Source of the DNA: Angustibacter sp. Root456
GTDB lineage: Bacteria > Actinomycetota > Actinomycetes > Actinomycetales > Angustibacteraceae
DNA length: 58,753 nucleotides
Direction of reading: 5' to 3'
NCBI RefSeq assembly: GCF_001426435.1
Contig: NZ_LMER01000019.1
Span: forward strand, 190,338-249,090
In this document: piece by piece, positions 1-58,753 of the stretch
Numbering within the stretch: position 1 is the stretch's first letter
How the letters are laid out: each line of letters starts with the position of its first letter
Notes under the pieces: generated by a model
Databases searched by the model: none
The model's input: only the letters and a program-made list of their open reading frames with translations
Told to the model about the DNA's origin: nothing
Program-made: the position numbers and the translations under genes

Positions 1-132
1 GCCGCGGTCTCGATGGCGGAGGCAGGAGTGCCTGCGCCGCTCAGGCCGCGGCCGAAGGGCGCAAAGCGGGTTGGGTGGCGGAAACCGGCCTGGGTGGCGG
101 AAAGGGGGTGGGGGCGGGGGGTGGCGGAAGGG
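1..132. other. Window edge, no gene assigned
   Basis: Sequence beyond the 3' end of the flavoprotein gene. Bases 72-129 hold three short direct repeats, described separately. The first 70 bases could be the end of a gene lying outside the window, but I cannot support a reading frame. Confidence 0.4.
72..129. repeat. Short direct repeats beside a stop codon
   Basis: TGGGTGGCGGAAA occurs at 72-84 and 91-103, and GGGTGGCGGAA at 119-129. The array ends 3 bases before the stop codon of the minus-strand flavoprotein gene at 133. It resembles the other short repeats at gene ends in this window, but spacing is irregular. Confidence 0.6.
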
Positions 133-1383
133 TCAGGACCGCAGGTCGGGGGCGGTGAACGGCGGCCGGACGTCGAAGCGCGACGACAGCCGTCCCGCAG
201 CGCGCCAGAGCCGGGCCACGGCGTCGTCGTCCTCGGCCGTGACCAGGTTGCCCATGAGTCGCAGCGCCAGCGTCATGAGCGCCCGCGAGCGCATGCCGAC
301 GGGTCCGGCGGCGGGCAGCAGCCCGGGCACCGTGAGCAGCCCGGCGAGGCGGCGGGCGATCGAGAACGCCTCGCCGTAGTGGTGTCGCAGCGTCGCGGGC
401 CACGCGTGGTGCAGGTCGTCGCCGGCGGCGAGCAGCTCGGCCAGCAGCCGGCCGGTCTCGAGCCCGTAGTCGATGCCCTCGCCGTTGAGCGGGTTCACGC
501 ACCCCGCGGCGTCACCGACGAAGCCCCAGTTGGCGCCCGCGACCCCTGACACCGCGCCGCCCATCGGGAGCAGCGCGGACGCCGCGGCCCGCACGTCGCC
601 GTCGAGCTGCCAGTCGTCGCGCCGCTGGCGGGTGTACACGTCGAGCAGCGAGCGCAGCTGGACGTCGGCCGGCCGCCGCCCCGTGGCCAGCGTGCCGACG
701 CCGATGTTGACCTCGCCGGCGCCGAGCGGGAAGACCCAGCCGTAGCCCGACAGCAGCTCGTGGTCGGCTCCACGCAGCTCCAGGTGCGAGCTGATCCACG
801 GGTCGTCGGCGCGGCCCGACTTGGCGTACGCGCGGATCGCGACGCCGTACGCGGTGTCGCGGTGCCATTCCCGCCCGAGCACCCGCCCGAGCTGCGAGCG
901 CGCGCCGTCGGCCACCACGAGCCGCTGGCACCGCACCGTGGACGTCGCGCCCGCGTGCCGGAACACCACGCCCGCCACGCGGTCGCCGTCCCACTCGACG
1001 TCGACGGCGCGGGCGTCGTCGAGCGGCTGGGCCCCGCTGTCGAGGGCTACCTGCCGGATCGTGGCGTCGAGCTCGGTGCGCGGGACGGCGCTGCCCTGCG
1101 CGGGCAGGCTGCCGCCGGGCCAGGGCAGGTAGAGCTCCTGGTCGAAGCCGGCGGCGCGCAGACCCCAGTTGACCGCGCGGCCGCGCAGCCAGTCGCTCAG
1201 GCCGAGCCGCCGCAGCTCGGCGATGGCCCGCGGGGTGAGCCCGTCGCCGCACGCCTTGTCGCGGGGGAAGCGAGCCTTGTCGGCGAGCACGACGTCGAGC
1301 CCCTGGCGCGCCGCCCAGGCCGCAGCCGACGACCCGGCGGGCCCGGCGCCGATGACGAGGACGTCGGTCTGCTGGCTGGTCAC
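133..1383 (-). CDS. Geranylgeranyl reductase family flavoprotein
   Basis: A 416-aa FAD-dependent oxidoreductase of the geranylgeranyl reductase/digeranylgeranylglycerophospholipid reductase family, which hydrogenates isoprenoid double bonds such as those of menaquinone or polyprenyl lipids. Visible signatures are the N-terminal dinucleotide-binding motif VIGAGPAGSSAA (about residues 10-21), the family motif KACGDGLTPRA (about 43-53) and the FAD-contacting GDAAGCVNPLNGEGI near residue 290. It starts with GTG at 1383. Six bases upstream is GACAAT, a near match to the leaderless -10 motif found elsewhere here. It is divergent from the helicase gene across a 366-bp gap. The family is clear; the exact isoprenoid substrate is unknown. 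Confidence 0.85.
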   Translation of the reverse strand: MTSQQTDVLVIGAGPAGSSAAAWAARQGLDVVLADKARFPRDKACGDGLTPRAIAELRRLGLSDWLRGRAVNWGLRAAGFDQELYLPWPGGSLPAQGSAVPRTELDATIRQVALDSGAQPLDDARAVDVEWDGDRVAGVVFRHAGATSTVRCQRLVVADGARSQLGRVLGREWHRDTAYGVAIRAYAKSGRADDPWISSHLELRGADHELLSGYGWVFPLGAGEVNIGVGTLATGRRPADVQLRSLLDVYTRQRRDDWQLDGDVRAAASALLPMGGAVSGVAGANWGFVGDAAGCVNPLNGEGIDYGLETGRLLAELLAAGDDLHHAWPATLRHHYGEAFSIARRLAGLLTVPGLLPAAGPVGMRSRALMTLALRLMGNLVTAEDDDAVARLWRAAGRLSSRFDVRPPFTAPDLRS

Positions 1384-1598
1384 CCGACGATTGTCCCCGG
1401 TGGTGGGGGGTGCTCGCGCACCGAGGGTGGTTCACGGCGCGCTCGGCGCCGACGCTGGCGGCGGGGCCCGCGGCTGGCGACGGAATCCGCAATCGGCGCG
1501 CGCGCGTTCGGGTGGATTTCGTGCTGTTGCGCCGGTCACACCGGGTAGTTCGACGGATCTGCTTGACGGTACAACGGTCCGCGGCCCATGCTGTTCTC

Positions 1599-1641
1599 GA
1601 CGGTGTGCACCGCTTGCCCCCCCTGCGCGGTGCACACCGTC
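1599..1641. repeat. 15-bp perfect inverted repeat
   Basis: GACGGTGTGCACCGC (1599-1613) and its exact reverse complement (1627-1641) flank a 13-nt C-rich loop. It lies in a divergent promoter region, so a simple terminator role is unlikely. Confidence 0.85.
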
Positions 1642-1643
1642 AT

Positions 1644-1710
1644 CCATGCCCGGACATCCGTGCTCGGAGCCGGCACTTCGGATCCGAAGTGCACGGGGGA
1701 CCGGGCATGG
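1644..1710. repeat. Nested palindromes, including repeat family B
   Basis: CCATGCCCGG (1644-1653) pairs with CCGGGCATGG (1701-1710). Between them lies the perfect 20-bp palindrome GCACTTCGGATCCGAAGTGC (1673-1692). A nearly identical palindrome closes the window at 58722-58753, so this is a repeated motif (called family B here). The direct repeat CGGAGCCGGC occurs at 1665 and 1716. Confidence 0.8.
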
Positions 1711-1737
1711 CAGCCCGGAGCCGGCGTCGCGGGCGGT

Positions 1738-1743
1738 TAGCGT
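1738..1743 (+). promoter_or_regulatory. Leaderless -10 hexamer TAGCGT
   Basis: TAGCGT ends 6 nt before the GTG at 1750. The AGGAGG between them touches the start codon, too close to act as a ribosome binding site, which favours leaderless initiation at the GTG. Confidence 0.6.
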
Positions 1744-1749
1744 AGGAGG

Positions 1750-4700
1750 GTGAGCGCAGCGCAGTTCGACGGTGACCCGCCAGGGGACGACGCCCCCGCC
1801 GCGCCCACTCGCGCCGAGCGCGTCCGCACCGCAGTCGACGCCTGGCGTCGCGAGCTGGTCGACCTCGGCGGCCGCAACACGCTGCTGTTCTACCGCGACC
1901 TCGCCGTCGGCACGCTCGACCTCACCCACGCCCACCCGAGCGGCCTGGCCATGCTGCTCGCCGGGCGCCCCACCCGCCTGTCGACGCTCGTGCGCGAAGC
2001 AGGCACGCTCGCCGACGCGCGCCGGCGAGCCCGCGCCATCCGGGCCAAGACCCTCGAGCTGGCCGAGGAGCGCGGCATCCAGGCCGGCTGGCTCGCCGTC
2101 GGCATGGCCACCTGGCACGCTCCCGACGCCGCCCGGCCGCCGGCCGCGCCCGTGCTGCTGCGCGCGTGCACGCTGCGCCCCCGCGGCGCCGCCGGGGAGG
2201 ACTTCGACATCGACCTCGGCCCAGCCGCCGAGCTCAACCCCGTGCTGGTGCACTACCTCGAGAACGAGCACGGCGTCCGGCTCGACGCCGACGTCATCGC
2301 CGACCTCGCGCTGAGCGACGACGGCTTCGACCCGCGACCCGTGCTCGAGCGGGTGGCCGAGACCTGCCGCGACGTGCCGGGCTTCTCGGTCGAGCACCGG
2401 CTGGTCATCGGCACGTTCTCGTACGCGCGGCTGCCGATGGTGACCGACCTGGAGGCCCAGCGCGACACCCTCGCTGAGCACGACGTCGTCGCCGCGCTCG
2501 CCGGTGACCCTGAGGCGATCACGGCCGTCGCCGGCGTCACCGGGCCACCTGCGGCCGGCGACGCCGACCCCGCGGCCGAGCACCTCGTGCTCGACGCCGA
2601 CGCGTCCCAGCAGGCCGTCGTCGACGCCGTGCTCGCCGGCTCGCACCTGGTGGTCAAGGGGCCACCCGGCACCGGCAAGTCGCAGACCATCGCCAACCTC
2701 ATCGCCAGCCTGGCGGCGTCCGGGCGGCGCACGCTGTTCGTCGCCGAGAAGCGGGCCGCGATCGACGCCGTGCTCTCGCGGCTGGCGGCCGTGGGTCTCG
2801 ACGACCTCGTCCTCGACCTGCACGACGGCGCGAGCAACCGCCGCCGGGTCGCGCGCGACATCGCCCTCACCCTCGAGCGCGCCGGACGCGTAGCCCGGCC
2901 GGACGTCGAGACCACCATGTCGACGCTGGTCGAGCGGCGTGGTCGGCTGACCGGGCACCTCGCGGCCCTGCACGAGCGCCGTGAGCCGTGGGGGGTGTCG
3001 GCCTTCGCGGCCCAGCAGGCGCTCGCGGCGCTCACCGAACGGCGCCCGGCCCCTCGCTCGCGCATCCGCGTGCGCGGCGCGGCACTCGAGTCGCTCGACC
3101 GCGTCCAGCTAGACGTCCTGCGCGAGGAGCTGCGCGAGGCCGCCAGCCTCGGCGCCTTCCGTGCCGGCCCCGACGACGACCCGTGGTTCGGCGCGCACCT
3201 CGCCACCTCCGAGGAGGCGCAGGAGGCGCTGGAGAAGGTCACGACCGTGAGCCAGCAGGCGCTGCCGCACGCCCGGTACGCGATGTCGACGCTGCTCGAG
3301 GCCGCGGGCATGCCCGGCGGGCGCACCCTGTCCGACTACGGTCGGGCGCTCTCGCTCATCGGCTCGGTGCGCGCCACGCTCGACGTCTTCACGCCCCAGG
3401 TCTTCGACACCTCGCTGGCCGACGCCGTGGCCGCCACCGCCACGTCGCAGTGGCGCGCCGAGCGCGGGATCGACCTGGGCTGGATGCAGCGCCGCCGCCT
3501 GGCGCGGCAGGCCCGCAAGCTGCTGCGGCCCGGCAAGCCACCCCAGGACCTGCACGCCGCGCTGGCGCTCGCGCACCGCCAGCGCGAGGAGTGGCAGGCC
3601 CTCGCCGGGCCCGGTGCCCGTCCCCAGCTGCCGCCGGGTCTGGACGCCGCGGAGGTCGCCTACCTCGATGTCGCCGAGCCGGTGGAGTGGCTGTCCGAGC
3701 GGCTCGCCGACACCGCGGCCGGCGGCGACCTGGCGGGCGTCGAGCTCGACGTCCTCGCGGCCCGGCTGGAGCTCATGACCGAGCGGACGGCCTCGCTGCC
3801 GGTGATCCCGCGCACGGTGCGGCTGCGCGAGCGGCTGCGCGACGCCGGCCTCGAGCCGCTGCTCGCCGACCTCGCCGCCCGCGACGTGGCCGCGGCCGAC
3901 GTCGGGTCCGAGCTCGACCTGGTGTGGTGGACCTCCCTGCTGGAGCACATCGCCGTCACCGACCCGCGCTACGGCGCCCACGACGGCGAGCTGCTGCGCG
4001 AGGTGGGCGCCGAGTTCGCCGCCGCCGACCGCGACCACGTCACCAGCGGCGCGCAGCGGGTGCGCCGGGCGACGGCCGAGCGGCTCGTCGCCGCGCTCGA
4101 CCGGCATCCCGAGCAGGCCGCCCTGCTGCGCAGCGAGGCCGCCAAGCAGCGCCGCCACCGGCCGCTGCGCGACCTCGTCGACGGCTGCCCGGACGTCCTC
4201 GGCGCGGCCAAGCCGTGCTGGGCGCTGAGCCCGCTGGTGGTCTCCCAGGTGCTGCCGCCGGGGGAGCGGTTCGATGTCGTGGTCTTCGACGAGGCGTCCC
4301 AGGTGCCGCCCGCGCAGGCCGTGCCGGCGCTCAGCAGGGGGCGGCAGGTGGTGGTGGCCGGCGACGAGCGCCAGCTGCCGCCCACCTCCTTCTTCACCAG
4401 CGCGGTGCCGGACGACGGGCCGTCCGACGCCCAGTCCGACGCGCAGTCCGAGCCCTTCACCGACGGCTTCGAGTCGGTGCTCGACGCGCTGTCGGCGACC
4501 CTGCCCGTCGCTCAGCTGCGCTGGCACTACCGCTCCCGTGACGAGCGGCTGGTGGCCTTCGCCAACCGGCACGTCTACGACGACGGGCTCGTGACCTTCC
4601 CGGGCAGCGGCGACGGGCCGGTGCTCACGCTCGAGGAGGTCGACGGCCGAGGCGTGCTCGCCCCCGACTCCGAGGCCGTCGACAGCACCCAGGCCGAGGT

Positions 4701-5868
4701 CGACCGCGTCGTCGAGCTGGTGCTCGAGCACGCGCGCACGCGACCGGACGAGTCGCTCGGCGTCATCGCGCTCGGCCTGCGGCACGCTCACCGCGTCGAC
4801 GACGCGCTGCGGCTGGCGCTCGCCGCCGAGCCCGCCCTGGCCGACTTCTTCGCCGACGACCGACCGGAACGGTTCTTCGTCAAGAACCTCGAGCGCGTGC
4901 AGGGCGACGAGCGCGACGCGATCATCCTCACCATCGGCTACGGGCGCACACCGCACGGCCGCGTGCTGCACCGCTTCGGCCCGCTCAACCAGGCCGGTGG
5001 CGAGCGCCGGCTCAACGTGGCCGTCACGCGCGCGCGGTCGCGGATGAGCGTGGTGTCGTCGTTCGGCGCGGCCGACCTCGACCCCGCCCGGCTGACGGCG
5101 GAAGGCGCCCGGCTGCTGCGCGCCTACCTGGCCTACGCGGCCTCGGGCGGCCAGGTGCTCGATGAGGCACCCACCGAGCGCACCCACGACGCCGGGCGCG
5201 TCGAGGTCGCGGACGACGCCCTGCTCGCCGACCTCGCGGCTCGCCTGCGCGCGCAGGACCTGCGCGTCGAGCCCGCGTACGGCGCGTCGTGGGCCACCAT
5301 CGACCTGGCCGTCGGGCCGGCCGACGGGCCACTGGTCGTCGCCGTCGAGGCCGACGGTCCGGCGTACGCGAGGGTCGCGAACTCCCGCGAACGCGACCGC
5401 CTGCGCCCCGAGCAGCTCGAGCGACTGGGGTGGCGCCACCTTCGGGTGTGGTCGACCGACGTCTTCCGCGACCCCGCCCGCGAGGTCGCGCGCATCCGGG
5501 CCGCCGTGGAGCGGGCCGTGGCCGACCGGCGCACCGGGCGGGCCGCCGTCGATCTCGCCGCCCCGCAGGTGCGGTGGGACCTCGACAGCCACGACGCGCA
5601 GCTGGTGGGAGCGTTGGGGTCGGCGTCCGTGGGCGGCTCCGGGCGGGCGGGGGCGCGTCCGCGCGTTCCCGCCGGCCGCCCGATCGACGAGTACAGCGAG
5701 GCCGAGCTCGACGCGGTCGTGGCGTGGATCTGCTCCGACACCCTGCTGCGCACGCACGACGACGTGGCGGCCCTCACCCGCCAGCACCTCGGCCTCGCCC
5801 GACGCGGCAGCCGGATCGACGCCGCCATCGACGCCGCCATCGAGCGAGTGCAGGGAGCGGGAGCATGA
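1750..5868 (+). CDS. DUF4011-type superfamily 1 helicase with C-terminal nuclease-like domain
   Basis: A 1372-aa multidomain protein. Residues about 20-230 resemble the DUF4011 N-terminal region of large bacterial helicases. The ATPase core has Walker A GPPGTGKS at 304-311, a long insert, Walker B DEASQ at 847-851 (the Upf1/Dna2-like form) and motif VI VAVTRARS near 1090. Residues about 1175-1260 resemble the restriction-endonuclease-like (Vsr/DUF559) fold seen at the end of such proteins; a DUF3320-like tail may follow. Related DUF4011-helicase-nuclease proteins occur singly in genomes, and some are reported as antiphage proteins, so defence or DNA repair are both open. It overlaps the next, 55-aa gene by 4 nt. 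Composition matches its neighbours. Function is inferred from domains only. Confidence 0.85.
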   Translation: MSAAQFDGDPPGDDAPAAPTRAERVRTAVDAWRRELVDLGGRNTLLFYRDLAVGTLDLTHAHPSGLAMLLAGRPTRLSTLVREAGTLADARRRARAIRAKTLELAEERGIQAGWLAVGMATWHAPDAARPPAAPVLLRACTLRPRGAAGEDFDIDLGPAAELNPVLVHYLENEHGVRLDADVIADLALSDDGFDPRPVLERVAETCRDVPGFSVEHRLVIGTFSYARLPMVTDLEAQRDTLAEHDVVAALAGDPEAITAVAGVTGPPAAGDADPAAEHLVLDADASQQAVVDAVLAGSHLVVKGPPGTGKSQTIANLIASLAASGRRTLFVAEKRAAIDAVLSRLAAVGLDDLVLDLHDGASNRRRVARDIALTLERAGRVARPDVETTMSTLVERRGRLTGHLAALHERREPWGVSAFAAQQALAALTERRPAPRSRIRVRGAALESLDRVQLDVLREELREAASLGAFRAGPDDDPWFGAHLATSEEAQEALEKVTTVSQQALPHARYAMSTLLEAAGMPGGRTLSDYGRALSLIGSVRATLDVFTPQVFDTSLADAVAATATSQWRAERGIDLGWMQRRRLARQARKLLRPGKPPQDLHAALALAHRQREEWQALAGPGARPQLPPGLDAAEVAYLDVAEPVEWLSERLADTAAGGDLAGVELDVLAARLELMTERTASLPVIPRTVRLRERLRDAGLEPLLADLAARDVAAADVGSELDLVWWTSLLEHIAVTDPRYGAHDGELLREVGAEFAAADRDHVTSGAQRVRRATAERLVAALDRHPEQAALLRSEAAKQRRHRPLRDLVDGCPDVLGAAKPCWALSPLVVSQVLPPGERFDVVVFDEASQVPPAQAVPALSRGRQVVVAGDERQLPPTSFFTSAVPDDGPSDAQSDAQSEPFTDGFESVLDALSATLPVAQLRWHYRSRDERLVAFANRHVYDDGLVTFPGSGDGPVLTLEEVDGRGVLAPDSEAVDSTQAEVDRVVELVLEHARTRPDESLGVIALGLRHAHRVDDALRLALAAEPALADFFADDRPERFFVKNLERVQGDERDAIILTIGYGRTPHGRVLHRFGPLNQAGGERRLNVAVTRARSRMSVVSSFGAADLDPARLTAEGARLLRAYLAYAASGGQVLDEAPTERTHDAGRVEVADDALLADLAARLRAQDLRVEPAYGASWATIDLAVGPADGPLVVAVEADGPAYARVANSRERDRLRPEQLERLGWRHLRVWSTDVFRDPAREVARIRAAVERAVADRRTGRAAVDLAAPQVRWDLDSHDAQLVGALGSASVGGSGRAGARPRVPAGRPIDEYSEAELDAVVAWICSDTLLRTHDDVAALTRQHLGLARRGSRIDAAIDAAIERVQGAGA

Positions 5869-6032
5869 GCGAGCGCCCGGCCGAGCAGCCGACCGGTGCC
5901 GAGCCCGGCGAGGGGCTCGAGCAGACGAAGGACGACACCGACGTCGGCTGGGGCGAGACGCCCGACGCCGAGGCCGCCCGCGACGAGCACGAGCGCTGGC
6001 TGCTGGAGCAGCGACCGCCCCACTGGGACTGA
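5865..6032 (+). CDS. Small acidic protein coupled to the helicase
   Basis: A 55-aa protein whose ATG overlaps the helicase stop codon (ATGA), which implies translational coupling. It is acidic and Glu/Asp-rich, with a central DDTDVGWGE segment and a C-terminus ending in WLLEQRPPHWD. Proteins with this type of ending appear in other actinobacteria, as far as I recall, but I know no function. The coupling suggests a partner or modulator of the helicase. The last codons form the first unit of a 15-bp tandem repeat that continues past the stop. Confidence 0.7.
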   Translation: MSERPAEQPTGAEPGEGLEQTKDDTDVGWGETPDAEAARDEHERWLLEQRPPHWD

Positions 6033-6085
6033 CACCGCTGGGACTGACCCCGCTGGGACTGACGCCGCTGGGACGGACGCCGCTC
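6021..6085. repeat. 15-bp tandem repeat carrying repeated stop codons
   Basis: Four 15-bp units begin at 6021, 6036, 6051 and 6066, with a partial fifth. Consensus is CGCTGGGACTGACNC. The first unit is the 3' end of the 55-aa gene (His-Trp-Asp-stop). Because the period is 5 codons, each copy repeats Trp-Asp-TGA in the same frame. Confidence 0.85.
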
Positions 6086-6096
6086 CAGCCGCCGCG

Positions 6097-6540
6097 TCAC
6101 AGGGTGCTGGGCGGGGTGCCGGTGCTGCTCGGCGGGGTGGCGCCGCCCTGGCGGGCCAGCAGGTCACGGATCTCGGTGAGCAGCAGGACGTCCTCGGCCG
6201 GGGCCTCGGGCTCGGGCTCGACGCCGGCCTTGCGGCGTGCTGCCAGCCTGTTCATCGGGACGACGAAGACGAAGTAGACGACGGCAGCCGTGATCAGGAA
6301 GACGATGATCGCGTTGATGAGCAACGAGACGTCGATGAACGTCGACTTCTCGAGCTTGCCGCCGCGAAGGGAGAAGCCCCAGCCCTGGCTCGTCGCCCCG
6401 GGGAAGGCCGCGATGATCGGCTGGATCACTGCCTTGCCGAAGGCCGCGATCACGGCCGCGAAGGCCGTGCCGATGACGACCGCGATCGCCAGGTCGACGA
6501 CGTTGCCGCGGGTGATGAAGTCCTTGAAGCCCTTGAGCAT
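6097..6540 (-). CDS. mscL: Large-conductance mechanosensitive channel MscL
   Basis: A 147-aa homologue of MscL, the pentameric membrane channel that opens under membrane tension and protects against hypo-osmotic shock. The N-terminus MLKGFKDFITRGNVVDLAIA contains the amphipathic S1 helix and the start of TM1. TM2 is a hydrophobic run near residues 70-93, followed by the basic MNRLAARRK stretch and a cytoplasmic tail with the typical LLTEIRDLLAR helix. Length is normal for the family. It is downstream of and co-directional with the SAF-domain gene, with a 93-nt gap. No clear ribosome binding site or -10 is visible. Confidence 0.95.
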   Translation of the reverse strand: MLKGFKDFITRGNVVDLAIAVVIGTAFAAVIAAFGKAVIQPIIAAFPGATSQGWGFSLRGGKLEKSTFIDVSLLINAIIVFLITAAVVYFVFVVPMNRLAARRKAGVEPEPEAPAEDVLLLTEIRDLLARQGGATPPSSTGTPPSTL

Positions 6541-6633
6541 GGCTGCGTCCGATCTGCTGGAGAGCTGAGCCGTACGGCCCCGACGCGCCGAACGTACCGC
6601 GCTCGAGCGCTCTCGGGCAGGAAGCGACGCAAG

Positions 6634-7314
6634 CTAGCGGAGCACCACCGACAGCGGTCCGGCCGCGGCCGACTGGGCCAGCGCCGCCGCCGTCGAGTCG
6701 TCGACCGCCAGCAGCACCAGGCCGCCGGACGACGCGTCGTCGGTGGCGAGCAGGTGGCCGGCGCCCGCTGCGTCGGGACGCGCCAGGACGGTGGCACCCC
6801 GGGCCACGGTGCGGGCCGACCTGGCTCCCTCGATCGCCACCAGGACGTCGACTCGGCTCCCAGGGTGCAGCAGGGCGGCCGCGGCGGCATCGGCCACGCG
6901 CACCGGCGCGGCCACGGCGCCGGGCGGCTGGCCGACCAGCAGACCACCACCGACCAGGCGGCTGGCGGCCAGCACCTCCCGGGCAGCGAGGGGAGCGGAC
7001 ACGACCCGGCCGACGACGTCATCGACTCGGGTCATCGCGGTCGCGGGCAGGTCGGCGCGGGGCCTCGGGGCGAGGCGGAGGTCGGCGCGTTGCAGCGCGG
7101 CTCCGGCCGGAACCTCCCGCGCGGCGACGACGACCGTGCGGCCGGGTTCGGGCTCGGGGGCCAGCACCTGCAACGCGCTCGCCGTCGCCGCGGCGGCCGC
7201 TCCGGCCGCCAGCCACCGGCGCAGCGCGGGCCGCCGCCGCGGCAGCGGTACCCATCCCCGCTCAGGATGCTGGCCGGTCAGTCGCTCACGCAGGCGTCGC
7301 AGGGTTCTCGTCAC
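6634..7314 (-). CDS. SAF-domain protein (CpaB/RcpC-like)
   Basis: A 226-aa protein with a basic N-terminus, one predicted membrane anchor (about residues 33-52) and an exported SAF domain (VVVAAREVPAGAALQRADLRL, about 60-80), followed by a CpaB/RcpC-like region (VDVLVAIEG). CpaB proteins belong to Flp/Tad pilus assembly, but no other tad gene is present. Isolated SAF proteins at this spot, beside mscL and fmdB, are common in actinobacteria as I remember it and have no established role. Its GTG start overlaps the stop of the phosphorylase gene by 4 nt. Confidence 0.7.
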   Translation of the reverse strand: MTRTLRRLRERLTGQHPERGWVPLPRRRPALRRWLAAGAAAAATASALQVLAPEPEPGRTVVVAAREVPAGAALQRADLRLAPRPRADLPATAMTRVDDVVGRVVSAPLAAREVLAASRLVGGGLLVGQPPGAVAAPVRVADAAAAALLHPGSRVDVLVAIEGARSARTVARGATVLARPDAAGAGHLLATDDASSGGLVLLAVDDSTAAALAQSAAAGPLSVVLR

Positions 7315-8132
7315 GGCAGCTCGAACGGCAGCCGCTGGCCGTCGAGCGCGTGCTGGCAGGCGCAGGTGTCGTCGTCCGGCAGCTGCCCGACGACCCCGGC
7401 GATCAACCCCTTGAGCCGCTCGACGTTGCGGCCGAACACCTCGAGCACCTCGTGGTGGGTCACGCCCTCACCCTCCTCGACGCCCGCGTCGAGGTCGGTC
7501 ACGAGCGCCACCGAGGTGAAGCACATCGCCAGCTCGCGGGCGATCGACGCCTCGGGCATGCCGGTCATGCCCACGACCGTGCCCCCGGTGGCGGCGTGCC
7601 ACTGCGACTCGGCGCGGCTGGAGAAGCGCGGGCCGTTGATCACCACCAGGGTGCCGCCGTCGACCACCTCCTCGCCCTCGCGCGCCGCGGTCGACAGCAC
7701 GGCGGACCGGCCACGCGGGCAGTACGGGTCGGCCATCGAGACGTGCACCACCGGGCCCTCGCCGTCGTACACGGTGTGGGCTCGACCCCACGTGCGGTCG
7801 AGCACCTGATCAGGCAGCACGACCGTGCCCGGCCCGTAGTCGGCGCGCAACGACCCCACCGCGCACGGCGCGAGCACCTGCCGCACCCCCACCGCCCGCA
7901 GCGCCCACAGGTTGGCCCGGTAGTTCACGCGGTGCGGCTGGTAGCGGTGGTCGCGCCCGTGCCGGGGCACGAACGCCACCGGCCGGCCGCGCACCTCACC
8001 CACCGTGAGGGCGTCGCTCGGCGCACCGAACGGGGTGTCGACCCGCACCTCGCGGGCGTCGTCGAGGAAGGAGTAGAAGCCTGAACCGCCGATGACCCCG
8101 ACGGGCGCGGTGCCGGACGCGTGATCGCTCAT
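7311..8132 (-). CDS. S-methyl-5'-thioadenosine phosphorylase-type enzyme
   Basis: A 273-aa trimeric-type nucleoside phosphorylase of the MTAP/PNP class, which cleaves methylthioadenosine or a related purine nucleoside with phosphate during methionine or purine salvage. Signatures are VIGGSGFY (phosphate loop), VPRHGRDHRYQPHRVNYRANL, the NGPRFSSRAES loop and the TDLDAG substrate loop near residue 220. That loop is typical of the family but does not settle MTA versus inosine or methylthioinosine specificity. It is probably leaderless, with TAGGCT 6 nt before the ATG, and is the first gene of a run into the SAF gene and possibly mscL. Confidence 0.85.
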   Translation of the reverse strand: MSDHASGTAPVGVIGGSGFYSFLDDAREVRVDTPFGAPSDALTVGEVRGRPVAFVPRHGRDHRYQPHRVNYRANLWALRAVGVRQVLAPCAVGSLRADYGPGTVVLPDQVLDRTWGRAHTVYDGEGPVVHVSMADPYCPRGRSAVLSTAAREGEEVVDGGTLVVINGPRFSSRAESQWHAATGGTVVGMTGMPEASIARELAMCFTSVALVTDLDAGVEEGEGVTHHEVLEVFGRNVERLKGLIAGVVGQLPDDDTCACQHALDGQRLPFELP

Positions 8133-8138
8133 GCACCC

Positions 8139-8144
8139 AGCCTA
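8139..8144 (-). promoter_or_regulatory. Leaderless -10 hexamer TAGGCT
   Basis: On the minus strand TAGGCT ends 6 nt before the phosphorylase ATG at 8132. Confidence 0.65.
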
Positions 8145-8198
8145 GGGCGACGGCGACCCGCGACCCGGCGGCTCAGCGGCCGCCTGTGGACAACCGGC

Positions 8199-8540
8199 TC
8201 AGGCGGCCGACGTCGAGCCCGACGACCCGCTCGAGGAGCTGGCCGACGAGCCGCTGGAGGAGCTCGACGACCCGGACGACGAGCCGGACGACGAGCTCGC
8301 CGAGTCGCTCTTGGCCTTGCCGTCGCCCGACCCGCCCGCGGGCAGCGACGACGAGGTGGACGACGAGCGCGAGTCGGTGCGGTAGAAGCCCGACCCCTTG
8401 AAGACGACGCCGACCGAGCCGAACACCTTGCGCAGCCGGCCACCGCACTGCGGGCACACCGTGAGGGCGTCGTCGCTGAAGGCCTGCACGACCTCGAAAG
8501 CGTGGTCGCACTGGGTGCAGGCGTAGTCGTACGTCGGCAT
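8199..8540 (-). CDS. fmdB: FmdB-family zinc-ribbon protein with Ser-rich tail
   Basis: A 113-aa protein beginning MPTYDYACTQCDHAFEVVQ. Two CxxC pairs (CTQC at 8-11, CPQC at 29-32) form the zinc ribbon of the FmdB/CxxC_CXXC_SSSS family, then VFKGSGFYRTD, the typical end of the conserved part. From about residue 58 the tail is almost only Ser, Gly and Ala. The family takes its name from the fmd operon of Methylophilus, but its role in actinobacteria is not established. The start at 8540 is supported by GGAGGG about 6 nt upstream. A CIRCE-like operator lies 28 nt upstream of the start, suggesting heat-shock control by HrcA. Confidence 0.85.
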   Translation of the reverse strand: MPTYDYACTQCDHAFEVVQAFSDDALTVCPQCGGRLRKVFGSVGVVFKGSGFYRTDSRSSSTSSSLPAGGSGDGKAKSDSASSSSGSSSGSSSSSSGSSASSSSGSSGSTSAA

Positions 8541-8568
8541 GAAGGCCCTCCGCAGGTCCGGGACCGGC

Positions 8569-8595
8569 TTGGCACTCCGGTCGTCCGAGTGCCAA
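8569..8595 (-). promoter_or_regulatory. CIRCE-like HrcA operator
   Basis: TTGGCACTC-N9-GAGTGCCAA: perfect 9-bp arms with exactly the 9-nt spacer of the CIRCE element (consensus TTAGCACTC-N9-GAGTGCTAA), differing from it by one symmetric base pair. A minus-strand TACACT (8595-8600) would be the -10, so the operator would cover the transcription start of fmdB. Confidence 0.75.
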
Positions 8596-8600
8596 GTGTA
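8595..8600 (-). promoter_or_regulatory. Predicted fmdB -10 (TACACT)
   Basis: TACACT on the minus strand directly abuts the CIRCE-like operator, giving an expected leader of about 48 nt to the fmdB ATG. A matching -35 is weak (TCGACG at 18-bp spacing). Confidence 0.45.
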
Positions 8601-8641
8601 CGACCCCGTCAAGTGCTGCGTCGACGCGACGGGCGCCGCCG

Positions 8642-9685
8642 TCAGGCGTAGTCCGCGAACAGTCGTCGCTCGGCGCCGTCGACCGTGACGAACCCGCCGT
8701 ACGGCAGGATCCACTGCGGCCGGGTGTGGCCGAACGGCGGCCCCGCGACGACCACGGCGTCGCCGTTGTACGCGTTCACGATCTCCACCGCGGTGTCACG
8801 CTGCTCGGCGCGCCGGGCCCGCCGCTCGTCGTCCGACGGTCTCGTCGTGAAGTCGGACGTCGGGGGCCGCGCGACGACGACGGCGTCGACCGCCGACAGC
8901 AGGCCGCGCTCGCCGAGCGAACGCAGGATCCAGCCGAACTCGCGGGCGGGGATGAGCTCCTCCGACGTCTCGAGCAGCAGCACGCCGCCGTCGAGCACCG
9001 AGGGGTCGGTCGGGAACCGCCCCGCCGTGAGCAGCCACTGCAGCACCTCGATGCAGCCGCCCCAGGTGCGTCCGGTGACCGACCGCTCGGGACCGGCCCA
9101 GGCCCAGGGCTCGGTGGGCCCGCGCTCGCCGAACTCGCTCAGCGCTCGCGGGTCGTTCCAGTCGAGCCCGATGTCCTCGGACTCGCCCGGCTCGGTGACC
9201 TCCAGGCGCTCACCCGTCAGCAGGGCCGCGCGCAGCGACTGCTCGTGCACCGGATCGACGTGCGGGCCGGGGCCGAGCTGCACCTGGGTCGAGCCGCCGT
9301 AGAAGCCGGCCACGCCCTGGGTCCACAGCCAGCTCAGCAGGTTGGTGTTGTCGCTGTAGCCCAGGAAGGGCTTGGGGTCGTGGGCGACCAGCGAGGCATC
9401 GAGGTGCGGGACGACGGTGATCTGGTCGTCCCCACCGATGGTCGCGACGACCGCGCGGATGTCGGGGTCGCCGAACGCCGCGTTCAGGTCGTCGGCCCGA
9501 TCGCGGGCCGTGGCCCCGAGCCGGCGGGTCGTCGGGTACTCGACCGGCACGAGGCCGGTGATCTCCTGCAGCCGCTCGAGCGCCTGCTCGTGCACCGCCG
9601 GAGCCACGGCCGGAGCAGCGAACGACGGCGACAGCACCGCCACCTTGTCGCCGGGGCTGGCCTTGCGAGGTGACACCAGTTCCAT
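8642..9685 (-). CDS. S66 peptidase (LD-carboxypeptidase / MccF-like)
   Basis: A 347-aa serine peptidase of family S66. This family includes LD-carboxypeptidases, which trim murein tetrapeptides during cytoplasmic recycling, and MccF, which inactivates microcin C-like peptide nucleotides. The nucleophile is Ser111 in GYSDNTNLL. The partner residues are seen as LLLETSEE (Glu) and GPPFGHTRP (His), giving the Ser-Glu-His triad. There is no signal peptide, so it is cytoplasmic. The length and the DIGLDWNDP insert are closer to MccF-like members, but specificity cannot be read from sequence. It is probably leaderless (TAAGGT 6 nt before the ATG). Confidence 0.85.
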   Translation of the reverse strand: MELVSPRKASPGDKVAVLSPSFAAPAVAPAVHEQALERLQEITGLVPVEYPTTRRLGATARDRADDLNAAFGDPDIRAVVATIGGDDQITVVPHLDASLVAHDPKPFLGYSDNTNLLSWLWTQGVAGFYGGSTQVQLGPGPHVDPVHEQSLRAALLTGERLEVTEPGESEDIGLDWNDPRALSEFGERGPTEPWAWAGPERSVTGRTWGGCIEVLQWLLTAGRFPTDPSVLDGGVLLLETSEELIPAREFGWILRSLGERGLLSAVDAVVVARPPTSDFTTRPSDDERRARRAEQRDTAVEIVNAYNGDAVVVAGPPFGHTRPQWILPYGGFVTVDGAERRLFADYA

Positions 9686-9691
9686 GGGTCG

Positions 9692-9697
9692 ACCTTA
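9692..9697 (-). promoter_or_regulatory. Leaderless -10 hexamer TAAGGT
   Basis: On the minus strand TAAGGT ends 6 nt before the S66 peptidase ATG at 9685. Confidence 0.6.
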
Positions 9698-9764
9698 GGC
9701 ATCGCGGGCGTCCCGTGCTCGCGGCGTTTCGGAATGGCCGGACCCGTCCCGCTGTTGAGTCGCC

Positions 9765-10136
9765 GTGACCACGCAGCAGCCCACGGGCTACGAGCTCTTC
9801 CGCCTCGCCGAGCAGTACCTCGCCGACGGCCACCCGCGCCACGCCATCTCGACGCTGGAGCGCCTGGACGCCGTCGACCTCGCCGCGCCTGCTGCCCAGC
9901 GCCTGCTCGCCCTCGCCTACTACCGGTTCGCCGCCCTCGAGCGCGCCCGCGAGGTGGCCGAGCGGCTGGTGGCCGCCGACCCGTCGGACGCCGAGAGCGC
10001 CCACCTGCTCGGACGCACGCTCACCCGGCTCGGCCGACACGACGAGGCGCGCCGCTGGCTGCGGCTGGCCGCCGCGCTCGACCCGCGCGAGGAGCACGTC
10101 GCCCGCGCCGACGACGCCGTCCGGCTTTCCGCCTGA
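9765..10136 (+). CDS. TPR-repeat protein
   Basis: A 123-aa soluble protein made of about three tetratricopeptide repeats (for example GYELFRLAEQYLADGHPRHA, then ALAYYRFAALERAREVAERL and AHLLGRTLTRLGRHDEARRW). TPR proteins act as scaffolds; the partner here is unknown. The start is GTG at 9765 with no clear ribosome binding site. The stop codon lies in the first copy of a 13-bp tandem duplication. Confidence 0.75.
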   Translation: MTTQQPTGYELFRLAEQYLADGHPRHAISTLERLDAVDLAAPAAQRLLALAYYRFAALERAREVAERLVAADPSDAESAHLLGRTLTRLGRHDEARRWLRLAAALDPREEHVARADDAVRLSA

Positions 10137-10153
10137 CCTCTCCGCCTGACCTC
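10128..10153. repeat. 13-bp tandem duplication spanning a stop codon
   Basis: TCCGCCTGACCTC is present twice in tandem (10128-10140, 10141-10153). The first copy contains the TPR gene's final codons and stop. Confidence 0.85.
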
Positions 10154-10212
10154 GCCGCCCCCTCCTGCCCTCACTCCCGCCTAGGGTGCGGTCGCTCTGG
10201 CAGAGTGCGGCC

Positions 10213-11865
10213 ATGGACGCTGACGTCGTCGTCGTCGGAGCCGGCCTCGCCGGCCTGGTCGCCACCGCCGAGCTGGTGGATGCCGGACGCCGCGTGGTGC
10301 TGGTCGACCAGGAGTCCGAGGCCAACCTCGGCGGCCAGGCGTTCTGGTCGTTCGGCGGCCTGTTCCTCGTCGACAGCCCCGAGCAGCGCCGGATGGGCGT
10401 CAAGGACTCCTTCGACCTCGCCTGGCAGGACTGGCTCGGCACCGCCGGCTTCGACCGCGAGCGCGAGGACCACTGGCCCCGCCGCTGGGCCCGCGCGTAC
10501 GTCGAGTGGGCCGCGGGCGAGAAGCGCACCTGGCTGCGCGAGCAGGGGGTGCGGTTCTTCCCGGTGGTCGGCTGGGCCGAGCGCGGGGGCTACCTGGCCG
10601 ACGGCCCGGGCAACTCAGTCCCGCGCTTCCACATCACCTGGGGCACGGGGCCGGGCGTCGTCGCGCCGTTCGAGCGGCGCGTCCGCGACGGCGTCGCCCG
10701 CGGGCTCGTGCGCCTCGCCCCGCGCCACCGCGTCGACGAGCTGGTGGTGACCGACGGCGCCGTGACGGGCGTCCGGGGGGCCGTGCTCGAGCCGAACGAC
10801 CTGGCTCGGGGCGTGGCGTCGTCGCGCGTGGAGGTGGGGGCGTTCGAGCTGTCGGCGCAGGCCGTCGTGGTGACCAGCGGCGGCATCGGCGGCAACCACG
10901 ACCTCGTGCGCGCGAGCTGGCCCGAGCGGCTCGGCGCCCCGCCGCGCGAGCTGCTCACCGGCGTCCCGGCGCACGTCGACGGCCGGATGATCGCCATCAC
11001 CGAGGCCTCGGGCGCCTCGGTGGTCAACCGCGACCGCATGTGGCACTACACCGAGGGCATCGAGAACTACGACCCGATCTGGCCGGGGCACGGCATCCGC
11101 ATCCTGCCGGGGCCGTCGTCGCTGTGGGTCGACGCGCTCGGCCGGCGGCTGCCCGCGCCGTACTTCCCCGGCTTCGACACCCTCGGCACGCTCGAGCACA
11201 TCCTGCGCACCGGCCACGACCACACGTGGTTCGTGCTGACGCAGAAGATCATCGAGAAGGAGTTCGCGCTGTCGGGGTCGGAGCAGAACCCCGACCTCAC
11301 CGGCAAAGACGTCCGGCAGGTGCTGTCGCGCGTGAAGCCGGGGGCGCCGGCGCCGGTCGAGGCCTTCAAGCGGCGGGGCGTCGACTTCGTCGTCCGCGAG
11401 ACCCTGCGCGAGCTCGTCGACGGCATGAACGCGCTGGTGGGCGAGGCCTTGATCGACCACGACGAGCTGGAGGCCCAGGTCACGGCGCGCGACCGCGAGA
11501 TCGAGAACCCCTTCGGCAAGGACGCCCAGGTCACCGCGATCCACGGCGCCCGGCGCTACCGCGGTGACAAGCTGATCCGGACGGCGACGCCGCACCGGCT
11601 GCTCGACCCCTCGACCGGCCCGCTCATCGCCGTCCGGCTGCGGGTGCTGACCCGCAAGACCCTCGGCGGCCTCGAGACCGACCTGCAGGGACGCGTGCTG
11701 CGTCCGGACGGCGAGCCGCTCCCGGGTCTGTACGCGGCCGGCGAGGTGGCCGGCTTCGGCGGCGGGGGCATGCACGGGTACCGCTCGCTCGAGGGCACGT
11801 TCCTCGGTGGCTGCCTGTTCAGCGGACGTGCGGCCGGTCGCGCCGCGGCGGCCGCCACGGCCTGA
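10213..11865 (+). CDS. FAD-binding dehydrogenase (fumarate reductase/ketosteroid dehydrogenase-like)
   Basis: A 550-aa flavoprotein of the FAD_binding_2 family, which covers fumarate reductases, succinate dehydrogenase flavoproteins and 3-ketosteroid dehydrogenases. It begins MDADVVVVGAGLAGLVATAEL, with the FAD dinucleotide motif. Other landmarks are NLGGQAFWSFGGLF, SGGIGGNHDL near residue 225 and the C-terminal AGEVAGFGGGGMHGYRSLEGTFLGG loop. It matches the uncharacterised FAD-binding dehydrogenases in actinobacteria that lack a partner subunit. A TAGGGT -10 at 10182-10187 would give a leader of about 20 nt. Substrate unknown. Confidence 0.85.
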   Translation: MDADVVVVGAGLAGLVATAELVDAGRRVVLVDQESEANLGGQAFWSFGGLFLVDSPEQRRMGVKDSFDLAWQDWLGTAGFDREREDHWPRRWARAYVEWAAGEKRTWLREQGVRFFPVVGWAERGGYLADGPGNSVPRFHITWGTGPGVVAPFERRVRDGVARGLVRLAPRHRVDELVVTDGAVTGVRGAVLEPNDLARGVASSRVEVGAFELSAQAVVVTSGGIGGNHDLVRASWPERLGAPPRELLTGVPAHVDGRMIAITEASGASVVNRDRMWHYTEGIENYDPIWPGHGIRILPGPSSLWVDALGRRLPAPYFPGFDTLGTLEHILRTGHDHTWFVLTQKIIEKEFALSGSEQNPDLTGKDVRQVLSRVKPGAPAPVEAFKRRGVDFVVRETLRELVDGMNALVGEALIDHDELEAQVTARDREIENPFGKDAQVTAIHGARRYRGDKLIRTATPHRLLDPSTGPLIAVRLRVLTRKTLGGLETDLQGRVLRPDGEPLPGLYAAGEVAGFGGGGMHGYRSLEGTFLGGCLFSGRAAGRAAAAATA

Positions 11866-11895
11866 GGCTGAGCCAGGGGCCGGGACGCGATCTCG

Positions 11896-12648
11896 TCAGG
11901 ATGCGGACGGCGCCTGCGGGCCCGGCTGGGCGTTGAACCCCTTGGCGATCAACCAGAACGCCAGCACCATCTCCTGCAGCGCGATGGGGGCGTTCAGCGC
12001 GGTGCTGGAGGTGGTGAAGCCGAAGTCCTGGGTGAACCCGGCGCTGAGGGTGGCCACGAGCGACAACCCGACCCCGACGAGGCCCCACGCCGACAGCCAT
12101 CTCGGGACGACGGTCGCGCGGTACATCACGCAGTAGTACAGGGCGGCGCCCAGCAGGAACGGTAGCGAGAGCAGGAAGTTCGCCTCCCAGTCCCGGACCG
12201 CGAGCAGCACGCGCACGGATGCCTCGGTGGCGGCGCCGTCGGTCGGGCCGGGGCTCGTCGACCCCTGCGCCAGAGAAAGCAGCGCCAGCAGGGCGAGGGT
12301 GCCAACCAACACCAAGACACCTCCGACCGTCCGGGCGGCCGCGGCCCCGAGGGCCAGGGCGCGCCCGTACGGGCGCAGCACCGGGTACAGCGCGATCGCG
12401 ATGCCGGAGCCGGTCGCCGCAGCGACGAACTCGATCAGTGCGGCGAGCACGACGCGGTTGTCGCTGGCGGCCAGGCGGGCCAGGTCAACAGGGCGGTCCA
12501 GAAGTGAACCGAGAGGTGCGACGCTGAGGATGCTGGCGGCCGTGCACACGATGAGCAGGACCCCGACGCTGACCGCCGTCCGCCGGTGCGGCCGCGGGGC
12601 ACCGTCCTTCTCGTTCACCCGGTGCAGGGTCCTGGTGCGCGTGGTCAC
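11896..12648 (-). CDS. DUF4386 family membrane protein
   Basis: A 250-aa integral membrane protein with about six hydrophobic segments and the DUF4386 pattern (SVAPLGSLLDRPVDL near the first segment, RPYGRALALGAAAARTV, and a C-terminal FWLIAKGFN). Function is unknown. I chose GTG at 12648 because GGGAGG lies about 6 nt upstream; an ATG at 12687 is possible but lacks such a site. It follows the gene at 12684-13175 by 35 nt on the same strand and is probably co-transcribed with it. Confidence 0.7.
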   Translation of the reverse strand: MTTRTRTLHRVNEKDGAPRPHRRTAVSVGVLLIVCTAASILSVAPLGSLLDRPVDLARLAASDNRVVLAALIEFVAAATGSGIAIALYPVLRPYGRALALGAAAARTVGGVLVLVGTLALLALLSLAQGSTSPGPTDGAATEASVRVLLAVRDWEANFLLSLPFLLGAALYYCVMYRATVVPRWLSAWGLVGVGLSLVATLSAGFTQDFGFTTSSTALNAPIALQEMVLAFWLIAKGFNAQPGPQAPSAS

Positions 12649-12683
12649 GGGCGACCTCCCTGGTTCGTCGACCGGGCCGGGCG

Positions 12684-13175
12684 TCATGGCTTGCCGCGCA
12701 CTGCGGGCGCCGCGTGCGCCCGGGCGGTTGATCCCGCGTGGGTGGTGAGAGCGCCGGCGGGGCCAGCCACCTTGGGCCAGGTCCACGCGTAGTAGACGAC
12801 GGCTGCCAACGCAGCGGCCTCCGCGACGCTGCCGAGGACGTAGTACCCCCACTCGCCGATGGTGCCGCCGACGATCGTGACGGCGTAGAGGACGGCGACG
12901 ACGACGTTGGTCGTCCGGGCGACCCGCGGTCTCAGCACGAGGCTGAGGAACACCATGAGACTGGGGACGAGGACGTAGACCGTCGCCCCGAGCAGGAAGC
13001 CTGGTCCGATGGTGAAGGCGAACATCCGGCCGGCCTCGATGTCGGCCCGTACGTCACCCCGGAACGAGCTGAACAGGTCGACGTAGCCGAAGACGAACAG
13101 TACGGACGTCCAGAGCGCGGAGATCTTGATGCGTGCGTTGATCCGGTAGTCCTCGTAAGCGGTCGGGGCGGGCAT
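12684..13175 (-). CDS. Small multi-pass membrane protein (DUF6326-like)
   Basis: A 163-aa protein beginning MPAPTAYEDYRINARIKISALW, with four hydrophobic helices (about residues 21-37, 55-80, 92-112 and 118-138). It looks like the DUF6326 group of actinobacterial membrane proteins. No function is known. ATG at 13175 is preceded by GGGAGG at 6-nt spacing. It is the first gene of a two-gene unit with the DUF4386 protein. Its upstream region is shared with the divergent molybdate operon. Confidence 0.65.
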   Translation of the reverse strand: MPAPTAYEDYRINARIKISALWTSVLFVFGYVDLFSSFRGDVRADIEAGRMFAFTIGPGFLLGATVYVLVPSLMVFLSLVLRPRVARTTNVVVAVLYAVTIVGGTIGEWGYYVLGSVAEAAALAAVVYYAWTWPKVAGPAGALTTHAGSTARAHAAPAVRGKP

Positions 13176-13320
13176 GGTGGCCTCCCAAAGTGGCCGTAGG
13201 GGGGTGCGGCAGCCGCGGCCCGGGGCACCGGGCCTTCCCGCTCGATCCACCCTTCCGGCACTGGCGTCGGCCTGACCAGAGGCGCAAGTCCCCTACGGGC
13301 GGGCGCGAGCACCATCTACC

Positions 13321-13334
13321 GCCGCAGATGCGGC
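13321..13334. promoter_or_regulatory. Operator-like palindrome 1 upstream of the molybdate operon
   Basis: GCCGCAGATGCGGC: 6-bp perfect arms with a 2-nt centre. The 12-nt core CGCAGATGCGGC is repeated 32 bp downstream, next to the -10. Confidence 0.55.
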
Positions 13335-13353
13335 ATCGCCCGGCCTTCAGCAA

Positions 13354-13366
13354 GCGCAGATGCGGC
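13354..13366. promoter_or_regulatory. Operator-like palindrome 2 abutting the -10
   Basis: GCGCAGATGCGGC contains the same 12-nt core (13355-13366) and ends exactly where the TAGAAT -10 begins. Two equal sites about three helical turns apart at the promoter suggest autoregulation by the operon's first gene. Confidence 0.6.
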
Positions 13367-13372
13367 TAGAAT
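13367..13372 (+). promoter_or_regulatory. Leaderless -10 hexamer TAGAAT
   Basis: TAGAAT ends 7 nt before the ATG at 13380 and adjoins operator-like palindrome 2. Confidence 0.7.
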
Positions 13373-13379
13373 CTCCGAC

Positions 13380-13790
13380 ATGCCGCTGTATCGGATCCGC
13401 GAGGCCGCCGAGCTGCTCGGCGTCAGCGACGACACGCTGCGCCGGTGGGTCGAGGCTGGCCGGGTCAGCGCGGACGCCGACGCCGCCGGCCGCCAAGTCA
13501 TCGAGGGCACCGACCTGGCCCGCCTCGCCGCCGAGGTCGCGGACGCCGGCCAGCGCCCCACGCCACGCCCGGTGCTGTCGGAGTCGGCCCGCAATCGCTT
13601 CGTCGGCCTGGTGACGCGAGTCGTCCGCGACACCGTCATGGCGCAGGTCGAGATCCACAGCGGTCCGCACCGGCTGGTCTCGCTGATGAGCCGCGAGGCC
13701 GCCGACGAGCTCGGGCTGGAGCCCGGCGTCCTCGCGATCGCCTCGGTGAAGTCGACGCACGTCGTGGTCGAGAAGCCCGAGCAGCCGTGA
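13380..13790 (+). CDS. Helix-turn-helix/MOP-domain molybdate regulator
   Basis: A 136-aa protein with an N-terminal MerR/excisionase-type helix-turn-helix (YRIREAAELLGVSDDTLRRWVEAG, about residues 4-27) and a C-terminal molybdate-binding MOP/TOBE domain (ARNRFVGLVTRVVRDTVMAQVEIHSG through ASVKSTHVVVEK, about 70-133). It plausibly binds molybdate and controls the adjacent modABC genes, in the role ModE plays in proteobacteria with a different DNA-binding domain. It overlaps modA by 4 nt. Two palindromes at its promoter are candidate binding sites. Confidence 0.85.
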   Translation: MPLYRIREAAELLGVSDDTLRRWVEAGRVSADADAAGRQVIEGTDLARLAAEVADAGQRPTPRPVLSESARNRFVGLVTRVVRDTVMAQVEIHSGPHRLVSLMSREAADELGLEPGVLAIASVKSTHVVVEKPEQP

Positions 13791-14560
13791 GGCGGTGGGC
13801 GGCGGCCGTGGCGCTCGCGAGCGTCGTCCTGGGGCTGAGTGGGTGCGGCCAGGCACCAGCCGGCCGCTCGTCGTCCGAGGGGCCGGCCACCGGCACCGTC
13901 ACGGTGCTCGCCGCCGCCTCGCTCACCGAGGCGTTCACGACGCTCGCTCACGACTTCGAGCGCCAGCACCCCGGCACGAAGGTCGTGCTGAGCTTCGGCC
14001 CGAGCTCGGGGCTGGCCCAGCAGGTGGTGCAGGGTGCACCCGCCGACGTCTTCGCCTCCGCCAGTGCGACGACCATGCGGCAGGTGGTCGACGCCGCAGC
14101 CGCCAGCACGCCCCACGACTTCGCCCGCAACGTCCTCGAGATCGCGGTGCCGCCCGCGAACCCGGCCGGCGTCTCGGGCCTCTCCGACCTCGCGAACGCC
14201 GGTGTCAAGGTCGCGCTCTGCCAGCCGCAGGTGCCCTGCGGGGTGGTGGCGGGCGAGGTGTTGCGCAAGGCCGGCGTCGCCGTGCAGCCGGTGACCCAGG
14301 AGGCCGACGTCAAGGCGGTGCTGTCGAAGGTCGCTCTCGGTGAGGTCGACGCCGGGCTCGTGTACGCCACGGACGTCCGCGCTGCCGGCGCGACGGTGCG
14401 GGGCGTCGAGATCCCCGAGCGCCTCAACGCCTCGACGACCTACCCGATCGCCGCCCTCGCCGCCGCACCCAACCCGGCGGGGGCCCGCGCCTTCGTCGAC
14501 CTGGTGCTGTCGGACGCCGGACGCGCCGCGCTCGCCGACGCCGGTTTCCAGGGGCCCTGA
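13787..14560 (+). CDS. modA: Molybdate ABC transporter substrate-binding lipoprotein ModA
   Basis: A 257-aa periplasmic-type binding protein anchored as a lipoprotein: the signal ends LGLSGC with Cys20. The mature protein starts TVTVLAAASLTEAFTTLAHDFE and contains SFGPSSGLAQQVVQGAPADVFASAS and YPIAALAAAPNP, typical of ModA oxyanion binding. GTG at 13787 overlaps the regulator's stop (GTGA). The operon context with modB, modC and a MOP-domain regulator supports molybdate (or tungstate) specificity. Confidence 0.93.
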   Translation: MRRWAAAVALASVVLGLSGCGQAPAGRSSSEGPATGTVTVLAAASLTEAFTTLAHDFERQHPGTKVVLSFGPSSGLAQQVVQGAPADVFASASATTMRQVVDAAAASTPHDFARNVLEIAVPPANPAGVSGLSDLANAGVKVALCQPQVPCGVVAGEVLRKAGVAVQPVTQEADVKAVLSKVALGEVDAGLVYATDVRAAGATVRGVEIPERLNASTTYPIAALAAAPNPAGARAFVDLVLSDAGRAALADAGFQGP

Positions 14561-14566
14561 GCGCCC

Positions 14567-15373
14567 ATGAGCACAGCGCGTCGCACGAGCCGGGCGCCAC
14601 TAGCGCTGGTGGTGCCTGCGGTGGTCGCCGTCGCCTTCCTGGTGCTGCCCATCGCGGCGCTGGTGGTCCGGATGCCTTGGCGCCGGTTGCCGGACCTGCT
14701 CACCAGCGCCGAGGTGCTCCAGGCGTTGCGGCTCTCGCTCGTCACGTCGGCGACGGCCACGGTCGTGTGCCTGGTGCTCGGCGTGCCGCTGGCCTGGGTG
14801 CTCGCCCGGGTCCGGGTGCGGGGCATGGCGGTGCTGCGCGCGCTGGTCACCGTGCCCCTCGTGCTGCCGCCGGTGGTCGGGGGCGTGGCGCTGCTCATGG
14901 CGCTGGGGCGGCGCGGCCTCGTCGGCCGGTGGCTCGACCAGTGGTTCGGCCTCACCCTGCCGTTCACCCCGGCGGCCGTGGTGCTGGCCGAGGCGTTCGT
15001 GGCCATGCCGTTCCTCGTCCTGACGCTCGAGGGCGCCCTGCGCTCGTCCGACCGCGGCCTGGAGGAGGCCGCGGCCACGCTCGGGGCGTCGCGGCTCGCG
15101 GTGTTCTGGCGCGTCACCCTGCCGGCGGTGGTGCCGTCCGTCGTGGCCGGCGCCGTGCTCAGCTGGGCGCGCGCGCTGGGTGAGTTCGGCGCCACGATCA
15201 CGTTCGCCGGCAACTTCCCCGGCCGCACGCAGACCATGCCGCTGGCCGTCTACCTCGCGCTGCAGACCGAGCCCGACGCCGCCCTCGCGCTGTCGCTGGT
15301 GCTGCTCGTGGTGTCGCTGGCGCTGCTCGTGCTGCTGCGCGACCGCTGGTTGCGCGGGTCGGTGGTGTCGTGA
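14567..15373 (+). CDS. modB: Molybdate ABC transporter permease ModB
   Basis: A 268-aa permease with about six membrane helices. It carries the conserved loop LEEAAATLGASRLAVFWRVTLP (EAA motif, about residues 165-185) that contacts the ATPase, and GEFGATITFAGNFPGRTQT, characteristic of ModB/CysT-type permeases. It starts 6 nt after modA and overlaps modC by 4 nt. Confidence 0.93.
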   Translation: MSTARRTSRAPLALVVPAVVAVAFLVLPIAALVVRMPWRRLPDLLTSAEVLQALRLSLVTSATATVVCLVLGVPLAWVLARVRVRGMAVLRALVTVPLVLPPVVGGVALLMALGRRGLVGRWLDQWFGLTLPFTPAAVVLAEAFVAMPFLVLTLEGALRSSDRGLEEAAATLGASRLAVFWRVTLPAVVPSVVAGAVLSWARALGEFGATITFAGNFPGRTQTMPLAVYLALQTEPDAALALSLVLLVVSLALLVLLRDRWLRGSVVS

Positions 15374-16458
15374 GCCTGCGGCTGGACGGTGCGGTGAGCC
15401 GCGGCGGCTTCACGGTCGAGGCGCGACTCGACGTCGCCGACGGCGAGGTGGTCGTGCTGCTCGGCCCGAACGGTGCCGGCAAGACGACGTTGCTGCGCGC
15501 TATCGCGGGGCTGGAACCCCTGGGGCGCGGGCAGATCGAGATCGCCGGTCAGGTCGTGGACGACGCCGGCGCCCACTTCGTCCCTCCGGAGCGACGGCGC
15601 GTGGGGCTCGTCTTCCAGGACTACCGGCTCGTGCCCCACCTCAGCGTGCTCGACAACGTCGCGTTCTCAGCCCGGGTGAGTGGGGCCGGACGCCGCGCCG
15701 CCCGCGAGCGCGCCCGGCCGTGGCTGGAGCGGCTCGACCTCACCGACCTCGCCGGGCGCCGTCCGGCTCAGCTGTCGGGCGGCCAGGCGCAACGGGTCGC
15801 GCTCGCGCGGGCCCTCGCGATGGAGCCGCACGCCCTGTTGCTCGACGAGCCGCTCGCCGCGCTCGACGCCCGCACCCGGCTCGAGGTGCGCCTCGCCCTG
15901 CGGCGGCACGTCGAGCAGTTCGACGGGCCGGTCGTCGCCGTCACCCACGACGCCGTCGAGGCCATGGTGCTGGCCGACCGCCTGCTCGTGGTCGAGGCTG
16001 GCCGGGTCGTGCAGCAGGGCGCGCCGGCCGACGTCGCCCGCCGCCCGGCCACCGACTACGTCGCCCGCCTGGTGGGACTCAACCTGCTCGCCGGCCGGGC
16101 CGCGGACGCCGAGGGCCTGGTGACGCTGGACGCGGGGGGTGAGCTGCGAGGTGCGGCGGCCGACGTCCGGGCCGGCGACCGCGTGCTCGTGTCGGTGCCT
16201 CCGCACGCCGTCAGCCTGCACGCCGAGCACCCCGTGCCCGGCAGCGCGCGCAACGTGTGGCAGGGCACGGTCGACGGCCTGGAACCGTTGCACGACAGGG
16301 TGCGCGTGCACGTCGATGCGCAGCCGCCGGTGCTGGTCGACGTCACGCCCGGGGCCGTGGCCGAGCTGCGGCTCGTGCCGGGTGCGCGCGTCTGGCTCAC
16401 CGTCAAGGCCACCGAGGTCGAGGTCTACCCCGACCCCGCCCCAACCCCCCGCCCGTGA
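15370..16458 (+). CDS. modC: Molybdate ABC transporter ATP-binding protein ModC
   Basis: A 362-aa ATPase energising molybdate uptake. Walker A is GPNGAGKTTL (about 34-43), the Q-loop lies in VFQDYRLVPHLSV, the signature is LSGGQAQRVALARAL, and Walker B is ALLLDEPLAALD, followed by the switch His in VTHD. The C-terminal part (about 290-355) is a TOBE domain. GTG at 15370 overlaps the modB stop. The stop codon is the first part of a long palindrome that may end transcription from both sides, since dsbA converges. Confidence 0.93.
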   Translation: MSLRLDGAVSRGGFTVEARLDVADGEVVVLLGPNGAGKTTLLRAIAGLEPLGRGQIEIAGQVVDDAGAHFVPPERRRVGLVFQDYRLVPHLSVLDNVAFSARVSGAGRRAARERARPWLERLDLTDLAGRRPAQLSGGQAQRVALARALAMEPHALLLDEPLAALDARTRLEVRLALRRHVEQFDGPVVAVTHDAVEAMVLADRLLVVEAGRVVQQGAPADVARRPATDYVARLVGLNLLAGRAADAEGLVTLDAGGELRGAAADVRAGDRVLVSVPPHAVSLHAEHPVPGSARNVWQGTVDGLEPLHDRVRVHVDAQPPVLVDVTPGAVAELRLVPGARVWLTVKATEVEVYPDPAPTPRP

Positions 16459-16515
16459 TCATGCACGCCAGCGCAGGCGAGCCGAGGGGCTGGGTGCGCT
16501 GGGGTGCATGATCAC
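16455..16515. repeat. Repeat family A: long inverted repeat between convergent genes
   Basis: Arms of 21 nt (16455-16475 and 16495-16515) differ by one base around a 19-nt loop. The left arm begins GTGATCATGCACGCCAGCG and overlaps the modC stop codon. It probably acts as a bidirectional terminator for modC and dsbA, although there is no T-tract. Other family members are at 37893-37947 and 52018-52103. Confidence 0.85.
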
Positions 16516-16549
16516 GCCAGAGGGGGAGGGGCCGGGGAGGGGAGGGGGG

Positions 16550-17299
16550 CTACTTGGCGAGGGCGGCCTCGATGGCCGACTTCACCGCGGTCGGGTCGAG
16601 CACGTTCTCGAGCTTCTTGCCGTCGACGAACACGGTGGGCGTGCTGACCACGCCGTCCTTGCTCGCCTGGTCGGTGACCCGCTTGGTCCAGCCCTCGAAC
16701 TTCAGGTCCTTGACGCAGGACGAGATGTCGCCGGCACCCGCCTGCTTCGCGTAGTCGATGAGCTGGGAGTCGGGCAGCCCGGCGCTCTTCTCCTTCGGCT
16801 GGTTCGCGTACAGCAGGTCGTGGAACTTCTCGAACGCCGACGGCGTGCTGTCGACGACGCACCCGGCGGCGTTCAGCGCGCGCGTCGAGTACCGCGTGGA
16901 CGACGCCTCGTCGAGGAAGGCCATCGGGTGGTACTTCACCTGCACCTTGCCCGCCTCGACGTAGGAGGTGATGAGGTCGTTGCTCGCCTCCTCGAACTGC
17001 TTGCAGTACGGGCACTGGAAGTCCTCGTACACCGTCACCTCGACCGGCGCGGAGTCCTGCCCCACCGTGATGACGCCGTTGGCGGGGCCGCTGGTGTGGG
17101 CGGGGGTCGCCGTCGAGTCGCCGGTGCTGCCGCGCTGAGCCTGGATCAGTGCCCCGAACCCGACGATCGCGACCAGCACCACGATCGCGATGCCGGCGCG
17201 GATGCCGTTCTTGCGCCGGGACTCGGCGCGCTGGGCCGCGAGCCGGCGCTCGGCCGCCTTGGCCTCGCGGGACTCGCGGGAAGACTTACCGGACGTCAT
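16550..17299 (-). CDS. DsbA-family thiol-disulfide oxidoreductase, membrane-anchored
   Basis: A 249-aa protein with a Lys/Arg/Glu-rich cytoplasmic start, one transmembrane anchor (about residues 33-53) and an extracytoplasmic thioredoxin-fold domain. The active site is CPYC (96-99) in EDFQCPYCKQFEE, and STPTVFVDG supplies the cis-proline loop. It should introduce or exchange disulfides in exported proteins. I placed the start at ATG 17299 because it precedes MTSGKSSRE. It overlaps the MauE-like gene by 14 nt, so the two are probably functionally linked: MauE-like proteins are thought to pass electrons to such thioredoxins. Confidence 0.88.
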   Translation of the reverse strand: MTSGKSSRESREAKAAERRLAAQRAESRRKNGIRAGIAIVVLVAIVGFGALIQAQRGSTGDSTATPAHTSGPANGVITVGQDSAPVEVTVYEDFQCPYCKQFEEASNDLITSYVEAGKVQVKYHPMAFLDEASSTRYSTRALNAAGCVVDSTPSAFEKFHDLLYANQPKEKSAGLPDSQLIDYAKQAGAGDISSCVKDLKFEGWTKRVTDQASKDGVVSTPTVFVDGKKLENVLDPTAVKSAIEAALAK

Positions 17300-17810
17300 C
17301 GTGCAGCTCCTCGTGGGTGGTGTCGGCCGTCGCAGGACGGTCGGGTTCAGGGGTGGGGTCGAGCGAGAACCGGCTGGCCGGCCAGAGCACCAGGAAGCCG
17401 GCGGCGAGCAGGAGGGCGACATCGCGCACGATCTCCTGCGTGTAGCGGGTGGCCCCCGCTGCGACCTGGCCGCCGCCACCGAAGCAGCCGCAGTCGATCG
17501 ACAGCCCGCGGGCCGCGGCCGAGCCGATGCCGATGATGAAGGCCAGCATCAGCAGGCCCGCCACGGTCGCCGCCAGCCGGGTGGCCAGGCCGAGCAGCAG
17601 CAGCAGGGCCACCGCCAGCTCGAGCAGCGGCAGCACGTAGCCCACCGTGGGCACGATCGGCTCGGGCAGCAGCTGGTAGGCGCGCACGGCCCGCACCGAG
17701 CTCGCCGGCTCGGGCAGCTTCAGCGCTCCCGCCGCCGCGAGCACGCCGGCCAGCACGAGGCGAAGCCCGGTCGCGACCCACAGGCGCCACGTGGGTGCGG
17801 TGCCCGTCAT
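17286..17810 (-). CDS. MauE/DoxX-like redox membrane protein
   Basis: A 174-aa membrane protein with four hydrophobic helices and the conserved thiol motif SIDCGCFGG (Cys107 and Cys109) of the MauE branch of the DoxX-like superfamily. MauE in methylotrophs helps disulfide formation in methylamine dehydrogenase; other members are proposed to reoxidise or reduce DsbA-type partners. It overlaps copC upstream by 4 nt and dsbA downstream by 14 nt, so the three are translated as a block. Confidence 0.82.
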   Translation of the reverse strand: MTGTAPTWRLWVATGLRLVLAGVLAAAGALKLPEPASSVRAVRAYQLLPEPIVPTVGYVLPLLELAVALLLLLGLATRLAATVAGLLMLAFIIGIGSAAARGLSIDCGCFGGGGQVAAGATRYTQEIVRDVALLLAAGFLVLWPASRFSLDPTPEPDRPATADTTHEELHDDVR

Positions 17811-18445
17811 GAGGTCGGCCCCTCATCGTGCCCCGCGCGCCGCTTGGCCGACACGATGAGCGCGAGACAGGCCAGTGCGGCCAGCACCAGCGCGCCGAGC
17901 AGCCACGGGCCCCAGCTCGAGCCCTCGGACGCCGACTCGGTGGCCGGAGAGCTCGTGGCCTGGGTCGGCGCCGGACTGGTCGCGGTGACGGTCGGCGAGC
18001 CGGTGGGCGTCCCTGCCGCCGTCGCTGTCGACATCGGCGGGGTGGTGGTCGTGGCCTTCACGGTGAACGAGAACGCACCCGACACCGGGTGGCCGTCACT
18101 GGACGCCGCGCGCCACTGCACGCGGTAGGCGCCTGCGGGCAGCGGCGCCGGGAGGGTGAGGGTGACGACGTTGCGCTTGAGGCTGAGATCGCCCGTGAGG
18201 GCCCCCATGGGCCCGGTGAGGACGATGCGGTTGGCGCTCGCGACGTCGAGCACGGGCTCGCTGAAGGTCACGCTGACCCGGCTGAGGGCGCCGACGGTGG
18301 CGCCGTCAGCGGGGCTGGTGCTGACGACCTGGTCGTGGGCGCTCGCAGGGGGCGCGAGCGCCACGCCCGGGACGAGCACCCCGAGGGCGAGCGCCCCTGC
18401 CGCCAGCAGGCGGGACAGGACAGGATTCACGGTGAGGCGATTCAC
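17807..18445 (-). CDS. CopC-domain copper-binding protein with C-terminal anchor
   Basis: A 212-aa exported protein: a signal peptide ending PPASA, then His37-Asp-Gln as the likely mature N-terminus, the usual Cu(II) ligand position of CopC. The domain contains STSPADGATV, SVTFSEPV and ASSDGHPVSGAFSF (second His). A Ser/Thr/Pro/Ala-rich linker (about 135-175) leads to a transmembrane helix and a short basic tail. Unlike many actinobacterial relatives it is not fused to a CopD permease domain. GTG at 18445 gives an intact signal; GTG at 18430 is a possible alternative. The stop overlaps the MauE-like start. Confidence 0.82.
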   Translation of the reverse strand: MNRLTVNPVLSRLLAAGALALGVLVPGVALAPPASAHDQVVSTSPADGATVGALSRVSVTFSEPVLDVASANRIVLTGPMGALTGDLSLKRNVVTLTLPAPLPAGAYRVQWRAASSDGHPVSGAFSFTVKATTTTPPMSTATAAGTPTGSPTVTATSPAPTQATSSPATESASEGSSWGPWLLGALVLAALACLALIVSAKRRAGHDEGPTS

Positions 18446-18549
18446 GCTGATGCACGCTCCGGTCTGCGACGCCGCCGTTGTCGTCGGCGTCGCGGGTGAG
18501 GCTGGCAGGTGGGCAGCCACCGGCAGACCTCGGCCACGGGCACGGCAGG

Positions 18550-19176
18550 TCAGCGGGCGGCGGCGGCCCGAGGCGGCCCGCGCCGATGCCATCCGGTCGC
18601 GACGGGCTGCCCGACAGGCAGCGTGGCCGGTGCCTCGACGGCGAGCCGCCACGGCACCAGCGCGACGAGGTCGACGACCGCGGGCAGGCGGCGGGGAAGC
18701 AGCCCGGCCAGCCGCCACAGCAGGGCGTCACCGCGCGCGAGCAGCAGGCCGAGGAGCACGACGGCGCCCAGGTGCGCCAGCAGCATCACCAGGCCCGCCG
18801 AGGCCGCGCCGTGGACGGCGGACTGCTCGGGCGCGCCGCCAGCCACTGGCGGGCACCCCGGCGCCGCGCCGTGAAGGTGGGTGAAGGCCCCGGTGACGGC
18901 GCAGCCCTGCCCCGACGTCAGCGCGAACCACCCGTGCAGTGCTGCCTGCACACCCACCAGCCCGACCACGGTGGTGGCGGCCCCGAGCCGTCGTCCGGTC
19001 ACCAGCAGCGCGGCGCAGCCGACGGCGACCGTGGCGGTGAGCACCGCCAGCGCGTCCGGGGCGTGACCGCCGGCGCAGGTGTGCGCGGCGAGGGCCAGGC
19101 TCACGCACGCCGTCGCCAGCAGCGCCGCACGCAGCGCGCGCAGGCCGCCGGTGGCGGGTGAGCTCACGCGGGACAC
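18550..19176 (-). CDS. Multi-pass membrane protein of the copper/thiol cassette
   Basis: A 208-aa protein with about five hydrophobic helices and several His and Cys residues at helix ends (LAAHTCAGGH, VQAALHGWFALTSGQGC, GAFTHLHG, MLLAHLGA). The pattern would suit a metal- or redox-associated membrane protein, but I do not recognise a family. GTG at 19176 is chosen because TACCGT lies 6 nt upstream, the leaderless arrangement. It is first in a same-strand run with copC, mauE-like and dsbA, with a 104-nt gap before copC. Confidence 0.6.
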   Translation of the reverse strand: MSRVSSPATGGLRALRAALLATACVSLALAAHTCAGGHAPDALAVLTATVAVGCAALLVTGRRLGAATTVVGLVGVQAALHGWFALTSGQGCAVTGAFTHLHGAAPGCPPVAGGAPEQSAVHGAASAGLVMLLAHLGAVVLLGLLLARGDALLWRLAGLLPRRLPAVVDLVALVPWRLAVEAPATLPVGQPVATGWHRRGPPRAAAAR

Positions 19177-19182
19177 GTCGCC

Positions 19183-19188
19183 ACGGTA
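19183..19188 (-). promoter_or_regulatory. Leaderless -10 hexamer TACCGT
   Basis: On the minus strand TACCGT ends 6 nt before the GTG at 19176 and supports that start. Confidence 0.6.
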
Positions 19189-19243
19189 TCGGCCGCACCC
19201 GACCAGTGGGGCGGACGCCGACAACTCGGGCGCGCGTGCCGTG

Positions 19244-20782
19244 TCACGGGCGCGGCTTGCTCCACAGCGCGAGCCGGCCGCCGAGACTGAGCGCTCGCAG
19301 GCGCCGTTGCGCCTCGCGCCGGGCGGCCTGGGTGGTGACGACGAGCAGCTGGTCGTCGCGCCGCAGCGCCGTCCGGTCGGTGGGCACGAAGCTCTTGCCC
19401 TCGCGCACGATGAGGGTGATGTTGGCCCCCCGGGGCAGCCGCAGCTCGAAGACCTCCAGGCCGTGCAGCCGCGAGTCGTGGCCCACCCGCACCTGCATCA
19501 CCTCGGCGCCGAGCTGCTCCAACGGCGCCGACTCGACGTCGAGGTCACGGCTGTCGAGCTCGTGGGCGACGCCCAGCCGGCGCGCCATGAAGGGCAGCGT
19601 CGGAGCCTGCACCAGCGTGAAGACGACGACGAGCACGAAGACGAGGTCGAACAGCCACTCCGTCCCCGGCACCCCCACCGTCACGGGCACGGTGGCGAGC
19701 ACGACGGGCACGGCGCCCCGCAGGCCGGCCCACGAGAGGAACGCCTGCTGGCGCCACGGCACCCGGAAGGGCGTCATCGTCACGAGCACCGACAGCGGCC
19801 GCGCCAGAAGCAGCAGGACGACGCCGAGCGCCAGGGCGGCGAGCAGCTGCTCGTGCAACCGGCTGGGTGCGGCCAGCAGGCCGAGCAGCACGAACAGGCC
19901 GATCTGCGCGAGCCAGCCCAGCGACTGCGCGAAGCCGCGGACGGCGACCTGGTGCGGCACGCCCGCGTTGCCCAGCACCAAGCCCGCGACGTAGACGGCG
20001 AGGAACCCCGAGCCGTGCACGGTGGCGCCGGCCGCGTAGGCGGCCACGGCCAGGGCGATCACGGCCAGCGACGACAGCGCGGACGACGGCAGCTGCAGCC
20101 GGCGCAGCCCCCAGGCTCCGGCGAAGCCGACCGCGAGCCCCACCGCGGCGCCCAGGGCGAGCTCGAACGCGGCGAGCCCGACCAGCGCGTACCAGGCGGC
20201 CGGTGCGTGGTCGCCCTTGGCCTGGTCGGCGAGCGCCACGACGAGCAGCACGACGGGTGCGTCGTTCATGCCGGACTCCGCCTCGAGCACACCGGCGATC
20301 CGCGGGTGGATCGGCACCCGGCGCAGCACCGAGAACACGGCCGCGGCGTCGGTCGACGACAGCACGGCGCCGACGAGCAGGGCGACGGTCCACGGCAGGT
20401 CGAGCAGCACGCGCGAGGCCACCGCCACGACGCCCACCGACACCACGACCCCGACCGTCGACAGCACGGCCGCGGGGGCCATCGCGGTGCGCAGCGTGCT
20501 CCAGCGCGTGGTCAGGCCTCCCTCGGCGAGGATCAGCACCAGGGCGCTGTAGCCGAGGACCTGGGTGAGCTCCTCGCTGTCGAACCGCACCCCCAGGCCG
20601 GCCTCGCCGAGCGCCAGGCCCAGGCCCAGGTAGAGCAGCAGCGAGGGCAGGCCCGACGTCAGCGACAACCGCACCGCGGCGATGGCCACCAGCACGACGA
20701 CCGCCCCGATGAGCAGGGACTGGTTCAGCAGGTGGATGGTCACGGGCGGCACCGGCGGGACGAGGTCATGCGTGGCCTCCAT
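19244..20782 (-). CDS. Potassium/proton antiporter (NhaP2/CvrA-like, CPA1)
   Basis: A 512-aa cation:proton antiporter with 12-13 membrane helices. Conserved features are LILAEGGLTTRW, the unwound-helix motif GAVLSSTDAAAVFSVLR, ESGMNDAPV with the ion-binding Asn-Asp pair, and AGLRGAVPVVLA. From about residue 400 it has a soluble TrkA_C-like domain (MQVRVGHDSRLHGLEVFELRLPRGANITL), typical of the K+-exporting CvrA group that responds to nucleotides such as c-di-AMP. The start at 20782 has no clear ribosome binding site; a GTG at 20740 is an alternative. Confidence 0.88.
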   Translation of the reverse strand: MEATHDLVPPVPPVTIHLLNQSLLIGAVVVLVAIAAVRLSLTSGLPSLLLYLGLGLALGEAGLGVRFDSEELTQVLGYSALVLILAEGGLTTRWSTLRTAMAPAAVLSTVGVVVSVGVVAVASRVLLDLPWTVALLVGAVLSSTDAAAVFSVLRRVPIHPRIAGVLEAESGMNDAPVVLLVVALADQAKGDHAPAAWYALVGLAAFELALGAAVGLAVGFAGAWGLRRLQLPSSALSSLAVIALAVAAYAAGATVHGSGFLAVYVAGLVLGNAGVPHQVAVRGFAQSLGWLAQIGLFVLLGLLAAPSRLHEQLLAALALGVVLLLLARPLSVLVTMTPFRVPWRQQAFLSWAGLRGAVPVVLATVPVTVGVPGTEWLFDLVFVLVVVFTLVQAPTLPFMARRLGVAHELDSRDLDVESAPLEQLGAEVMQVRVGHDSRLHGLEVFELRLPRGANITLIVREGKSFVPTDRTALRRDDQLLVVTTQAARREAQRRLRALSLGGRLALWSKPRP

Positions 20783-20856
20783 CGGGTCGGTCCGGCGCTC
20801 GTGGCAGGCGGCGGACCACCCGGGCCCGGGTCCGTGGCCGGGGAACCGCCGTGGCC

Positions 20857-20862
20857 TAGTCT
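20857..20862 (+). promoter_or_regulatory. Leaderless -10 hexamer TAGTCT
   Basis: TAGTCT ends 6 nt before the GTG at 20869. Confidence 0.65.
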
Positions 20863-20868
20863 CGCAGG

Positions 20869-23415
20869 GTGCCCCGGTTGAATCCCATCACTCGCGTGCT
20901 CGCCATCGTCCTGGCCGCTGTGGTGGTGGTGGCCCTCGTGGCCGCCGTGGGGGTGGTCACCGCGGTGCGCCGCTCGTTCCCCGACCGCAGCGGCTCGGTC
21001 GACGTGCCGGGGCTCTCGGCGTCCGTCGAGGTGCGCCGCGACGACCAGGGTGTGCCCCAGGTGTACGCCGACAACGCGGCCGACCTGTTCTACGCGCAGG
21101 GCTACGTGCACGCCCAGGACCGCTTCTTCGAGATGGACCTGCGCCGCCACATCACCGCCGGGCGCCTGTCCGAGCTGGTCGGACCGAGCTCGGACGCGCT
21201 CGACGCCGACAAGGTGGTGCGGACGCTCGGCTGGCGGCGGGTCGCCGAGCAGGAGCTGCCCCTGCTGTCGGCCAGCACGCGCCAGTACCTGCAGTCGTAC
21301 GCCGACGGCGTGAACGCCTACGTCTCCGGGCGCTCGCCGTCGCAGCTCGGCGTCGAGTACGCCGTCCTCGACCTGCAGCTTCCGTCGTACCGGGTCGCGC
21401 CGTGGACGCCGGTCGACTCGCTCGCGTGGCTGAAGGCCATGGCGTGGGACCTGCGCAGCAACTACGACGACGAGGTGACGCGCGGGCGGCTGTCGGCGTC
21501 GCTGCCGGTGAAGCGGATCGAGCAGCTGTACCCGCAGTACCCGTTCTCCGAGCACGCGCCGATCATCTCGCCGTCCGCCGCAGGGGGCAGCGCGTCGGCG
21601 CTCCCGCGCGGGCTGGCGGGTGCCGGCGACTCCGGCGCCGGCTCGACGGCGCTGCGGCTGGCCCAGCGGGCCGTCGACGCCGTGCCGGCGCTCATGGGCA
21701 CCGGTGACGGCATCGGGTCGAACTCGTGGGTGGTCTCCGGCGAGCACACGGCCACCGGCAAGCCGTGGCTGGCCAACGACCCGCACCTCGGCCCGGCCAT
21801 CCCCAGCATCTGGTACCAGATGGGCCTGCACTGCCGCACGGTCTCGTCGCAGTGCCCCTTCGACGTCGCGGGCTTCACGTTCTCCGGCACGCCCGGCGTG
21901 ATCATCGGGCACAACAACCGCGTCGCGTGGGGCTTCACGAACCTCGCGCCCGACGTCACCGACCTCTACCTCGAGCGGGTGCTCGGTGACCGCGCCGAGT
22001 ACGACGGCCGGTACGAGCCGCTGACGCAGCGCCGCGAGACGATCAAGGTGCGCGGCGGCGACGACGTCACGATCACGGTGCGCAGCACCCGCCACGGGCC
22101 GCTGCTGTCCGACGTCCTGTCGAGCGTGCGCGACGCCGGCCGCGACATGCGCACGGGAGCGGCCGACACCACGACGTACGACGTGGCGCTGGCCTGGACG
22201 GCGCTGACGCCCGGCCGCACCGCCGACGCCGTCTTCGCGCTCGACGCGGCGCAGGACTGGAGCTCCTTCCGTGCGGCCGCCAGCGCCTTCGAGGTGCCCT
22301 CGCAGAACCTGCTCTACGCCGACGTCGACGGCAACATCGGCTACCAGGCGCCCGGGCGCATCCCGGTGCGCAAGGGGTACGACGGCCGCTACCCGGTGCC
22401 GGGGTGGAAGAGCCAGTACGCGTGGGCGTCGTACGTGCCGTTCTCGCAGCTGCCGCACGAGCTGAACCCGCCCGAGGGCTTCATCGTCACCGCCAACCAG
22501 GCCGTGACCGCCTCGACCCAGCCGTACCTCACCCAGGACTGGTCGTACGGCTACCGCTCGCAGCGCATCCGCGACCTCATCCAGGGCTTCATCAAGCGCG
22601 GGCAGAAGATCACGGTGGCCGACATGGCCGGAATCCAGCGCGACACGCGCAACGGGATGGCCGCCAACCTCGTGCCACTCATGCTCAAGGTCGACCTCAG
22701 CGACGACCCGTTCACCCGCGAGGCGCAGGACCTGCTGAAGGGCTGGGACTTCACCCAACCCGCCGACTCCGCAGCGGCCGCCTACTACAACGCGGTGTGG
22801 AGCAACCTGCTGCGCCTCGGCTTCGACGACGAGCTCGGCGACGCGCTCGCGGCCGACGGTGGCGACCGCTGGTTCCAGGTGGTCACCGTGCTGCTGCAGC
22901 GCAAGTCCGACCCGTGGTGGGACAACAAGGCCACCGCCGGTGCGGTCGAGAACCGCGACGAGATCCTGCGCCAGGCCATGGTGGCCGCCAGGGTCGAGCT
23001 GACCCGCAAGCTCGGCAAGGACGTCGCGCGCTGGCAGTGGGGACGGCTGCACACGCTCGAGCTGGTGCACACGCCGCTCGGCGGCCCGTCGGTGCCCGGG
23101 CCGATCCGCGCGTTGGTCAACCGGGGCCCCTGGCAGCTGGCCGGCGGCACCTCGATCGTCGACGCCACGGGCTGGGACGCGTCGAAGGGCTACCAGGTCG
23201 ACTGGGTGCCGTCGATGCGCATGGTGGTCGATCTCGCCGACCTCGACCGCTCGACCTGGGTGAACCTCACGGGCGCCTCCGGGCACCCCTACGACGCGCA
23301 CTACGCCGACCAGGTCGACCACTGGGCCGAGGGGCAGAGCTACGCGTGGCCGTTCAGCCGCAAGGCGGTCGAGGACGCGACAGCCGACACGCTCACGCTC
23401 AACCCCGAGGGCTGA
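20869..23415 (+). CDS. Penicillin acylase-family N-terminal nucleophile hydrolase
   Basis: An 848-aa precursor with an N-terminal hydrophobic segment (about residues 9-32, signal or anchor). It has the penicillin G acylase architecture: an alpha part from VEVRRDDQGVPQVYADNAADLFYAQGYVHAQDRFFEMD, a linker, and a beta chain whose nucleophile should be Ser284 in GSNSW after autocatalytic cleavage. Catalytic-site support comes from NDPHLG, GHNNRVAWGFTN and the C-terminal GGTSIVDA. Such enzymes cleave amides including beta-lactam side chains and acyl-homoserine lactones; the natural substrate is unknown. Its 3' end overlaps the convergent cyclo-ligase gene by 17 nt. Confidence 0.92.
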   Translation: MPRLNPITRVLAIVLAAVVVVALVAAVGVVTAVRRSFPDRSGSVDVPGLSASVEVRRDDQGVPQVYADNAADLFYAQGYVHAQDRFFEMDLRRHITAGRLSELVGPSSDALDADKVVRTLGWRRVAEQELPLLSASTRQYLQSYADGVNAYVSGRSPSQLGVEYAVLDLQLPSYRVAPWTPVDSLAWLKAMAWDLRSNYDDEVTRGRLSASLPVKRIEQLYPQYPFSEHAPIISPSAAGGSASALPRGLAGAGDSGAGSTALRLAQRAVDAVPALMGTGDGIGSNSWVVSGEHTATGKPWLANDPHLGPAIPSIWYQMGLHCRTVSSQCPFDVAGFTFSGTPGVIIGHNNRVAWGFTNLAPDVTDLYLERVLGDRAEYDGRYEPLTQRRETIKVRGGDDVTITVRSTRHGPLLSDVLSSVRDAGRDMRTGAADTTTYDVALAWTALTPGRTADAVFALDAAQDWSSFRAAASAFEVPSQNLLYADVDGNIGYQAPGRIPVRKGYDGRYPVPGWKSQYAWASYVPFSQLPHELNPPEGFIVTANQAVTASTQPYLTQDWSYGYRSQRIRDLIQGFIKRGQKITVADMAGIQRDTRNGMAANLVPLMLKVDLSDDPFTREAQDLLKGWDFTQPADSAAAAYYNAVWSNLLRLGFDDELGDALAADGGDRWFQVVTVLLQRKSDPWWDNKATAGAVENRDEILRQAMVAARVELTRKLGKDVARWQWGRLHTLELVHTPLGGPSVPGPIRALVNRGPWQLAGGTSIVDATGWDASKGYQVDWVPSMRMVVDLADLDRSTWVNLTGASGHPYDAHYADQVDHWAEGQSYAWPFSRKAVEDATADTLTLNPEG

Positions 23416-23998
23416 CGCGCACGACCTCACGCGCGGTGACGACAACGTCGACGCGCCGGTCGTGCGCCTCGGTGGGCAGCGGGCCGTCGACGAGCTCCTC
23501 CGGGTGCACGACCGCGACCACGAGCGTGTGCGCCGCCAGGCGGGCGAGCGCGCGGTCGTAGCTGCCTCCGCCCTGGCCGAGGCGCCGTCCGGCGCGGTCG
23601 ACCGCCAGCGCGGGCACCACCACGACGTCCGCGCCGCGGACGGCGTCGACGCCCAGGCGCTCGCTCGAGGGCTCGGGCACCGTGCGCAGCAGCCCCGGCC
23701 GGTGAGCGGCGTCGTCGAGCGCCCAGTCAAGGTCGAGGTCGTCCAGCACCACGGGCAGCAGCACCGCCCGCCCCTCTTGCCGCCACCGGTCGAGCAGGGC
23801 CGTGGTCGGCGGCTCGTGCGGCGCCGACACGTACGCCGCCACCCGGCTGGCCTGCTGCACCTCGGGCAGGGCGCACACCTGGTCGCGCAGCGTCTCGGCG
23901 TCCTGCGGCGGCCGGACGGCGCTGCGACGACGGGCGCGTGCGGCTCGACGCAGCGCCGACTTCGCCTCCTGCGTGCTCATCGCGCCCGCGTCCGCCAT
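23399..23998 (-). CDS. 5-formyltetrahydrofolate cyclo-ligase
   Basis: A 199-aa enzyme converting 5-formyl-THF to 5,10-methenyl-THF with ATP. Diagnostic segments are AKSALRRAARARRR (N-terminal basic helix), VAAYVSAPHEPPTTALLDRW and GRRLGQGGGSYDRALA, the substrate/ATP loop. ATG 23998 has AAAGG 7 nt upstream; ATG 24001, one codon earlier, is equally in frame. It is divergent from the diguanylate cyclase gene. In many actinobacteria this gene sits next to galU, as it nearly does here, with the cyclase between. Confidence 0.9.
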   Translation of the reverse strand: MADAGAMSTQEAKSALRRAARARRRSAVRPPQDAETLRDQVCALPEVQQASRVAAYVSAPHEPPTTALLDRWRQEGRAVLLPVVLDDLDLDWALDDAAHRPGLLRTVPEPSSERLGVDAVRGADVVVVPALAVDRAGRRLGQGGGSYDRALARLAAHTLVVAVVHPEELVDGPLPTEAHDRRVDVVVTAREVVRVSPRG

Positions 23999-24140
23999 CA
24001 TGGGCCTTTCGTCCTGGTCTGCCCGGCCGGCCGGTGACGGTTCGGGTCGATCCGTGTCACCATGCCACGACGCCGTCGCACGGTGAACGCGAGCCGCGGA
24101 GTCAGGACGGGACGACCCGGCGCTTCGGACGGAGGGGGAC

Positions 24141-26123
<1,983 letters not shown>

Positions 26124-26151
26124 CCCCCGCCCCGCCCCCGCCCCCCGCCCC

Positions 26152-26237
26152 GTTGATCACGTTGAGTGGGTGACACTCCGCTTGTCGAGGGGTGCAACCC
26201 TCGGCAAGCGGAGTGTCACCCACATAACGTGATCAAC
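26152..26237. repeat. 86-nt near-perfect hairpin between two genes
   Basis: Two 40-nt arms (26152-26191, 26198-26237) differ at three positions around a 6-nt loop GTGCAA. The outer end reads GTTGATCACGTT. It lies 28 nt after the diguanylate cyclase stop and 45 nt before the galU -10. It could end cyclase transcription, but its length and lack of a T-tract are unlike an ordinary terminator. Confidence 0.85.
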
Positions 26238-26281
26238 ATCGGGGAGGCGGGCTGCGCAGGCGCGAGGTCGGTCGGCGCCGA

Positions 26282-26287
26282 TAACCT
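26282..26287 (+). promoter_or_regulatory. Leaderless -10 hexamer TAACCT
   Basis: TAACCT ends 6 nt before the galU ATG at 26294. Confidence 0.65.
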
Positions 26288-26293
26288 GCGGCC

Positions 26294-27232
26294 ATGACCG
26301 AGACGACTGACGCGAGCGCGGCGCAGAGCAGCCCCCACCAGCCAGGCCACCCGAGGCTCACGAAGGCGGTCATCCCCGTCGCCGGGCTCGGCACGCGCTT
26401 CCTGCCGGCCACCAAGGCGATCCCCAAGGAGATGCTGCCGGTCGTCGACAAGCCCGCGATCCAGTACGTCGTCGAGGAGGCCGTGGGTGCCGGGCTGAAC
26501 GACGTCCTCATGGTGACCGGCCGCAACAAGGGCGCGCTGGAGGACCACTTCGACCGCCAGTGGGAGCTCGAGCAGGCCCTGGAGGCCAAGGGCGACCGCA
26601 ACCGGCTCGAGCGCGTGCAGGCCGCCACGGTGCTCGCCGACGTCCACTACATCCGGCAGGGCGACCCCAAGGGCCTCGGCCACGCCGTCCTCTGCGCCGC
26701 GCAGCACGTCGGCGACCAGCCCTTCGCGGTGCTGCTCGGTGACGACCTCATCGACCCGCGCGACCCCCTGCTCACCACGATGCTGCAGGTGCAGGCCGAG
26801 CGCGGTGGCAGCGTCATCGCGCTGCTCGAGGTGCCGCGCGACCAGGTGAACCTCTACGGGTGCGCCGCCATCGAGGGCGACGCGGACGCCGACGGTGCCG
26901 TCGTCAAGGTCACTGACCTGGTCGAGAAGCCGGCTCCTGAGGAGGCGCCGAGCAACCTGGCCCTCATCGGGCGCTACGTGCTGCACCCGGCGGTCTTCGA
27001 CGTCCTGAGGCGCACCAAGCCGGGCCGCGGCAACGAGATCCAGGTCACCGACGCGCTGCACGAGCTCGCGGGCATGCCCGCCGACGAGGGCGGCGGGGTG
27101 TGGGGCGTGGTGTTCCGGGGCCGCCGCTACGACACCGGTGACCGGCTCAGCTACCTGAAGGCCGTCGTCCAGCTCGGCGAGGAGCACGAGGAGTTCGGCG
27201 CGGAGTTCGCGCGCTGGCTGAGGTCGCGCTGA
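26294..27232 (+). CDS. galU: UTP-glucose-1-phosphate uridylyltransferase GalU
   Basis: A 312-aa enzyme making UDP-glucose for glycolipids, trehalose and cell-wall polymers. The nucleotidyltransferase signature is VAGLGTRFLPATKAIPKEMLPV, followed by DKPAIQYVVEEA, then GLGHAVLCA, GDDLID and LVEKPAPEEAPSNLALIGRYVL. It is the first gene of a tightly packed run; its TGA shares one base with the ATG of glp. Confidence 0.95.
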   Translation: MTETTDASAAQSSPHQPGHPRLTKAVIPVAGLGTRFLPATKAIPKEMLPVVDKPAIQYVVEEAVGAGLNDVLMVTGRNKGALEDHFDRQWELEQALEAKGDRNRLERVQAATVLADVHYIRQGDPKGLGHAVLCAAQHVGDQPFAVLLGDDLIDPRDPLLTTMLQVQAERGGSVIALLEVPRDQVNLYGCAAIEGDADADGAVVKVTDLVEKPAPEEAPSNLALIGRYVLHPAVFDVLRRTKPGRGNEIQVTDALHELAGMPADEGGGVWGVVFRGRRYDTGDRLSYLKAVVQLGEEHEEFGAEFARWLRSR

Positions 27233-28458
27233 TGATCAGCGTCGACGACCACCTGCAGCGCTGCCTGGCCGGCGTGCGCCCGCTGGAGCCGATCGAGCTG
27301 GGCCTGCTCGAGGCACAGGACTGCGTGCTCGCCGAGGACGTCGTCAGTCCGCTCGACCTGCCCGGCTTCGACAACTCCGCGATGGACGGCTACGCGGTGC
27401 GCGTCGACGACGTCGCCGCGGCGTCCGACGACAGCCCGGTGACGCTGCCGGTCGTGGCGGACATCCCCGCGGGTTCCATCGACCACCTGCGGCTGGCCGA
27501 CGGGCAGGCGATGCGCATCATGACCGGCGCGCCCGTGCCTGCAGGCGCCGAGGCGGTCGTGCCGGTCGAGGCCAGCGACGGGGGCGTGCGAGCGGTCGAG
27601 CTGCGAGCCGGAGCCTCGAGCGGCCAGCACGTGCGGCGCGTGGGCACCGACGTGCGCACCGGCGACGTCGTCCTGCGGGCGGGAGTGTCGCTCGGCCCGG
27701 CCCAGCTGGCGCTGCTCGCGGCCGTCGGCCGGGCGCGGGTGCGGGTGCACGCCCGCCCGCGCGTGGTGGTCCTGTCGACCGGCAGCGAGCTCGTCGAACC
27801 CGGCACGACGCCCGGCTTCGGCCAGGTCGTCGACAGCAACGGCGTGATGCTGACGGCGGCGGCGATCGACGCCGGAGCCCGGCCCTACCGCGTGGGACTC
27901 GTGCGCGACGAGCCGGGCACGTTCCTGCAGACCCTCACCGACCAGCTGGTGCGCGCTGACGTCGTCGTCACGACGGGCGGCGTGAGCGCCGGCGCCTACG
28001 ACACCGTCAAGGAGGTGCTGCGCGGCCTGGGCACGGTGTGGTTCGGCAAGGTGGCCATGCAGCCGGGCATGCCGCAGGGCTTCGGCACGGTGGGGCCCGA
28101 CGAGACGCCGATCTTCACCTTGCCCGGCAACCCCGTGAGCGCCTACGTGTCGTTCGAGATGTTCGTGCGTCCGGCGATCCGCAAGATGGCCGGGCACCGC
28201 AGCCTGTTCCGGCGCAGCGAGACCGCAGTGGCCCTGGAGTCGTGGTCGGCGCCGCGGGGCAAGCTGCAGCTGGCCCGGGTCGAGCTCGGGACGTCGGACG
28301 ACGGACGCCGGGTGGCCCGGCTGGCGGGCGGTCAGGGCTCCTACGTGCTCGGTGGGCTCGCTCGCGCCGGCGCGCTGGCCGTGGTGCCCGAGGACGTCAC
28401 GCGCGTCGAGGAGGGCGACGAGGTGCAGTGCCTGGTGCTCGACCGGAGGGCCCGATGA
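27232..28458 (+). CDS. glp: Gephyrin-like MoeA/Glp protein
   Basis: A 408-aa member of the MoeA/gephyrin family. Domains: FDNSAMDGYAVR near residue 48, RIMTGAPVPAGAEAVVPVE, the MPT-binding motif TTGGVSAGAYD (about 245-255) and LPGNPVSAY. Classical MoeA inserts molybdenum into molybdopterin. In actinobacteria the copy next to galU and sepX (Glp) is known from Corynebacterium as a divisome component that binds FtsZ and the membrane protein GlpR. The neighbours here (moaC, mog and sepX) fit both roles; by synteny I favour Glp. It overlaps galU and moaC. Confidence 0.88.
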   Translation: MISVDDHLQRCLAGVRPLEPIELGLLEAQDCVLAEDVVSPLDLPGFDNSAMDGYAVRVDDVAAASDDSPVTLPVVADIPAGSIDHLRLADGQAMRIMTGAPVPAGAEAVVPVEASDGGVRAVELRAGASSGQHVRRVGTDVRTGDVVLRAGVSLGPAQLALLAAVGRARVRVHARPRVVVLSTGSELVEPGTTPGFGQVVDSNGVMLTAAAIDAGARPYRVGLVRDEPGTFLQTLTDQLVRADVVVTTGGVSAGAYDTVKEVLRGLGTVWFGKVAMQPGMPQGFGTVGPDETPIFTLPGNPVSAYVSFEMFVRPAIRKMAGHRSLFRRSETAVALESWSAPRGKLQLARVELGTSDDGRRVARLAGGQGSYVLGGLARAGALAVVPEDVTRVEEGDEVQCLVLDRRAR

Positions 28459-28982
28459 GCGAACCGCCGAGCCGCGAGTCAGGCGAGGCCCCGCGCCTGA
28501 CGCACGTCGACGAGCGGGGCGTCGCGCGCATGGTCGACGTGTCGGGCAAGGCGGTGACGGCGCGCGAGGCGTCGGCCCGCGGCCGCGTGCTGCTGTCGGC
28601 CGACGCCGTGGCGGCGCTGCGCGACGGCACCGTGCCCAAGGGGGACGCCCTGGCCGTGGCCCGCATCGCCGGGCTGCAGGCCGCGAAGCTCACCCCCACG
28701 CTCGTGCCGCTCGCGCACCCGATCGCCGTCCACGGCGTCGTGGTCGAGCTCGACGTGGCCGACGACGGCGTCGACATCGCGGCCACCGTGCGCACCGCCG
28801 ACCGCACGGGCATCGAGATGGAGGCGCTCACCTGCGTCACCGTCGCCGCCCTCGCACTGGTCGACATGGTGAAGGCCGTCGACAAGCACGCGCGCATCAC
28901 CGATGTCCGCGTGACCGCCAAGTCCGGTGGGCGGTCGGGCGACTGGCGCGAGGAGGCCGACGCCGGCGAGGGGGCCTGGTGA
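28455..28982 (+). CDS. moaC: Cyclic pyranopterin monophosphate synthase MoaC
   Basis: A 175-aa enzyme of molybdenum-cofactor synthesis that completes formation of cyclic pyranopterin monophosphate after MoaA. Family landmarks are LTHVDERGVARMVDVSGK at the N-terminus, KLTPTLVPLAHP, GIEMEALTCVTVAALALVDM and KAVDKHARITDVRVTAKSGG. It starts at the ATG overlapping the glp stop. MoaA is not in the window and must be elsewhere if the pathway is complete. Confidence 0.93.
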   Translation: MSEPPSRESGEAPRLTHVDERGVARMVDVSGKAVTAREASARGRVLLSADAVAALRDGTVPKGDALAVARIAGLQAAKLTPTLVPLAHPIAVHGVVVELDVADDGVDIAATVRTADRTGIEMEALTCVTVAALALVDMVKAVDKHARITDVRVTAKSGGRSGDWREEADAGEGAW

Positions 28983-29449
28983 AGGCTGTCGTCATCACGG
29001 CGTCGAACCGCGCCGCTGCGGGGGTGTACGCCGACCGTGGCGGCCCGATCCTCGTCGAAGGCCTGCGAGAGCTGGGTTTCGACGTCGGTGACCCCGTGGT
29101 CGTGCCGGACGGCGACCCGGTGGAGCAGGCGCTGCGCGCCGCCGTCGCGGACGACGTCGAGGTGGTGCTCACCACCGGCGGTACCGGCCTGACACCGGGT
29201 GACCTGACGCCCGAGGTGACCCGCCGCGTGCTCGATCGCGAGGCACCGGGGATCGCCGAGGCGATCCGCGCGTACGGCGTGGCCGGCGGCGTGCCCACGG
29301 CGATGCTGTCGCGCGGTGTGGCCGGGTTCGCCGGCCGCACGCTCTTGGTCAACCTGCCCGGCTCGTCCGGCGGGTGCCGCGACGGACTGGCGGTGCTGCG
29401 GCCGGTGCTCGTGCACGCGGTGGAGCAGGTGCGCGGCGGCGACCACTGA
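28979..29449 (+). CDS. mog: Molybdopterin adenylyltransferase Mog/MoaB-like
   Basis: A 156-aa protein adenylating molybdopterin before metal insertion. It begins MKAVVITASNRAAAGVYADRGGPIL and contains the MPT-binding signature LTTGGTGLTPGDLTPE and LVNLPGSSGGCRDGL. GTG at 28979 overlaps the moaC stop, and its own stop overlaps the rimJ start. In some species the MoaB-type homologue is inactive, so activity is inferred from family. Confidence 0.9.
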   Translation: MKAVVITASNRAAAGVYADRGGPILVEGLRELGFDVGDPVVVPDGDPVEQALRAAVADDVEVVLTTGGTGLTPGDLTPEVTRRVLDREAPGIAEAIRAYGVAGGVPTAMLSRGVAGFAGRTLLVNLPGSSGGCRDGLAVLRPVLVHAVEQVRGGDH

Positions 29450-30045
29450 TGAGCTGGCCGGTGACGCTGTCGCACGGGCCGGTGGGGCTGCGGCCGCTGC
29501 GTCAGCGCGACCTCGGTCGCTGGCGCGAGCTGCGCGTGGCCAACCGGCAGTGGCTCGAGCCCTGGGAGGCCACGCCCCCGGACCCGACGGTGCCCGCGCT
29601 GTCGTTCCGGCGCATGGTGCGCCAGCTCTCGCAAGAGGCGCGCGCCGGCCGGGCGCTGCCGTTCGCCATCACCTACCAGGGCGAGATGGTGGGCCAGCTC
29701 TCGGTGGCCGGCGTCGCCTGGGGGTCGCTGTGCTCCGGCCACATCGGGTACTGGGTGTCGCGGCACGTCGCCGGCCGCGGCATCGCGCCGACGGCGGTGG
29801 CGCTCGCCACCGACTACTGCCTGCTGACCATGGGGTTGCACCGGATCGAGATCAACATCCGCCCCGAGAACGCCGCGAGCCTGCGCGTCGTGGCCAAGCT
29901 GGGGCTGCGCGACGAGGGCCTGCGCCGGCAGTACCTGCACATCGACGGGGCCTGGCGCGACCACCGCAGCTTCGCCGTCACGCGCGAGGAGCTGGAATCG
30001 GGCGGTCTCCTGGCTCGGCTGGCGGACCAGCCCGCCAGCGGCTGA
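29449..30045 (+). CDS. rimJ: GNAT acetyltransferase, RimJ/RimL type
   Basis: A 198-aa acetyltransferase of the RimJ/RimL branch, which modifies N-terminal amino groups of ribosomal proteins or other acceptors. Visible motifs are VGLRPLRQRDLGRWRELR, HIGYWVSRHVAGRGIAPTAV (acetyl-CoA loop) and LHRIEINIRPENAASLRVVAKLG. It is the last gene of the galU-glp-moaC-mog run; all junctions overlap by 1-4 nt. The position before sepX is conserved in actinobacteria. Substrate unknown. Confidence 0.88.
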   Translation: MSWPVTLSHGPVGLRPLRQRDLGRWRELRVANRQWLEPWEATPPDPTVPALSFRRMVRQLSQEARAGRALPFAITYQGEMVGQLSVAGVAWGSLCSGHIGYWVSRHVAGRGIAPTAVALATDYCLLTMGLHRIEINIRPENAASLRVVAKLGLRDEGLRRQYLHIDGAWRDHRSFAVTREELESGGLLARLADQPASG

Positions 30046-30124
30046 TCACCGACTTTCACAACAACCACACGAGTATCGCTGCGACACACCGGCCGACGTC
30101 CGTGAATGCTTGTCGCCACGCGCC

Positions 30125-30130
30125 TACCGT
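30125..30130 (+). promoter_or_regulatory. Probable -10 hexamer TACCGT
   Basis: TACCGT ends 8 nt before GTG 30139. This favours that codon over GTG 30133, only 2 nt from the hexamer, and over an upstream in-frame start at 30106. Confidence 0.55.
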
Positions 30131-30138
30131 CTGTGACC

Positions 30139-31047
30139 GTGGACCCGAGCAGCCTGATCTTCGTCGTCATCGTGGCGATCTGGGCCGCCTACCTGCTCGG
30201 CCACTGGGTCCGCCGCCGAGACCAGGTCGCCACGGTGCGCTCGGTCGACCGGTTCTCCGAGGCCATGCGGGTGCTCGAGCGGCGTCCGGCTGTCCGGTCG
30301 GTGCCGCTGTCACGTCCGAACCCGCGCTCCTACGTCGTGGCGCCGGCGCGACCCGCCGCCCCGCAGGTGTCGGTGAAGCGGGCCCCCGTCGTCGCCGCAC
30401 GGCCAGCTGCCGCGCCAGCGGCCCGCTCGCTCGACGCGCCGCTCGCTGGCCGGGCCGGCCGGACCCCGCGCCGCGGCAACGTCGTGCGCGCCGCCCTGCT
30501 GCTCGCCCTGCTGGTGCTCGCGCCGGTGACGTGGCTGCTCGCCCTGCTCACCCAGGCCGTCGCCTGGTGGATGGGCGCACTGGTGACCCTGGCGCTCGCA
30601 GGTGTCGTCGCCGAGCTGCGCCAGCGGGCTCGCCGGGCGCGTGACCTGGCGCGCCGTCGCCAGCGCATCGAGCGACGCAGCCAGTCGCAGGCTCGGCGCC
30701 AGACGCGCCGCCAGGTCGTCGGCGACGTCGTCGCGGCCCACCGCGAGCGCGGCGTGGCCGCACCTCGCCAGCCCGACGCGGCCGAGTCGCAGCCGGCCGA
30801 GGTCACGCCCGACCAGCCGGCGGACGACGGCTGGCAGCCGGTGCCGGTGCCGCCGCCGACGTACACGCTGAAGCCCAAGGCGCCGGCGCGCACCCGCCCT
30901 GTCGTGCCGGCCCAAACACGGACCGCGGCCGACGAGCCCGCCGCCACGGCCCCGGCGCCGGCCGCTCCGGTGGCGCCGCCCGCGCCGTCGGTTCCGGCGT
31001 TCGACCTCGACGAGATCCTCGAGCGCCGGATCGCCTCGGGCAGCTGA
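30139..31047 (+). CDS. sepX: SepX/GlpR-like divisome membrane protein
   Basis: A 302-aa protein with an N-terminal membrane helix (MDPSSLIFVVIVAIWAAYLLGHW), a basic segment RRRDQVATVRSVDRFSEAMRVLERR, two more hydrophobic helices (about residues 120-158), an Arg/Gln-rich helical stretch and a long Pro/Ala-rich tail ending FDLDEILERRIASG. This layout and the position after rimJ match the actinobacterial divisome protein called SepX in Streptomyces and GlpR in Corynebacterium, which stabilises FtsZ rings and binds Glp. Both partners are therefore within 3 kb. Confidence 0.82.
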   Translation: MDPSSLIFVVIVAIWAAYLLGHWVRRRDQVATVRSVDRFSEAMRVLERRPAVRSVPLSRPNPRSYVVAPARPAAPQVSVKRAPVVAARPAAAPAARSLDAPLAGRAGRTPRRGNVVRAALLLALLVLAPVTWLLALLTQAVAWWMGALVTLALAGVVAELRQRARRARDLARRRQRIERRSQSQARRQTRRQVVGDVVAAHRERGVAAPRQPDAAESQPAEVTPDQPADDGWQPVPVPPPTYTLKPKAPARTRPVVPAQTRTAADEPAATAPAPAAPVAPPAPSVPAFDLDEILERRIASGS

Positions 31048-31058
31048 GCCCGCGTCCG

Positions 31059-31379
31059 TCAGGCGACGTACAGCTTGCGCAGGCGCTCGGTGATCTCCCA
31101 CCGGGTGCGCTCACCGGCGTGCAGCCGCACCAGCGCTCCGGGACGCAGCTGCACGCTGCTGCCGTCGTCGAACGTCACGGTGCCCGCGCCCGAGAGCACG
31201 ACGAACAGCTCGTCAACCTCGATGTCGGTGTCGACGCCCGGGCCGGCCTCCCACAGCCCGACGCTGACGCCCGCGTGCGTGGCGAGCTCGCGGTCGGCGC
31301 AGGCCAGGGCGTCCGTGGCGGGCGCTCCCAGGTCGAGGTGGGGGACGTCGGCGCAGACGACGCGCGGCAGGTCGGGCAC
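31059..31379 (-). CDS. Small cupin-domain protein
   Basis: A 106-aa single-domain cupin. The two cupin motifs are seen as GPGVDTDIEVDELFVVLSG and VQLRPGALVRLHAGERTRWEI. One metal-ligand His is replaced by Asp (DTDIEVDE instead of HxH), so metal binding is uncertain. GTG 31379 has GGAG about 6 nt upstream. It is convergent with sepX (12 nt apart). Function unknown. Confidence 0.75.
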   Translation of the reverse strand: MPDLPRVVCADVPHLDLGAPATDALACADRELATHAGVSVGLWEAGPGVDTDIEVDELFVVLSGAGTVTFDDGSSVQLRPGALVRLHAGERTRWEITERLRKLYVA

Positions 31380-31493
31380 GGGCGCTCCAAGGGGTGCGGC
31401 GGGAGGGCCAAGCCACGAGCATCGCGCACCGCACGGCACGGGGTGGCCGGTCCCGAGCACTCGCCGCGGACTGCTAACCTTGTCGTCGTTCCA

Positions 31494-31566
31494 GGGGCTG
31501 TGGCGCAGCTGGTAGCGCACCTCGTTCGCAACGAGGGGGTCAGGGGTTCGAGTCCCCTCAGCTCCA
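31494..31566 (+). tRNA. tRNA-Ala (anticodon CGC)
   Basis: A 73-nt cloverleaf: acceptor GGGGCTG pairs with CAGCTCC (one G-T pair), the anticodon stem CCTCG/CGAGG holds loop TTCGCAA with anticodon CGC at 31527-31529, and the T arm has GTTCGAGTC. The discriminator A is followed by CCC rather than CCA, so the CCA end must be added enzymatically. It reads GCG, a codon heavily used here. Confidence 0.96.
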
Positions 31567-31613
31567 CCCAAGATCGAGTTCTGCCGCCCGACGCCGCCGG
31601 CGCTGACCCGCAC

Positions 31614-31619
31614 TACAGT
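31614..31619 (+). promoter_or_regulatory. Leaderless -10 hexamer TACAGT
   Basis: TACAGT ends 6 nt before the ATG at 31626. Confidence 0.6.
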
Positions 31620-31625
31620 TCCGCG

Positions 31626-32012
31626 ATGCAGATGAAGCTCGAGGTCGTCCCGCTGCCCGTCTCGGACGTCGAGCGCAGCCTCGCGTTCTACCGCGACGCC
31701 GTCGGGTTCCACCTCGACCACGACGTCTCGCCGGGCAACGGAATGCGGGTGATCCAGCTGACGCCGCCCGGCTCGGCGTGCTCGGTGGTGTTCGGTGTCG
31801 GCATCGACGACGGCTCGGTGCCGCCCGGTTCCGTGCGCAACCTGCACCTGGTCGTCGACGACGTCGAGGCGGCCCGCGCGCCGCTCGCCGAGCGAGGGGT
31901 CGACGTCAGCGACGTCGTCGACCTCGGTGGCGTGAAGTACGCGTTCTTCGCCGACCCGGACGGCAACTCCTGGGCGCTGCAGGAGATCAGCGCGAGCGCT
32001 CAGCGTCCCTGA
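31626..32012 (+). CDS. VOC-superfamily (glyoxalase-like) protein
   Basis: A 128-aa protein with the paired beta-alpha-beta-beta-beta modules of the vicinal oxygen chelate fold: LEVVPLPVSDVERSLAFYRDAVGFHLD and LHLVVDDVEAARAPLAERGVDVS, ending KYAFFADPDGNSWALQE. Members include glyoxalase I, dioxygenases and bleomycin-binding proteins; this one is not assignable further. The leaderless -10 defines the start. Confidence 0.85.
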   Translation: MQMKLEVVPLPVSDVERSLAFYRDAVGFHLDHDVSPGNGMRVIQLTPPGSACSVVFGVGIDDGSVPPGSVRNLHLVVDDVEAARAPLAERGVDVSDVVDLGGVKYAFFADPDGNSWALQEISASAQRP

Positions 32013-32094
32013 CCGGCCGGCTGAGGCCGAGGGGTCCTTCAGCCCTGGCCCGGCGGGGTCGACGTCACTGACGCTGGGCTCAGGAGGTGTCGTG

Positions 32095-32517
32095 ATGACG
32101 AGCTCGTACGCCCCACCGACCGACGCGCGTCCTGGCCTGCGCGTGCTGGTGCAAGCCCTGTCCGCTGCCGTGGCCGCGGCCTACCTGGTGCTGTTCTTCC
32201 TCGTCCGCACGGCGGAGCGCGGCGAGCCCGAGAACACCTTCGGCGCGTACCTGTTCCTGTTCCTCGCCTACGCGGCCTGCGCTGTCGCGCTCAGAATCTG
32301 GTGGGGGCCGGTCGTCGCGCTGCTCGGCGCGGCGCTGCAGCTGGCGGTGCTCGCGCTGTTCGTCGTCTTCGGCGTGGGACTGCTCGGCCCCGGCGTCTTC
32401 GCCTACGACGCGGTGCGGCACCTGCACATGCCGGTGTGGGCGGTGTTCATCACGGCGGCCCAGGTCGTCCTGCTCACGGTTCTGGTGCGGCTCGCCGTTG
32501 TCGGACGCCGTCACTAG
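32095..32517 (+). CDS. Small four-helix membrane protein
   Basis: A 140-aa protein with four predicted membrane helices (about residues 17-38, 48-68, 72-92 and 110-136) and no recognised domain. AGGAGG lies 7 nt before ATG 32095; a GTG one codon earlier is also possible. It is followed after 10 nt by the TIGR03086 gene, which has its own -10 hexamer inside this gene's last codons. Confidence 0.65.
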   Translation: MTSSYAPPTDARPGLRVLVQALSAAVAAAYLVLFFLVRTAERGEPENTFGAYLFLFLAYAACAVALRIWWGPVVALLGAALQLAVLALFVVFGVGLLGPGVFAYDAVRHLHMPVWAVFITAAQVVLLTVLVRLAVVGRRH

Positions 32518-32520
32518 TCT
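32515..32520 (+). promoter_or_regulatory. Leaderless -10 hexamer TAGTCT
   Basis: TAGTCT ends 7 nt before the ATG at 32528 and overlaps the stop codon of the preceding gene. Confidence 0.6.
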
Positions 32521-32527
32521 GCGCGGC

Positions 32528-33064
32528 ATGGCTGACGACGTCGCGTTGCTGGAGTCCGTGCTCACCAAGACCGAGGCGCTGATCAGCGAGGTCGGGCCCG
32601 AGCAGCAGCTGCTGCGCACTCCCTGCCCCGACCTCGACGTCCGTCACCTCGTCGACCACCTGGTGGGGTGGGCGCGCGAATGCGCCCGCCGGGTCACCGG
32701 GCAGGAGTCGAGCGAGGACCCCAACGCCTACCGCAGCGACGACCCAGCGCGCGAGTTCGAGCAGGCGGCGGCCCGGCTGGTTAGCGGCCTGCGTGAGACC
32801 GACCAGCCCGCCATGCCCCCGGGCATGCTGCTGATGGAGTTCATCACCCACGGGTGGGACCTCGCCACCGCCACCGGCGAGCCGGTCACCTACTCCGACG
32901 CCGAGGCCGACACCGCCTTGGCCACGGGGCGCACGATGCTGAGACCGGACTACCGCGGCGACTCCTTCGGGCCCGAGGTCGACCCGCCGGACGACGCCAC
33001 CGCCGTCGAGCGACTGGTGGCCTTCCTCGGCCGCGACCCCGGGTGGCACGCCACCAGCGACTGA
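32528..33064 (+). CDS. TIGR03086-family DinB/maleylpyruvate isomerase-like protein
   Basis: A 178-aa protein of the actinobacterial TIGR03086 group, a DinB-like four-helix fold related to mycothiol-dependent maleylpyruvate isomerase. Markers are TPCPDLDVRHLVDHLVGW (metal-ligand His residues) and MEFITHGWDLATATGE. These proteins probably use a divalent metal and mycothiol as cosubstrate, but no reaction is established for this branch. Confidence 0.85.
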   Translation: MADDVALLESVLTKTEALISEVGPEQQLLRTPCPDLDVRHLVDHLVGWARECARRVTGQESSEDPNAYRSDDPAREFEQAAARLVSGLRETDQPAMPPGMLLMEFITHGWDLATATGEPVTYSDAEADTALATGRTMLRPDYRGDSFGPEVDPPDDATAVERLVAFLGRDPGWHATSD

Positions 33065-33067
33065 GCG

Positions 33068-33094
33068 TGTCACATCCGGCGCGGCTGTCCGGTC
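33068..33094 (+). promoter_or_regulatory. ECF41-type promoter (TGTCACA-N16-GGTC)
   Basis: TGTCACA at 33068-33074, 16 nt, then GGTC at 33091-33094. The published ECF41 target motif is TGTCACA-N16-CGTC. The same arrangement recurs at 34377. It would drive the 75-aa gene and possibly the sigma-factor gene after it. Confidence 0.6.
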
Positions 33095-33102
33095 GAGGTC
33101 AC

Positions 33103-33330
33103 ATGACCACCTACCAGCCCGGTGTCGACCTCGACGCCATCGCCGTCGAAGCCTGCGTCGAGCTCGACGCCGCCCACCTGGCCGAGCGCCAGGAGGAATC
33201 GCCCGACGACGGTGCCGCCGCACTCAACGCCGCCCTGCAGACCAGTGAGCTCGGCTACTACGAGGCCGAGCTCACCAGCCTGCGCGGCGCCGCGCTACTC
33301 GTGAGCGACGCCGAACGCGACGGGCGCTGA
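33103..33330 (+). CDS. Hypothetical 75-aa acidic protein
   Basis: A short, acidic, Ala/Glu-rich and probably helical protein (MTTYQPGVDLDAIAVEACVE through LTSLRGAALLVSDAERDGR). I do not recognise it. The start lies 8 nt after a predicted ECF41-type promoter and it precedes the ECF41 sigma gene, so it may be part of that regulon. A 15-bp tandem repeat starts 8 nt after its stop. Confidence 0.55.
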   Translation: MTTYQPGVDLDAIAVEACVELDAAHLAERQEESPDDGAAALNAALQTSELGYYEAELTSLRGAALLVSDAERDGR

Positions 33331-33337
33331 CCGCGGC

Positions 33338-33397
33338 GCACTGTCGTCCGGTGCGCTGTCGTCCGGTGCGCTGTCGTCCGGTGCACTGTCATCCGGC
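33338..33397. repeat. 15-bp tandem repeat, four copies
   Basis: Units begin at 33338, 33353, 33368 and 33383; consensus GCGCTGTCGTCCGGT. It fills most of the gap between the 75-aa gene and the sigma-factor gene. Confidence 0.9.
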
Positions 33398-33475
33398 GCG
33401 TCCCGGGTGCCACGATGGGCGCCGCCACCCCTCCACCGTCGGGACGACCGCCCATGACCCGCTCATGACCTGCCG

Positions 33476-34375
33476 ATGACCGCCCAGGACGTCGGCGACG
33501 CACGCCGTGACGAGCTGGACGCCGCCGTGGGAGAGTTCAACGCCTCGCGTCGCCGGCTGTTCGGCATCGCCTACCGCATGCTCGGCAGCGTCGCCGAGGC
33601 CGAGGACATCGTGCAGGAGGCGTGGCTGCGCTGGCAGCAGACCGACCGCTCCGACGTCCGCAACCCGGCCGCGTTCCTCACCACGGTGACGACGCGGCTG
33701 GCCCTCAACACGGTCGACTCCGCGCGCGTCCGGCGCGAGCAGTACGTCGGCCCGTGGCTGCCCGAGCCCGTCGACACCAGCGCCGACCCGAGCCTGGGCG
33801 CCGAGACGGCCGAGGCCCTCGAGCTGGCGGTGCTCCTGCTGCTCGAGCGGGTGCGGCCCGACCAGCGCGCCGCGTACGTCCTTCGCGAGGCCTTCGACTA
33901 CCCCTACGACGAGATCGCGGAGATCCTCGACACCTCGCCGGCCAACGCGCGTCAGCTCGTGAGCCGCGCGCGCAAGCACGTGCGGTCCGAGCGCCGTGAG
34001 CCGGTCGAGGCCGGCGAGCACCGACGCCTCCTCTCCGCCTTCGTCGACGCGGCTCGCACGGGCGACCTGGCCGGGCTCGAGCGGGTGCTCGCGGCCGACG
34101 TCGTCAGCACCTCCGACGGCGCCGGGCTGGCACCGCGCGCGGCCCGGCGTCCGGTGGAGGGACGCGAGACCGTCGCGCGCTTCGTGGCCGGGTTCGCCGG
34201 CGACTGGTGGTCCGGCACCACGCTCACGTGGGTCGAGACCAACGGCCGCCCGTCGGTGCTCGTGCAGCGCGGCGAGGAGCGGCTGGCGCTGCTCACCGTC
34301 GCCGTCTCGCAAGGGGGCATCGAGCAGCTGCTGTGGGTCATGGCGCCGGCCAAGCTCACCGCCGTCGCGCCCTGA
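33476..34375 (+). CDS. ECF41-family sigma factor with SnoaL-like C-terminal domain
   Basis: A 299-aa extracytoplasmic-function sigma factor. Region 2 contains ASRRRLFGIAYRMLGSVAEAEDIVQEAWLRW; region 4 is YDEIAEILDTSPANARQLVSRARKH. The linker motif WLPEP (94-98) and the NTF2/SnoaL-like extension (about 195-295) with DGAG and the final APAKL correspond to the ECF41 signatures WLPEP, DGGGK and NPDKL. ECF41 sigma factors have no separate anti-sigma factor; the extension itself modulates activity. They usually neighbour an oxidoreductase, epimerase or carboxymuconolactone decarboxylase, as seen in the next gene. Confidence 0.9.
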   Translation: MTAQDVGDARRDELDAAVGEFNASRRRLFGIAYRMLGSVAEAEDIVQEAWLRWQQTDRSDVRNPAAFLTTVTTRLALNTVDSARVRREQYVGPWLPEPVDTSADPSLGAETAEALELAVLLLLERVRPDQRAAYVLREAFDYPYDEIAEILDTSPANARQLVSRARKHVRSERREPVEAGEHRRLLSAFVDAARTGDLAGLERVLAADVVSTSDGAGLAPRAARRPVEGRETVARFVAGFAGDWWSGTTLTWVETNGRPSVLVQRGEERLALLTVAVSQGGIEQLLWVMAPAKLTAVAP

Positions 34376-34376
34376 C

Positions 34377-34403
34377 TGTCACAGCTGCGGGCGCCGCCCG
34401 GTC
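34377..34403 (+). promoter_or_regulatory. ECF41-type promoter before the oxidoreductase
   Basis: TGTCACA (34377-34383), 16 nt, GGTC (34400-34403): the same spacing and -10 as at 33068. It lies directly after the sigma-factor stop codon. Confidence 0.65.
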
Positions 34404-34441
34404 GGTCAGGTGTTATCACCCACCGAACCAGGAGGCATCTC

Positions 34442-35188
34442 ATGCGGCTCGTCATCATCGGCGGAACCGGGCTCATCGGCTCGCAGGTCGTCCGCTTGCT
34501 CACCAACCAAGGTCACGAGGCGGTCGCCGCCTCACCGCGGAGCGGCGTCGACACGCTCACCGGCGCCGGACTGGCCGAGGCGTTCGCCGGCGCGGACGTC
34601 GTCGTCGACCTCACCAACTCGCCGTCGTTCGCCGACGACGACGTCATGAGCTTCTTCGTCACCTCGACGACGAACCAGCTGCGCGCCGAGCAGGCGGCCG
34701 GCGTGCGCCACCACGTCGCGCTCTCGGTGGTCGGCACCGGGCGGCTGCCCGACAGCGGGTACCTGCGCGCCAAGGCGGCCCAGGAGCGCCTCATCGCCGA
34801 GGCGGGCGTGCCATTCTCGATCGTCCACGCCACGCAGTTCTTCGAGTTCACGCGGGCGATCGCCGACGCGTCCACCGTCGACGGCCAGCTGCGGCTCGCT
34901 CCCGTGCACTACCAGCCGATGGCGTCGGCCGACGTCGCCTCCGCCGTGGCGCGGGTGGCCGTGGGCGACCCGCTCGGCGGCATCCTCGAGATCGGCGGCC
35001 CTGAGCGGGTGCGCATGGACGAGTTCATCCCGGCGGCGCTCGCGGCGGCCGGTGACCCCCGGCCGGTCGTGTCCGACGTCCACGCGACGTACTTCGGCAC
35101 CGAGCTCGACGACGACAGCCTCGTGCCGGGCCCTGACGCCGAGCTCGGCACCCTCACCTACGACGTCTGGGCCAAGGCGTCGGCCTGA
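34442..35188 (+). CDS. NAD(P)H-binding SDR-like oxidoreductase, ECF41 partner
   Basis: A 248-aa atypical short-chain dehydrogenase with N-terminal nucleotide motif VIIGGTGLIGSQVVRLL, then SVVGTGRLPDSGYLRAKAAQERLIAEAG (Tyr...Lys-like pair) and a C-terminal substrate part. It resembles the NmrA/NAD(P)-binding oxidoreductases encoded next to ECF41 sigma factors. AGGAGG lies 7 nt before ATG 34442. Substrate unknown. Confidence 0.85.
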   Translation: MRLVIIGGTGLIGSQVVRLLTNQGHEAVAASPRSGVDTLTGAGLAEAFAGADVVVDLTNSPSFADDDVMSFFVTSTTNQLRAEQAAGVRHHVALSVVGTGRLPDSGYLRAKAAQERLIAEAGVPFSIVHATQFFEFTRAIADASTVDGQLRLAPVHYQPMASADVASAVARVAVGDPLGGILEIGGPERVRMDEFIPAALAAAGDPRPVVSDVHATYFGTELDDDSLVPGPDAELGTLTYDVWAKASA

Positions 35189-35270
35189 CGGGGCCATCGC
35201 GCCTGGGGTGCGCGGACCCGGCGGCGGGAGCAGGATCAAGGGGTATCCCCACCAGAAGGAGACCTCACCT

Positions 35271-36119
35271 GTGAGCACTGTGCCCACGATCACCCTGAAC
35301 GACGGCCGCCAGATCCCGCAGCTGGGCTTCGGCGTCTTCCAGATCGACCCGTCCGAGACGGCCGAGGCGACGGCCAAGGCGCTCGAGATCGGCTACCGCC
35401 ACATCGACACCGCCGAGATGTACGGCAACGAGCAGGGGGTCGGCGAGGCGGTGCGGGCCAGTGGTCTCGACCGCGCCGACGTGTGGGTGACGAGCAAGCT
35501 CAACAACGGCTTCCACGAGCCCGACACCGCCCGGCGAGCGTTCGACGACACGCTGTCGGCGCTCGGCCTGGACTACGTCGACCTGTTCCTCATCCACTGG
35601 CCGCTGCCGACCCGCTACGACGGCGACTTCGTCTCGACGTGGAAGGTCCTGGAGGAGTTCCAGCGCGACGGCCGCGCCCGCTCGATCGGTGTCTCGAACT
35701 TCCAGGTCGCGCACCTGGAGCGCCTCGCGCGAGAGTGCGACGTCGTCCCGGCGGTCAACCAGATCGAGGCGCACCCCTACTTCACCAACGACGAGGTGCG
35801 CGCCTACGGCCAGCAGCACGGCATCGTCACCGAGGCGTGGTCGCCCATCGCCCAGGGGCAGGTGCTGGACGACGCCACGATCGGTGCCATCGCCGAGCGC
35901 GTCGGCCGCACGCCGGCCCAGGTCGTGCTGCGCTGGCACCTCCAGCGCGGCGACGTGGTGTTCCCCAAGTCGGTGACACCGTCGCGGATGCAGGAGAACT
36001 TCGAGCTCTTCGACTTCGAGCTCAGCGCCGACGACGTCGAGCAGATCACCGCGCTGCACCGCGGCGAGGACGGCCGCACCGGCCCGAACCCCGACGAGTT
36101 CGACTACATCCCCGGCTGA
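35271..36119 (+). CDS. Aldo-keto reductase
   Basis: A 282-aa NADPH-dependent reductase of the 2,5-diketo-gluconate reductase-like group (AKR5). The tetrad is present: Asp and Tyr in HIDTAEMYGNEQGVGEA, Lys in VWVTSKL, His in LFLIHWP. The cofactor loop includes PKSVTPSRMQENFELFDF. GTG 35271 follows AAGGAG at good spacing. It may belong with the upstream oxidoreductase but has its own 82-nt leader without an ECF41-type motif. Confidence 0.9.
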   Translation: MSTVPTITLNDGRQIPQLGFGVFQIDPSETAEATAKALEIGYRHIDTAEMYGNEQGVGEAVRASGLDRADVWVTSKLNNGFHEPDTARRAFDDTLSALGLDYVDLFLIHWPLPTRYDGDFVSTWKVLEEFQRDGRARSIGVSNFQVAHLERLARECDVVPAVNQIEAHPYFTNDEVRAYGQQHGIVTEAWSPIAQGQVLDDATIGAIAERVGRTPAQVVLRWHLQRGDVVFPKSVTPSRMQENFELFDFELSADDVEQITALHRGEDGRTGPNPDEFDYIPG

Positions 36120-36145
36120 CTGCGGGCCAGCGGCGTCGTGGACGG

Positions 36146-36177
36146 GGCCGGGTCAGTCAGCTGATCCGACCCCGGCC
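36146..36177. terminator. Stem-loop between convergent genes
   Basis: GGCCGGGTC (36146-36154) and GACCCCGGCC (36168-36177) can pair with one bulge. It overlaps the 3' end of the YcxB-like gene and follows the aldo-keto reductase stop. No T-tract. Confidence 0.4.
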
Positions 36178-37181
36178 GCAGCCTGGAGTCGGGCGAGGGC
36201 GTCATCCGGCACGAGCTCGCGCGGCAGCACCTGCAGCATCCCGGTGCGGGTGACCAGCAGCACCGCGCCCCGGCGGGCGACGCAGCGGCGGACCGCGCTG
36301 TAGGCCAGCGAGCCCTGGCCCACGCCGCCGTCGAGGTGCAGGTGGGTCTCGTCGAACCGCGCCCGCACGGTGCGCTGGCCGCGAGCCGATCGTCGTAGCG
36401 CTCGCCTCGTCGTGACCGCCACCGCGACCACCGTTGCGACGGCCAGCACCACCGTGCCGACCATCGCCGCCAGCCAGCGGCCGGTGACGACGCCCAGCCA
36501 GCCGCCGAGCGCCAGGACGACGAAGGCGCGGGCCGCACCGGCCCGACCCAGCAGGCGGTAGGCGTCGACGGCGCGGGCGAGCCGCTGCACCACCGCGTCA
36601 TCGAGCCCGACCTCGTGGGGCCAGGCCGCCCCGTCGTCAGCCGCGCTGCCGGTGGTGACAGGCATCGACGCCGCCGCAGGGTGGGCGATGCGCTCGGCCA
36701 GCCAGTCGACGTCCTGGGCTGAGAGGAGACCAGCGGGCAGGGTGAGGTGCGCGCGGAGGTTCCTCAGGGGGACCAGCACCTGACCGGCGATGCGTCGGGG
36801 CGCACGCAGCGCGGTGTAGGGCAGCTGCTGCTCACCGGCGGCGGTGCGGACGAGCAACAGCTGCTCGCCGAGGTCGGCCGTCATCGTGGCGCCCGCCGGG
36901 CACAGCGTGGTCGCGCCGGCCAGGGCCCGACGGTACGTCGCGGCGGCCAGGACGACGCCGATGAACACCACGGACAGCAGCCCTTGGGCGACCGCCCCCA
37001 CGGGGTAGCCCGCCACGGCCAGGGGAGTGCCACCCAGCAGGCCGATCACGGCGGCGAACACCAGCAGACGCGGCCGCTGCAGCCGCGCCTGGACGGCGGT
37101 ACGCGCCATCGCGCGGGCAGTGTCCCGACCGCACGTGATCGAGCGATGGCGGGCCGGGGAGAGGTCGGGTGCGGCGTCCAC
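36153..37181 (-). CDS. Membrane protein with YcxB-like PH domains
   Basis: A 342-aa protein with two hydrophobic hairpins (about residues 39-82 and 215-253), each followed by a PH-like segment: CPAGATMTADLGEQLLLVRTA with LPYTALRAPRRIAGQVLVPL, and RARFDETHLHLDGGVGQGS with LAYSAVRRCVARRGAVLLVTR. The second strongly recalls the YcxB-like family; the first looks like a duplicate. Function unknown. The GTG start at 37181 is fixed by a TACGCT hexamer 6 nt upstream. Confidence 0.65.
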   Translation of the reverse strand: MDAAPDLSPARHRSITCGRDTARAMARTAVQARLQRPRLLVFAAVIGLLGGTPLAVAGYPVGAVAQGLLSVVFIGVVLAAATYRRALAGATTLCPAGATMTADLGEQLLLVRTAAGEQQLPYTALRAPRRIAGQVLVPLRNLRAHLTLPAGLLSAQDVDWLAERIAHPAAASMPVTTGSAADDGAAWPHEVGLDDAVVQRLARAVDAYRLLGRAGAARAFVVLALGGWLGVVTGRWLAAMVGTVVLAVATVVAVAVTTRRALRRSARGQRTVRARFDETHLHLDGGVGQGSLAYSAVRRCVARRGAVLLVTRTGMLQVLPRELVPDDALARLQAAAGVGSAD

Positions 37182-37187
37182 GCGCGA

Positions 37188-37193
37188 AGCGTA
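37188..37193 (-). promoter_or_regulatory. Leaderless -10 hexamer TACGCT
   Basis: On the minus strand TACGCT ends 6 nt before GTG 37181. Confidence 0.6.
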
Positions 37194-37211
37194 CGGCGGC
37201 CGCAGGAGCCG

Positions 37212-37838
37212 TCAGCGCACGCCGCGCGGCCGGAACTGGACGCTCACCCGCGGGCCGACGGCCTTGGCCGTCTTGGGGATCGCGTGCTCCCACGTGCGCT
37301 GGCACGAGCCGCCCATGACGACCAGGTCGCCGTGACCGAGTGGGAAGCGGAGCGACTCACCGCCGCCGCGGGGGCGCAGGGCGAGCGTGCGGGCTGATCC
37401 CACCGACAGGATCGCGACCATGGTGTCGTGAGTGGCGCCGCGGCCGAACGTGTCGCCGTGCCAGGCCACGCTGTCGCGGCCGTCGCGGTAGAGGCACAGG
37501 CCCGCCGTCCGGAACGGCTCGCCCAGCTCGTCGGCGTAGTGGGCGTCGAGGGCCTGCTTGGCCGCGGTGAGCGCCGGGTGGGGCAGCGGCGCGTTCTCGC
37601 CGTAGTGGCAGAGCAGCCGCGGGACGTCGACCACGCGCTCGTACATCTGCCGGCGCTCGGCGTACCACGGGACGTCGGCCAGCAACCGCTCGAGCAGCAC
37701 TTCGGACCCGCTCACCCAGCCGGGCAGCAGGTCGACCCACGCGCCCCGGCTCAGCACCGTGCGCCGGACGCCCTCGAGCGGCCCGACCGTCACGTCCTCA
37801 GCGACGTCGAGCAACGACCCCTGCAGCAGAGCCTGCAT
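37212..37838 (-). CDS. AlkB-like Fe(II)/2-oxoglutarate dioxygenase
   Basis: A 208-aa dioxygenase of the AlkB family, which removes alkyl groups from DNA or RNA bases. The metal ligands are visible: His127 and Asp129 in AWHGDT and His185 in TWEHAIPK; the 2-oxoglutarate-binding Arg lies in RVSVQFRPRG. LLCHYGENAPLPHPAL and YRDGRDSVAWHGD are typical. It is probably leaderless, with TACCCT 6 nt before the ATG, and the same 12-nt TACCCTCGGCGC precedes the histidine-kinase start at 57794. Confidence 0.9.
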   Translation of the reverse strand: MQALLQGSLLDVAEDVTVGPLEGVRRTVLSRGAWVDLLPGWVSGSEVLLERLLADVPWYAERRQMYERVVDVPRLLCHYGENAPLPHPALTAAKQALDAHYADELGEPFRTAGLCLYRDGRDSVAWHGDTFGRGATHDTMVAILSVGSARTLALRPRGGGESLRFPLGHGDLVVMGGSCQRTWEHAIPKTAKAVGPRVSVQFRPRGVR

Positions 37839-37844
37839 GCGCCG

Positions 37845-37850
37845 AGGGTA
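37845..37850 (-). promoter_or_regulatory. Leaderless -10 hexamer TACCCT
   Basis: On the minus strand TACCCT ends 6 nt before the AlkB-like ATG at 37838. Confidence 0.65.
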
Positions 37851-37892
37851 GCACTGATTCGAACACCTGTTCTAGATCAAGGCCTCGCCCCG

Positions 37893-37947
37893 CCCGTGAG
37901 CATGCACGCCAGCGTCCCCCTGCTGCGCTGGCGTGCATGATCACGGG
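37893..37947. repeat. Repeat family A: inverted pair
   Basis: Arms of 22 nt (37893-37914, 37926-37947) differ by one base around an 11-nt loop. The right arm carries CGCTGGCGTGCATGATCACG. It lies downstream of the hemerythrin gene and upstream of the AlkB-like promoter. Confidence 0.9.
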
Positions 37948-37972
37948 CGGGGAAGGGGGGAGAGGGAGGCGG

Positions 37973-38524
37973 TCAGCCCTCGTCGGAGGCCTTGGCGGGG
38001 TCGCCGCCGTGCTCGGCGACGTACTGCTTCGGGTCGTGGTCCTCGGCCTCGACGCCGCGGAAGTGCTCGGCCTCGAAGACCGCGAACTGCAGCGCGAGGT
38101 CCTGGCGCGCCTGCAGGCTGGCGTGGCGCCGGAAGTCGGCGAGCGCCTCGCGCTCCTCCTCGCCCATGTGGTCGCTGTTGGCCTCACGGGCCTCGGCCAC
38201 GGCGTCCCACCAGGGGCCACTGCCGACGCGGTGCTTGCCGACCTCGGCGACGGCGTCGCGGATCTCGTTGTGGTCGTGCAGCGCGTCACCGGTCTCGCCC
38301 TCGGGGGAGTCCTTGCTGCCGGCGCCCTGCCCGACCTCGAGCAGCTTGGGGTAGAACAGCTTCTCCTCGGCCTCAGCGTGCACCTCGAGCAGCACCTTCA
38401 GCCGCTCCCAGACCGGCTTCACCTGCTCGGTGGGGGCGTCGCGCAAGTCGTCGAGCAGGGCGAACATGCGGCGCTGCTCGTGGTGGTCGGTCAAGATCAG
38501 CTCGGTGATGTCCATGCCGATCAT
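37973..38524 (-). CDS. Hemerythrin HHE-domain protein
   Basis: A 183-aa protein with two HHE cation-binding helix pairs: LILTDHHEQRRMFALLDDL with LEVHAEAEEKLFYPKL, and LHDHNEIRDAVAEV with NSDHMGEEEREALADFRRH. The His/Glu pattern fits a diiron site that binds oxygen or senses redox or nitric oxide. The C-terminal 45 residues are acidic and unassigned. ATG 38524 is used; ATG 38515 three codons later is an alternative. Confidence 0.88.
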   Translation of the reverse strand: MIGMDITELILTDHHEQRRMFALLDDLRDAPTEQVKPVWERLKVLLEVHAEAEEKLFYPKLLEVGQGAGSKDSPEGETGDALHDHNEIRDAVAEVGKHRVGSGPWWDAVAEAREANSDHMGEEEREALADFRRHASLQARQDLALQFAVFEAEHFRGVEAEDHDPKQYVAEHGGDPAKASDEG

Positions 38525-38571
38525 GCTCGCTCACGCGTCGCGTGCTCGCAGTTCGAGGCGTTGCAGACGGC

Positions 38572-40191
38572 TCAGATCCAGCTCGGGAACCACATCCGCT
38601 GAGCCCACTGCGCGTAGGGAATCACCTGCGCGGTGTAGATGGGCCAGAAGAAGAAGAACAGCATCACGCAGACCACGACGTACGAGCCCGCGATCGCGCC
38701 GCCGACCAGCCGGCGTCTCGGCGACGCGCTGGGTGGCCCGAGCGCCATGCCGATGACGTAGGTGACCGCCAGCACCACCCACGGCACGAAGGCCACGGCG
38801 TAGAACGAGTAGATGGTGCGGTGCTGGAACGCGAACCACGGCACGTAGCCCGCGACCAGCCCGGCCAGCACCGCGCCGGCCCGCCAGTCGCGGCGCAGCG
38901 CCCACATCGCCAGCAGCACGAAGATCGCGGCCGTCGCGCCCCACCACAGGGTCGGCGTCCCGATGGAGGTGATCGCCTTGCTGCACTGCGCGACGGTGCA
39001 GCCGTCCTGGCCGCGGGTCTTCGTCTCGTAGAAGAAGGACGTCGGACGCCCCTGGATCAGCCACGACCACGGGTTGGTCTTGTAGGGGTGGTCCGACGTC
39101 AGCGTGACGTGGAAGTGGTACATCTCCTGGTGGTACTTCCACAGGCCGCGCAGGGCGTCCGGCACGAAGCCGAAGCTCTTGCTCGGGTGCTGGGCGCCCC
39201 ACTCGCGGTCCCAGCCGCCCTTGGTGAGGAACCAGCCGGTCCACGACGCCAGGTAGGTCAGCCCGGCGAGCGGCACGAGCGTGAAGAAGGCGGGGACGCC
39301 GTCGCGCAGCAGCCCGCCCGCGAACCACCGCCGCACACCGGCCGCACGTCGGGCACCGACGTCCCAGAGCACGGTCATGAGCCCGAAGACGGCGAGGAAG
39401 TACAGGCCCGACCACTTCGTGCCCATGCACAGCCCGAGGCACACCGCCGCGACGATGCGCCACGGCCGCCAGCCCAGCGACGGCCCGTAGCCGGGCACGC
39501 GGGACGCCGGACGCCGCTCGCCACCGCGCCGCAGCCGCGAGCGCGCAGCCAGGACGGCGAGGCGGTCGCGTGCCTGGTCGCGGTCGATGAGCAGGGCTCC
39601 GAAGGCGGCCAGCGCCCAGAACATCACGAACAGGTCGAGCAGGCCGGTGCGGCTGTGCACGAAGTGGTGGCCGTCGAAGGCGAGCAGCAGCCCGGCCACG
39701 CACCCGAGCAGCGTGGAGCCGAACAGGCGCCGGGCGATGCGGGCCAGCATGAGGATCGACAGCGTGCCGCAGAGCGCGACGGAGAAGCGCCAGCCGAACG
39801 AGCTGTCCTGCCCGAAGAGGTACTCGCCGGCGGCGATCATCCACTTGCCCACCGGCGGGTGGACGACGAAGTCGGCGGCCGTGCCCCACACGTCGGGGGT
39901 GCCGTGGGTGAAGAGCCGGTCGGGCGTCGTGCCCAGGCTGGGCGCCACCGAGCGCTCGTAGCCGTAGTCCAGGTACGACGAGCCCTGCTTCACGTAGTAC
40001 GTCTCGTCGAAGACCAGCTGGTGCGGGCGTCCGAGCTGCCAGAACCGCAGGAAGCCGCCGACGGCCGTGATCACCAGCGGGCCGATCCAGCCCCACAGCG
40101 TGGCCGACGCGCGCCAGCCCACGAGGTGGGTGCGCAGCCGGTCGGCGAACGGCGGGGCGGCGGGGGCGACGTCCGCTGCGCTGGTGGTCAC
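38572..40191 (-). CDS. pmt: Protein O-mannosyltransferase (Pmt, GT39)
   Basis: A 539-aa multi-pass membrane glycosyltransferase of the dolichyl-phosphate-mannose:protein mannosyltransferase family, which mannosylates Ser/Thr of secreted proteins from polyprenyl-phosphate mannose. It has about 11 helices. The first extracytoplasmic loop carries the acidic catalytic pair in VFDETYYVKQG, followed by HPPVGKWMIAAGEYLFG and GTKWSGLYFLAVFG. Divergence from the rsmI operon matches the usual actinobacterial order. GTG 40191 is set by TACGAT 6 nt upstream. Confidence 0.93.
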   Translation of the reverse strand: MTTSAADVAPAAPPFADRLRTHLVGWRASATLWGWIGPLVITAVGGFLRFWQLGRPHQLVFDETYYVKQGSSYLDYGYERSVAPSLGTTPDRLFTHGTPDVWGTAADFVVHPPVGKWMIAAGEYLFGQDSSFGWRFSVALCGTLSILMLARIARRLFGSTLLGCVAGLLLAFDGHHFVHSRTGLLDLFVMFWALAAFGALLIDRDQARDRLAVLAARSRLRRGGERRPASRVPGYGPSLGWRPWRIVAAVCLGLCMGTKWSGLYFLAVFGLMTVLWDVGARRAAGVRRWFAGGLLRDGVPAFFTLVPLAGLTYLASWTGWFLTKGGWDREWGAQHPSKSFGFVPDALRGLWKYHQEMYHFHVTLTSDHPYKTNPWSWLIQGRPTSFFYETKTRGQDGCTVAQCSKAITSIGTPTLWWGATAAIFVLLAMWALRRDWRAGAVLAGLVAGYVPWFAFQHRTIYSFYAVAFVPWVVLAVTYVIGMALGPPSASPRRRLVGGAIAGSYVVVCVMLFFFFWPIYTAQVIPYAQWAQRMWFPSWI

Positions 40192-40197
40192 CGCGAC

Positions 40198-40203
40198 ATC
40201 GTA
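40198..40203 (-). promoter_or_regulatory. Leaderless -10 hexamer TACGAT
   Basis: On the minus strand TACGAT ends 6 nt before the pmt GTG at 40191. The opposing -10 for the SDR gene is only 24 nt away. Confidence 0.65.
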
Positions 40204-40227
40204 GGCAGCGCCGGCGGCGGCGCCACG

Positions 40228-40233
40228 TAAGGT
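40228..40233 (+). promoter_or_regulatory. Leaderless -10 hexamer TAAGGT
   Basis: TAAGGT ends 7 nt before the ATG at 40241. Confidence 0.6.
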
Positions 40234-40240
40234 CGGGGTC

Positions 40241-41023
40241 ATGGACCTCGGGTTGCGTGGCAAGCGGGCAGTCGTCACCGGAGCGAGCCGAGGGTTGGGC
40301 TTGGCGATCGCCGACGGGCTGGCCGCTGAGGGCGCGGACGTCGCGCTGCTGGCTCGCGGCGAGCAGGGCCTCGCGGTCGCCCGCGAGCAGGTGGCGCGGC
40401 ACGGCGGCCGGGTGCTGACCCGCAGCGTCGACGTCACCGACCACGTCGCCCTCGACGACGTCGTGGCCGACGTCGCGTACGAGCTCGGCGGCCTCGACCG
40501 GCTCGTGGCCAACGCCGGCGGCACCGTCGGCGGCAACCTGCTCGACAGCACAGCCGCCGACTTCACCGCCACGTTCGACCTCAACGCCGGTCACGCCGCC
40601 GCCCTGGTGAAGGCCGGACACCCTCACCTGGTGCGCGCAGGTGGCGGCGCCGTCGTCCTCATCACGAGCGTCACCGGATCCCGCGTGGCGCCGCGGACGA
40701 CGTACGCCGTAGCCAAGGCCGCCGAGATCCACCTGGCGCGGGTGCTCGCCGACGAGCTGGCGGGCGACCGCATCCGCGTCAACGCCGTGAGCCCGGGCAG
40801 CATCCTGTTCGACGGTGGCGGCTGGGACACGTTGCGGCGTAACGATCCTGAGGCGTTCGAGCGTTTCGAGTCGGGCGAGTTCCCGTGGGGTCGCCTCGGG
40901 CGTCCGGAGGAGGTCGCGGACGTCGTCACGTTCCTGCTCTCCGACCGCGCCTCGTGGGTCACCGGCGCCGACGTCGTGGTCGACGGCGCCCAGCACCGGG
41001 CGAGCGCGCGGCGCTTCCGGTGA
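40241..41023 (+). CDS. Short-chain dehydrogenase/reductase
   Basis: A 260-aa classical SDR. The cofactor motif is VTGASRGLGLAIADGLAAEGADVALLAR; NAGG follows, then the catalytic Ser and Tyr-Lys in ITSVTGSRVAPRTTYAVAKAAEIHL and the C-terminal LLSDRASWVTGADVVVDG. The Arg after the nucleotide-binding strand suggests NADP(H). It is co-transcribed with rsmI (4-nt overlap), an unusual insertion in front of rsmI; substrate unknown. Confidence 0.9.
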   Translation: MDLGLRGKRAVVTGASRGLGLAIADGLAAEGADVALLARGEQGLAVAREQVARHGGRVLTRSVDVTDHVALDDVVADVAYELGGLDRLVANAGGTVGGNLLDSTAADFTATFDLNAGHAAALVKAGHPHLVRAGGGAVVLITSVTGSRVAPRTTYAVAKAAEIHLARVLADELAGDRIRVNAVSPGSILFDGGGWDTLRRNDPEAFERFESGEFPWGRLGRPEEVADVVTFLLSDRASWVTGADVVVDGAQHRASARRFR

Positions 41024-41874
41024 CCGAGTCCGCGCCGGGGCTGCTCCTGCTGGCCGCCACCCCGATCGGTGCCGTGGCCGACGCGTCCCCGCGCCTGCGT
41101 GCGGCCCTGCGCGACGCCGACGTCGTCGCCGCCGAGGACACGCGGCGGCTCTCGCGGCTCACGACCGCGCTCGCCGTCGAGCCGACCGGCCGCGTCGTCA
41201 GCTACCACGAGCACAACGAGTCGCGGCGCACACCCGAGCTGGTCGAGGCGCTCGTCGGCGGCGCCACCGTGCTCGTCGTGACGGACGCCGGGATGCCCTC
41301 GGTGTCCGACCCCGGCTACCGGCTGGTCGCTGCCGCCGTGGACGCCGGGGTGCGGGTGAGCGCCGTTCCGGGGCCGAGCGCCGTCCTGACCGCCCTGGCG
41401 GTGAGCGGGCTGCCGGTCGACCGGTTCTGCTTCGAGGGGTTCCTGCCGCGCAAGGGCGGCGAGCGCGCGCGGGCGCTCGCGGAGCTGGCGGGCGAACGGC
41501 GCACGCTCGTGTTCTTCGAAGCGCCGCACCGGCTCGCGGCGACGCTGCACGCGCTGGCCGAGGCGTTCGGCGTCGAGCGGCGGGGCGCCGTCTGCCGCGA
41601 GCTCACCAAGACCTACGAGGAGGTCGTGCGCGGGGGGCTCGCTGACCTCGTGGCGTGGGCCGAGGCCGGCGAGGTGCGCGGCGAGGTCACGCTCGTGGTC
41701 GAGGGCGCACCCGCGGCAGCTGCGGCGTCCGTGGACGAGCTCGTGGGGCAGGTGCAGCAGCGCGCCGCGGACGGCCTGCGCCTGAAGGACGCCGTCGCCG
41801 AGGTGGCGGGCACCCACGGCGTCAGCAAGCGCGAGCTGTACGACGCCGTCCTCGCCGCCCGCACCCGCCCCTGA
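41020..41874 (+). CDS. rsmI: 16S rRNA (cytidine1402-2'-O)-methyltransferase RsmI
   Basis: A 284-aa tetrapyrrole-methylase-fold enzyme methylating the ribose of C1402 in 16S rRNA with S-adenosylmethionine. Landmarks: LLLLAATPIGAVADASPRLRAAL, AEDTRRLSRL, SYHEHNESRRTPEL, VTDAGMPSVSDPGYRLV, VPGPSAVLTALAVSGLP and CRELTKTYEEVVRG. GTG 41020 overlaps the SDR stop. A palindrome follows the stop, facing a convergent gene. Confidence 0.95.
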   Translation: MTESAPGLLLLAATPIGAVADASPRLRAALRDADVVAAEDTRRLSRLTTALAVEPTGRVVSYHEHNESRRTPELVEALVGGATVLVVTDAGMPSVSDPGYRLVAAAVDAGVRVSAVPGPSAVLTALAVSGLPVDRFCFEGFLPRKGGERARALAELAGERRTLVFFEAPHRLAATLHALAEAFGVERRGAVCRELTKTYEEVVRGGLADLVAWAEAGEVRGEVTLVVEGAPAAAAASVDELVGQVQQRAADGLRLKDAVAEVAGTHGVSKRELYDAVLAARTRP

Positions 41875-41884
41875 CCCCAGCCGC

Positions 41885-41955
41885 CAGATACCCGCCGAAG
41901 TCCGGCTGGTCAGGCCGTTACGGGGTCAGTACCACCGGAAAATGGCGGGTATCTG
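41885..41955. repeat. Inverted repeat between convergent genes
   Basis: CAGATACCCGCC (41885-41896) and GGCGGGTATCTG (41944-41955) are perfect 12-bp arms. Pairing can continue inward through CCGGCTGGT against ACCACCGG, leaving a loop of about 20 nt. It probably terminates rsmI and the YdeI-like gene. Confidence 0.75.
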
Positions 41956-41965
41956 CGCGAAGGGG

Positions 41966-42565
41966 TCAGGGGGTGCGCAAGCCCTTCTGCGGGTAGAGCG
42001 CCTCGCCCCGAGCGAGCATCGCGACGTACTGCTCCAGCCGTCGCGCCCGGGTCTCGGGACGCCGGGCGTCCTGCAACCGGTAGAGGATCGCGAACCGGTT
42101 CGTGCTCGTCAGCTGCTCGAAGGTCGCTGACGCCGCGGGGTCGGCCGCCAGCGCCGCGGCCAGGTCGTCCGGCACCTCGATCGTGCGCGAGCCGCCGTAC
42201 GCGGCGTCCCACCGGCCGTTCGCCTTCGCCGCCTCCACCGCTGCAAGCCCCGCGGGGTGCATGCGCCCCTGCTCGGTGAGCCGCCCGACCTTCTCGACGT
42301 TGCGCGCCGACCACACGCTGCGGGCCCGGCGGGGCGTGAAGCGCTGGAAGGTCGTCGCGTCGTCGCGCCGCCGCAGCTGCCCGTCGATCCACCCGAAGCA
42401 CAGCGCCTCCTCGAGCGCCGCGTCGTAGGTGAGGGACGTCGGCTGCGTCGTCCCCTTCTTCGCCAGCACCAGCCAGACGCCCTGGTCGTCGCCATGGTGC
42501 TCGGTGAGCCACGCGCGCCAGGCCTGGGCGTCCTCGACGATCAGCTCGGCCAGGTCGTCGGTCAT
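41966..42565 (-). CDS. YdeI/OmpD-associated family protein
   Basis: A 199-aa soluble protein of the YdeI/OmpD-associated family (bacteriocin-resistance annotation in some databases). Diagnostic stretches: AWLTEHHGDDQGVWLVLAKKG, LTYDAALEEALCFGWIDGQ, RFTPRRARSVWSARNVEKV and the C-terminal LYRLQDARRPETRARRLEQYVAMLARGE. No biochemical role is established. It is leaderless by the TAGCCT hexamer 6 nt upstream and divergent from metG over only 54 bp. Confidence 0.85.
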   Translation of the reverse strand: MTDDLAELIVEDAQAWRAWLTEHHGDDQGVWLVLAKKGTTQPTSLTYDAALEEALCFGWIDGQLRRRDDATTFQRFTPRRARSVWSARNVEKVGRLTEQGRMHPAGLAAVEAAKANGRWDAAYGGSRTIEVPDDLAAALAADPAASATFEQLTSTNRFAILYRLQDARRPETRARRLEQYVAMLARGEALYPQKGLRTP

Positions 42566-42571
42566 GGGGCG

Positions 42572-42577
42572 AGGCTA
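42572..42577 (-). promoter_or_regulatory. Leaderless -10 hexamer TAGCCT
   Basis: On the minus strand TAGCCT ends 6 nt before the ATG at 42565. Confidence 0.65.
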
Positions 42578-42607
42578 ACCGCGCGGACGTCGCCCGTGCG
42601 CCCTCAC

Positions 42608-42613
42608 TAGGCT
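42608..42613 (+). promoter_or_regulatory. Leaderless -10 hexamer TAGGCT
   Basis: TAGGCT ends 6 nt before the metG ATG at 42620. Confidence 0.7.
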
Positions 42614-42619
42614 GGCCCC

Positions 42620-44413
42620 ATGAGCCACGTCCTGTCCGCCGTCGCCTGGCCGTACGCCAACGGCCCGCGCCACATCGGCCACGTCGCCGGTTTCGGCGTG
42701 CCCTCCGACGTCTTCAGCCGCTACATGCGGATGCGCGGGCACGACGTGCTCATGGTCAGCGGCACCGACGAGCACGGCACGCCGATCCTGGTGCAGGCCG
42801 ACGCCGAGGGCGTGACGCCGCGCGAGCTCGCCGACCGGTACAACCGGATGATCGTCGAGGACCTCGCCGCACTGGGCCTCACCTACGACCTGTTCACCCG
42901 GACGACGACGCGCAACCACTACGCCGTCGCGCAGGAGCTGTTCCGTGGCGTGCAGCGCAACGGCTACCTGGTCGAGCAGACGACGCGCGGCGCGATCTCG
43001 CCGTCCACCGGGCGCACGCTGCCCGACCGCTTCATCGAGGGCACGTGCCCGATCTGCGGCTACGACAGCGCGCGGGGCGACCAGTGCGACAACTGCGGAA
43101 ACCAGCTCGACCCCACCGACCTCATCAACCCGCGCAGCAAGATCAACGGCGAGACGCCGGAGTTCGTCGAGACGCAGCACTTCTTCCTCGACCTGCCGGC
43201 GCTCGCCGAGGCGCTGGGGGAGTGGATGCACGCCAAGGAGGCCGAGGGCCTGTGGCGGCCGAACGTCCTGCGGTTCAGCCTCAACCTGCTCGACGACCTG
43301 CGCCCGCGGGCCATGACGCGCGACCTCGACTGGGGCATCCCCGTGCCGGGCTGGGAGGACCAGCCCACCAAGCGGCTCTACGTGTGGTTCGACGCCGTGA
43401 TCGGGTACCTCTCGGCGTCCATCGAGTGGGCGCGGCGCACCGGTGACCCGGAGGCGTGGCGCCAGTGGTGGAACGACCCGCAGGCGCTGTCGTACTACTT
43501 CATGGGCAAGGACAACATCACCTTCCACGCCCAGATCTGGCCGGCCGAGCTGCTGGGCTACGACGGCAAGGGCGCCAAGGGCGGCGAGCCCGGCGTGTAC
43601 GGCGACCTGCAGCTGCCGACCGAGGTCGTCAGCAGCGAGTTCCTCACCATGGAGGGCAAGAAGTTCGCCTCCAGCCGCGGCATCGTGATCTACGTGCGCG
43701 ACATGCTCGCGCGCTACCAGCCGGACGCCCTGCGCTACTTCCTGCTGGCCGCCGGCCCGGAGTCGCAGGACACCGACTTCACCTGGGCGGAGTTCGTGCG
43801 CCGCACCAACGACGAGATGGTCGCCAGCTGGGGCAACCTGGTCAACCGCACGGCGAACCTGGTGCACAAGAACTTCGGTGAGATCCCGTCGGCCGGCGAG
43901 CTCACGGACGACGACCGCGGGCTGCTCGACGCCACCGCTGCCGGCTTCGACACCGTCGGTGAGCTGATCGAGACCCACCGGCAGAAGCACGCGCTGGCCG
44001 AGGCGATGCGCGTCGTCGGGCTCGTCAACGCGTACCTGTCCGACCAGGCGCCGTGGAAGCTCAAGGACGACCGCGAGCGCATGGCCACCGTGCTGCACGT
44101 CGCGGTGCAGGCGATCTGCGACTGCCGGGTGCTGCTCTCGCCGTTCCTCCCGTTCAGCGCGCAGTCCGTGCACGAGACCTTCGGCGGCACCGGCGTCGTC
44201 TCGCCCATGCCCGAGATCCGCGAGGTCGACGACCTCGACGGCGGGCCGGCCTACCCCGTGCTCATGGGCGACTACACCGGCTTCCCGCGCTGGGAGTCGG
44301 TGCCGGTGGTCGCCGGCACGCCGGTGGGGCCACCGACCCCGCTGTTCACCAAGCTCGACCCCTCGGTGGTCGACGACGAGCTGGCCCGCCTGCGCGGCGA
44401 AACCGCCTCGTGA
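42620..44413 (+). CDS. metG: Methionyl-tRNA synthetase
   Basis: A 597-aa class I synthetase charging tRNA-Met. The HIGH-type signature is [17 protein letters not shown], the zinc knuckle [18 protein letters not shown] lies near residue 145, and the KMSKS-type loop is KKFASSRG near residue 350. A C-terminal anticodon-binding domain follows ([20 protein letters not shown]); there is no extra tRNA-binding EMAP domain, as is usual for this form. First gene of a coupled run with tatD. Confidence 0.96.
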
Positions 44414-45285
44414 GCGAGCGGCCCGAGCTGCCCCCGCTGCCGGACGCCCTGCCGCTTCCGGTCGTCGACAACCACACCCACCTCGACATCGGCGCGGCCT
44501 CGCGCGACTCGTGGCCGCACCACGACACCGTGCCGGACGACGACGCCGAGCTCGTGCGGCTCATCGAGGACGCGGCGCGGGTGGGCGTCACGCGCGCCGT
44601 CCAGGTGGGCTGCGACCTGCCGAGCGCCCGCTGGACGGTCGAGCTCGTCGCCCGCCAGCCTCGCCTCCTGGGCGCCGTGGCGCTGCACCCCAACGAGGCG
44701 CCCCGACTGGCCGAGCGCGGCGAGCTGGACGCCGCGCTCGACGAGATCGCCGAGCTGGCCCGGCGTCCGCGGATCGTGTGCGTCGGTGAGAGCGGGCTCG
44801 ACTACTTCCGCACCGGCCCCGAAGGCCGTGCGGTGCAGCAGGAGTCGTTCCGGCGCCACATCGCCCTGGCCAAGGAGCTCGACGTCGCGCTGCAGATCCA
44901 CGACCGGGACGCGCACGACGACGTCCTGCGGATCCTGCAGGAGGAGGGTGCACCGCGGCGCACCGTGTTCCACTGCTTCAGCGGCGACGCCGACATGGCC
45001 CGCCGGTGCGTCGAGGCCGGCTACTATCTGTCGTTCGCGGGCACGGTGACGTTCAAGAACGCCCAGGGCCTGCGCGACGCGCTCGCGGTGACGCCACTGG
45101 ACCACCTGCAGGTCGAGACCGACGCGCCGTACCTCACGCCGGTGCCCTACCGCGGACGTCCGAACGCCAGCTACCTCGTGCCGCACACGGTGCGGGCCAT
45201 GGCTCAGGTGCTGAACGTCGACGTGCCGTCACTGTGCCGCGCGCTCGACGAGACGGCCGAGCAGCTCTACGGGCCCTGGGACTGA
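44410..45285 (+). CDS. tatD: TatD-family metal-dependent nuclease
   Basis: A 291-aa TIM-barrel hydrolase acting as a 3'-5' DNA exonuclease/deoxyribonuclease in DNA repair. Metal ligands are visible: HTH in VVDNHTHLD, Glu in [10 protein letters not shown], His in FHCFSGD and Asp in [19 protein letters not shown] 44410 overlaps the metG stop; its TGA shares a base with the next ATG. In many actinobacteria tatD is followed by an rpf gene; here rpfB lies 9.6 kb further on. Confidence 0.94.
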
Positions 45286-45851
45286 TGGTGGGCGGCCCGA
45301 GCCGCGTCGCGCCGCTCGAGGCTGCTCGCGCGGCCCAGCTGGCTGCGGCGTCGCTCACCTACCCCGAGGTCGGCGCGTCGCTGGCCGCTGACCTGCCGTC
45401 CGGCTACCACCACCTCGAGCGCAGCCGCGTCCTCGGCCGGGGGCGCGGCACCTGGAACGTCGCCGTCGCCGACCTGCTCGCGTGGCAGGTGCAGGCGCGG
45501 GCGGGGCTGCGGGTGCGGGCGTCGTCCGACGTCGAGCCGGACGCCGTCGTCGAGCTCAGCGCGGGCGTGGGCCCGCTGGCGGCGCGGGCGCCGTGTCGCG
45601 TCGTGGCGGTGGTGCGCGAGAGCGACGTGGCGGGTTTCGCGTACGGCACGCTGCCCGGCCATCCGGAACGCGGCGAGGAGTCGTTCGTCGTCCGGCTCGG
45701 GGACGACGGCCGCGTGACCTTCACCGTGCGGGCGTTCGCGGTCGAGGCGACCTGGCCCGCCCGGGCCTCGGGCCGGCTCGGCTGGTGGCTGCAGAGCTGG
45801 GTCACCGACCGCTACCTGCGCTCGCTGAGCGCGGCAGGGACGCGGACGTGA
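45285..45851 (+). CDS. DUF1990 family protein
   Basis: A 188-aa DUF1990 protein. Features: LTYPEVGASLAADLPSGYHHLERSRVLGRG at the N-terminus and FAYGTLPGHPERGEESFVVR, the conserved core near residue 125. Function unknown. It is joined to tatD and to the epimerase gene by 1-nt and 4-nt overlaps. Confidence 0.85.
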   Translation: MVGGPSRVAPLEAARAAQLAAASLTYPEVGASLAADLPSGYHHLERSRVLGRGRGTWNVAVADLLAWQVQARAGLRVRASSDVEPDAVVELSAGVGPLAARAPCRVVAVVRESDVAGFAYGTLPGHPERGEESFVVRLGDDGRVTFTVRAFAVEATWPARASGRLGWWLQSWVTDRYLRSLSAAGTRT

Positions 45852-46678
45852 ACGGCGGGCCGCTGGTCGTGGTGGGTGCGGGAGGTTTCCTCGGGCGGCA
45901 CATCGCGGCTGCCGCGACCGCGCGTGGTCTGGACGTCGTGCCGGTCGGACGCCCTGAGCAGCAGCCGGTGCGACTGCGGAGGCTGCTGCGCCGCGGAACC
46001 GTCGTCATCGACGCGGCTGGCCGCACGTCCGGCGACCGTGAGCAGCTGTGGGACGCCAACGTCGTCCGGTTGCGGCGGCTGGCCGACATCGCGCTCGAGG
46101 CGCAGGCAGCACTGCTCACGATCGGCTCGGCCGCCGAGTACGGCGACCCGCCGGGCGAGCGCGTCCGCGAGAGCGATCCGGCCGTACCCGTCAGCGACTA
46201 CGGCGCCAGCAAGCTGGCCGGGACGCAGGCTGTGGGCGAGCTCGTGGCCGCGGGGCTGACGGCGACCGTGGCCCGGGTCTTCAACGTGGTGGCTGCCGAC
46301 CGCGCAGGCCGCGACCCGGCGTCCGAGTTCGCCAAGGTGGTGCGCGAGCTGCCGTCGTCGGGCGGAGTGGTGCGGGCATGGGACTCCTCGCTCGTGCGCG
46401 ACCTCATGGGCGTGGACGCCGCCGCCGAGCTCCTGCTCGATCTCGCCGCTCACGTCGGCGAGGTCCCCTTGGTCAACGTCTGCACCGGTCGCGGCGTGCG
46501 GTGGGCCGAGCTCATCGACGCCATGGCGGCTGCTCGGGGTGTGCCGGTGACGATCGAGGACACCGTTCCAGGGGGCATCCAGCGGGTCGTGGGCGACCCG
46601 CAGCTGCTCCACCGGCTGGTCGGGCGGCGCGAACCGCCGTCCCTCGACGAGCTCGCCCGCGCGGCGCTCGGTAGCTGA
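45848..46678 (+). CDS. NAD-dependent epimerase/dehydratase family protein
   Basis: A 276-aa extended SDR: VVGAGGFLGRHIAAAA binds the dinucleotide, Ser in TIGSAAEYGDPP and Tyr-Lys in VSDYGASKLAGTQ form the catalytic set, and ARVFNVVAADRAGRDPASEF plus NVCTGRGVRWAELIDAM resemble sugar-nucleotide epimerases and reductases. It may act on the same nucleotide sugar as the convergent CapD-like and nucleotidyltransferase genes. Its last five codons start a 15-bp tandem repeat. Confidence 0.85.
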   Translation: MNGGPLVVVGAGGFLGRHIAAAATARGLDVVPVGRPEQQPVRLRRLLRRGTVVIDAAGRTSGDREQLWDANVVRLRRLADIALEAQAALLTIGSAAEYGDPPGERVRESDPAVPVSDYGASKLAGTQAVGELVAAGLTATVARVFNVVAADRAGRDPASEFAKVVRELPSSGGVVRAWDSSLVRDLMGVDAAAELLLDLAAHVGEVPLVNVCTGRGVRWAELIDAMAAARGVPVTIEDTVPGGIQRVVGDPQLLHRLVGRREPPSLDELARAALGS

Positions 46679-46716
46679 GCACGCGGTAGCTGAGCGCTCG
46701 GTAGCTGAGCGCTCGG
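46664..46716. repeat. 15-bp tandem repeat carrying repeated in-frame stops
   Basis: Units at 46664, 46679 and 46694 plus a partial copy; consensus GCGCTCGGTAGCTGA. The first unit is the end of the epimerase gene (Ala-Leu-Gly-Ser-stop), so each further unit places another TGA in the same frame. Confidence 0.9.
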
Positions 46717-46722
46717 CCCCTG

Positions 46723-47931
46723 CTACATCCGCGCGTCCAGCGTGCGGTCGCTCCTGCGGTGCGTGAGCTCGGGCACCAGCCGTGACACCAGCGCCTCGAT
46801 GGAGTCTTCGTCGACTGGACGCTCGCTGTCGTCGAGCAGCTCGCCGACCTCTTGGAGGACCTCGTGCACCGTCGCGGAGTCGCACCGTGGCGGTTCCACT
46901 GACTGCAGGGCGCGGAAGCCGAGATCGTGCACCGCGTCGCCGTCGGCGACGAACTCCTCGTACTCCTTCTCGCCGGCGGTGTCGAGCGGAGTCACCAGGA
47001 GCGGCCACGTGCCGGGCTTCGGGTTCTCGGCCGCCAGACGCGCGGCCTGCTCGTCGCGATGCAGCTGGGGAGTCAGCCCCAGCGCGCCCATGACGTCAGT
47101 GGCCACCTCGACGAGGTCGCGCAGATGGTCCGCAGGGTCCAGCGTGGGAATCACCAGCTGACCAGCCGACCCGAGCGTCGAGGCGAGCAGGCACAACTGG
47201 CCCGCCTCCTCGAGCGAGACGAAATACCGCCGCGTGGCCTCGGGGACCGCCCAGGGTTGCCGCTTGGCCAGGCGCCGCAGCCACCCGTCGAGCAGCGAGC
47301 CCTGCGAGAACGCCACGTTGGCGAACCGGGCGCTCGTGACCACCGGGCCCAGGGGCTCGTCGAGCAGCACGTGCTCCATGGCGCGTTTGGTCGCGCCCAT
47401 AAGGTTGACGGGGTTCGCGGCCTTGTCGGTCGAGACGGCGAAGTATCGCTCGGCCACGCGCGCGACGTCCTCGAGCAGCCGCCGCGGCATGCGGACGTTG
47501 ACCTCGAGCATTCGCAGCAGCGACAGGGCGTCCTTCTCCGAGCGCACGTGCTTGACCGCCGCGAAGTTGAGCACAAGGTCGTACCGGCTGGCGGCGAGCA
47601 ACCGACGCATGGCCGGGCTGCCGGCGTCCAAGGGGGTAGTGCGCAGCTCCGTCGCCACCGGGACGGCCCCCTGGCTGCGCAGATCCCGGACCAGCTCGGT
47701 GAGGCCGTTCTCGTCGACGTCGACGATGTGCAGGGCGGCCGGGGCGAAACGCAGGAGCTGGGCCGCGGTGGCTGATCCGATGCTGCCCGCACCGCCGACC
47801 ACGAGCACGTGCCGACCGCGGACGCGTTCGACTACCCGGTCATGGGCCTCGGTGAGGTCGGCGTCCAGCAGTGAGCGGTCGCGCCGAGTGACGGCGCGCG
47901 CCAGCTCGGCGACGGTGGGCGGCAGGCTCAC
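46723..47931 (-). CDS. CapD/PseB-like nucleotide-sugar dehydratase
   Basis: A 402-aa soluble member of the polysaccharide biosynthesis CapD family, related to UDP-GlcNAc 4,6-dehydratases. The NAD motif is VLVVGGAGSIGSATAAQLL, then FAAVKHVRSEKDAL, the hallmark STDKAANPVNLMGATKRAME and SARFANVAFSQGSLL. The usual YxxxK Tyr is replaced by Met-Gly-Ala-Thr-Lys, as in the CapD/FlaA1 branch. A C-terminal extension of about 60 acidic residues is unassigned. GTG 47931 overlaps the nucleotidyltransferase stop. No aminotransferase is nearby. Confidence 0.88.
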   Translation of the reverse strand: MSLPPTVAELARAVTRRDRSLLDADLTEAHDRVVERVRGRHVLVVGGAGSIGSATAAQLLRFAPAALHIVDVDENGLTELVRDLRSQGAVPVATELRTTPLDAGSPAMRRLLAASRYDLVLNFAAVKHVRSEKDALSLLRMLEVNVRMPRRLLEDVARVAERYFAVSTDKAANPVNLMGATKRAMEHVLLDEPLGPVVTSARFANVAFSQGSLLDGWLRRLAKRQPWAVPEATRRYFVSLEEAGQLCLLASTLGSAGQLVIPTLDPADHLRDLVEVATDVMGALGLTPQLHRDEQAARLAAENPKPGTWPLLVTPLDTAGEKEYEEFVADGDAVHDLGFRALQSVEPPRCDSATVHEVLQEVGELLDDSERPVDEDSIEALVSRLVPELTHRRSDRTLDARM

Positions 47932-48659
47932 GACGCCGAGGGAGTCGCGTCGGGCAGGAAGCGGCCGGGGTCAGCGACGAAGTCGGCGCTCGCGCGCTGG
48001 TAGTCGTCGAAGCGGCCGATGTCCTGCCAGTACTCCTGGGTGATGTGGCAGTGCACGCCGTCGCCAGCGGCAACAAGAGCTCTCACGAGGTCGGGCATGT
48101 CGAAACGGCCGGCAGGAACGTGCTGCACCACGGCGCGGTCAAGGGCGTAGACCCCGGTGCTGACGTGGTGGTGCAGCACCGGCTTCTCGTCGTACCGGTC
48201 GAGGTTGCCGTCGTCGTCGACGTAGACGACTCCGTAGTCGATCGCGACGTCGCGGCGGGTCAAGACGACCGTGGCGGCCTCACGTCGGTCGTGCTGCTCG
48301 CGCACGAGGCCGCCGTAGTCGATCGTAGTCAGCAGATCTCCATTCATGACCAGGAAGGTGTCGTCGAGCAGCCCCAGGTTGTCGACAAGACGCAGCGACC
48401 CCGCGGTGCCGAGGGGCTGGTCCTCGATGACATAGCGGATCCGCAGACCGAAGCGAGCGCCGTCGCCAAGCATCGCCTTGACCAGGTCGGGCATGTGTCC
48501 CAACGTGATCACGACGTCAGTGAAGCGCTGCGCGGCGAGCTGACCGAGGACGATCTCCATGGTCGCCTTGTCGCCCAAAGGCAGCAGAGGCTTGGGGATC
48601 GTCATCGTGTACGGTCGCAAGCGCGTGCCGAGCCCCCCGGCGAGCAACACCGCCATCAT
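47928..48659 (-). CDS. Sugar-1-phosphate nucleotidyltransferase
   Basis: A 243-aa nucleotidyltransferase: LLAGGLGTRLRPYTMTIPKPLLPLGDKATMEIVL is the RmlA/GalU-like active-site motif, with VMNGDLLTTIDYG for metal binding and EYWQDIGRFDDYQRA at the C-terminus. It should activate a sugar phosphate for the coupled dehydratase, likely for a surface polysaccharide. AAGGGG lies 9 nt before the tandem ATG-ATG start. Confidence 0.9.
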   Translation of the reverse strand: MMAVLLAGGLGTRLRPYTMTIPKPLLPLGDKATMEIVLGQLAAQRFTDVVITLGHMPDLVKAMLGDGARFGLRIRYVIEDQPLGTAGSLRLVDNLGLLDDTFLVMNGDLLTTIDYGGLVREQHDRREAATVVLTRRDVAIDYGVVYVDDDGNLDRYDEKPVLHHHVSTGVYALDRAVVQHVPAGRFDMPDLVRALVAAGDGVHCHITQEYWQDIGRFDDYQRASADFVADPGRFLPDATPSAS

Positions 48660-48843
48660 CGGCGAACGCCCCTTCCTGCGTGCTCGAGGTCGGCTCGGAG
48701 CATATCGCCGGGTCGATGGCGCGCGTGGGTGAACGCGTCATTCCCGCCTGTGGGTGACCCCTGGCGCGCCGATCTTCGGCACGTCGTATTGAATCGCCCT
48801 TGACGCACCACGGCAAACAGTTGCGCGACGGCAGGAGGTGCAC
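48660..48843. other. Divergent promoter region of sugar genes
   Basis: 184 bp between the nucleotidyltransferase and the ABC importer. It contains TTGACG at 48800-48805 without a convincing -10, and AGGAGG at 48833-48838 for the importer. I found no clear operator palindrome. Confidence 0.4.
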
Positions 48844-49719
48844 GTGAGCGGCGGACGGCGCGAGACCGGCACGGCGTACGCCCTGCTGGCCCCCAGCCTG
48901 TTCGGGATCACCGCGTTCCTCGTGCTGCCGATCCTCGTGGTGCTGTGGCTCAGCCTGAACCACTGGGACCTCATCTCGTCGGCGCAGTGGGTTGGTCTGC
49001 GGAACTGGCACGAGGTGCTCACCGACGCCGCGTTCGGCCGCTCGCTGGTGATCACCGCCGTCTTCGTGCTGCTGGTGATCCCGGTCGAGGTGGTGCTCGG
49101 GCTCTTCGCGGCCAGCCTGCTGACGCGCGGGTTGCCGGGCTCGCCGGCGTTCCGGGTGATCTACGTCCTGCCGTGGATCTGCGCGCCGCTGGTGCTCGGC
49201 GTCGTGTGGCGCTGGATCCTCGCTCCCACCGACGGCGCGCTGAACGCGCTCATCGGGCACCGGGTCGAGTGGCTCGCCGATCCCGCGCTCGCGCTGCCGT
49301 CGGTGGCCGCGGTGACGGTCTGGACCCAGGTCGGGTACGTCACCCTCTTCTTCGCCGCGGGCCTGCAGAACATCCCGGCCCATCTCATCGAGGCCGCGCG
49401 GATCGACGGCGCGGGCCCCTGGCAGACCTTCTGGCGGATCAAGCTGCCGCTCCTGCGCCCCACGATGTTCTTCGTGCTCGTCACCGGCGTCATCAGCAGC
49501 TTCCAGGTCTTCGACTCCATCTACGCGCTGACGCCGCAAGGCGGCCCCGAGGGCGTCACCGACGTCATCGCCGGGCGGATCTACTACCAGGCCTTCCAGT
49601 CGCGCAACATCGGGGAGGCCTCGGTGATGGCGCTGGTGCTCTTCACGGTGCTGGTGGTCATCACCGTCGGTCAGCAGCGCTGGTTCAGCCGGCGCACGAC
49701 GTACGACCTGTCGACGTGA
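48844..49719 (+). CDS. Sugar ABC transporter permease (CUT1, MalF type)
   Basis: A 291-aa permease with six helices. The cytoplasmic EAA loop is IEAARIDGAGPWQTFWRIKLPLLRPT near residue 185-210, as in carbohydrate (CUT1) importers. GTG 48844 lies 5 nt after AGGAGG; the GTG two codons upstream overlaps that site and is unlikely. It overlaps the second permease by 4 nt. Confidence 0.92.
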   Translation: MSGGRRETGTAYALLAPSLFGITAFLVLPILVVLWLSLNHWDLISSAQWVGLRNWHEVLTDAAFGRSLVITAVFVLLVIPVEVVLGLFAASLLTRGLPGSPAFRVIYVLPWICAPLVLGVVWRWILAPTDGALNALIGHRVEWLADPALALPSVAAVTVWTQVGYVTLFFAAGLQNIPAHLIEAARIDGAGPWQTFWRIKLPLLRPTMFFVLVTGVISSFQVFDSIYALTPQGGPEGVTDVIAGRIYYQAFQSRNIGEASVMALVLFTVLVVITVGQQRWFSRRTTYDLST

Positions 49720-50567
49720 GCGGGCTCAGCCGGCGCACGCCGCACCGCAGCCGCCTCGGCGACGTCGGCGCGTACGTCGTCCTGCTCGCGGCGGCGGCGC
49801 TGACCCTCGGGCCGTTCCTGCTCAGCCTCATGACGGCGGTGAAGACGCCGCTGCAGTTCGCGTCCGAACCCGCGCTGTCGTTGCCGTCGCCGGTCACTGG
49901 CGAGAACTTCAGCGAGCTGTTCGGCGGCCGGTACGACTTCCTGTCGCCGGTCGTGGTGACGGCGCAGGTCGTCGTCGTCATCCTCGTCGGGCAGCTCCTG
50001 TTCTCGGTGCTCGCGGCGTTCGCGTTCGCGCGCCTGTCGTTCCCTGGCCGCGACGCGCTGTTCTGGGTGTATCTCGCGACGCTGATGGTGCCGCAGATCG
50101 TCACGATCATCCCGCTGTACGCGATGTTCGCGCAGATGGGGTTGCGCAACACGTTCTGGGCGCTGGTGCTGCCGCAGGTGTTCGGGTCGCCGTACGCGAT
50201 CTTCCTGCTGCGCGAGTACTTCCGGGCCATCCCTGAGGACCTCGTGAGTGCGGCCCGGCTCGACGGGTGCAACACGCTGCAGGTGCTGCGGCACGTGATC
50301 GTGCCGGTGAGCCGGCCGATCCTGGCGACCCTCGCGATCATCACGATCGTCTCGCACTGGAACAACTTCCTGTGGCCGCTCGTGATCACCAGCGGGCCGA
50401 AGTGGCGCACGCTCACGCTCGCCACCGCCAACCTGCAGTCGCAGTACAACGGCCATTGGACGCTCGTCATGGCCGCCACGACGGTGGCCATCGTGCCGCT
50501 GCTCGTCCTGTTTCTGGCGTTTCAGCGCCATGTCGTCCGGTCGATCACGATCACCGGATTCAAATGA
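49716..50567 (+). CDS. Sugar ABC transporter permease (CUT1, MalG type)
   Basis: A 283-aa permease with six helices and EAA loop SAARLDGCNTLQVLRHVIVPVSRP; the N-terminal helix is followed by SLMTAVKTPLQF, typical of MalG-like subunits. GTG 49716 overlaps the first permease. No ATP-binding subunit is encoded in the operon; CUT1 systems of actinobacteria often share one ATPase (MsiK) encoded elsewhere. Confidence 0.92.
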   Translation: MSGLSRRTPHRSRLGDVGAYVVLLAAAALTLGPFLLSLMTAVKTPLQFASEPALSLPSPVTGENFSELFGGRYDFLSPVVVTAQVVVVILVGQLLFSVLAAFAFARLSFPGRDALFWVYLATLMVPQIVTIIPLYAMFAQMGLRNTFWALVLPQVFGSPYAIFLLREYFRAIPEDLVSAARLDGCNTLQVLRHVIVPVSRPILATLAIITIVSHWNNFLWPLVITSGPKWRTLTLATANLQSQYNGHWTLVMAATTVAIVPLLVLFLAFQRHVVRSITITGFK

Positions 50568-50577
50568 GAGGGAGCAC

Positions 50578-51906
50578 ATGAGAACCCGACTGACCGCTGT
50601 CGCGGCCACAGCCCTTCTGGCGCTGGGGGCTGCGGCCTGCTCGCCGTCATCGTCCGGCGGCGACGACACCAAGGACGCCGCCGGCAAGACGACCGTCACG
50701 GTGCGCCTGTGGGACGACCAGGTCGCCAAGGCGTACGAGGCGTCCTTCGCCGAGTTCACCAAGAAGAACCCCGACATCACGGTGAAGCTCAACCTGGTGC
50801 CCTACGCCGACTACTTCACCAAGCTGCCGCTCGACGTCTCCAGCGGCGACATCGACGACGTCTTCTGGCTCAACAGCTCGCCGTTCGGTGCGCTGGCCGA
50901 CAGCGGCGCCCTGATGAACATCGACCAGGCGCTCCCCGACGAGAAGTCCGGCTGGGTGCAGGCGGCGGTCGAGCAGTACACCCGCAACGGCACCATGTGG
51001 GGCGTGCCGGCGCTCACCGACGGCCGGATCGTCCTCTACTACAACAAGGACCTCGTCTCGAAGGCCGGCGTCGACGTCTCGAACCTGACCTGGAAGCCCG
51101 ACGACCCGTCGTCCGACACCTTCCTGAAGGCGGCGCAGAAGCTCACGAAGGACGACTCGGGCAAGACCGCCGACCAGCCGGGCTTCAACCCCAAGAAGCT
51201 GGCGCAGTACGGCTTCAACGCGGCCAACGACCTGCAGGGCATCTACTACAACTTCATCGGGTCCAACGGCGGCCGGTTCCAGGCGGACGACGGCACCTTC
51301 ACCTTCGCTGAGCCGAAGAGCGCCGAGGCGATCCAGTACCTGGTCGACCTGATCAACAAGTACCACGTCGCCCCGCCGGCGTCGGACACGAACGACAACG
51401 GCGACTTCAGCCGCGACAAGTTCATCCAGGGCAAGATGGGGATGTTCGAGTCGGGTACCTACAACCTGAAGAACGTCAACGACGGCGCCAAGTTCGACTG
51501 GGGCGTCGCGCCGATTCCCGCCGGCCCGGCCGGTCGGGTGAGCGTCGTCAACAGCGTCATCGCCGCGGGCTACGCCAAGACGCCGCACAAGGACGCCACC
51601 ATCAAGGTGCTGAAGTGGCTCGGTTCGCCCGAGGGCGCGTCGTACGTCGGCAAGTCCGGTGCCGCGCTGCCCGCCGTCACCGGCGCGCAGCAGGCGTATT
51701 ACGACTTCTGGAAGAGCGCGAACGTCGACATGTCGCAGTTCGGCGAGGCCGGGGGCACCAAGACCATCCCGGCGCCGTTCGGTCCGAAGTTCGGTGACGG
51801 CGCCAACGCCTACTCGCCGATCTTCAAGGACATCTTCGCCGGCCGCACGCCGGTGCAGAGCGGGCTGCAGAAGGCGCAGCAGGCCGCCAACGCCGCGATC
51901 AAGTAA
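50578..51906 (+). CDS. Sugar ABC transporter substrate-binding lipoprotein
   Basis: A 442-aa extracellular solute-binding protein, family 1. The signal peptide ends LGAAAC with Cys21 as probable lipid-anchored residue, although the lipobox is not ideal. The mature part contains VTVRLWDDQVAKAYEASFAEFTKKNPDI and GVPALTDGRIVLYYNKDLV, typical for oligosaccharide binders. GGGAG precedes ATG 50578. Order here is permease-permease-binding protein, with the binding protein last. The sugar cannot be read from sequence; the nearby GH4 gene hints at a glycoside. Confidence 0.9.
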   Translation: MRTRLTAVAATALLALGAAACSPSSSGGDDTKDAAGKTTVTVRLWDDQVAKAYEASFAEFTKKNPDITVKLNLVPYADYFTKLPLDVSSGDIDDVFWLNSSPFGALADSGALMNIDQALPDEKSGWVQAAVEQYTRNGTMWGVPALTDGRIVLYYNKDLVSKAGVDVSNLTWKPDDPSSDTFLKAAQKLTKDDSGKTADQPGFNPKKLAQYGFNAANDLQGIYYNFIGSNGGRFQADDGTFTFAEPKSAEAIQYLVDLINKYHVAPPASDTNDNGDFSRDKFIQGKMGMFESGTYNLKNVNDGAKFDWGVAPIPAGPAGRVSVVNSVIAAGYAKTPHKDATIKVLKWLGSPEGASYVGKSGAALPAVTGAQQAYYDFWKSANVDMSQFGEAGGTKTIPAPFGPKFGDGANAYSPIFKDIFAGRTPVQSGLQKAQQAANAAIK

Positions 51907-51923
51907 CCCCCACCCACCCCGCC

Positions 51924-51988
51924 CGAGATGGGCGCGGGGGCACCCTGCTCCACTCCTAGTGGAGCAGGGTGCCCCAGTCGCCATCTCG
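51924..51988. repeat. 65-nt hairpin after the sugar-binding protein gene
   Basis: Two 31-nt arms (51924-51954, 51958-51988) match except for a 5-nt internal bulge, with a 3-nt loop. The inner stem GGGGCACCCTGCTCCACT is 18 bp and perfect. It probably terminates the importer operon; the convergent GH4 gene ends 133 bp away. Confidence 0.85.
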
Positions 51989-52017
51989 CGGTGGAGTGAT
52001 CCTCCCCAGTCCATGCC

Positions 52018-52103
52018 CTGGCGTGCATGATCACGGGCGAGGGGATGCGCTGGCGTGCATGATCACGGGCGCGGCCGTGCGCTGGCGTGCATGATCACGG
52101 GCG
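52018..52103. repeat. Repeat family A: three tandem copies, 32-bp period
   Basis: CTGGCGTGCATGATCACGGG begins at 52018, 52050 and 52082, always the same orientation, with 12 variable bases between copies. The same core forms the palindromes at 16455-16515 and 37893-37947; here it is head-to-tail, so no hairpin forms. Confidence 0.92.
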
Positions 52104-52120
52104 GACGGCGGCCCGCGGGG

Positions 52121-53449
52121 TCAGCGCAGCAGGCTGGCGAGCTGCGGGTGAGCGGCCACGTAGCCCGCGAGCAGCTGGCGCGCCACGGCCGCCGAGTCGA
52201 CCAACGGGTGCACGGTGAGCGCGAGCAGGGCGGCGTCGCGCGACCCCGTCGTCGCCGCCTCCACCACCGCGTCCTCGACGGCGCGCAGCGAGCTCACCAG
52301 CCCCAGCTGGTGAGCGTCGAACGGCGCCGCCGAGTGCGGCCGCGCCCCGCGGCCGTCGACCACCGCCGGCACCTCGACGATCGCGTCGGCAGGCAGCTGA
52401 TCGAGCGCAGAACCGTTGCGCACGTTGAGGATCAGCTCCGCCGGCTCGTCGGCCAGCACCGCGCGCATCACCGCGAGCGCCACCTGCTCGTACCCACCGC
52501 CCGCGAGGTCGGCCTCGTCGCGGGCCTCGTCAGCGGAGCGCGACTCGGCGAGGTACCCCTCCTCGCGCTCGCGCCGGGCGGCCTCCCACAGGTCCGCGGC
52601 CTGCTCCGGTGACCCGGCGAGCCGCGGGTACAGCCCGCCCTGCTGGTCGCGCAGCGACTCACCGCGCGTGCGGTCGGCCGCCTGGATGGCGGCGACCGCC
52701 TCTCGCTCGAAGTAGTAGTAGTAGAGGTACTCGTTGGGCACGCATCCCAGCAGCCGGAGCAGCTCGCCGCCGAAGAGGCGCCCCTCCTCGAACGAACCCA
52801 GCGCCGCGTCGTCGGCCAGCAGCGCCGGCAGGTGGTCGACGCCGTCCACGCGCAGCGCCCGCAGCCAGCCGAGGTGGTTGAGGCCGGCGTAGTCGGCTTG
52901 CACGGCAGCGGGATGCAGACCGGTGGCGAGCGCAGCGCGTCGCACGAGCCCGGACGGCGAGTCGCAGATCCCGATCACCCGATCACCCAGCACCTGCTGC
53001 ATCGCGCGCGTCACCATGCCGGCCGGGTTGGTGAAGTTCACCACCCACGCCTCGGGGGACAGCTCGGCGAGCCGGCGCGCGACGTCCACCGCCACGGGGA
53101 TGCTGCGCAGCGCGAAGGCCACGCCGCCGGGGCCGGTGGTCTCCTGCCCGAGCACGCCGAGAGACAGCGCTACGCGCTCGTCGGCCACGCGCCCGGCGGC
53201 TCCGCCCACGCGGATGGCCGAGAAGACGACGTCGGCGCCCGAGAGAGCGGCGTCGAGCGTCGTCTCGACGCGAACGGATGGCCCACCGCCTCCTAGCCCG
53301 GCGATCACGTTGCCGATCGCCCTGAGTCGCAGGGGTTCGGAGTCGTAGAGGACGACCTCGTCGATGAGATCGCTCACGCCCGGCCGCTGAAGAGCTCGCA
53401 CGACGAGCGGGACGCGGAAGCCGCCACCACCTAGGATCGTCAGACGCAC
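52121..53449 (-). CDS. Glycoside hydrolase family 4 (6-phospho-beta-glucosidase-like)
   Basis: A 442-aa GH4 enzyme. The family uses NAD and a divalent metal for a redox-assisted cleavage of glycosides, often 6-phosphorylated. Motifs: LTILGGGGFRVPLVVRAL (NAD), VFSAIRVGG, VNFTNPAGMVTRA, GICDSPSG (metal Cys) and GLNHLGWLRAL (metal His). GTG 53449 lies 9 nt after GGGAGG; ATG 53458, directly touching that site, is less likely. It is convergent with the importer operon and divergent from the kinase gene. Confidence 0.9.
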   Translation of the reverse strand: MRLTILGGGGFRVPLVVRALQRPGVSDLIDEVVLYDSEPLRLRAIGNVIAGLGGGGPSVRVETTLDAALSGADVVFSAIRVGGAAGRVADERVALSLGVLGQETTGPGGVAFALRSIPVAVDVARRLAELSPEAWVVNFTNPAGMVTRAMQQVLGDRVIGICDSPSGLVRRAALATGLHPAAVQADYAGLNHLGWLRALRVDGVDHLPALLADDAALGSFEEGRLFGGELLRLLGCVPNEYLYYYYFEREAVAAIQAADRTRGESLRDQQGGLYPRLAGSPEQAADLWEAARREREEGYLAESRSADEARDEADLAGGGYEQVALAVMRAVLADEPAELILNVRNGSALDQLPADAIVEVPAVVDGRGARPHSAAPFDAHQLGLVSSLRAVEDAVVEAATTGSRDAALLALTVHPLVDSAAVARQLLAGYVAAHPQLASLLR

Positions 53450-53517
53450 GAGTCGCATCCTCCCGCGCCGGGCCATCGCGCGCAGCAGGGACCGTCGAGC
53501 AGCCTGACCGACAGGAC

Positions 53518-53532
53518 GGAGGCGCAGCCATC
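53518..53532 (+). promoter_or_regulatory. Ribosome binding site pointing to an ATC start
   Basis: GGAGG at 53518-53522, a 7-nt spacer, then ATC at 53530. No ATG, GTG or TTG exists in this frame from the upstream stop at about 53365 to GTG 53665, which lies inside the conserved kinase domain. Confidence 0.65.
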
Positions 53533-54729
53533 GCACGCCACGAGAACGACCACCACCCGACCGGTGAGCACCTGACTCGCAGCCGCTTCGACCCGCTCGC
53601 CGCGACCCGCCCGCAGGACGTCGACTTCGACCTGCTGCTGGCCGGCACCGTCTTCTTCGACCTGGTGTTCACCGGGCTGCCCGAGCGCCCGGCTACGGGC
53701 ACCGAGGTGTGGGCCGAGGGCATGGGATCGTGCCCCGGCGGTGTCGCGAACGTCGCGATCGCCGCGAGCCGCTTGGGGTTGCGCACCTCGCTCGCGGCGG
53801 CGTTCGGCGACGATTCCTACGGCGAGTTCAACTGGACGACGCTGAGCGAGCAGGAGGGTGTCGACCTGTCGCGCGCCAAGCGCTACGACGGCTGGCACTC
53901 GCCGGTGACGGTGTCGATGTCGGTCGACCTCGATCGCTCCATGGTGTCGCACGGGCACCCCGCGCCGGAGGACGCCAGCACGATGATCGGTGACCCGCCG
54001 CGCGCCCAGGCGACGCTGGTCGACCTGCGCCCCGAGCTCGAGCCGTGGGTCGCGAAGGCTGCCGGTGCCGGCACGTTGCTGTTCGCCGACACCGGTTGGG
54101 ACCCCAGCGGTGAGTGGTCGGAGCAGATGCTGTCGCAGCTCGAGCACTTCCACGCGTTCTTGCCCAACAGCGTCGAGGCCATGGCCTACACGCGCACGGA
54201 CGACCCGTGGGCCGCGTTGTACGCGCTCGCCGACCGCGTCCCGATCGCCGTCGTCACCGCGGGGGCTCATGGCGCGCTCGCGGTCGACTCGGTGAGCGGC
54301 GAGGAGGAGTGGGTGCCGGCGCTGCCCGTGACGCCGCTCGACCCCACGGGTGCGGGTGACGTCTTCGCGGCCGCGTTCGTCACCGGCACGCTCGCCGGCT
54401 GGCCGCTCGCCGACCGGCTCGGCTTCGCCAACCTCTCTGCGGCACTAGCGGTTCAGCAGTTCGGTGGCTCGCTCGCCGCGCCCGGCTGGGGCGACATCGC
54501 CGACTGGTGGCACGCCACCGAGGAGCGCGCGTCCGGTGCGCGGTCGCAGTGGCTGCGCCGCTACGGGTTCCTGCGCGACATCGTCCAGGGCGTGCCGCAG
54601 GAGGCCGTGCGCCGGGCCACCGCCACCATCGGCCGCCAGTCGGACGCCCACCGGTCGGGCGGGAAGGCCCGAAACCGCACGCGACACGCCAACACCGCAG
54701 GTCAGAGCGGTGCGTTTGGCGTGTCGTGA
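53530..54729 (+). CDS. PfkB-family sugar kinase with probable AUC start
   Basis: A 399-aa ribokinase-like enzyme, if started at ATC 53530. The first beta-strand and substrate loop FDLLLAGTVFFDLVFTGLP (33-51), GMGSCPGGVANVAIAASRLGL and the active-site DPTGAGDVFAAAF (Asp277 as base) identify a PfkB carbohydrate kinase that phosphorylates a sugar or nucleoside with ATP. Starting at GTG 53665 (residue 46) would delete half of the first strand. The basic C-terminal tail is encoded by a stem-loop (54682-54726) and may not be conserved. Context: divergent GH4 gene and upstream importer suggest use of an imported sugar. Confidence 0.82.
   Translation: MARHENDHHPTGEHLTRSRFDPLAATRPQDVDFDLLLAGTVFFDLVFTGLPERPATGTEVWAEGMGSCPGGVANVAIAASRLGLRTSLAAAFGDDSYGEFNWTTLSEQEGVDLSRAKRYDGWHSPVTVSMSVDLDRSMVSHGHPAPEDASTMIGDPPRAQATLVDLRPELEPWVAKAAGAGTLLFADTGWDPSGEWSEQMLSQLEHFHAFLPNSVEAMAYTRTDDPWAALYALADRVPIAVVTAGAHGALAVDSVSGEEEWVPALPVTPLDPTGAGDVFAAAFVTGTLAGWPLADRLGFANLSAALAVQQFGGSLAAPGWGDIADWWHATEERASGARSQWLRRYGFLRDIVQGVPQEAVRRATATIGRQSDAHRSGGKARNRTRHANTAGQSGAFGVS
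54682..54726. repeat. Inverted repeat overlapping kinase 3' end and rpfB promoter
   Basis: CGACACGCCAACACCGC (54682-54698) pairs with 54707-54726 (GCGGTG and TTGGCGTGTCG, with 3 unpaired bases). It lies inside the last kinase codons, and the right arm supplies the TTGGCG -35 of the predicted rpfB promoter. Confidence 0.7.
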
Positions 54730-54744
54730 CGTTCTCGTTATGGT
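54716..54744 (+). promoter_or_regulatory. Predicted rpfB promoter
   Basis: TTGGCG (54716-54721), 17-bp spacer, TATGGT (54739-54744). Transcription from about 54751 would give a leader of roughly 170 nt before rpfB. Confidence 0.6.
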
Positions 54745-54750
54745 CGTTGG

Positions 54751-54920
54751 CTGTTGGCCGTGGTCGGGGAAGACCTCGGGCAGCGCGCACGTCGGGGGCA
54801 GGTCCTGATCATGGGCCCTGCCCTTCGTCGTTGAGGGCCCGGAGAGCGAAATGCCGTGGCCCGCAACGCCGAGTGCGCGTGACCGGGACCGTGCGCGGGT
54901 GCTACGACGTCTGGACCGCT
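54751..54920 (+). promoter_or_regulatory. Long structured 5' leader of rpfB
   Basis: About 170 nt without a convincing open frame. One obvious stem is GGGCAGG with CCTGCCC around 54794-54820. rpf leaders in actinobacteria often hold a c-di-AMP (ydaO) riboswitch, but I do not see its conserved GGGGTGAATC-type or AGCTAACC-type segments here. Confidence 0.4.
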
Positions 54921-56015
54921 GTGATCTCACGCACCACTCGACTCATCGTCCAAGGACTGGCGCTGACCGGCCTGGTGGCCGGCACCGTCGCCTTCACCAG
55001 CTTCGACAAGAGCGTTGACCTCGTGGTCGACGGCCAGCACCGCTCGGTGCACGCCTTCGGCTCCACGGTGGGCGACGTCCTGCGCAGCGAGGGGATCACC
55101 GTTGACGGGCACGACATCGTGTCGCCGTCGCCCTCGACGAAGGTGTCGGACGGTTCGGACGTCGTGGTGCGTTACGGCCGCAAGCTGATCGTCACGATCG
55201 ACGGTCACCAGCGAGAGTTCTGGACGACGGCTCTGAGCGTCGACGACGCGCTGACCCAGCTCGGGCTGCGCGCCGACTCCGCGCGCCTGTCGGTGTCGCG
55301 TTCGCTGCCGCTCGGCCGCCAGGGCCTGTCGATGGACCTCGACACCCGCAAGGCCGTGACCCTCGTCGTCGGTGGCAAGAAGTCGGCGCGGGTCACGTAC
55401 GCGGCCACGGTGGGCGACCTGCTCGAGGAGGTCGGCGTCGAGCCGGGCGCGAAGGACCGCCTCTCGGCCCCGCTCACCAAGCCGCTCACCGACGGCGCCT
55501 CGATCCGCCTCGACCGCGTCGTGCAGAAGCAGGAGCAGGCGACGCGCACCGTGGCCTTCAAGACCCGGTCGACGAAGTCGAGCTCGCTCGACAAGGGGAC
55601 GACGAAGGTCACCACCAAGGGCAAGCCCGGCACCGCGAAGGTGACCTACCTCGTCACGTACGTGAACGGCAAGGCCACCGCGCGCAAGGAGCTCACGACC
55701 GTCGTCGTCACCGAGCCGGTGACGCAGGTGCAGAAGGTCGGCACTCGGGCGCCGTCCACGGCGTCGGTCCCCGCCAGCTCCGGCGGCCTCAACTGGGCGG
55801 CGCTGGCCAAGTGCGAGTCCGGTGGCAACCCTCGGGCGGTGAACCCGGCCGGCTACTACGGGCTCTACCAGTTCTCGCTCGCCACCTGGCACCGCGTCGG
55901 CGGCTCGGGCAACCCGATCGACGCCTCGCCGTCCGAGCAGACCATGCGCGCCAAGATGCTCTACGCGCGCGGCGGCGCCTCGCAGTGGGGCTGCGGCTCG
56001 CACCTGTTCGACTGA
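54921..56015 (+). CDS. rpfB: RpfB-like resuscitation-promoting factor
   Basis: A 364-aa secreted muralytic enzyme. After a signal/anchor (LIVQGLALTGLVAGTVAF) come three DUF348 ubiquitin-like repeats (near residues 32-75, 88-135 and 145-195), a G5 domain (about 205-275) and the C-terminal Rpf domain (about 290-364) starting NWAALAKCESGGNP with catalytic Glu299. Rpf proteins cleave peptidoglycan and wake dormant cells. GTG 54921 gives a normal signal peptide but has no clear ribosome binding site; in-frame GTGs at 54879 and 54891 are alternatives. The expected rsmA-ispE genes do not follow. Confidence 0.9.
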   Translation: MISRTTRLIVQGLALTGLVAGTVAFTSFDKSVDLVVDGQHRSVHAFGSTVGDVLRSEGITVDGHDIVSPSPSTKVSDGSDVVVRYGRKLIVTIDGHQREFWTTALSVDDALTQLGLRADSARLSVSRSLPLGRQGLSMDLDTRKAVTLVVGGKKSARVTYAATVGDLLEEVGVEPGAKDRLSAPLTKPLTDGASIRLDRVVQKQEQATRTVAFKTRSTKSSSLDKGTTKVTTKGKPGTAKVTYLVTYVNGKATARKELTTVVVTEPVTQVQKVGTRAPSTASVPASSGGLNWAALAKCESGGNPRAVNPAGYYGLYQFSLATWHRVGGSGNPIDASPSEQTMRAKMLYARGGASQWGCGSHLFD

Positions 56016-56040
56016 CGTCGCGCTGACCGCGCCAGGCGGC

Positions 56041-56688
56041 TCAGGACGGCGGGACGACCCCTGCATCACGCGCCACCACGACGGCGTGGGCGCGGTCGCG
56101 CAGCGCGAGCTTGGCGAAGACGTGCCGCACGTGCGTCTTCACCGTGGCCATGCTGATGACGAGCTCGGCGGCGATCTCGGCGTTCGAGCGCCCCGCCCCG
56201 ATGAGGGCGAGGATCTCGCGCTCGCGCTCGCTGAGGTCGTCGAAGCCGGGCGGCCGGCGAGGCGGCAGCGGCGGGCTGGCGGAGAAGTGCGTCATCAGCC
56301 GAGCCAGCACCGCCGGGGCGATCACCGGCTCACCGGCGGCGGCCCGGCGCACGGCGTCGACGAGGCCGTCGGACGTGACGTCCTTGAGCAGGAAGCCGAC
56401 GGCGCCCGCCCGCAGCGCGTCGGCGACGTGCTGGTCGGCGTCGAAGGTCGTCAGCGCCAGCACCTTGGCGCTGCTCGTCGCGGTGATGCGCCGGGTGGCC
56501 TCGACCCCATCGAGCACGGGCATGCGCAGGTCCATCAGGATGACGTCGGGCGCCAGGTCGGCGGCGGCGTCGACCGCTGCTGCACCGTCGGACGCCTCAC
56601 CCACCACCTCGACACCCGCGAGCTCGAGGATCAGCCTCAGGCCGTGGCGCACCATCTCTTGGTCGTCGACGAGCAGCACCCGCGTCAT
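56041..56688 (-). CDS. NarL/LuxR-family response regulator
   Basis: A 215-aa two-component regulator: receiver domain with phospho-acceptor Asp53 in VILMDLRMP and acidic pair VDDQ at 8-11, a linker, and a LuxR-type helix-turn-helix (FDDLSEREREILALIGAGRSNAEIAAELVISMATVKTHV, about 148-186). Its ATG overlaps the kinase stop by 4 nt. It is convergent with rpfB (25 nt apart), so it does not share that promoter. Confidence 0.93.
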   Translation of the reverse strand: MTRVLLVDDQEMVRHGLRLILELAGVEVVGEASDGAAAVDAAADLAPDVILMDLRMPVLDGVEATRRITATSSAKVLALTTFDADQHVADALRAGAVGFLLKDVTSDGLVDAVRRAAAGEPVIAPAVLARLMTHFSASPPLPPRRPPGFDDLSEREREILALIGAGRSNAEIAAELVISMATVKTHVRHVFAKLALRDRAHAVVVARDAGVVPPS

Positions 56689-57794
56689 GCGGCACCGCCG
56701 GCGGGGATCGTCACGCTGACGGCGAAGCGGCCGGCGTCGTGGCTGACGTCGAACGTGCCACCGAGCAGCTCGGCGCGGTGCCTGATGCCGGTGAGCCCAC
56801 GGCCGGCCACGGGCGGTCGGCTGTGTCGCGCGGCGTTGACGGCCGTCAGGCTCACGCGGTCGGGCTGCCAGCGGACGTCCAGCTGCACGGGTTGGCCCGG
56901 TGCGTGGCGTCCGGCGTTGGTGAGGCACTCGCGCACGATCCGGCTCACCGCCATCGACACCGGAGCGTGCTCGGACGCCGGGGTGCCGCTCACGGACAAC
57001 GAGTTCGCGATGCCGGCGGCGCGCGCCCGCTCGGCGACGTCGGCGATCGACTCGGCGCCGGGGCCGACGTCCTCGCCGTCCGGCGCCAGCAGCTGAAGCA
57101 CCTCGCGGATCTCGCCGAGGGTGCGGTGCGCCGTCGCACGGATCGCCTCGACCGGATCGACCGCCCGGTCGGGCGAGACGCGCAGTGCGGAGGCGGCGGC
57201 CTCGGCTTGGATCGCGATCAGCGTGAGCTCGTGGCCGACGACGTCGTGCAGCTCCTGGGCGATGCGCGCCCGCTCGGCGCCGACGGCGGCCGCCTCTGCG
57301 CGGGACCGCTCGGCGGCGAGCTCCTCGGTGAGCTCGACGAGTGCGAGGTTCTGCCGACGCTGGTGGCGCATCAGGCGCCCGGCCAGCGCCGGCGCAGCCA
57401 CGACGAGTACCGCGCCGATGGCGGCCACGGGCACCTCGGGTCCGAGCAAGGTGCCGATCACGGAGGCCGCCGACGCCACGGTGACGGTGGCAGCGAAGGC
57501 CCGGCTGGACTCCACGCGCTCACCCAGAGCGAAGAACTGCAGCACGACGACGACGAAGCCGAGCACCGGGTAGCCGACGAGGGGCACGAGCCAGAAGGCC
57601 GCCGACACCAGGGCTGCCGGCACCGGCAGCGTGCGGCGCCAAGCCAGCGGCAGCGTCGAGCCGACGACGTAGAGGACGCCGACGGCGGGCTCGGCGAGCG
57701 GCGCGACCCCCTGCTGCACGAGCCCGAGCACGGTGAACACCACGGCCAGCGCCGCGTCGAGCCGCGTCGTGCGCAGGCGTCGCAGAAGATCCAC
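56685..57794 (-). CDS. Sensor histidine kinase (HisKA_3 type)
   Basis: A 369-aa membrane kinase with four to five N-terminal helices (to about residue 140), a coiled-coil stretch, the HisKA_3 dimerisation box with His183 in AQELHDVVGHELTLIAIQ and a short HATPase domain (VRECLTNAGRHAPGQPVQLDV, GRGLTGIRHRAELLGG). There is no extracytoplasmic sensor domain, so it probably senses membrane state, like DesK or LiaS relatives. GTG 57794 is preferred because TACCCT ends 6 nt upstream; an ATG at 57833 would be upstream of that promoter. Confidence 0.92.
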   Translation of the reverse strand: MDLLRRLRTTRLDAALAVVFTVLGLVQQGVAPLAEPAVGVLYVVGSTLPLAWRRTLPVPAALVSAAFWLVPLVGYPVLGFVVVVLQFFALGERVESSRAFAATVTVASAASVIGTLLGPEVPVAAIGAVLVVAAPALAGRLMRHQRRQNLALVELTEELAAERSRAEAAAVGAERARIAQELHDVVGHELTLIAIQAEAAASALRVSPDRAVDPVEAIRATAHRTLGEIREVLQLLAPDGEDVGPGAESIADVAERARAAGIANSLSVSGTPASEHAPVSMAVSRIVRECLTNAGRHAPGQPVQLDVRWQPDRVSLTAVNAARHSRPPVAGRGLTGIRHRAELLGGTFDVSHDAGRFAVSVTIPAGGAA

Positions 57795-57800
57795 GCGCCG

Positions 57801-57806
57801 AGGGTA
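57801..57806 (-). promoter_or_regulatory. Leaderless -10 hexamer TACCCT
   Basis: On the minus strand TACCCT ends 6 nt before GTG 57794. Confidence 0.65.
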
Positions 57807-57915
57807 GGTCGGCGGTGTTGCCGGACGCATCATCCTGCGGGCTGAGCGGCGGCGCCGCCAGGGGCTGAGCGCAAGACCGTCCCGGCGGTCGATGTGGCGG
57901 CGGCCCGCACGCTCC

Positions 57916-57921
57916 TACCTT
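57916..57921 (+). promoter_or_regulatory. Possible -10 (TACCTT) for the membrane protein gene
   Basis: TACCTT would give a leader of about 66 nt before ATG 57994. No good -35 is seen. The rest of 57834-57993 shows nothing else. Confidence 0.35.
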
Positions 57922-57993
57922 CGGTGACCGGCTCGCCGAGCCGTCGGGCCTCGAACCTGGAGGCCATCCTCAGCAACCCGAAGGAACGCAGTC

Positions 57994-58695
57994 ATGTCTC
58001 TGGTCGCACCTCTCGACCGAACCACCACCTCCGGCGCTACCGCCGCTCGATCCATCGAACGCCTCAGCGCCCGCTTCGGTGTAGCGTTCACCGTCTGCCA
58101 GCTCAGCGTCATGGTGCTCATGGCGACTCTCGTCCTGCCGAACGGCGGCTCCCCGAGCGACCCGCCTCTCGAGCGCGGCACCCACGTGCTGGATGCCGCC
58201 ACCGCCTACCGGCTGGGCAACTACGCCTTCATGGTGGCCGGCACGCTGCTGCTCGGCTTCCTCGGCGTCGTCCACCATCGGCTGAGACGGGCCGACACCA
58301 CGGGCTCCTTGTCGGCAGTGGCCGTGGCCTCGGGCACCCTGCTCGCCCTCGTCTGGCCGTTCGCCGGCGTGCTGCACGACGTCGCCCTGGACGCCGCCAG
58401 CGCCGGCTCCGACGTCCGCATCCTCGCCGGCTGGGACTCCGTGGCGCCGTACGCGCTCGCGTTCTCGGTGCTGCCGCGGCTGTTCTTCGTCGGCGCCATC
58501 GTGCTGGGCCTGCGCCGGACGGGGACGTCGCCTTGGCTGCAGCGCACCGGACTGGTGCTTCTGCCCGTGAGTCTCGTGGGCAGCGCGACGGTCGTCGTCG
58601 GCGAGCTCTTCCCCCTGCTCGCCCTCACGACCCTCGGCTACGAGGTCTGGGTGGGCGCCGTGGCCTGGCGCTGGCTGCGCGACACCCCCCACTGA
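57994..58695 (+). CDS. Six-helix membrane protein of unknown function
   Basis: A 233-aa integral membrane protein with about six hydrophobic segments (near residues 30-48, 75-92, 106-126, 148-168, 182-202 and 206-225). The helix pattern resembles DUF998-type proteins but I cannot assign a family firmly. AAGGA precedes ATG 57994 by 8 nt. Its divergent position next to the two-component system makes it a candidate target. Confidence 0.6.
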   Translation: MSLVAPLDRTTTSGATAARSIERLSARFGVAFTVCQLSVMVLMATLVLPNGGSPSDPPLERGTHVLDAATAYRLGNYAFMVAGTLLLGFLGVVHHRLRRADTTGSLSAVAVASGTLLALVWPFAGVLHDVALDAASAGSDVRILAGWDSVAPYALAFSVLPRLFFVGAIVLGLRRTGTSPWLQRTGLVLLPVSLVGSATVVVGELFPLLALTTLGYEVWVGAVAWRWLRDTPH

Positions 58696-58721
58696 CCCCC
58701 ACCCCACCCCCACCCCGACCC

Positions 58722-58753
58722 GTGCGTGCACTTCGGACCCGAAGTGCACGCAC
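58722..58753. repeat. Repeat family B palindrome at the window end
   Basis: GTGCGTGCACTTCGG (58722-58736) and its exact reverse complement (58739-58753) flank a 2-nt centre. It shares GCACTTCGGA and CCGAAGTGC with the palindrome at 1673-1692. It lies 26 nt after the membrane protein stop and may extend past the window. Confidence 0.85.

Follow-up and report, generated by a model that had tools for sequence, protein, structure and literature searches.

A predicted HrcA operator at the promoter of a ruc orthologue in Angustibacter sp. Root456

The gene fmdB of Angustibacter sp. Root456 is preceded by a perfect CIRCE palindrome, and the best reading of this element from its sequence and surroundings is that of an HrcA operator that extends into the -10 region of an orthologue of the mycobacterial gene ruc. 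We infer for this strain that HrcA binds the element, that heat induces the gene and that its product acts as a chaperone, and the explanation as a whole, namely an HrcA operator at fmdB, induction together with the groE genes and a Ruc-like product, is regarded as highly probable. The chaperonin (HrcA) branch of this actinomycete's heat-shock response would then include an FmdB-type protein, in agreement with what has been published on Ruc. An initial annotation of the sequence had proposed that HrcA controls fmdB and that FmdB is tied to the heat-shock response, and the proposal is supported by the other CIRCE sites of the genome and by conservation of the element before orthologues. The novelty it implied does not hold, since HrcA repression and heat induction have been published for the Mycobacterium tuberculosis protein Ruc (Rv0991c), according to the available text of PMC7448276. 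What is new is the breadth of the association between CIRCE and fmdB, its loss in some lineages, and the two promoter types which underlie it.

The Palindrome Upstream of fmdB

The window, which is the whole stretch of 58,753 nucleotides that was analysed, carries on its minus strand the palindrome TTGGCACTC-CGGTCGTCC-GAGTGCCAA (Table 1). This sequence shows no mismatch to the CIRCE definition, TTRGCACTC and GAGTGCYAA separated by a 9-bp spacer, and is flanked by one extra pair, C8568-G8596. When the entire window was searched with up to three mismatches allowed it remained the single match, and none of 100 dinucleotide shuffles of the window contained any match at this threshold. The exact geometry of an HrcA operator, which had been recognised in the initial annotation, is thereby confirmed, but the extent of 8569-8600 given there is too long, as the palindrome stops at 8595. 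Its placement at the expected transcription start of fmdB is plausible from the sequence. The palindrome lies 28 nt 5' of the start codon of fmdB (8540-8538 on the minus strand), in the promoter or leader where a CIRCE operator has to be located.

Table 1. Features in the window and further CIRCE sites in the same genome
Feature	Position	Strand	Basis
CIRCE, candidate HrcA operator (9-bp arms, 9-bp spacer)	8569..8595	-	exact palindrome; motif also at hrcA, groES and groEL2 of the genome; conserved before orthologues
-10-like hexamer TACACT, sharing the first base of CIRCE	8595..8600	-	window sequence and conservation among orthologues
-35-like hexamer TCGACG, weak, 18-nt spacer to TACACT	8619..8624	-	window sequence; orthologue block, weak
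Ribosome-binding site GGAGGG	8546..8551	-	window sequence
fmdB, ruc orthologue, 113 aa, Cys 8, 11, 29, 32, serine-rich tail	8199..8540	-	PF09723, TIGR02605, identity to M. chelonae protein
LD-carboxypeptidase (peptidase S66), upstream neighbour, outside the unit	8642..9685	-	PF02016, PF17676
S-methyl-5'-thioadenosine phosphorylase, downstream neighbour	7311..8132	-	no terminator-like site between it and fmdB
SAF-domain protein	6634..7314	-	domain match; also flanks the Mycobacteroides chelonae gene
mscL	6097..6540	-	domain match; also flanks the Mycobacteroides chelonae gene
CIRCE before hrcA	C3:83412		hrcA confirmed by PF01628
Two CIRCE before groES	C15		Cpn10 match; groEL1 identified
Two CIRCE before groEL2	C13		groEL2 match
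CIRCE, 2 mismatches, about 110 nt upstream of an HSP20 gene	C20:592542-592568 (L007 1501-1527)		

The Gene, Its Product, and Its Neighbours

The fmdB product matches the profiles PF09723 (E 6e-18, 65 bits with a cut-off of 34.4) and TIGR02605 (77 bits, cut-off 31.3), in both cases above the curated threshold, and has the CxxC...CxxC arrangement of the FmdB family zinc ribbon. Serine makes up 32 of the 55 tail residues, so that by its composition the protein combines an N-terminal zinc ribbon with a hydrophilic, presumably disordered C-terminal tail as Ruc does. Among solved structures no match was found at E 0.1. From the sequence the gene is best named a ruc orthologue because it shares with the mycobacterial proteins the cysteines at positions 8, 11, 29, and 32 (for Ruc these positions, C8/C11/C29/C32, were taken from primer names in the available text of PMC7448276), 42 of 58 N-terminal residues with the protein of Mycobacteroides chelonae (locus L185), and the SAF and mscL neighbours. 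The order in M. chelonae (L185, 4175-6238) is mscL, SAF, ruc, 5-formyltetrahydrofolate cyclo-ligase, and that in the window mscL, SAF, thioadenosine phosphorylase, fmdB; in both, mscL and the SAF gene lie downstream on the same strand, and the window has one additional gene between SAF and fmdB. A scan of 6000-9800 found no terminator-like site between fmdB and the thioadenosine phosphorylase gene, which could be co-transcribed with it. By analogy the window protein most likely works like Ruc, as a holdase chaperone upon cysteine oxidation, because its gene is the orthologue of mycobacterial ruc. The description of FmdB proteins as a poorly known family is outdated for the Ruc subgroup, Ruc being described as a redox-regulated chaperone in the text available from PMC7448276.

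Other Heat-Shock Operators in the Genome

In the 3.84-Mb assembly seven CIRCE sites with at most three mismatches were found, compared with one for the backward motif used as control. Besides the site at fmdB there are six others, at hrcA, groES-groEL1 (two), groEL2 (two) and, weaker, hsp20; the groE operators of this genome thus match the motif, on which the proposal in the initial annotation depended. One hrcA and two groEL genes are present. From the sequence, hsp20 may be a further HrcA target. Among those genomes whose sites were listed, 6 of 12 have a CIRCE 190-220 nt before an HSP20 domain. Two HAIR sites with zero and one mismatch lie directly upstream of an HSP70 gene; only sites of this quality are meaningful, as HAIR sites with up to three mismatches are fewer than those of the backward control (30 versus 73). 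In actinobacteria HspR is usually the regulator of dnaK and HrcA that of groE. This division, which is described for mycobacteria in the available part of PMC8223512, seems to hold here as judged from the operators, with fmdB on the HrcA side.

Conservation within the Class

A protein search found fmdB in at least 387 of the 393 genomes of the class. A strict pattern, CACTC-N9-GAGTG followed after 15-45 nt by an MPxY start, occurs in 58 of the 393 genomes (31 of 123 genera), versus 4 of 393 for the backward control. The loci were read in 46 of these 58 genomes, and in all except one (L063) the gene was fmdB. Distinct fmdB upstream regions, 132 in number, were then scored for mismatches to TTRGCACTC-N9-GAGTGCYAA within 300 nt. 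They fall into 101 with a CIRCE of 0-3 mismatches and 31 with 7-9 mismatches, with none at 4-6. In upstream regions simulated from a Markov null 0-3 mismatches were reached in 1 of 4700, and the 7-9 mismatches of the real loci correspond to chance level. Conservation of the element before fmdB orthologues, a point raised in the initial annotation, is thus found. The sample consists of the best 30 protein matches (24 with CIRCE), 64 loci hand-picked among the matches listed, in which the strict pattern had failed and with many families aimed at (39 with CIRCE), and 46 motif-recruited loci, all matching, which after removal of seven repeats and L063 leave 38 motif-picked loci. The 101 of 132 are accordingly partly motif-selected, and the 63 of 94 with CIRCE among the loci not picked by motif are not a class frequency. 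CIRCE stands 11-69 nt ahead of the start codon in all but one of the 101 loci, the exception having 99 nt.

The arms of the palindrome differ in their constancy. The right arm GAGTGC is nearly invariant, while an asymmetric left arm, GCAGTC, is seen in 33 of the CIRCE-bearing fmdB loci and the left arm of one family (f12) reads GCACTT or GCACTG. The idea that GCAGTC marks a weak operator specific for ruc was rejected, since this arm is also found before groEL2 in three genomes (G366, G318, and G112) and near hrcA in one of them (G318).

The Promoter

A scan of 6000-9800 with the sigma-70 consensus yielded no promoter above threshold, and TACACT was placed as the -10 hexamer because the position of this hexamer is conserved among orthologues. 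In 76 of the 101 CIRCE-bearing fmdB loci the hexamer sharing the first base of CIRCE carries A as its second letter, where shuffles predict about 16 such loci; in 69 the hexamer agrees with [TC]ANNNT. Conservation further upstream is weak, the orthologues having a T-G/T-rich block with GAC/GG roughly where the window has TCGACG. A second, SigH-like promoter type, GGAA[TC]-N15-20-GTT, is present in 20 of the 101 loci; about 0.5 were expected from single-base shuffles, a figure which ignores kinship, so that related sequences inflate the excess. This motif is absent from the window, and a SigH-like promoter was rejected for its fmdB. The occurrence of two promoter types among the orthologues agrees with M. 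tuberculosis, where, according to the available text of PMC7448276, the site for SigH overlaps that for HrcA ahead of ruc and SigH also drives the gene.

Loci without the Operator

The 31 CIRCE-less fmdB loci include all six read from family f5, which belongs to the same order, and all ten from family f30. Because such orthologues exist, the association between CIRCE and fmdB is judged from sequence to be dispensable. A match to hrcA was found in all 31 genomes, four of these matches being partial, and 25 of the 31 retain GCACTC-N9-GAGTGC somewhere, the remaining six all belonging to f30. Where hrcA and CIRCE are kept elsewhere in the genome, fmdB appears to have left a regulon that itself persists. 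In one genome, which is 94% complete (G029), CIRCE stands at fmdB and no hrcA match was found. That the presence of hrcA does not track CIRCE at fmdB was counted against the preferred explanation; as a test of the operator, presence or absence of hrcA turned out to be uninformative, 59 of 60 genomes having the gene. In four small f30 genomes (G065, G247, G287, and G384) the HrcA match spans only positions 123-215 of the PF01628 profile, and three of them are without any GCACTC-N9-GAGTGC. HrcA may be degenerating in these four.

Alternative Explanations

That the palindrome arose by chance can be disregarded for practical purposes, as no shuffled window produced a match and the conservation before orthologues refutes it in practice. 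It is also highly improbable that the upstream LD-carboxypeptidase gene uses it as its terminator or as an mRNA 3' hairpin. The palindrome does start 46 nt past the end of that gene on the same strand and would fold as an RNA hairpin, but no terminator-like site is found in 6000-9800, there is no T run, the sequence is conserved beyond what pairing alone asks for, and in M. chelonae the element precedes ruc despite a different upstream gene, that of 5-formyltetrahydrofolate cyclo-ligase. On the scan and on this neighbourhood the terminator reading was rejected.

Another alternative is an action mainly as a 5' hairpin of the fmdB mRNA, affecting stability or translation with HrcA binding being secondary; a role of CIRCE in mRNA has been reported in other systems. 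Transcription is predicted to begin within the palindrome or shortly before it, which could put the arms in the leader, and in some Streptomyces-like loci CIRCE is separated from the start codon by only 11-12 nt. Such a hairpin would nevertheless be broken at one pair in the 33 protein- or pattern-selected loci where GCAGTC faces GAGTGC, and likewise where the left arm is GCACTT or GCACTG with the right arm unchanged; together with a spacing to the start codon that ranges from 11 to 99 nt this makes a main role in the mRNA very unlikely. Finally, the site might bind HrcA while FmdB here is no chaperone and has, for example, the regulatory role implied by its old name. The family names do derive from annotation, but the cysteines, the serine-rich tail and the neighbours are common to the window protein and the mycobacterial one, for which chaperone activity is published (PMC7448276, available text), and this alternative is considered unlikely.

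Proposed Mode of Regulation

In general, heat and other stresses that damage proteins inactivate HrcA. When bound to the palindrome at normal temperature, HrcA would mask the promoter's start region and keep fmdB expression low. Under stress HrcA would become inactive, and fmdB would be switched on together with groES-groEL1, groEL2, and hrcA. The product, with its zinc ribbon and presumably disordered tail, would then act as a holdase chaperone once its cysteines are oxidised.

Occurrence beyond the Class

Contigs were scanned for AGCACTC-N9-GAGTGCT with ATGCC....TAY 2-32 nt behind it. Of the 79 loci obtained, 38 encode FmdB proteins with CxxC, three encode FmdB-like proteins with cysteines missing (L166, L175, and L180), and 38 are not fmdB. 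By record title the 38 CIRCE-FmdB loci comprise 26 actinobacterial ones, four from Eremiobacterota, two each from Chloroflexi and Riflebacteria, and one each from Dehalococcoidia, Ignavibacteriales, Bacteroidetes, and another bacterium; as the records are mostly metagenome-assembled, single non-actinobacterial records call for caution. Two of the FmdB-like proteins with CIRCE upstream, L166 (titled Actinomycetes) and L175 (Acidimicrobiaceae), have lost all four zinc cysteines and retain the FKG-GFY motif and the serine-rich tail. Redox regulation through those cysteines is consequently impossible in these two.

In the open-licence literature searched no report was found of CIRCE at fmdB or ruc outside mycobacteria; the available text of a bifidobacterial study lists CIRCE solely at groEL, groES, and hrcA, and the name FmdB is absent from it (PMC9004370). 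A wider hypothesis is put forward here with a slight lean in its favour. Rather than being peculiar to mycobacteria, ruc would be a member of the HrcA regulon of long standing and wide occurrence (Actinomycetota, Chloroflexota, Eremiobacterota, Riflebacteria, and Bacteroidota/Ignavibacteria), and GroEL would regularly be accompanied by an ATP-independent redox chaperone. HrcA control of ruc would have been lost in some lineages that keep HrcA, would work with two interchangeable promoter types, one sigma-A-like and one SigH/SigR-like which adds redox input, and would persist even in cases where all zinc cysteines are gone from the protein. The survey suggests that the arrangement of CIRCE and fmdB is common, so that Ruc could be studied in laboratory actinomycetes that are harmless. 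The lineages without the operator and the CIRCE-linked proteins without zinc cysteines offer natural contrasts on what redox control adds.

Comparison with Known Systems

The closest known system is ruc of M. tuberculosis (Rv0991c). In the available text of Becker et al. 2020 (PMC7448276) HrcA represses this gene, the level of the Ruc protein goes up when hrcA is mutated or the temperature is 45 °C, and the protein is described as a redox-regulated chaperone with a disordered tail whose family is found across bacteria. The HrcA targets are given as groEL2, groES-groEL1, rv0991c-rv0990c, and hrcA-dnaJ2 in the part available of one paper (PMC8557902) and as groES, groEL1, groEL2, and Rv0991c in that of another (PMC8223512); a study of SigH in M. 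tuberculosis also lists Rv0991c. The window gene resembles ruc in the zinc ribbon with its four cysteines and in a predicted HrcA operator overlapping the promoter, and resembles the mycobacterial relative in M. chelonae in its mscL and SAF neighbours. It differs in that M. tuberculosis has a SigH site over its HrcA site where the window shows a sigma-A-like -10 hexamer and no SigH-like motif, and in that thioadenosine phosphorylase follows fmdB where in M. chelonae SAF comes directly after ruc.

With the CIRCE control of groES-groEL, groEL2, and hrcA in actinobacteria the site shares the palindrome, the genome and the hrcA gene, although fmdB has one perfect CIRCE and groES-groEL1 and groEL2 of this genome have two imperfect ones each. 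The control of dnaK by HspR and HAIR is similar as a repressor-operator heat-shock system in one genome; repressor and motif at fmdB are different, and the HAIR sites listed in the genome scan lie at places other than fmdB.
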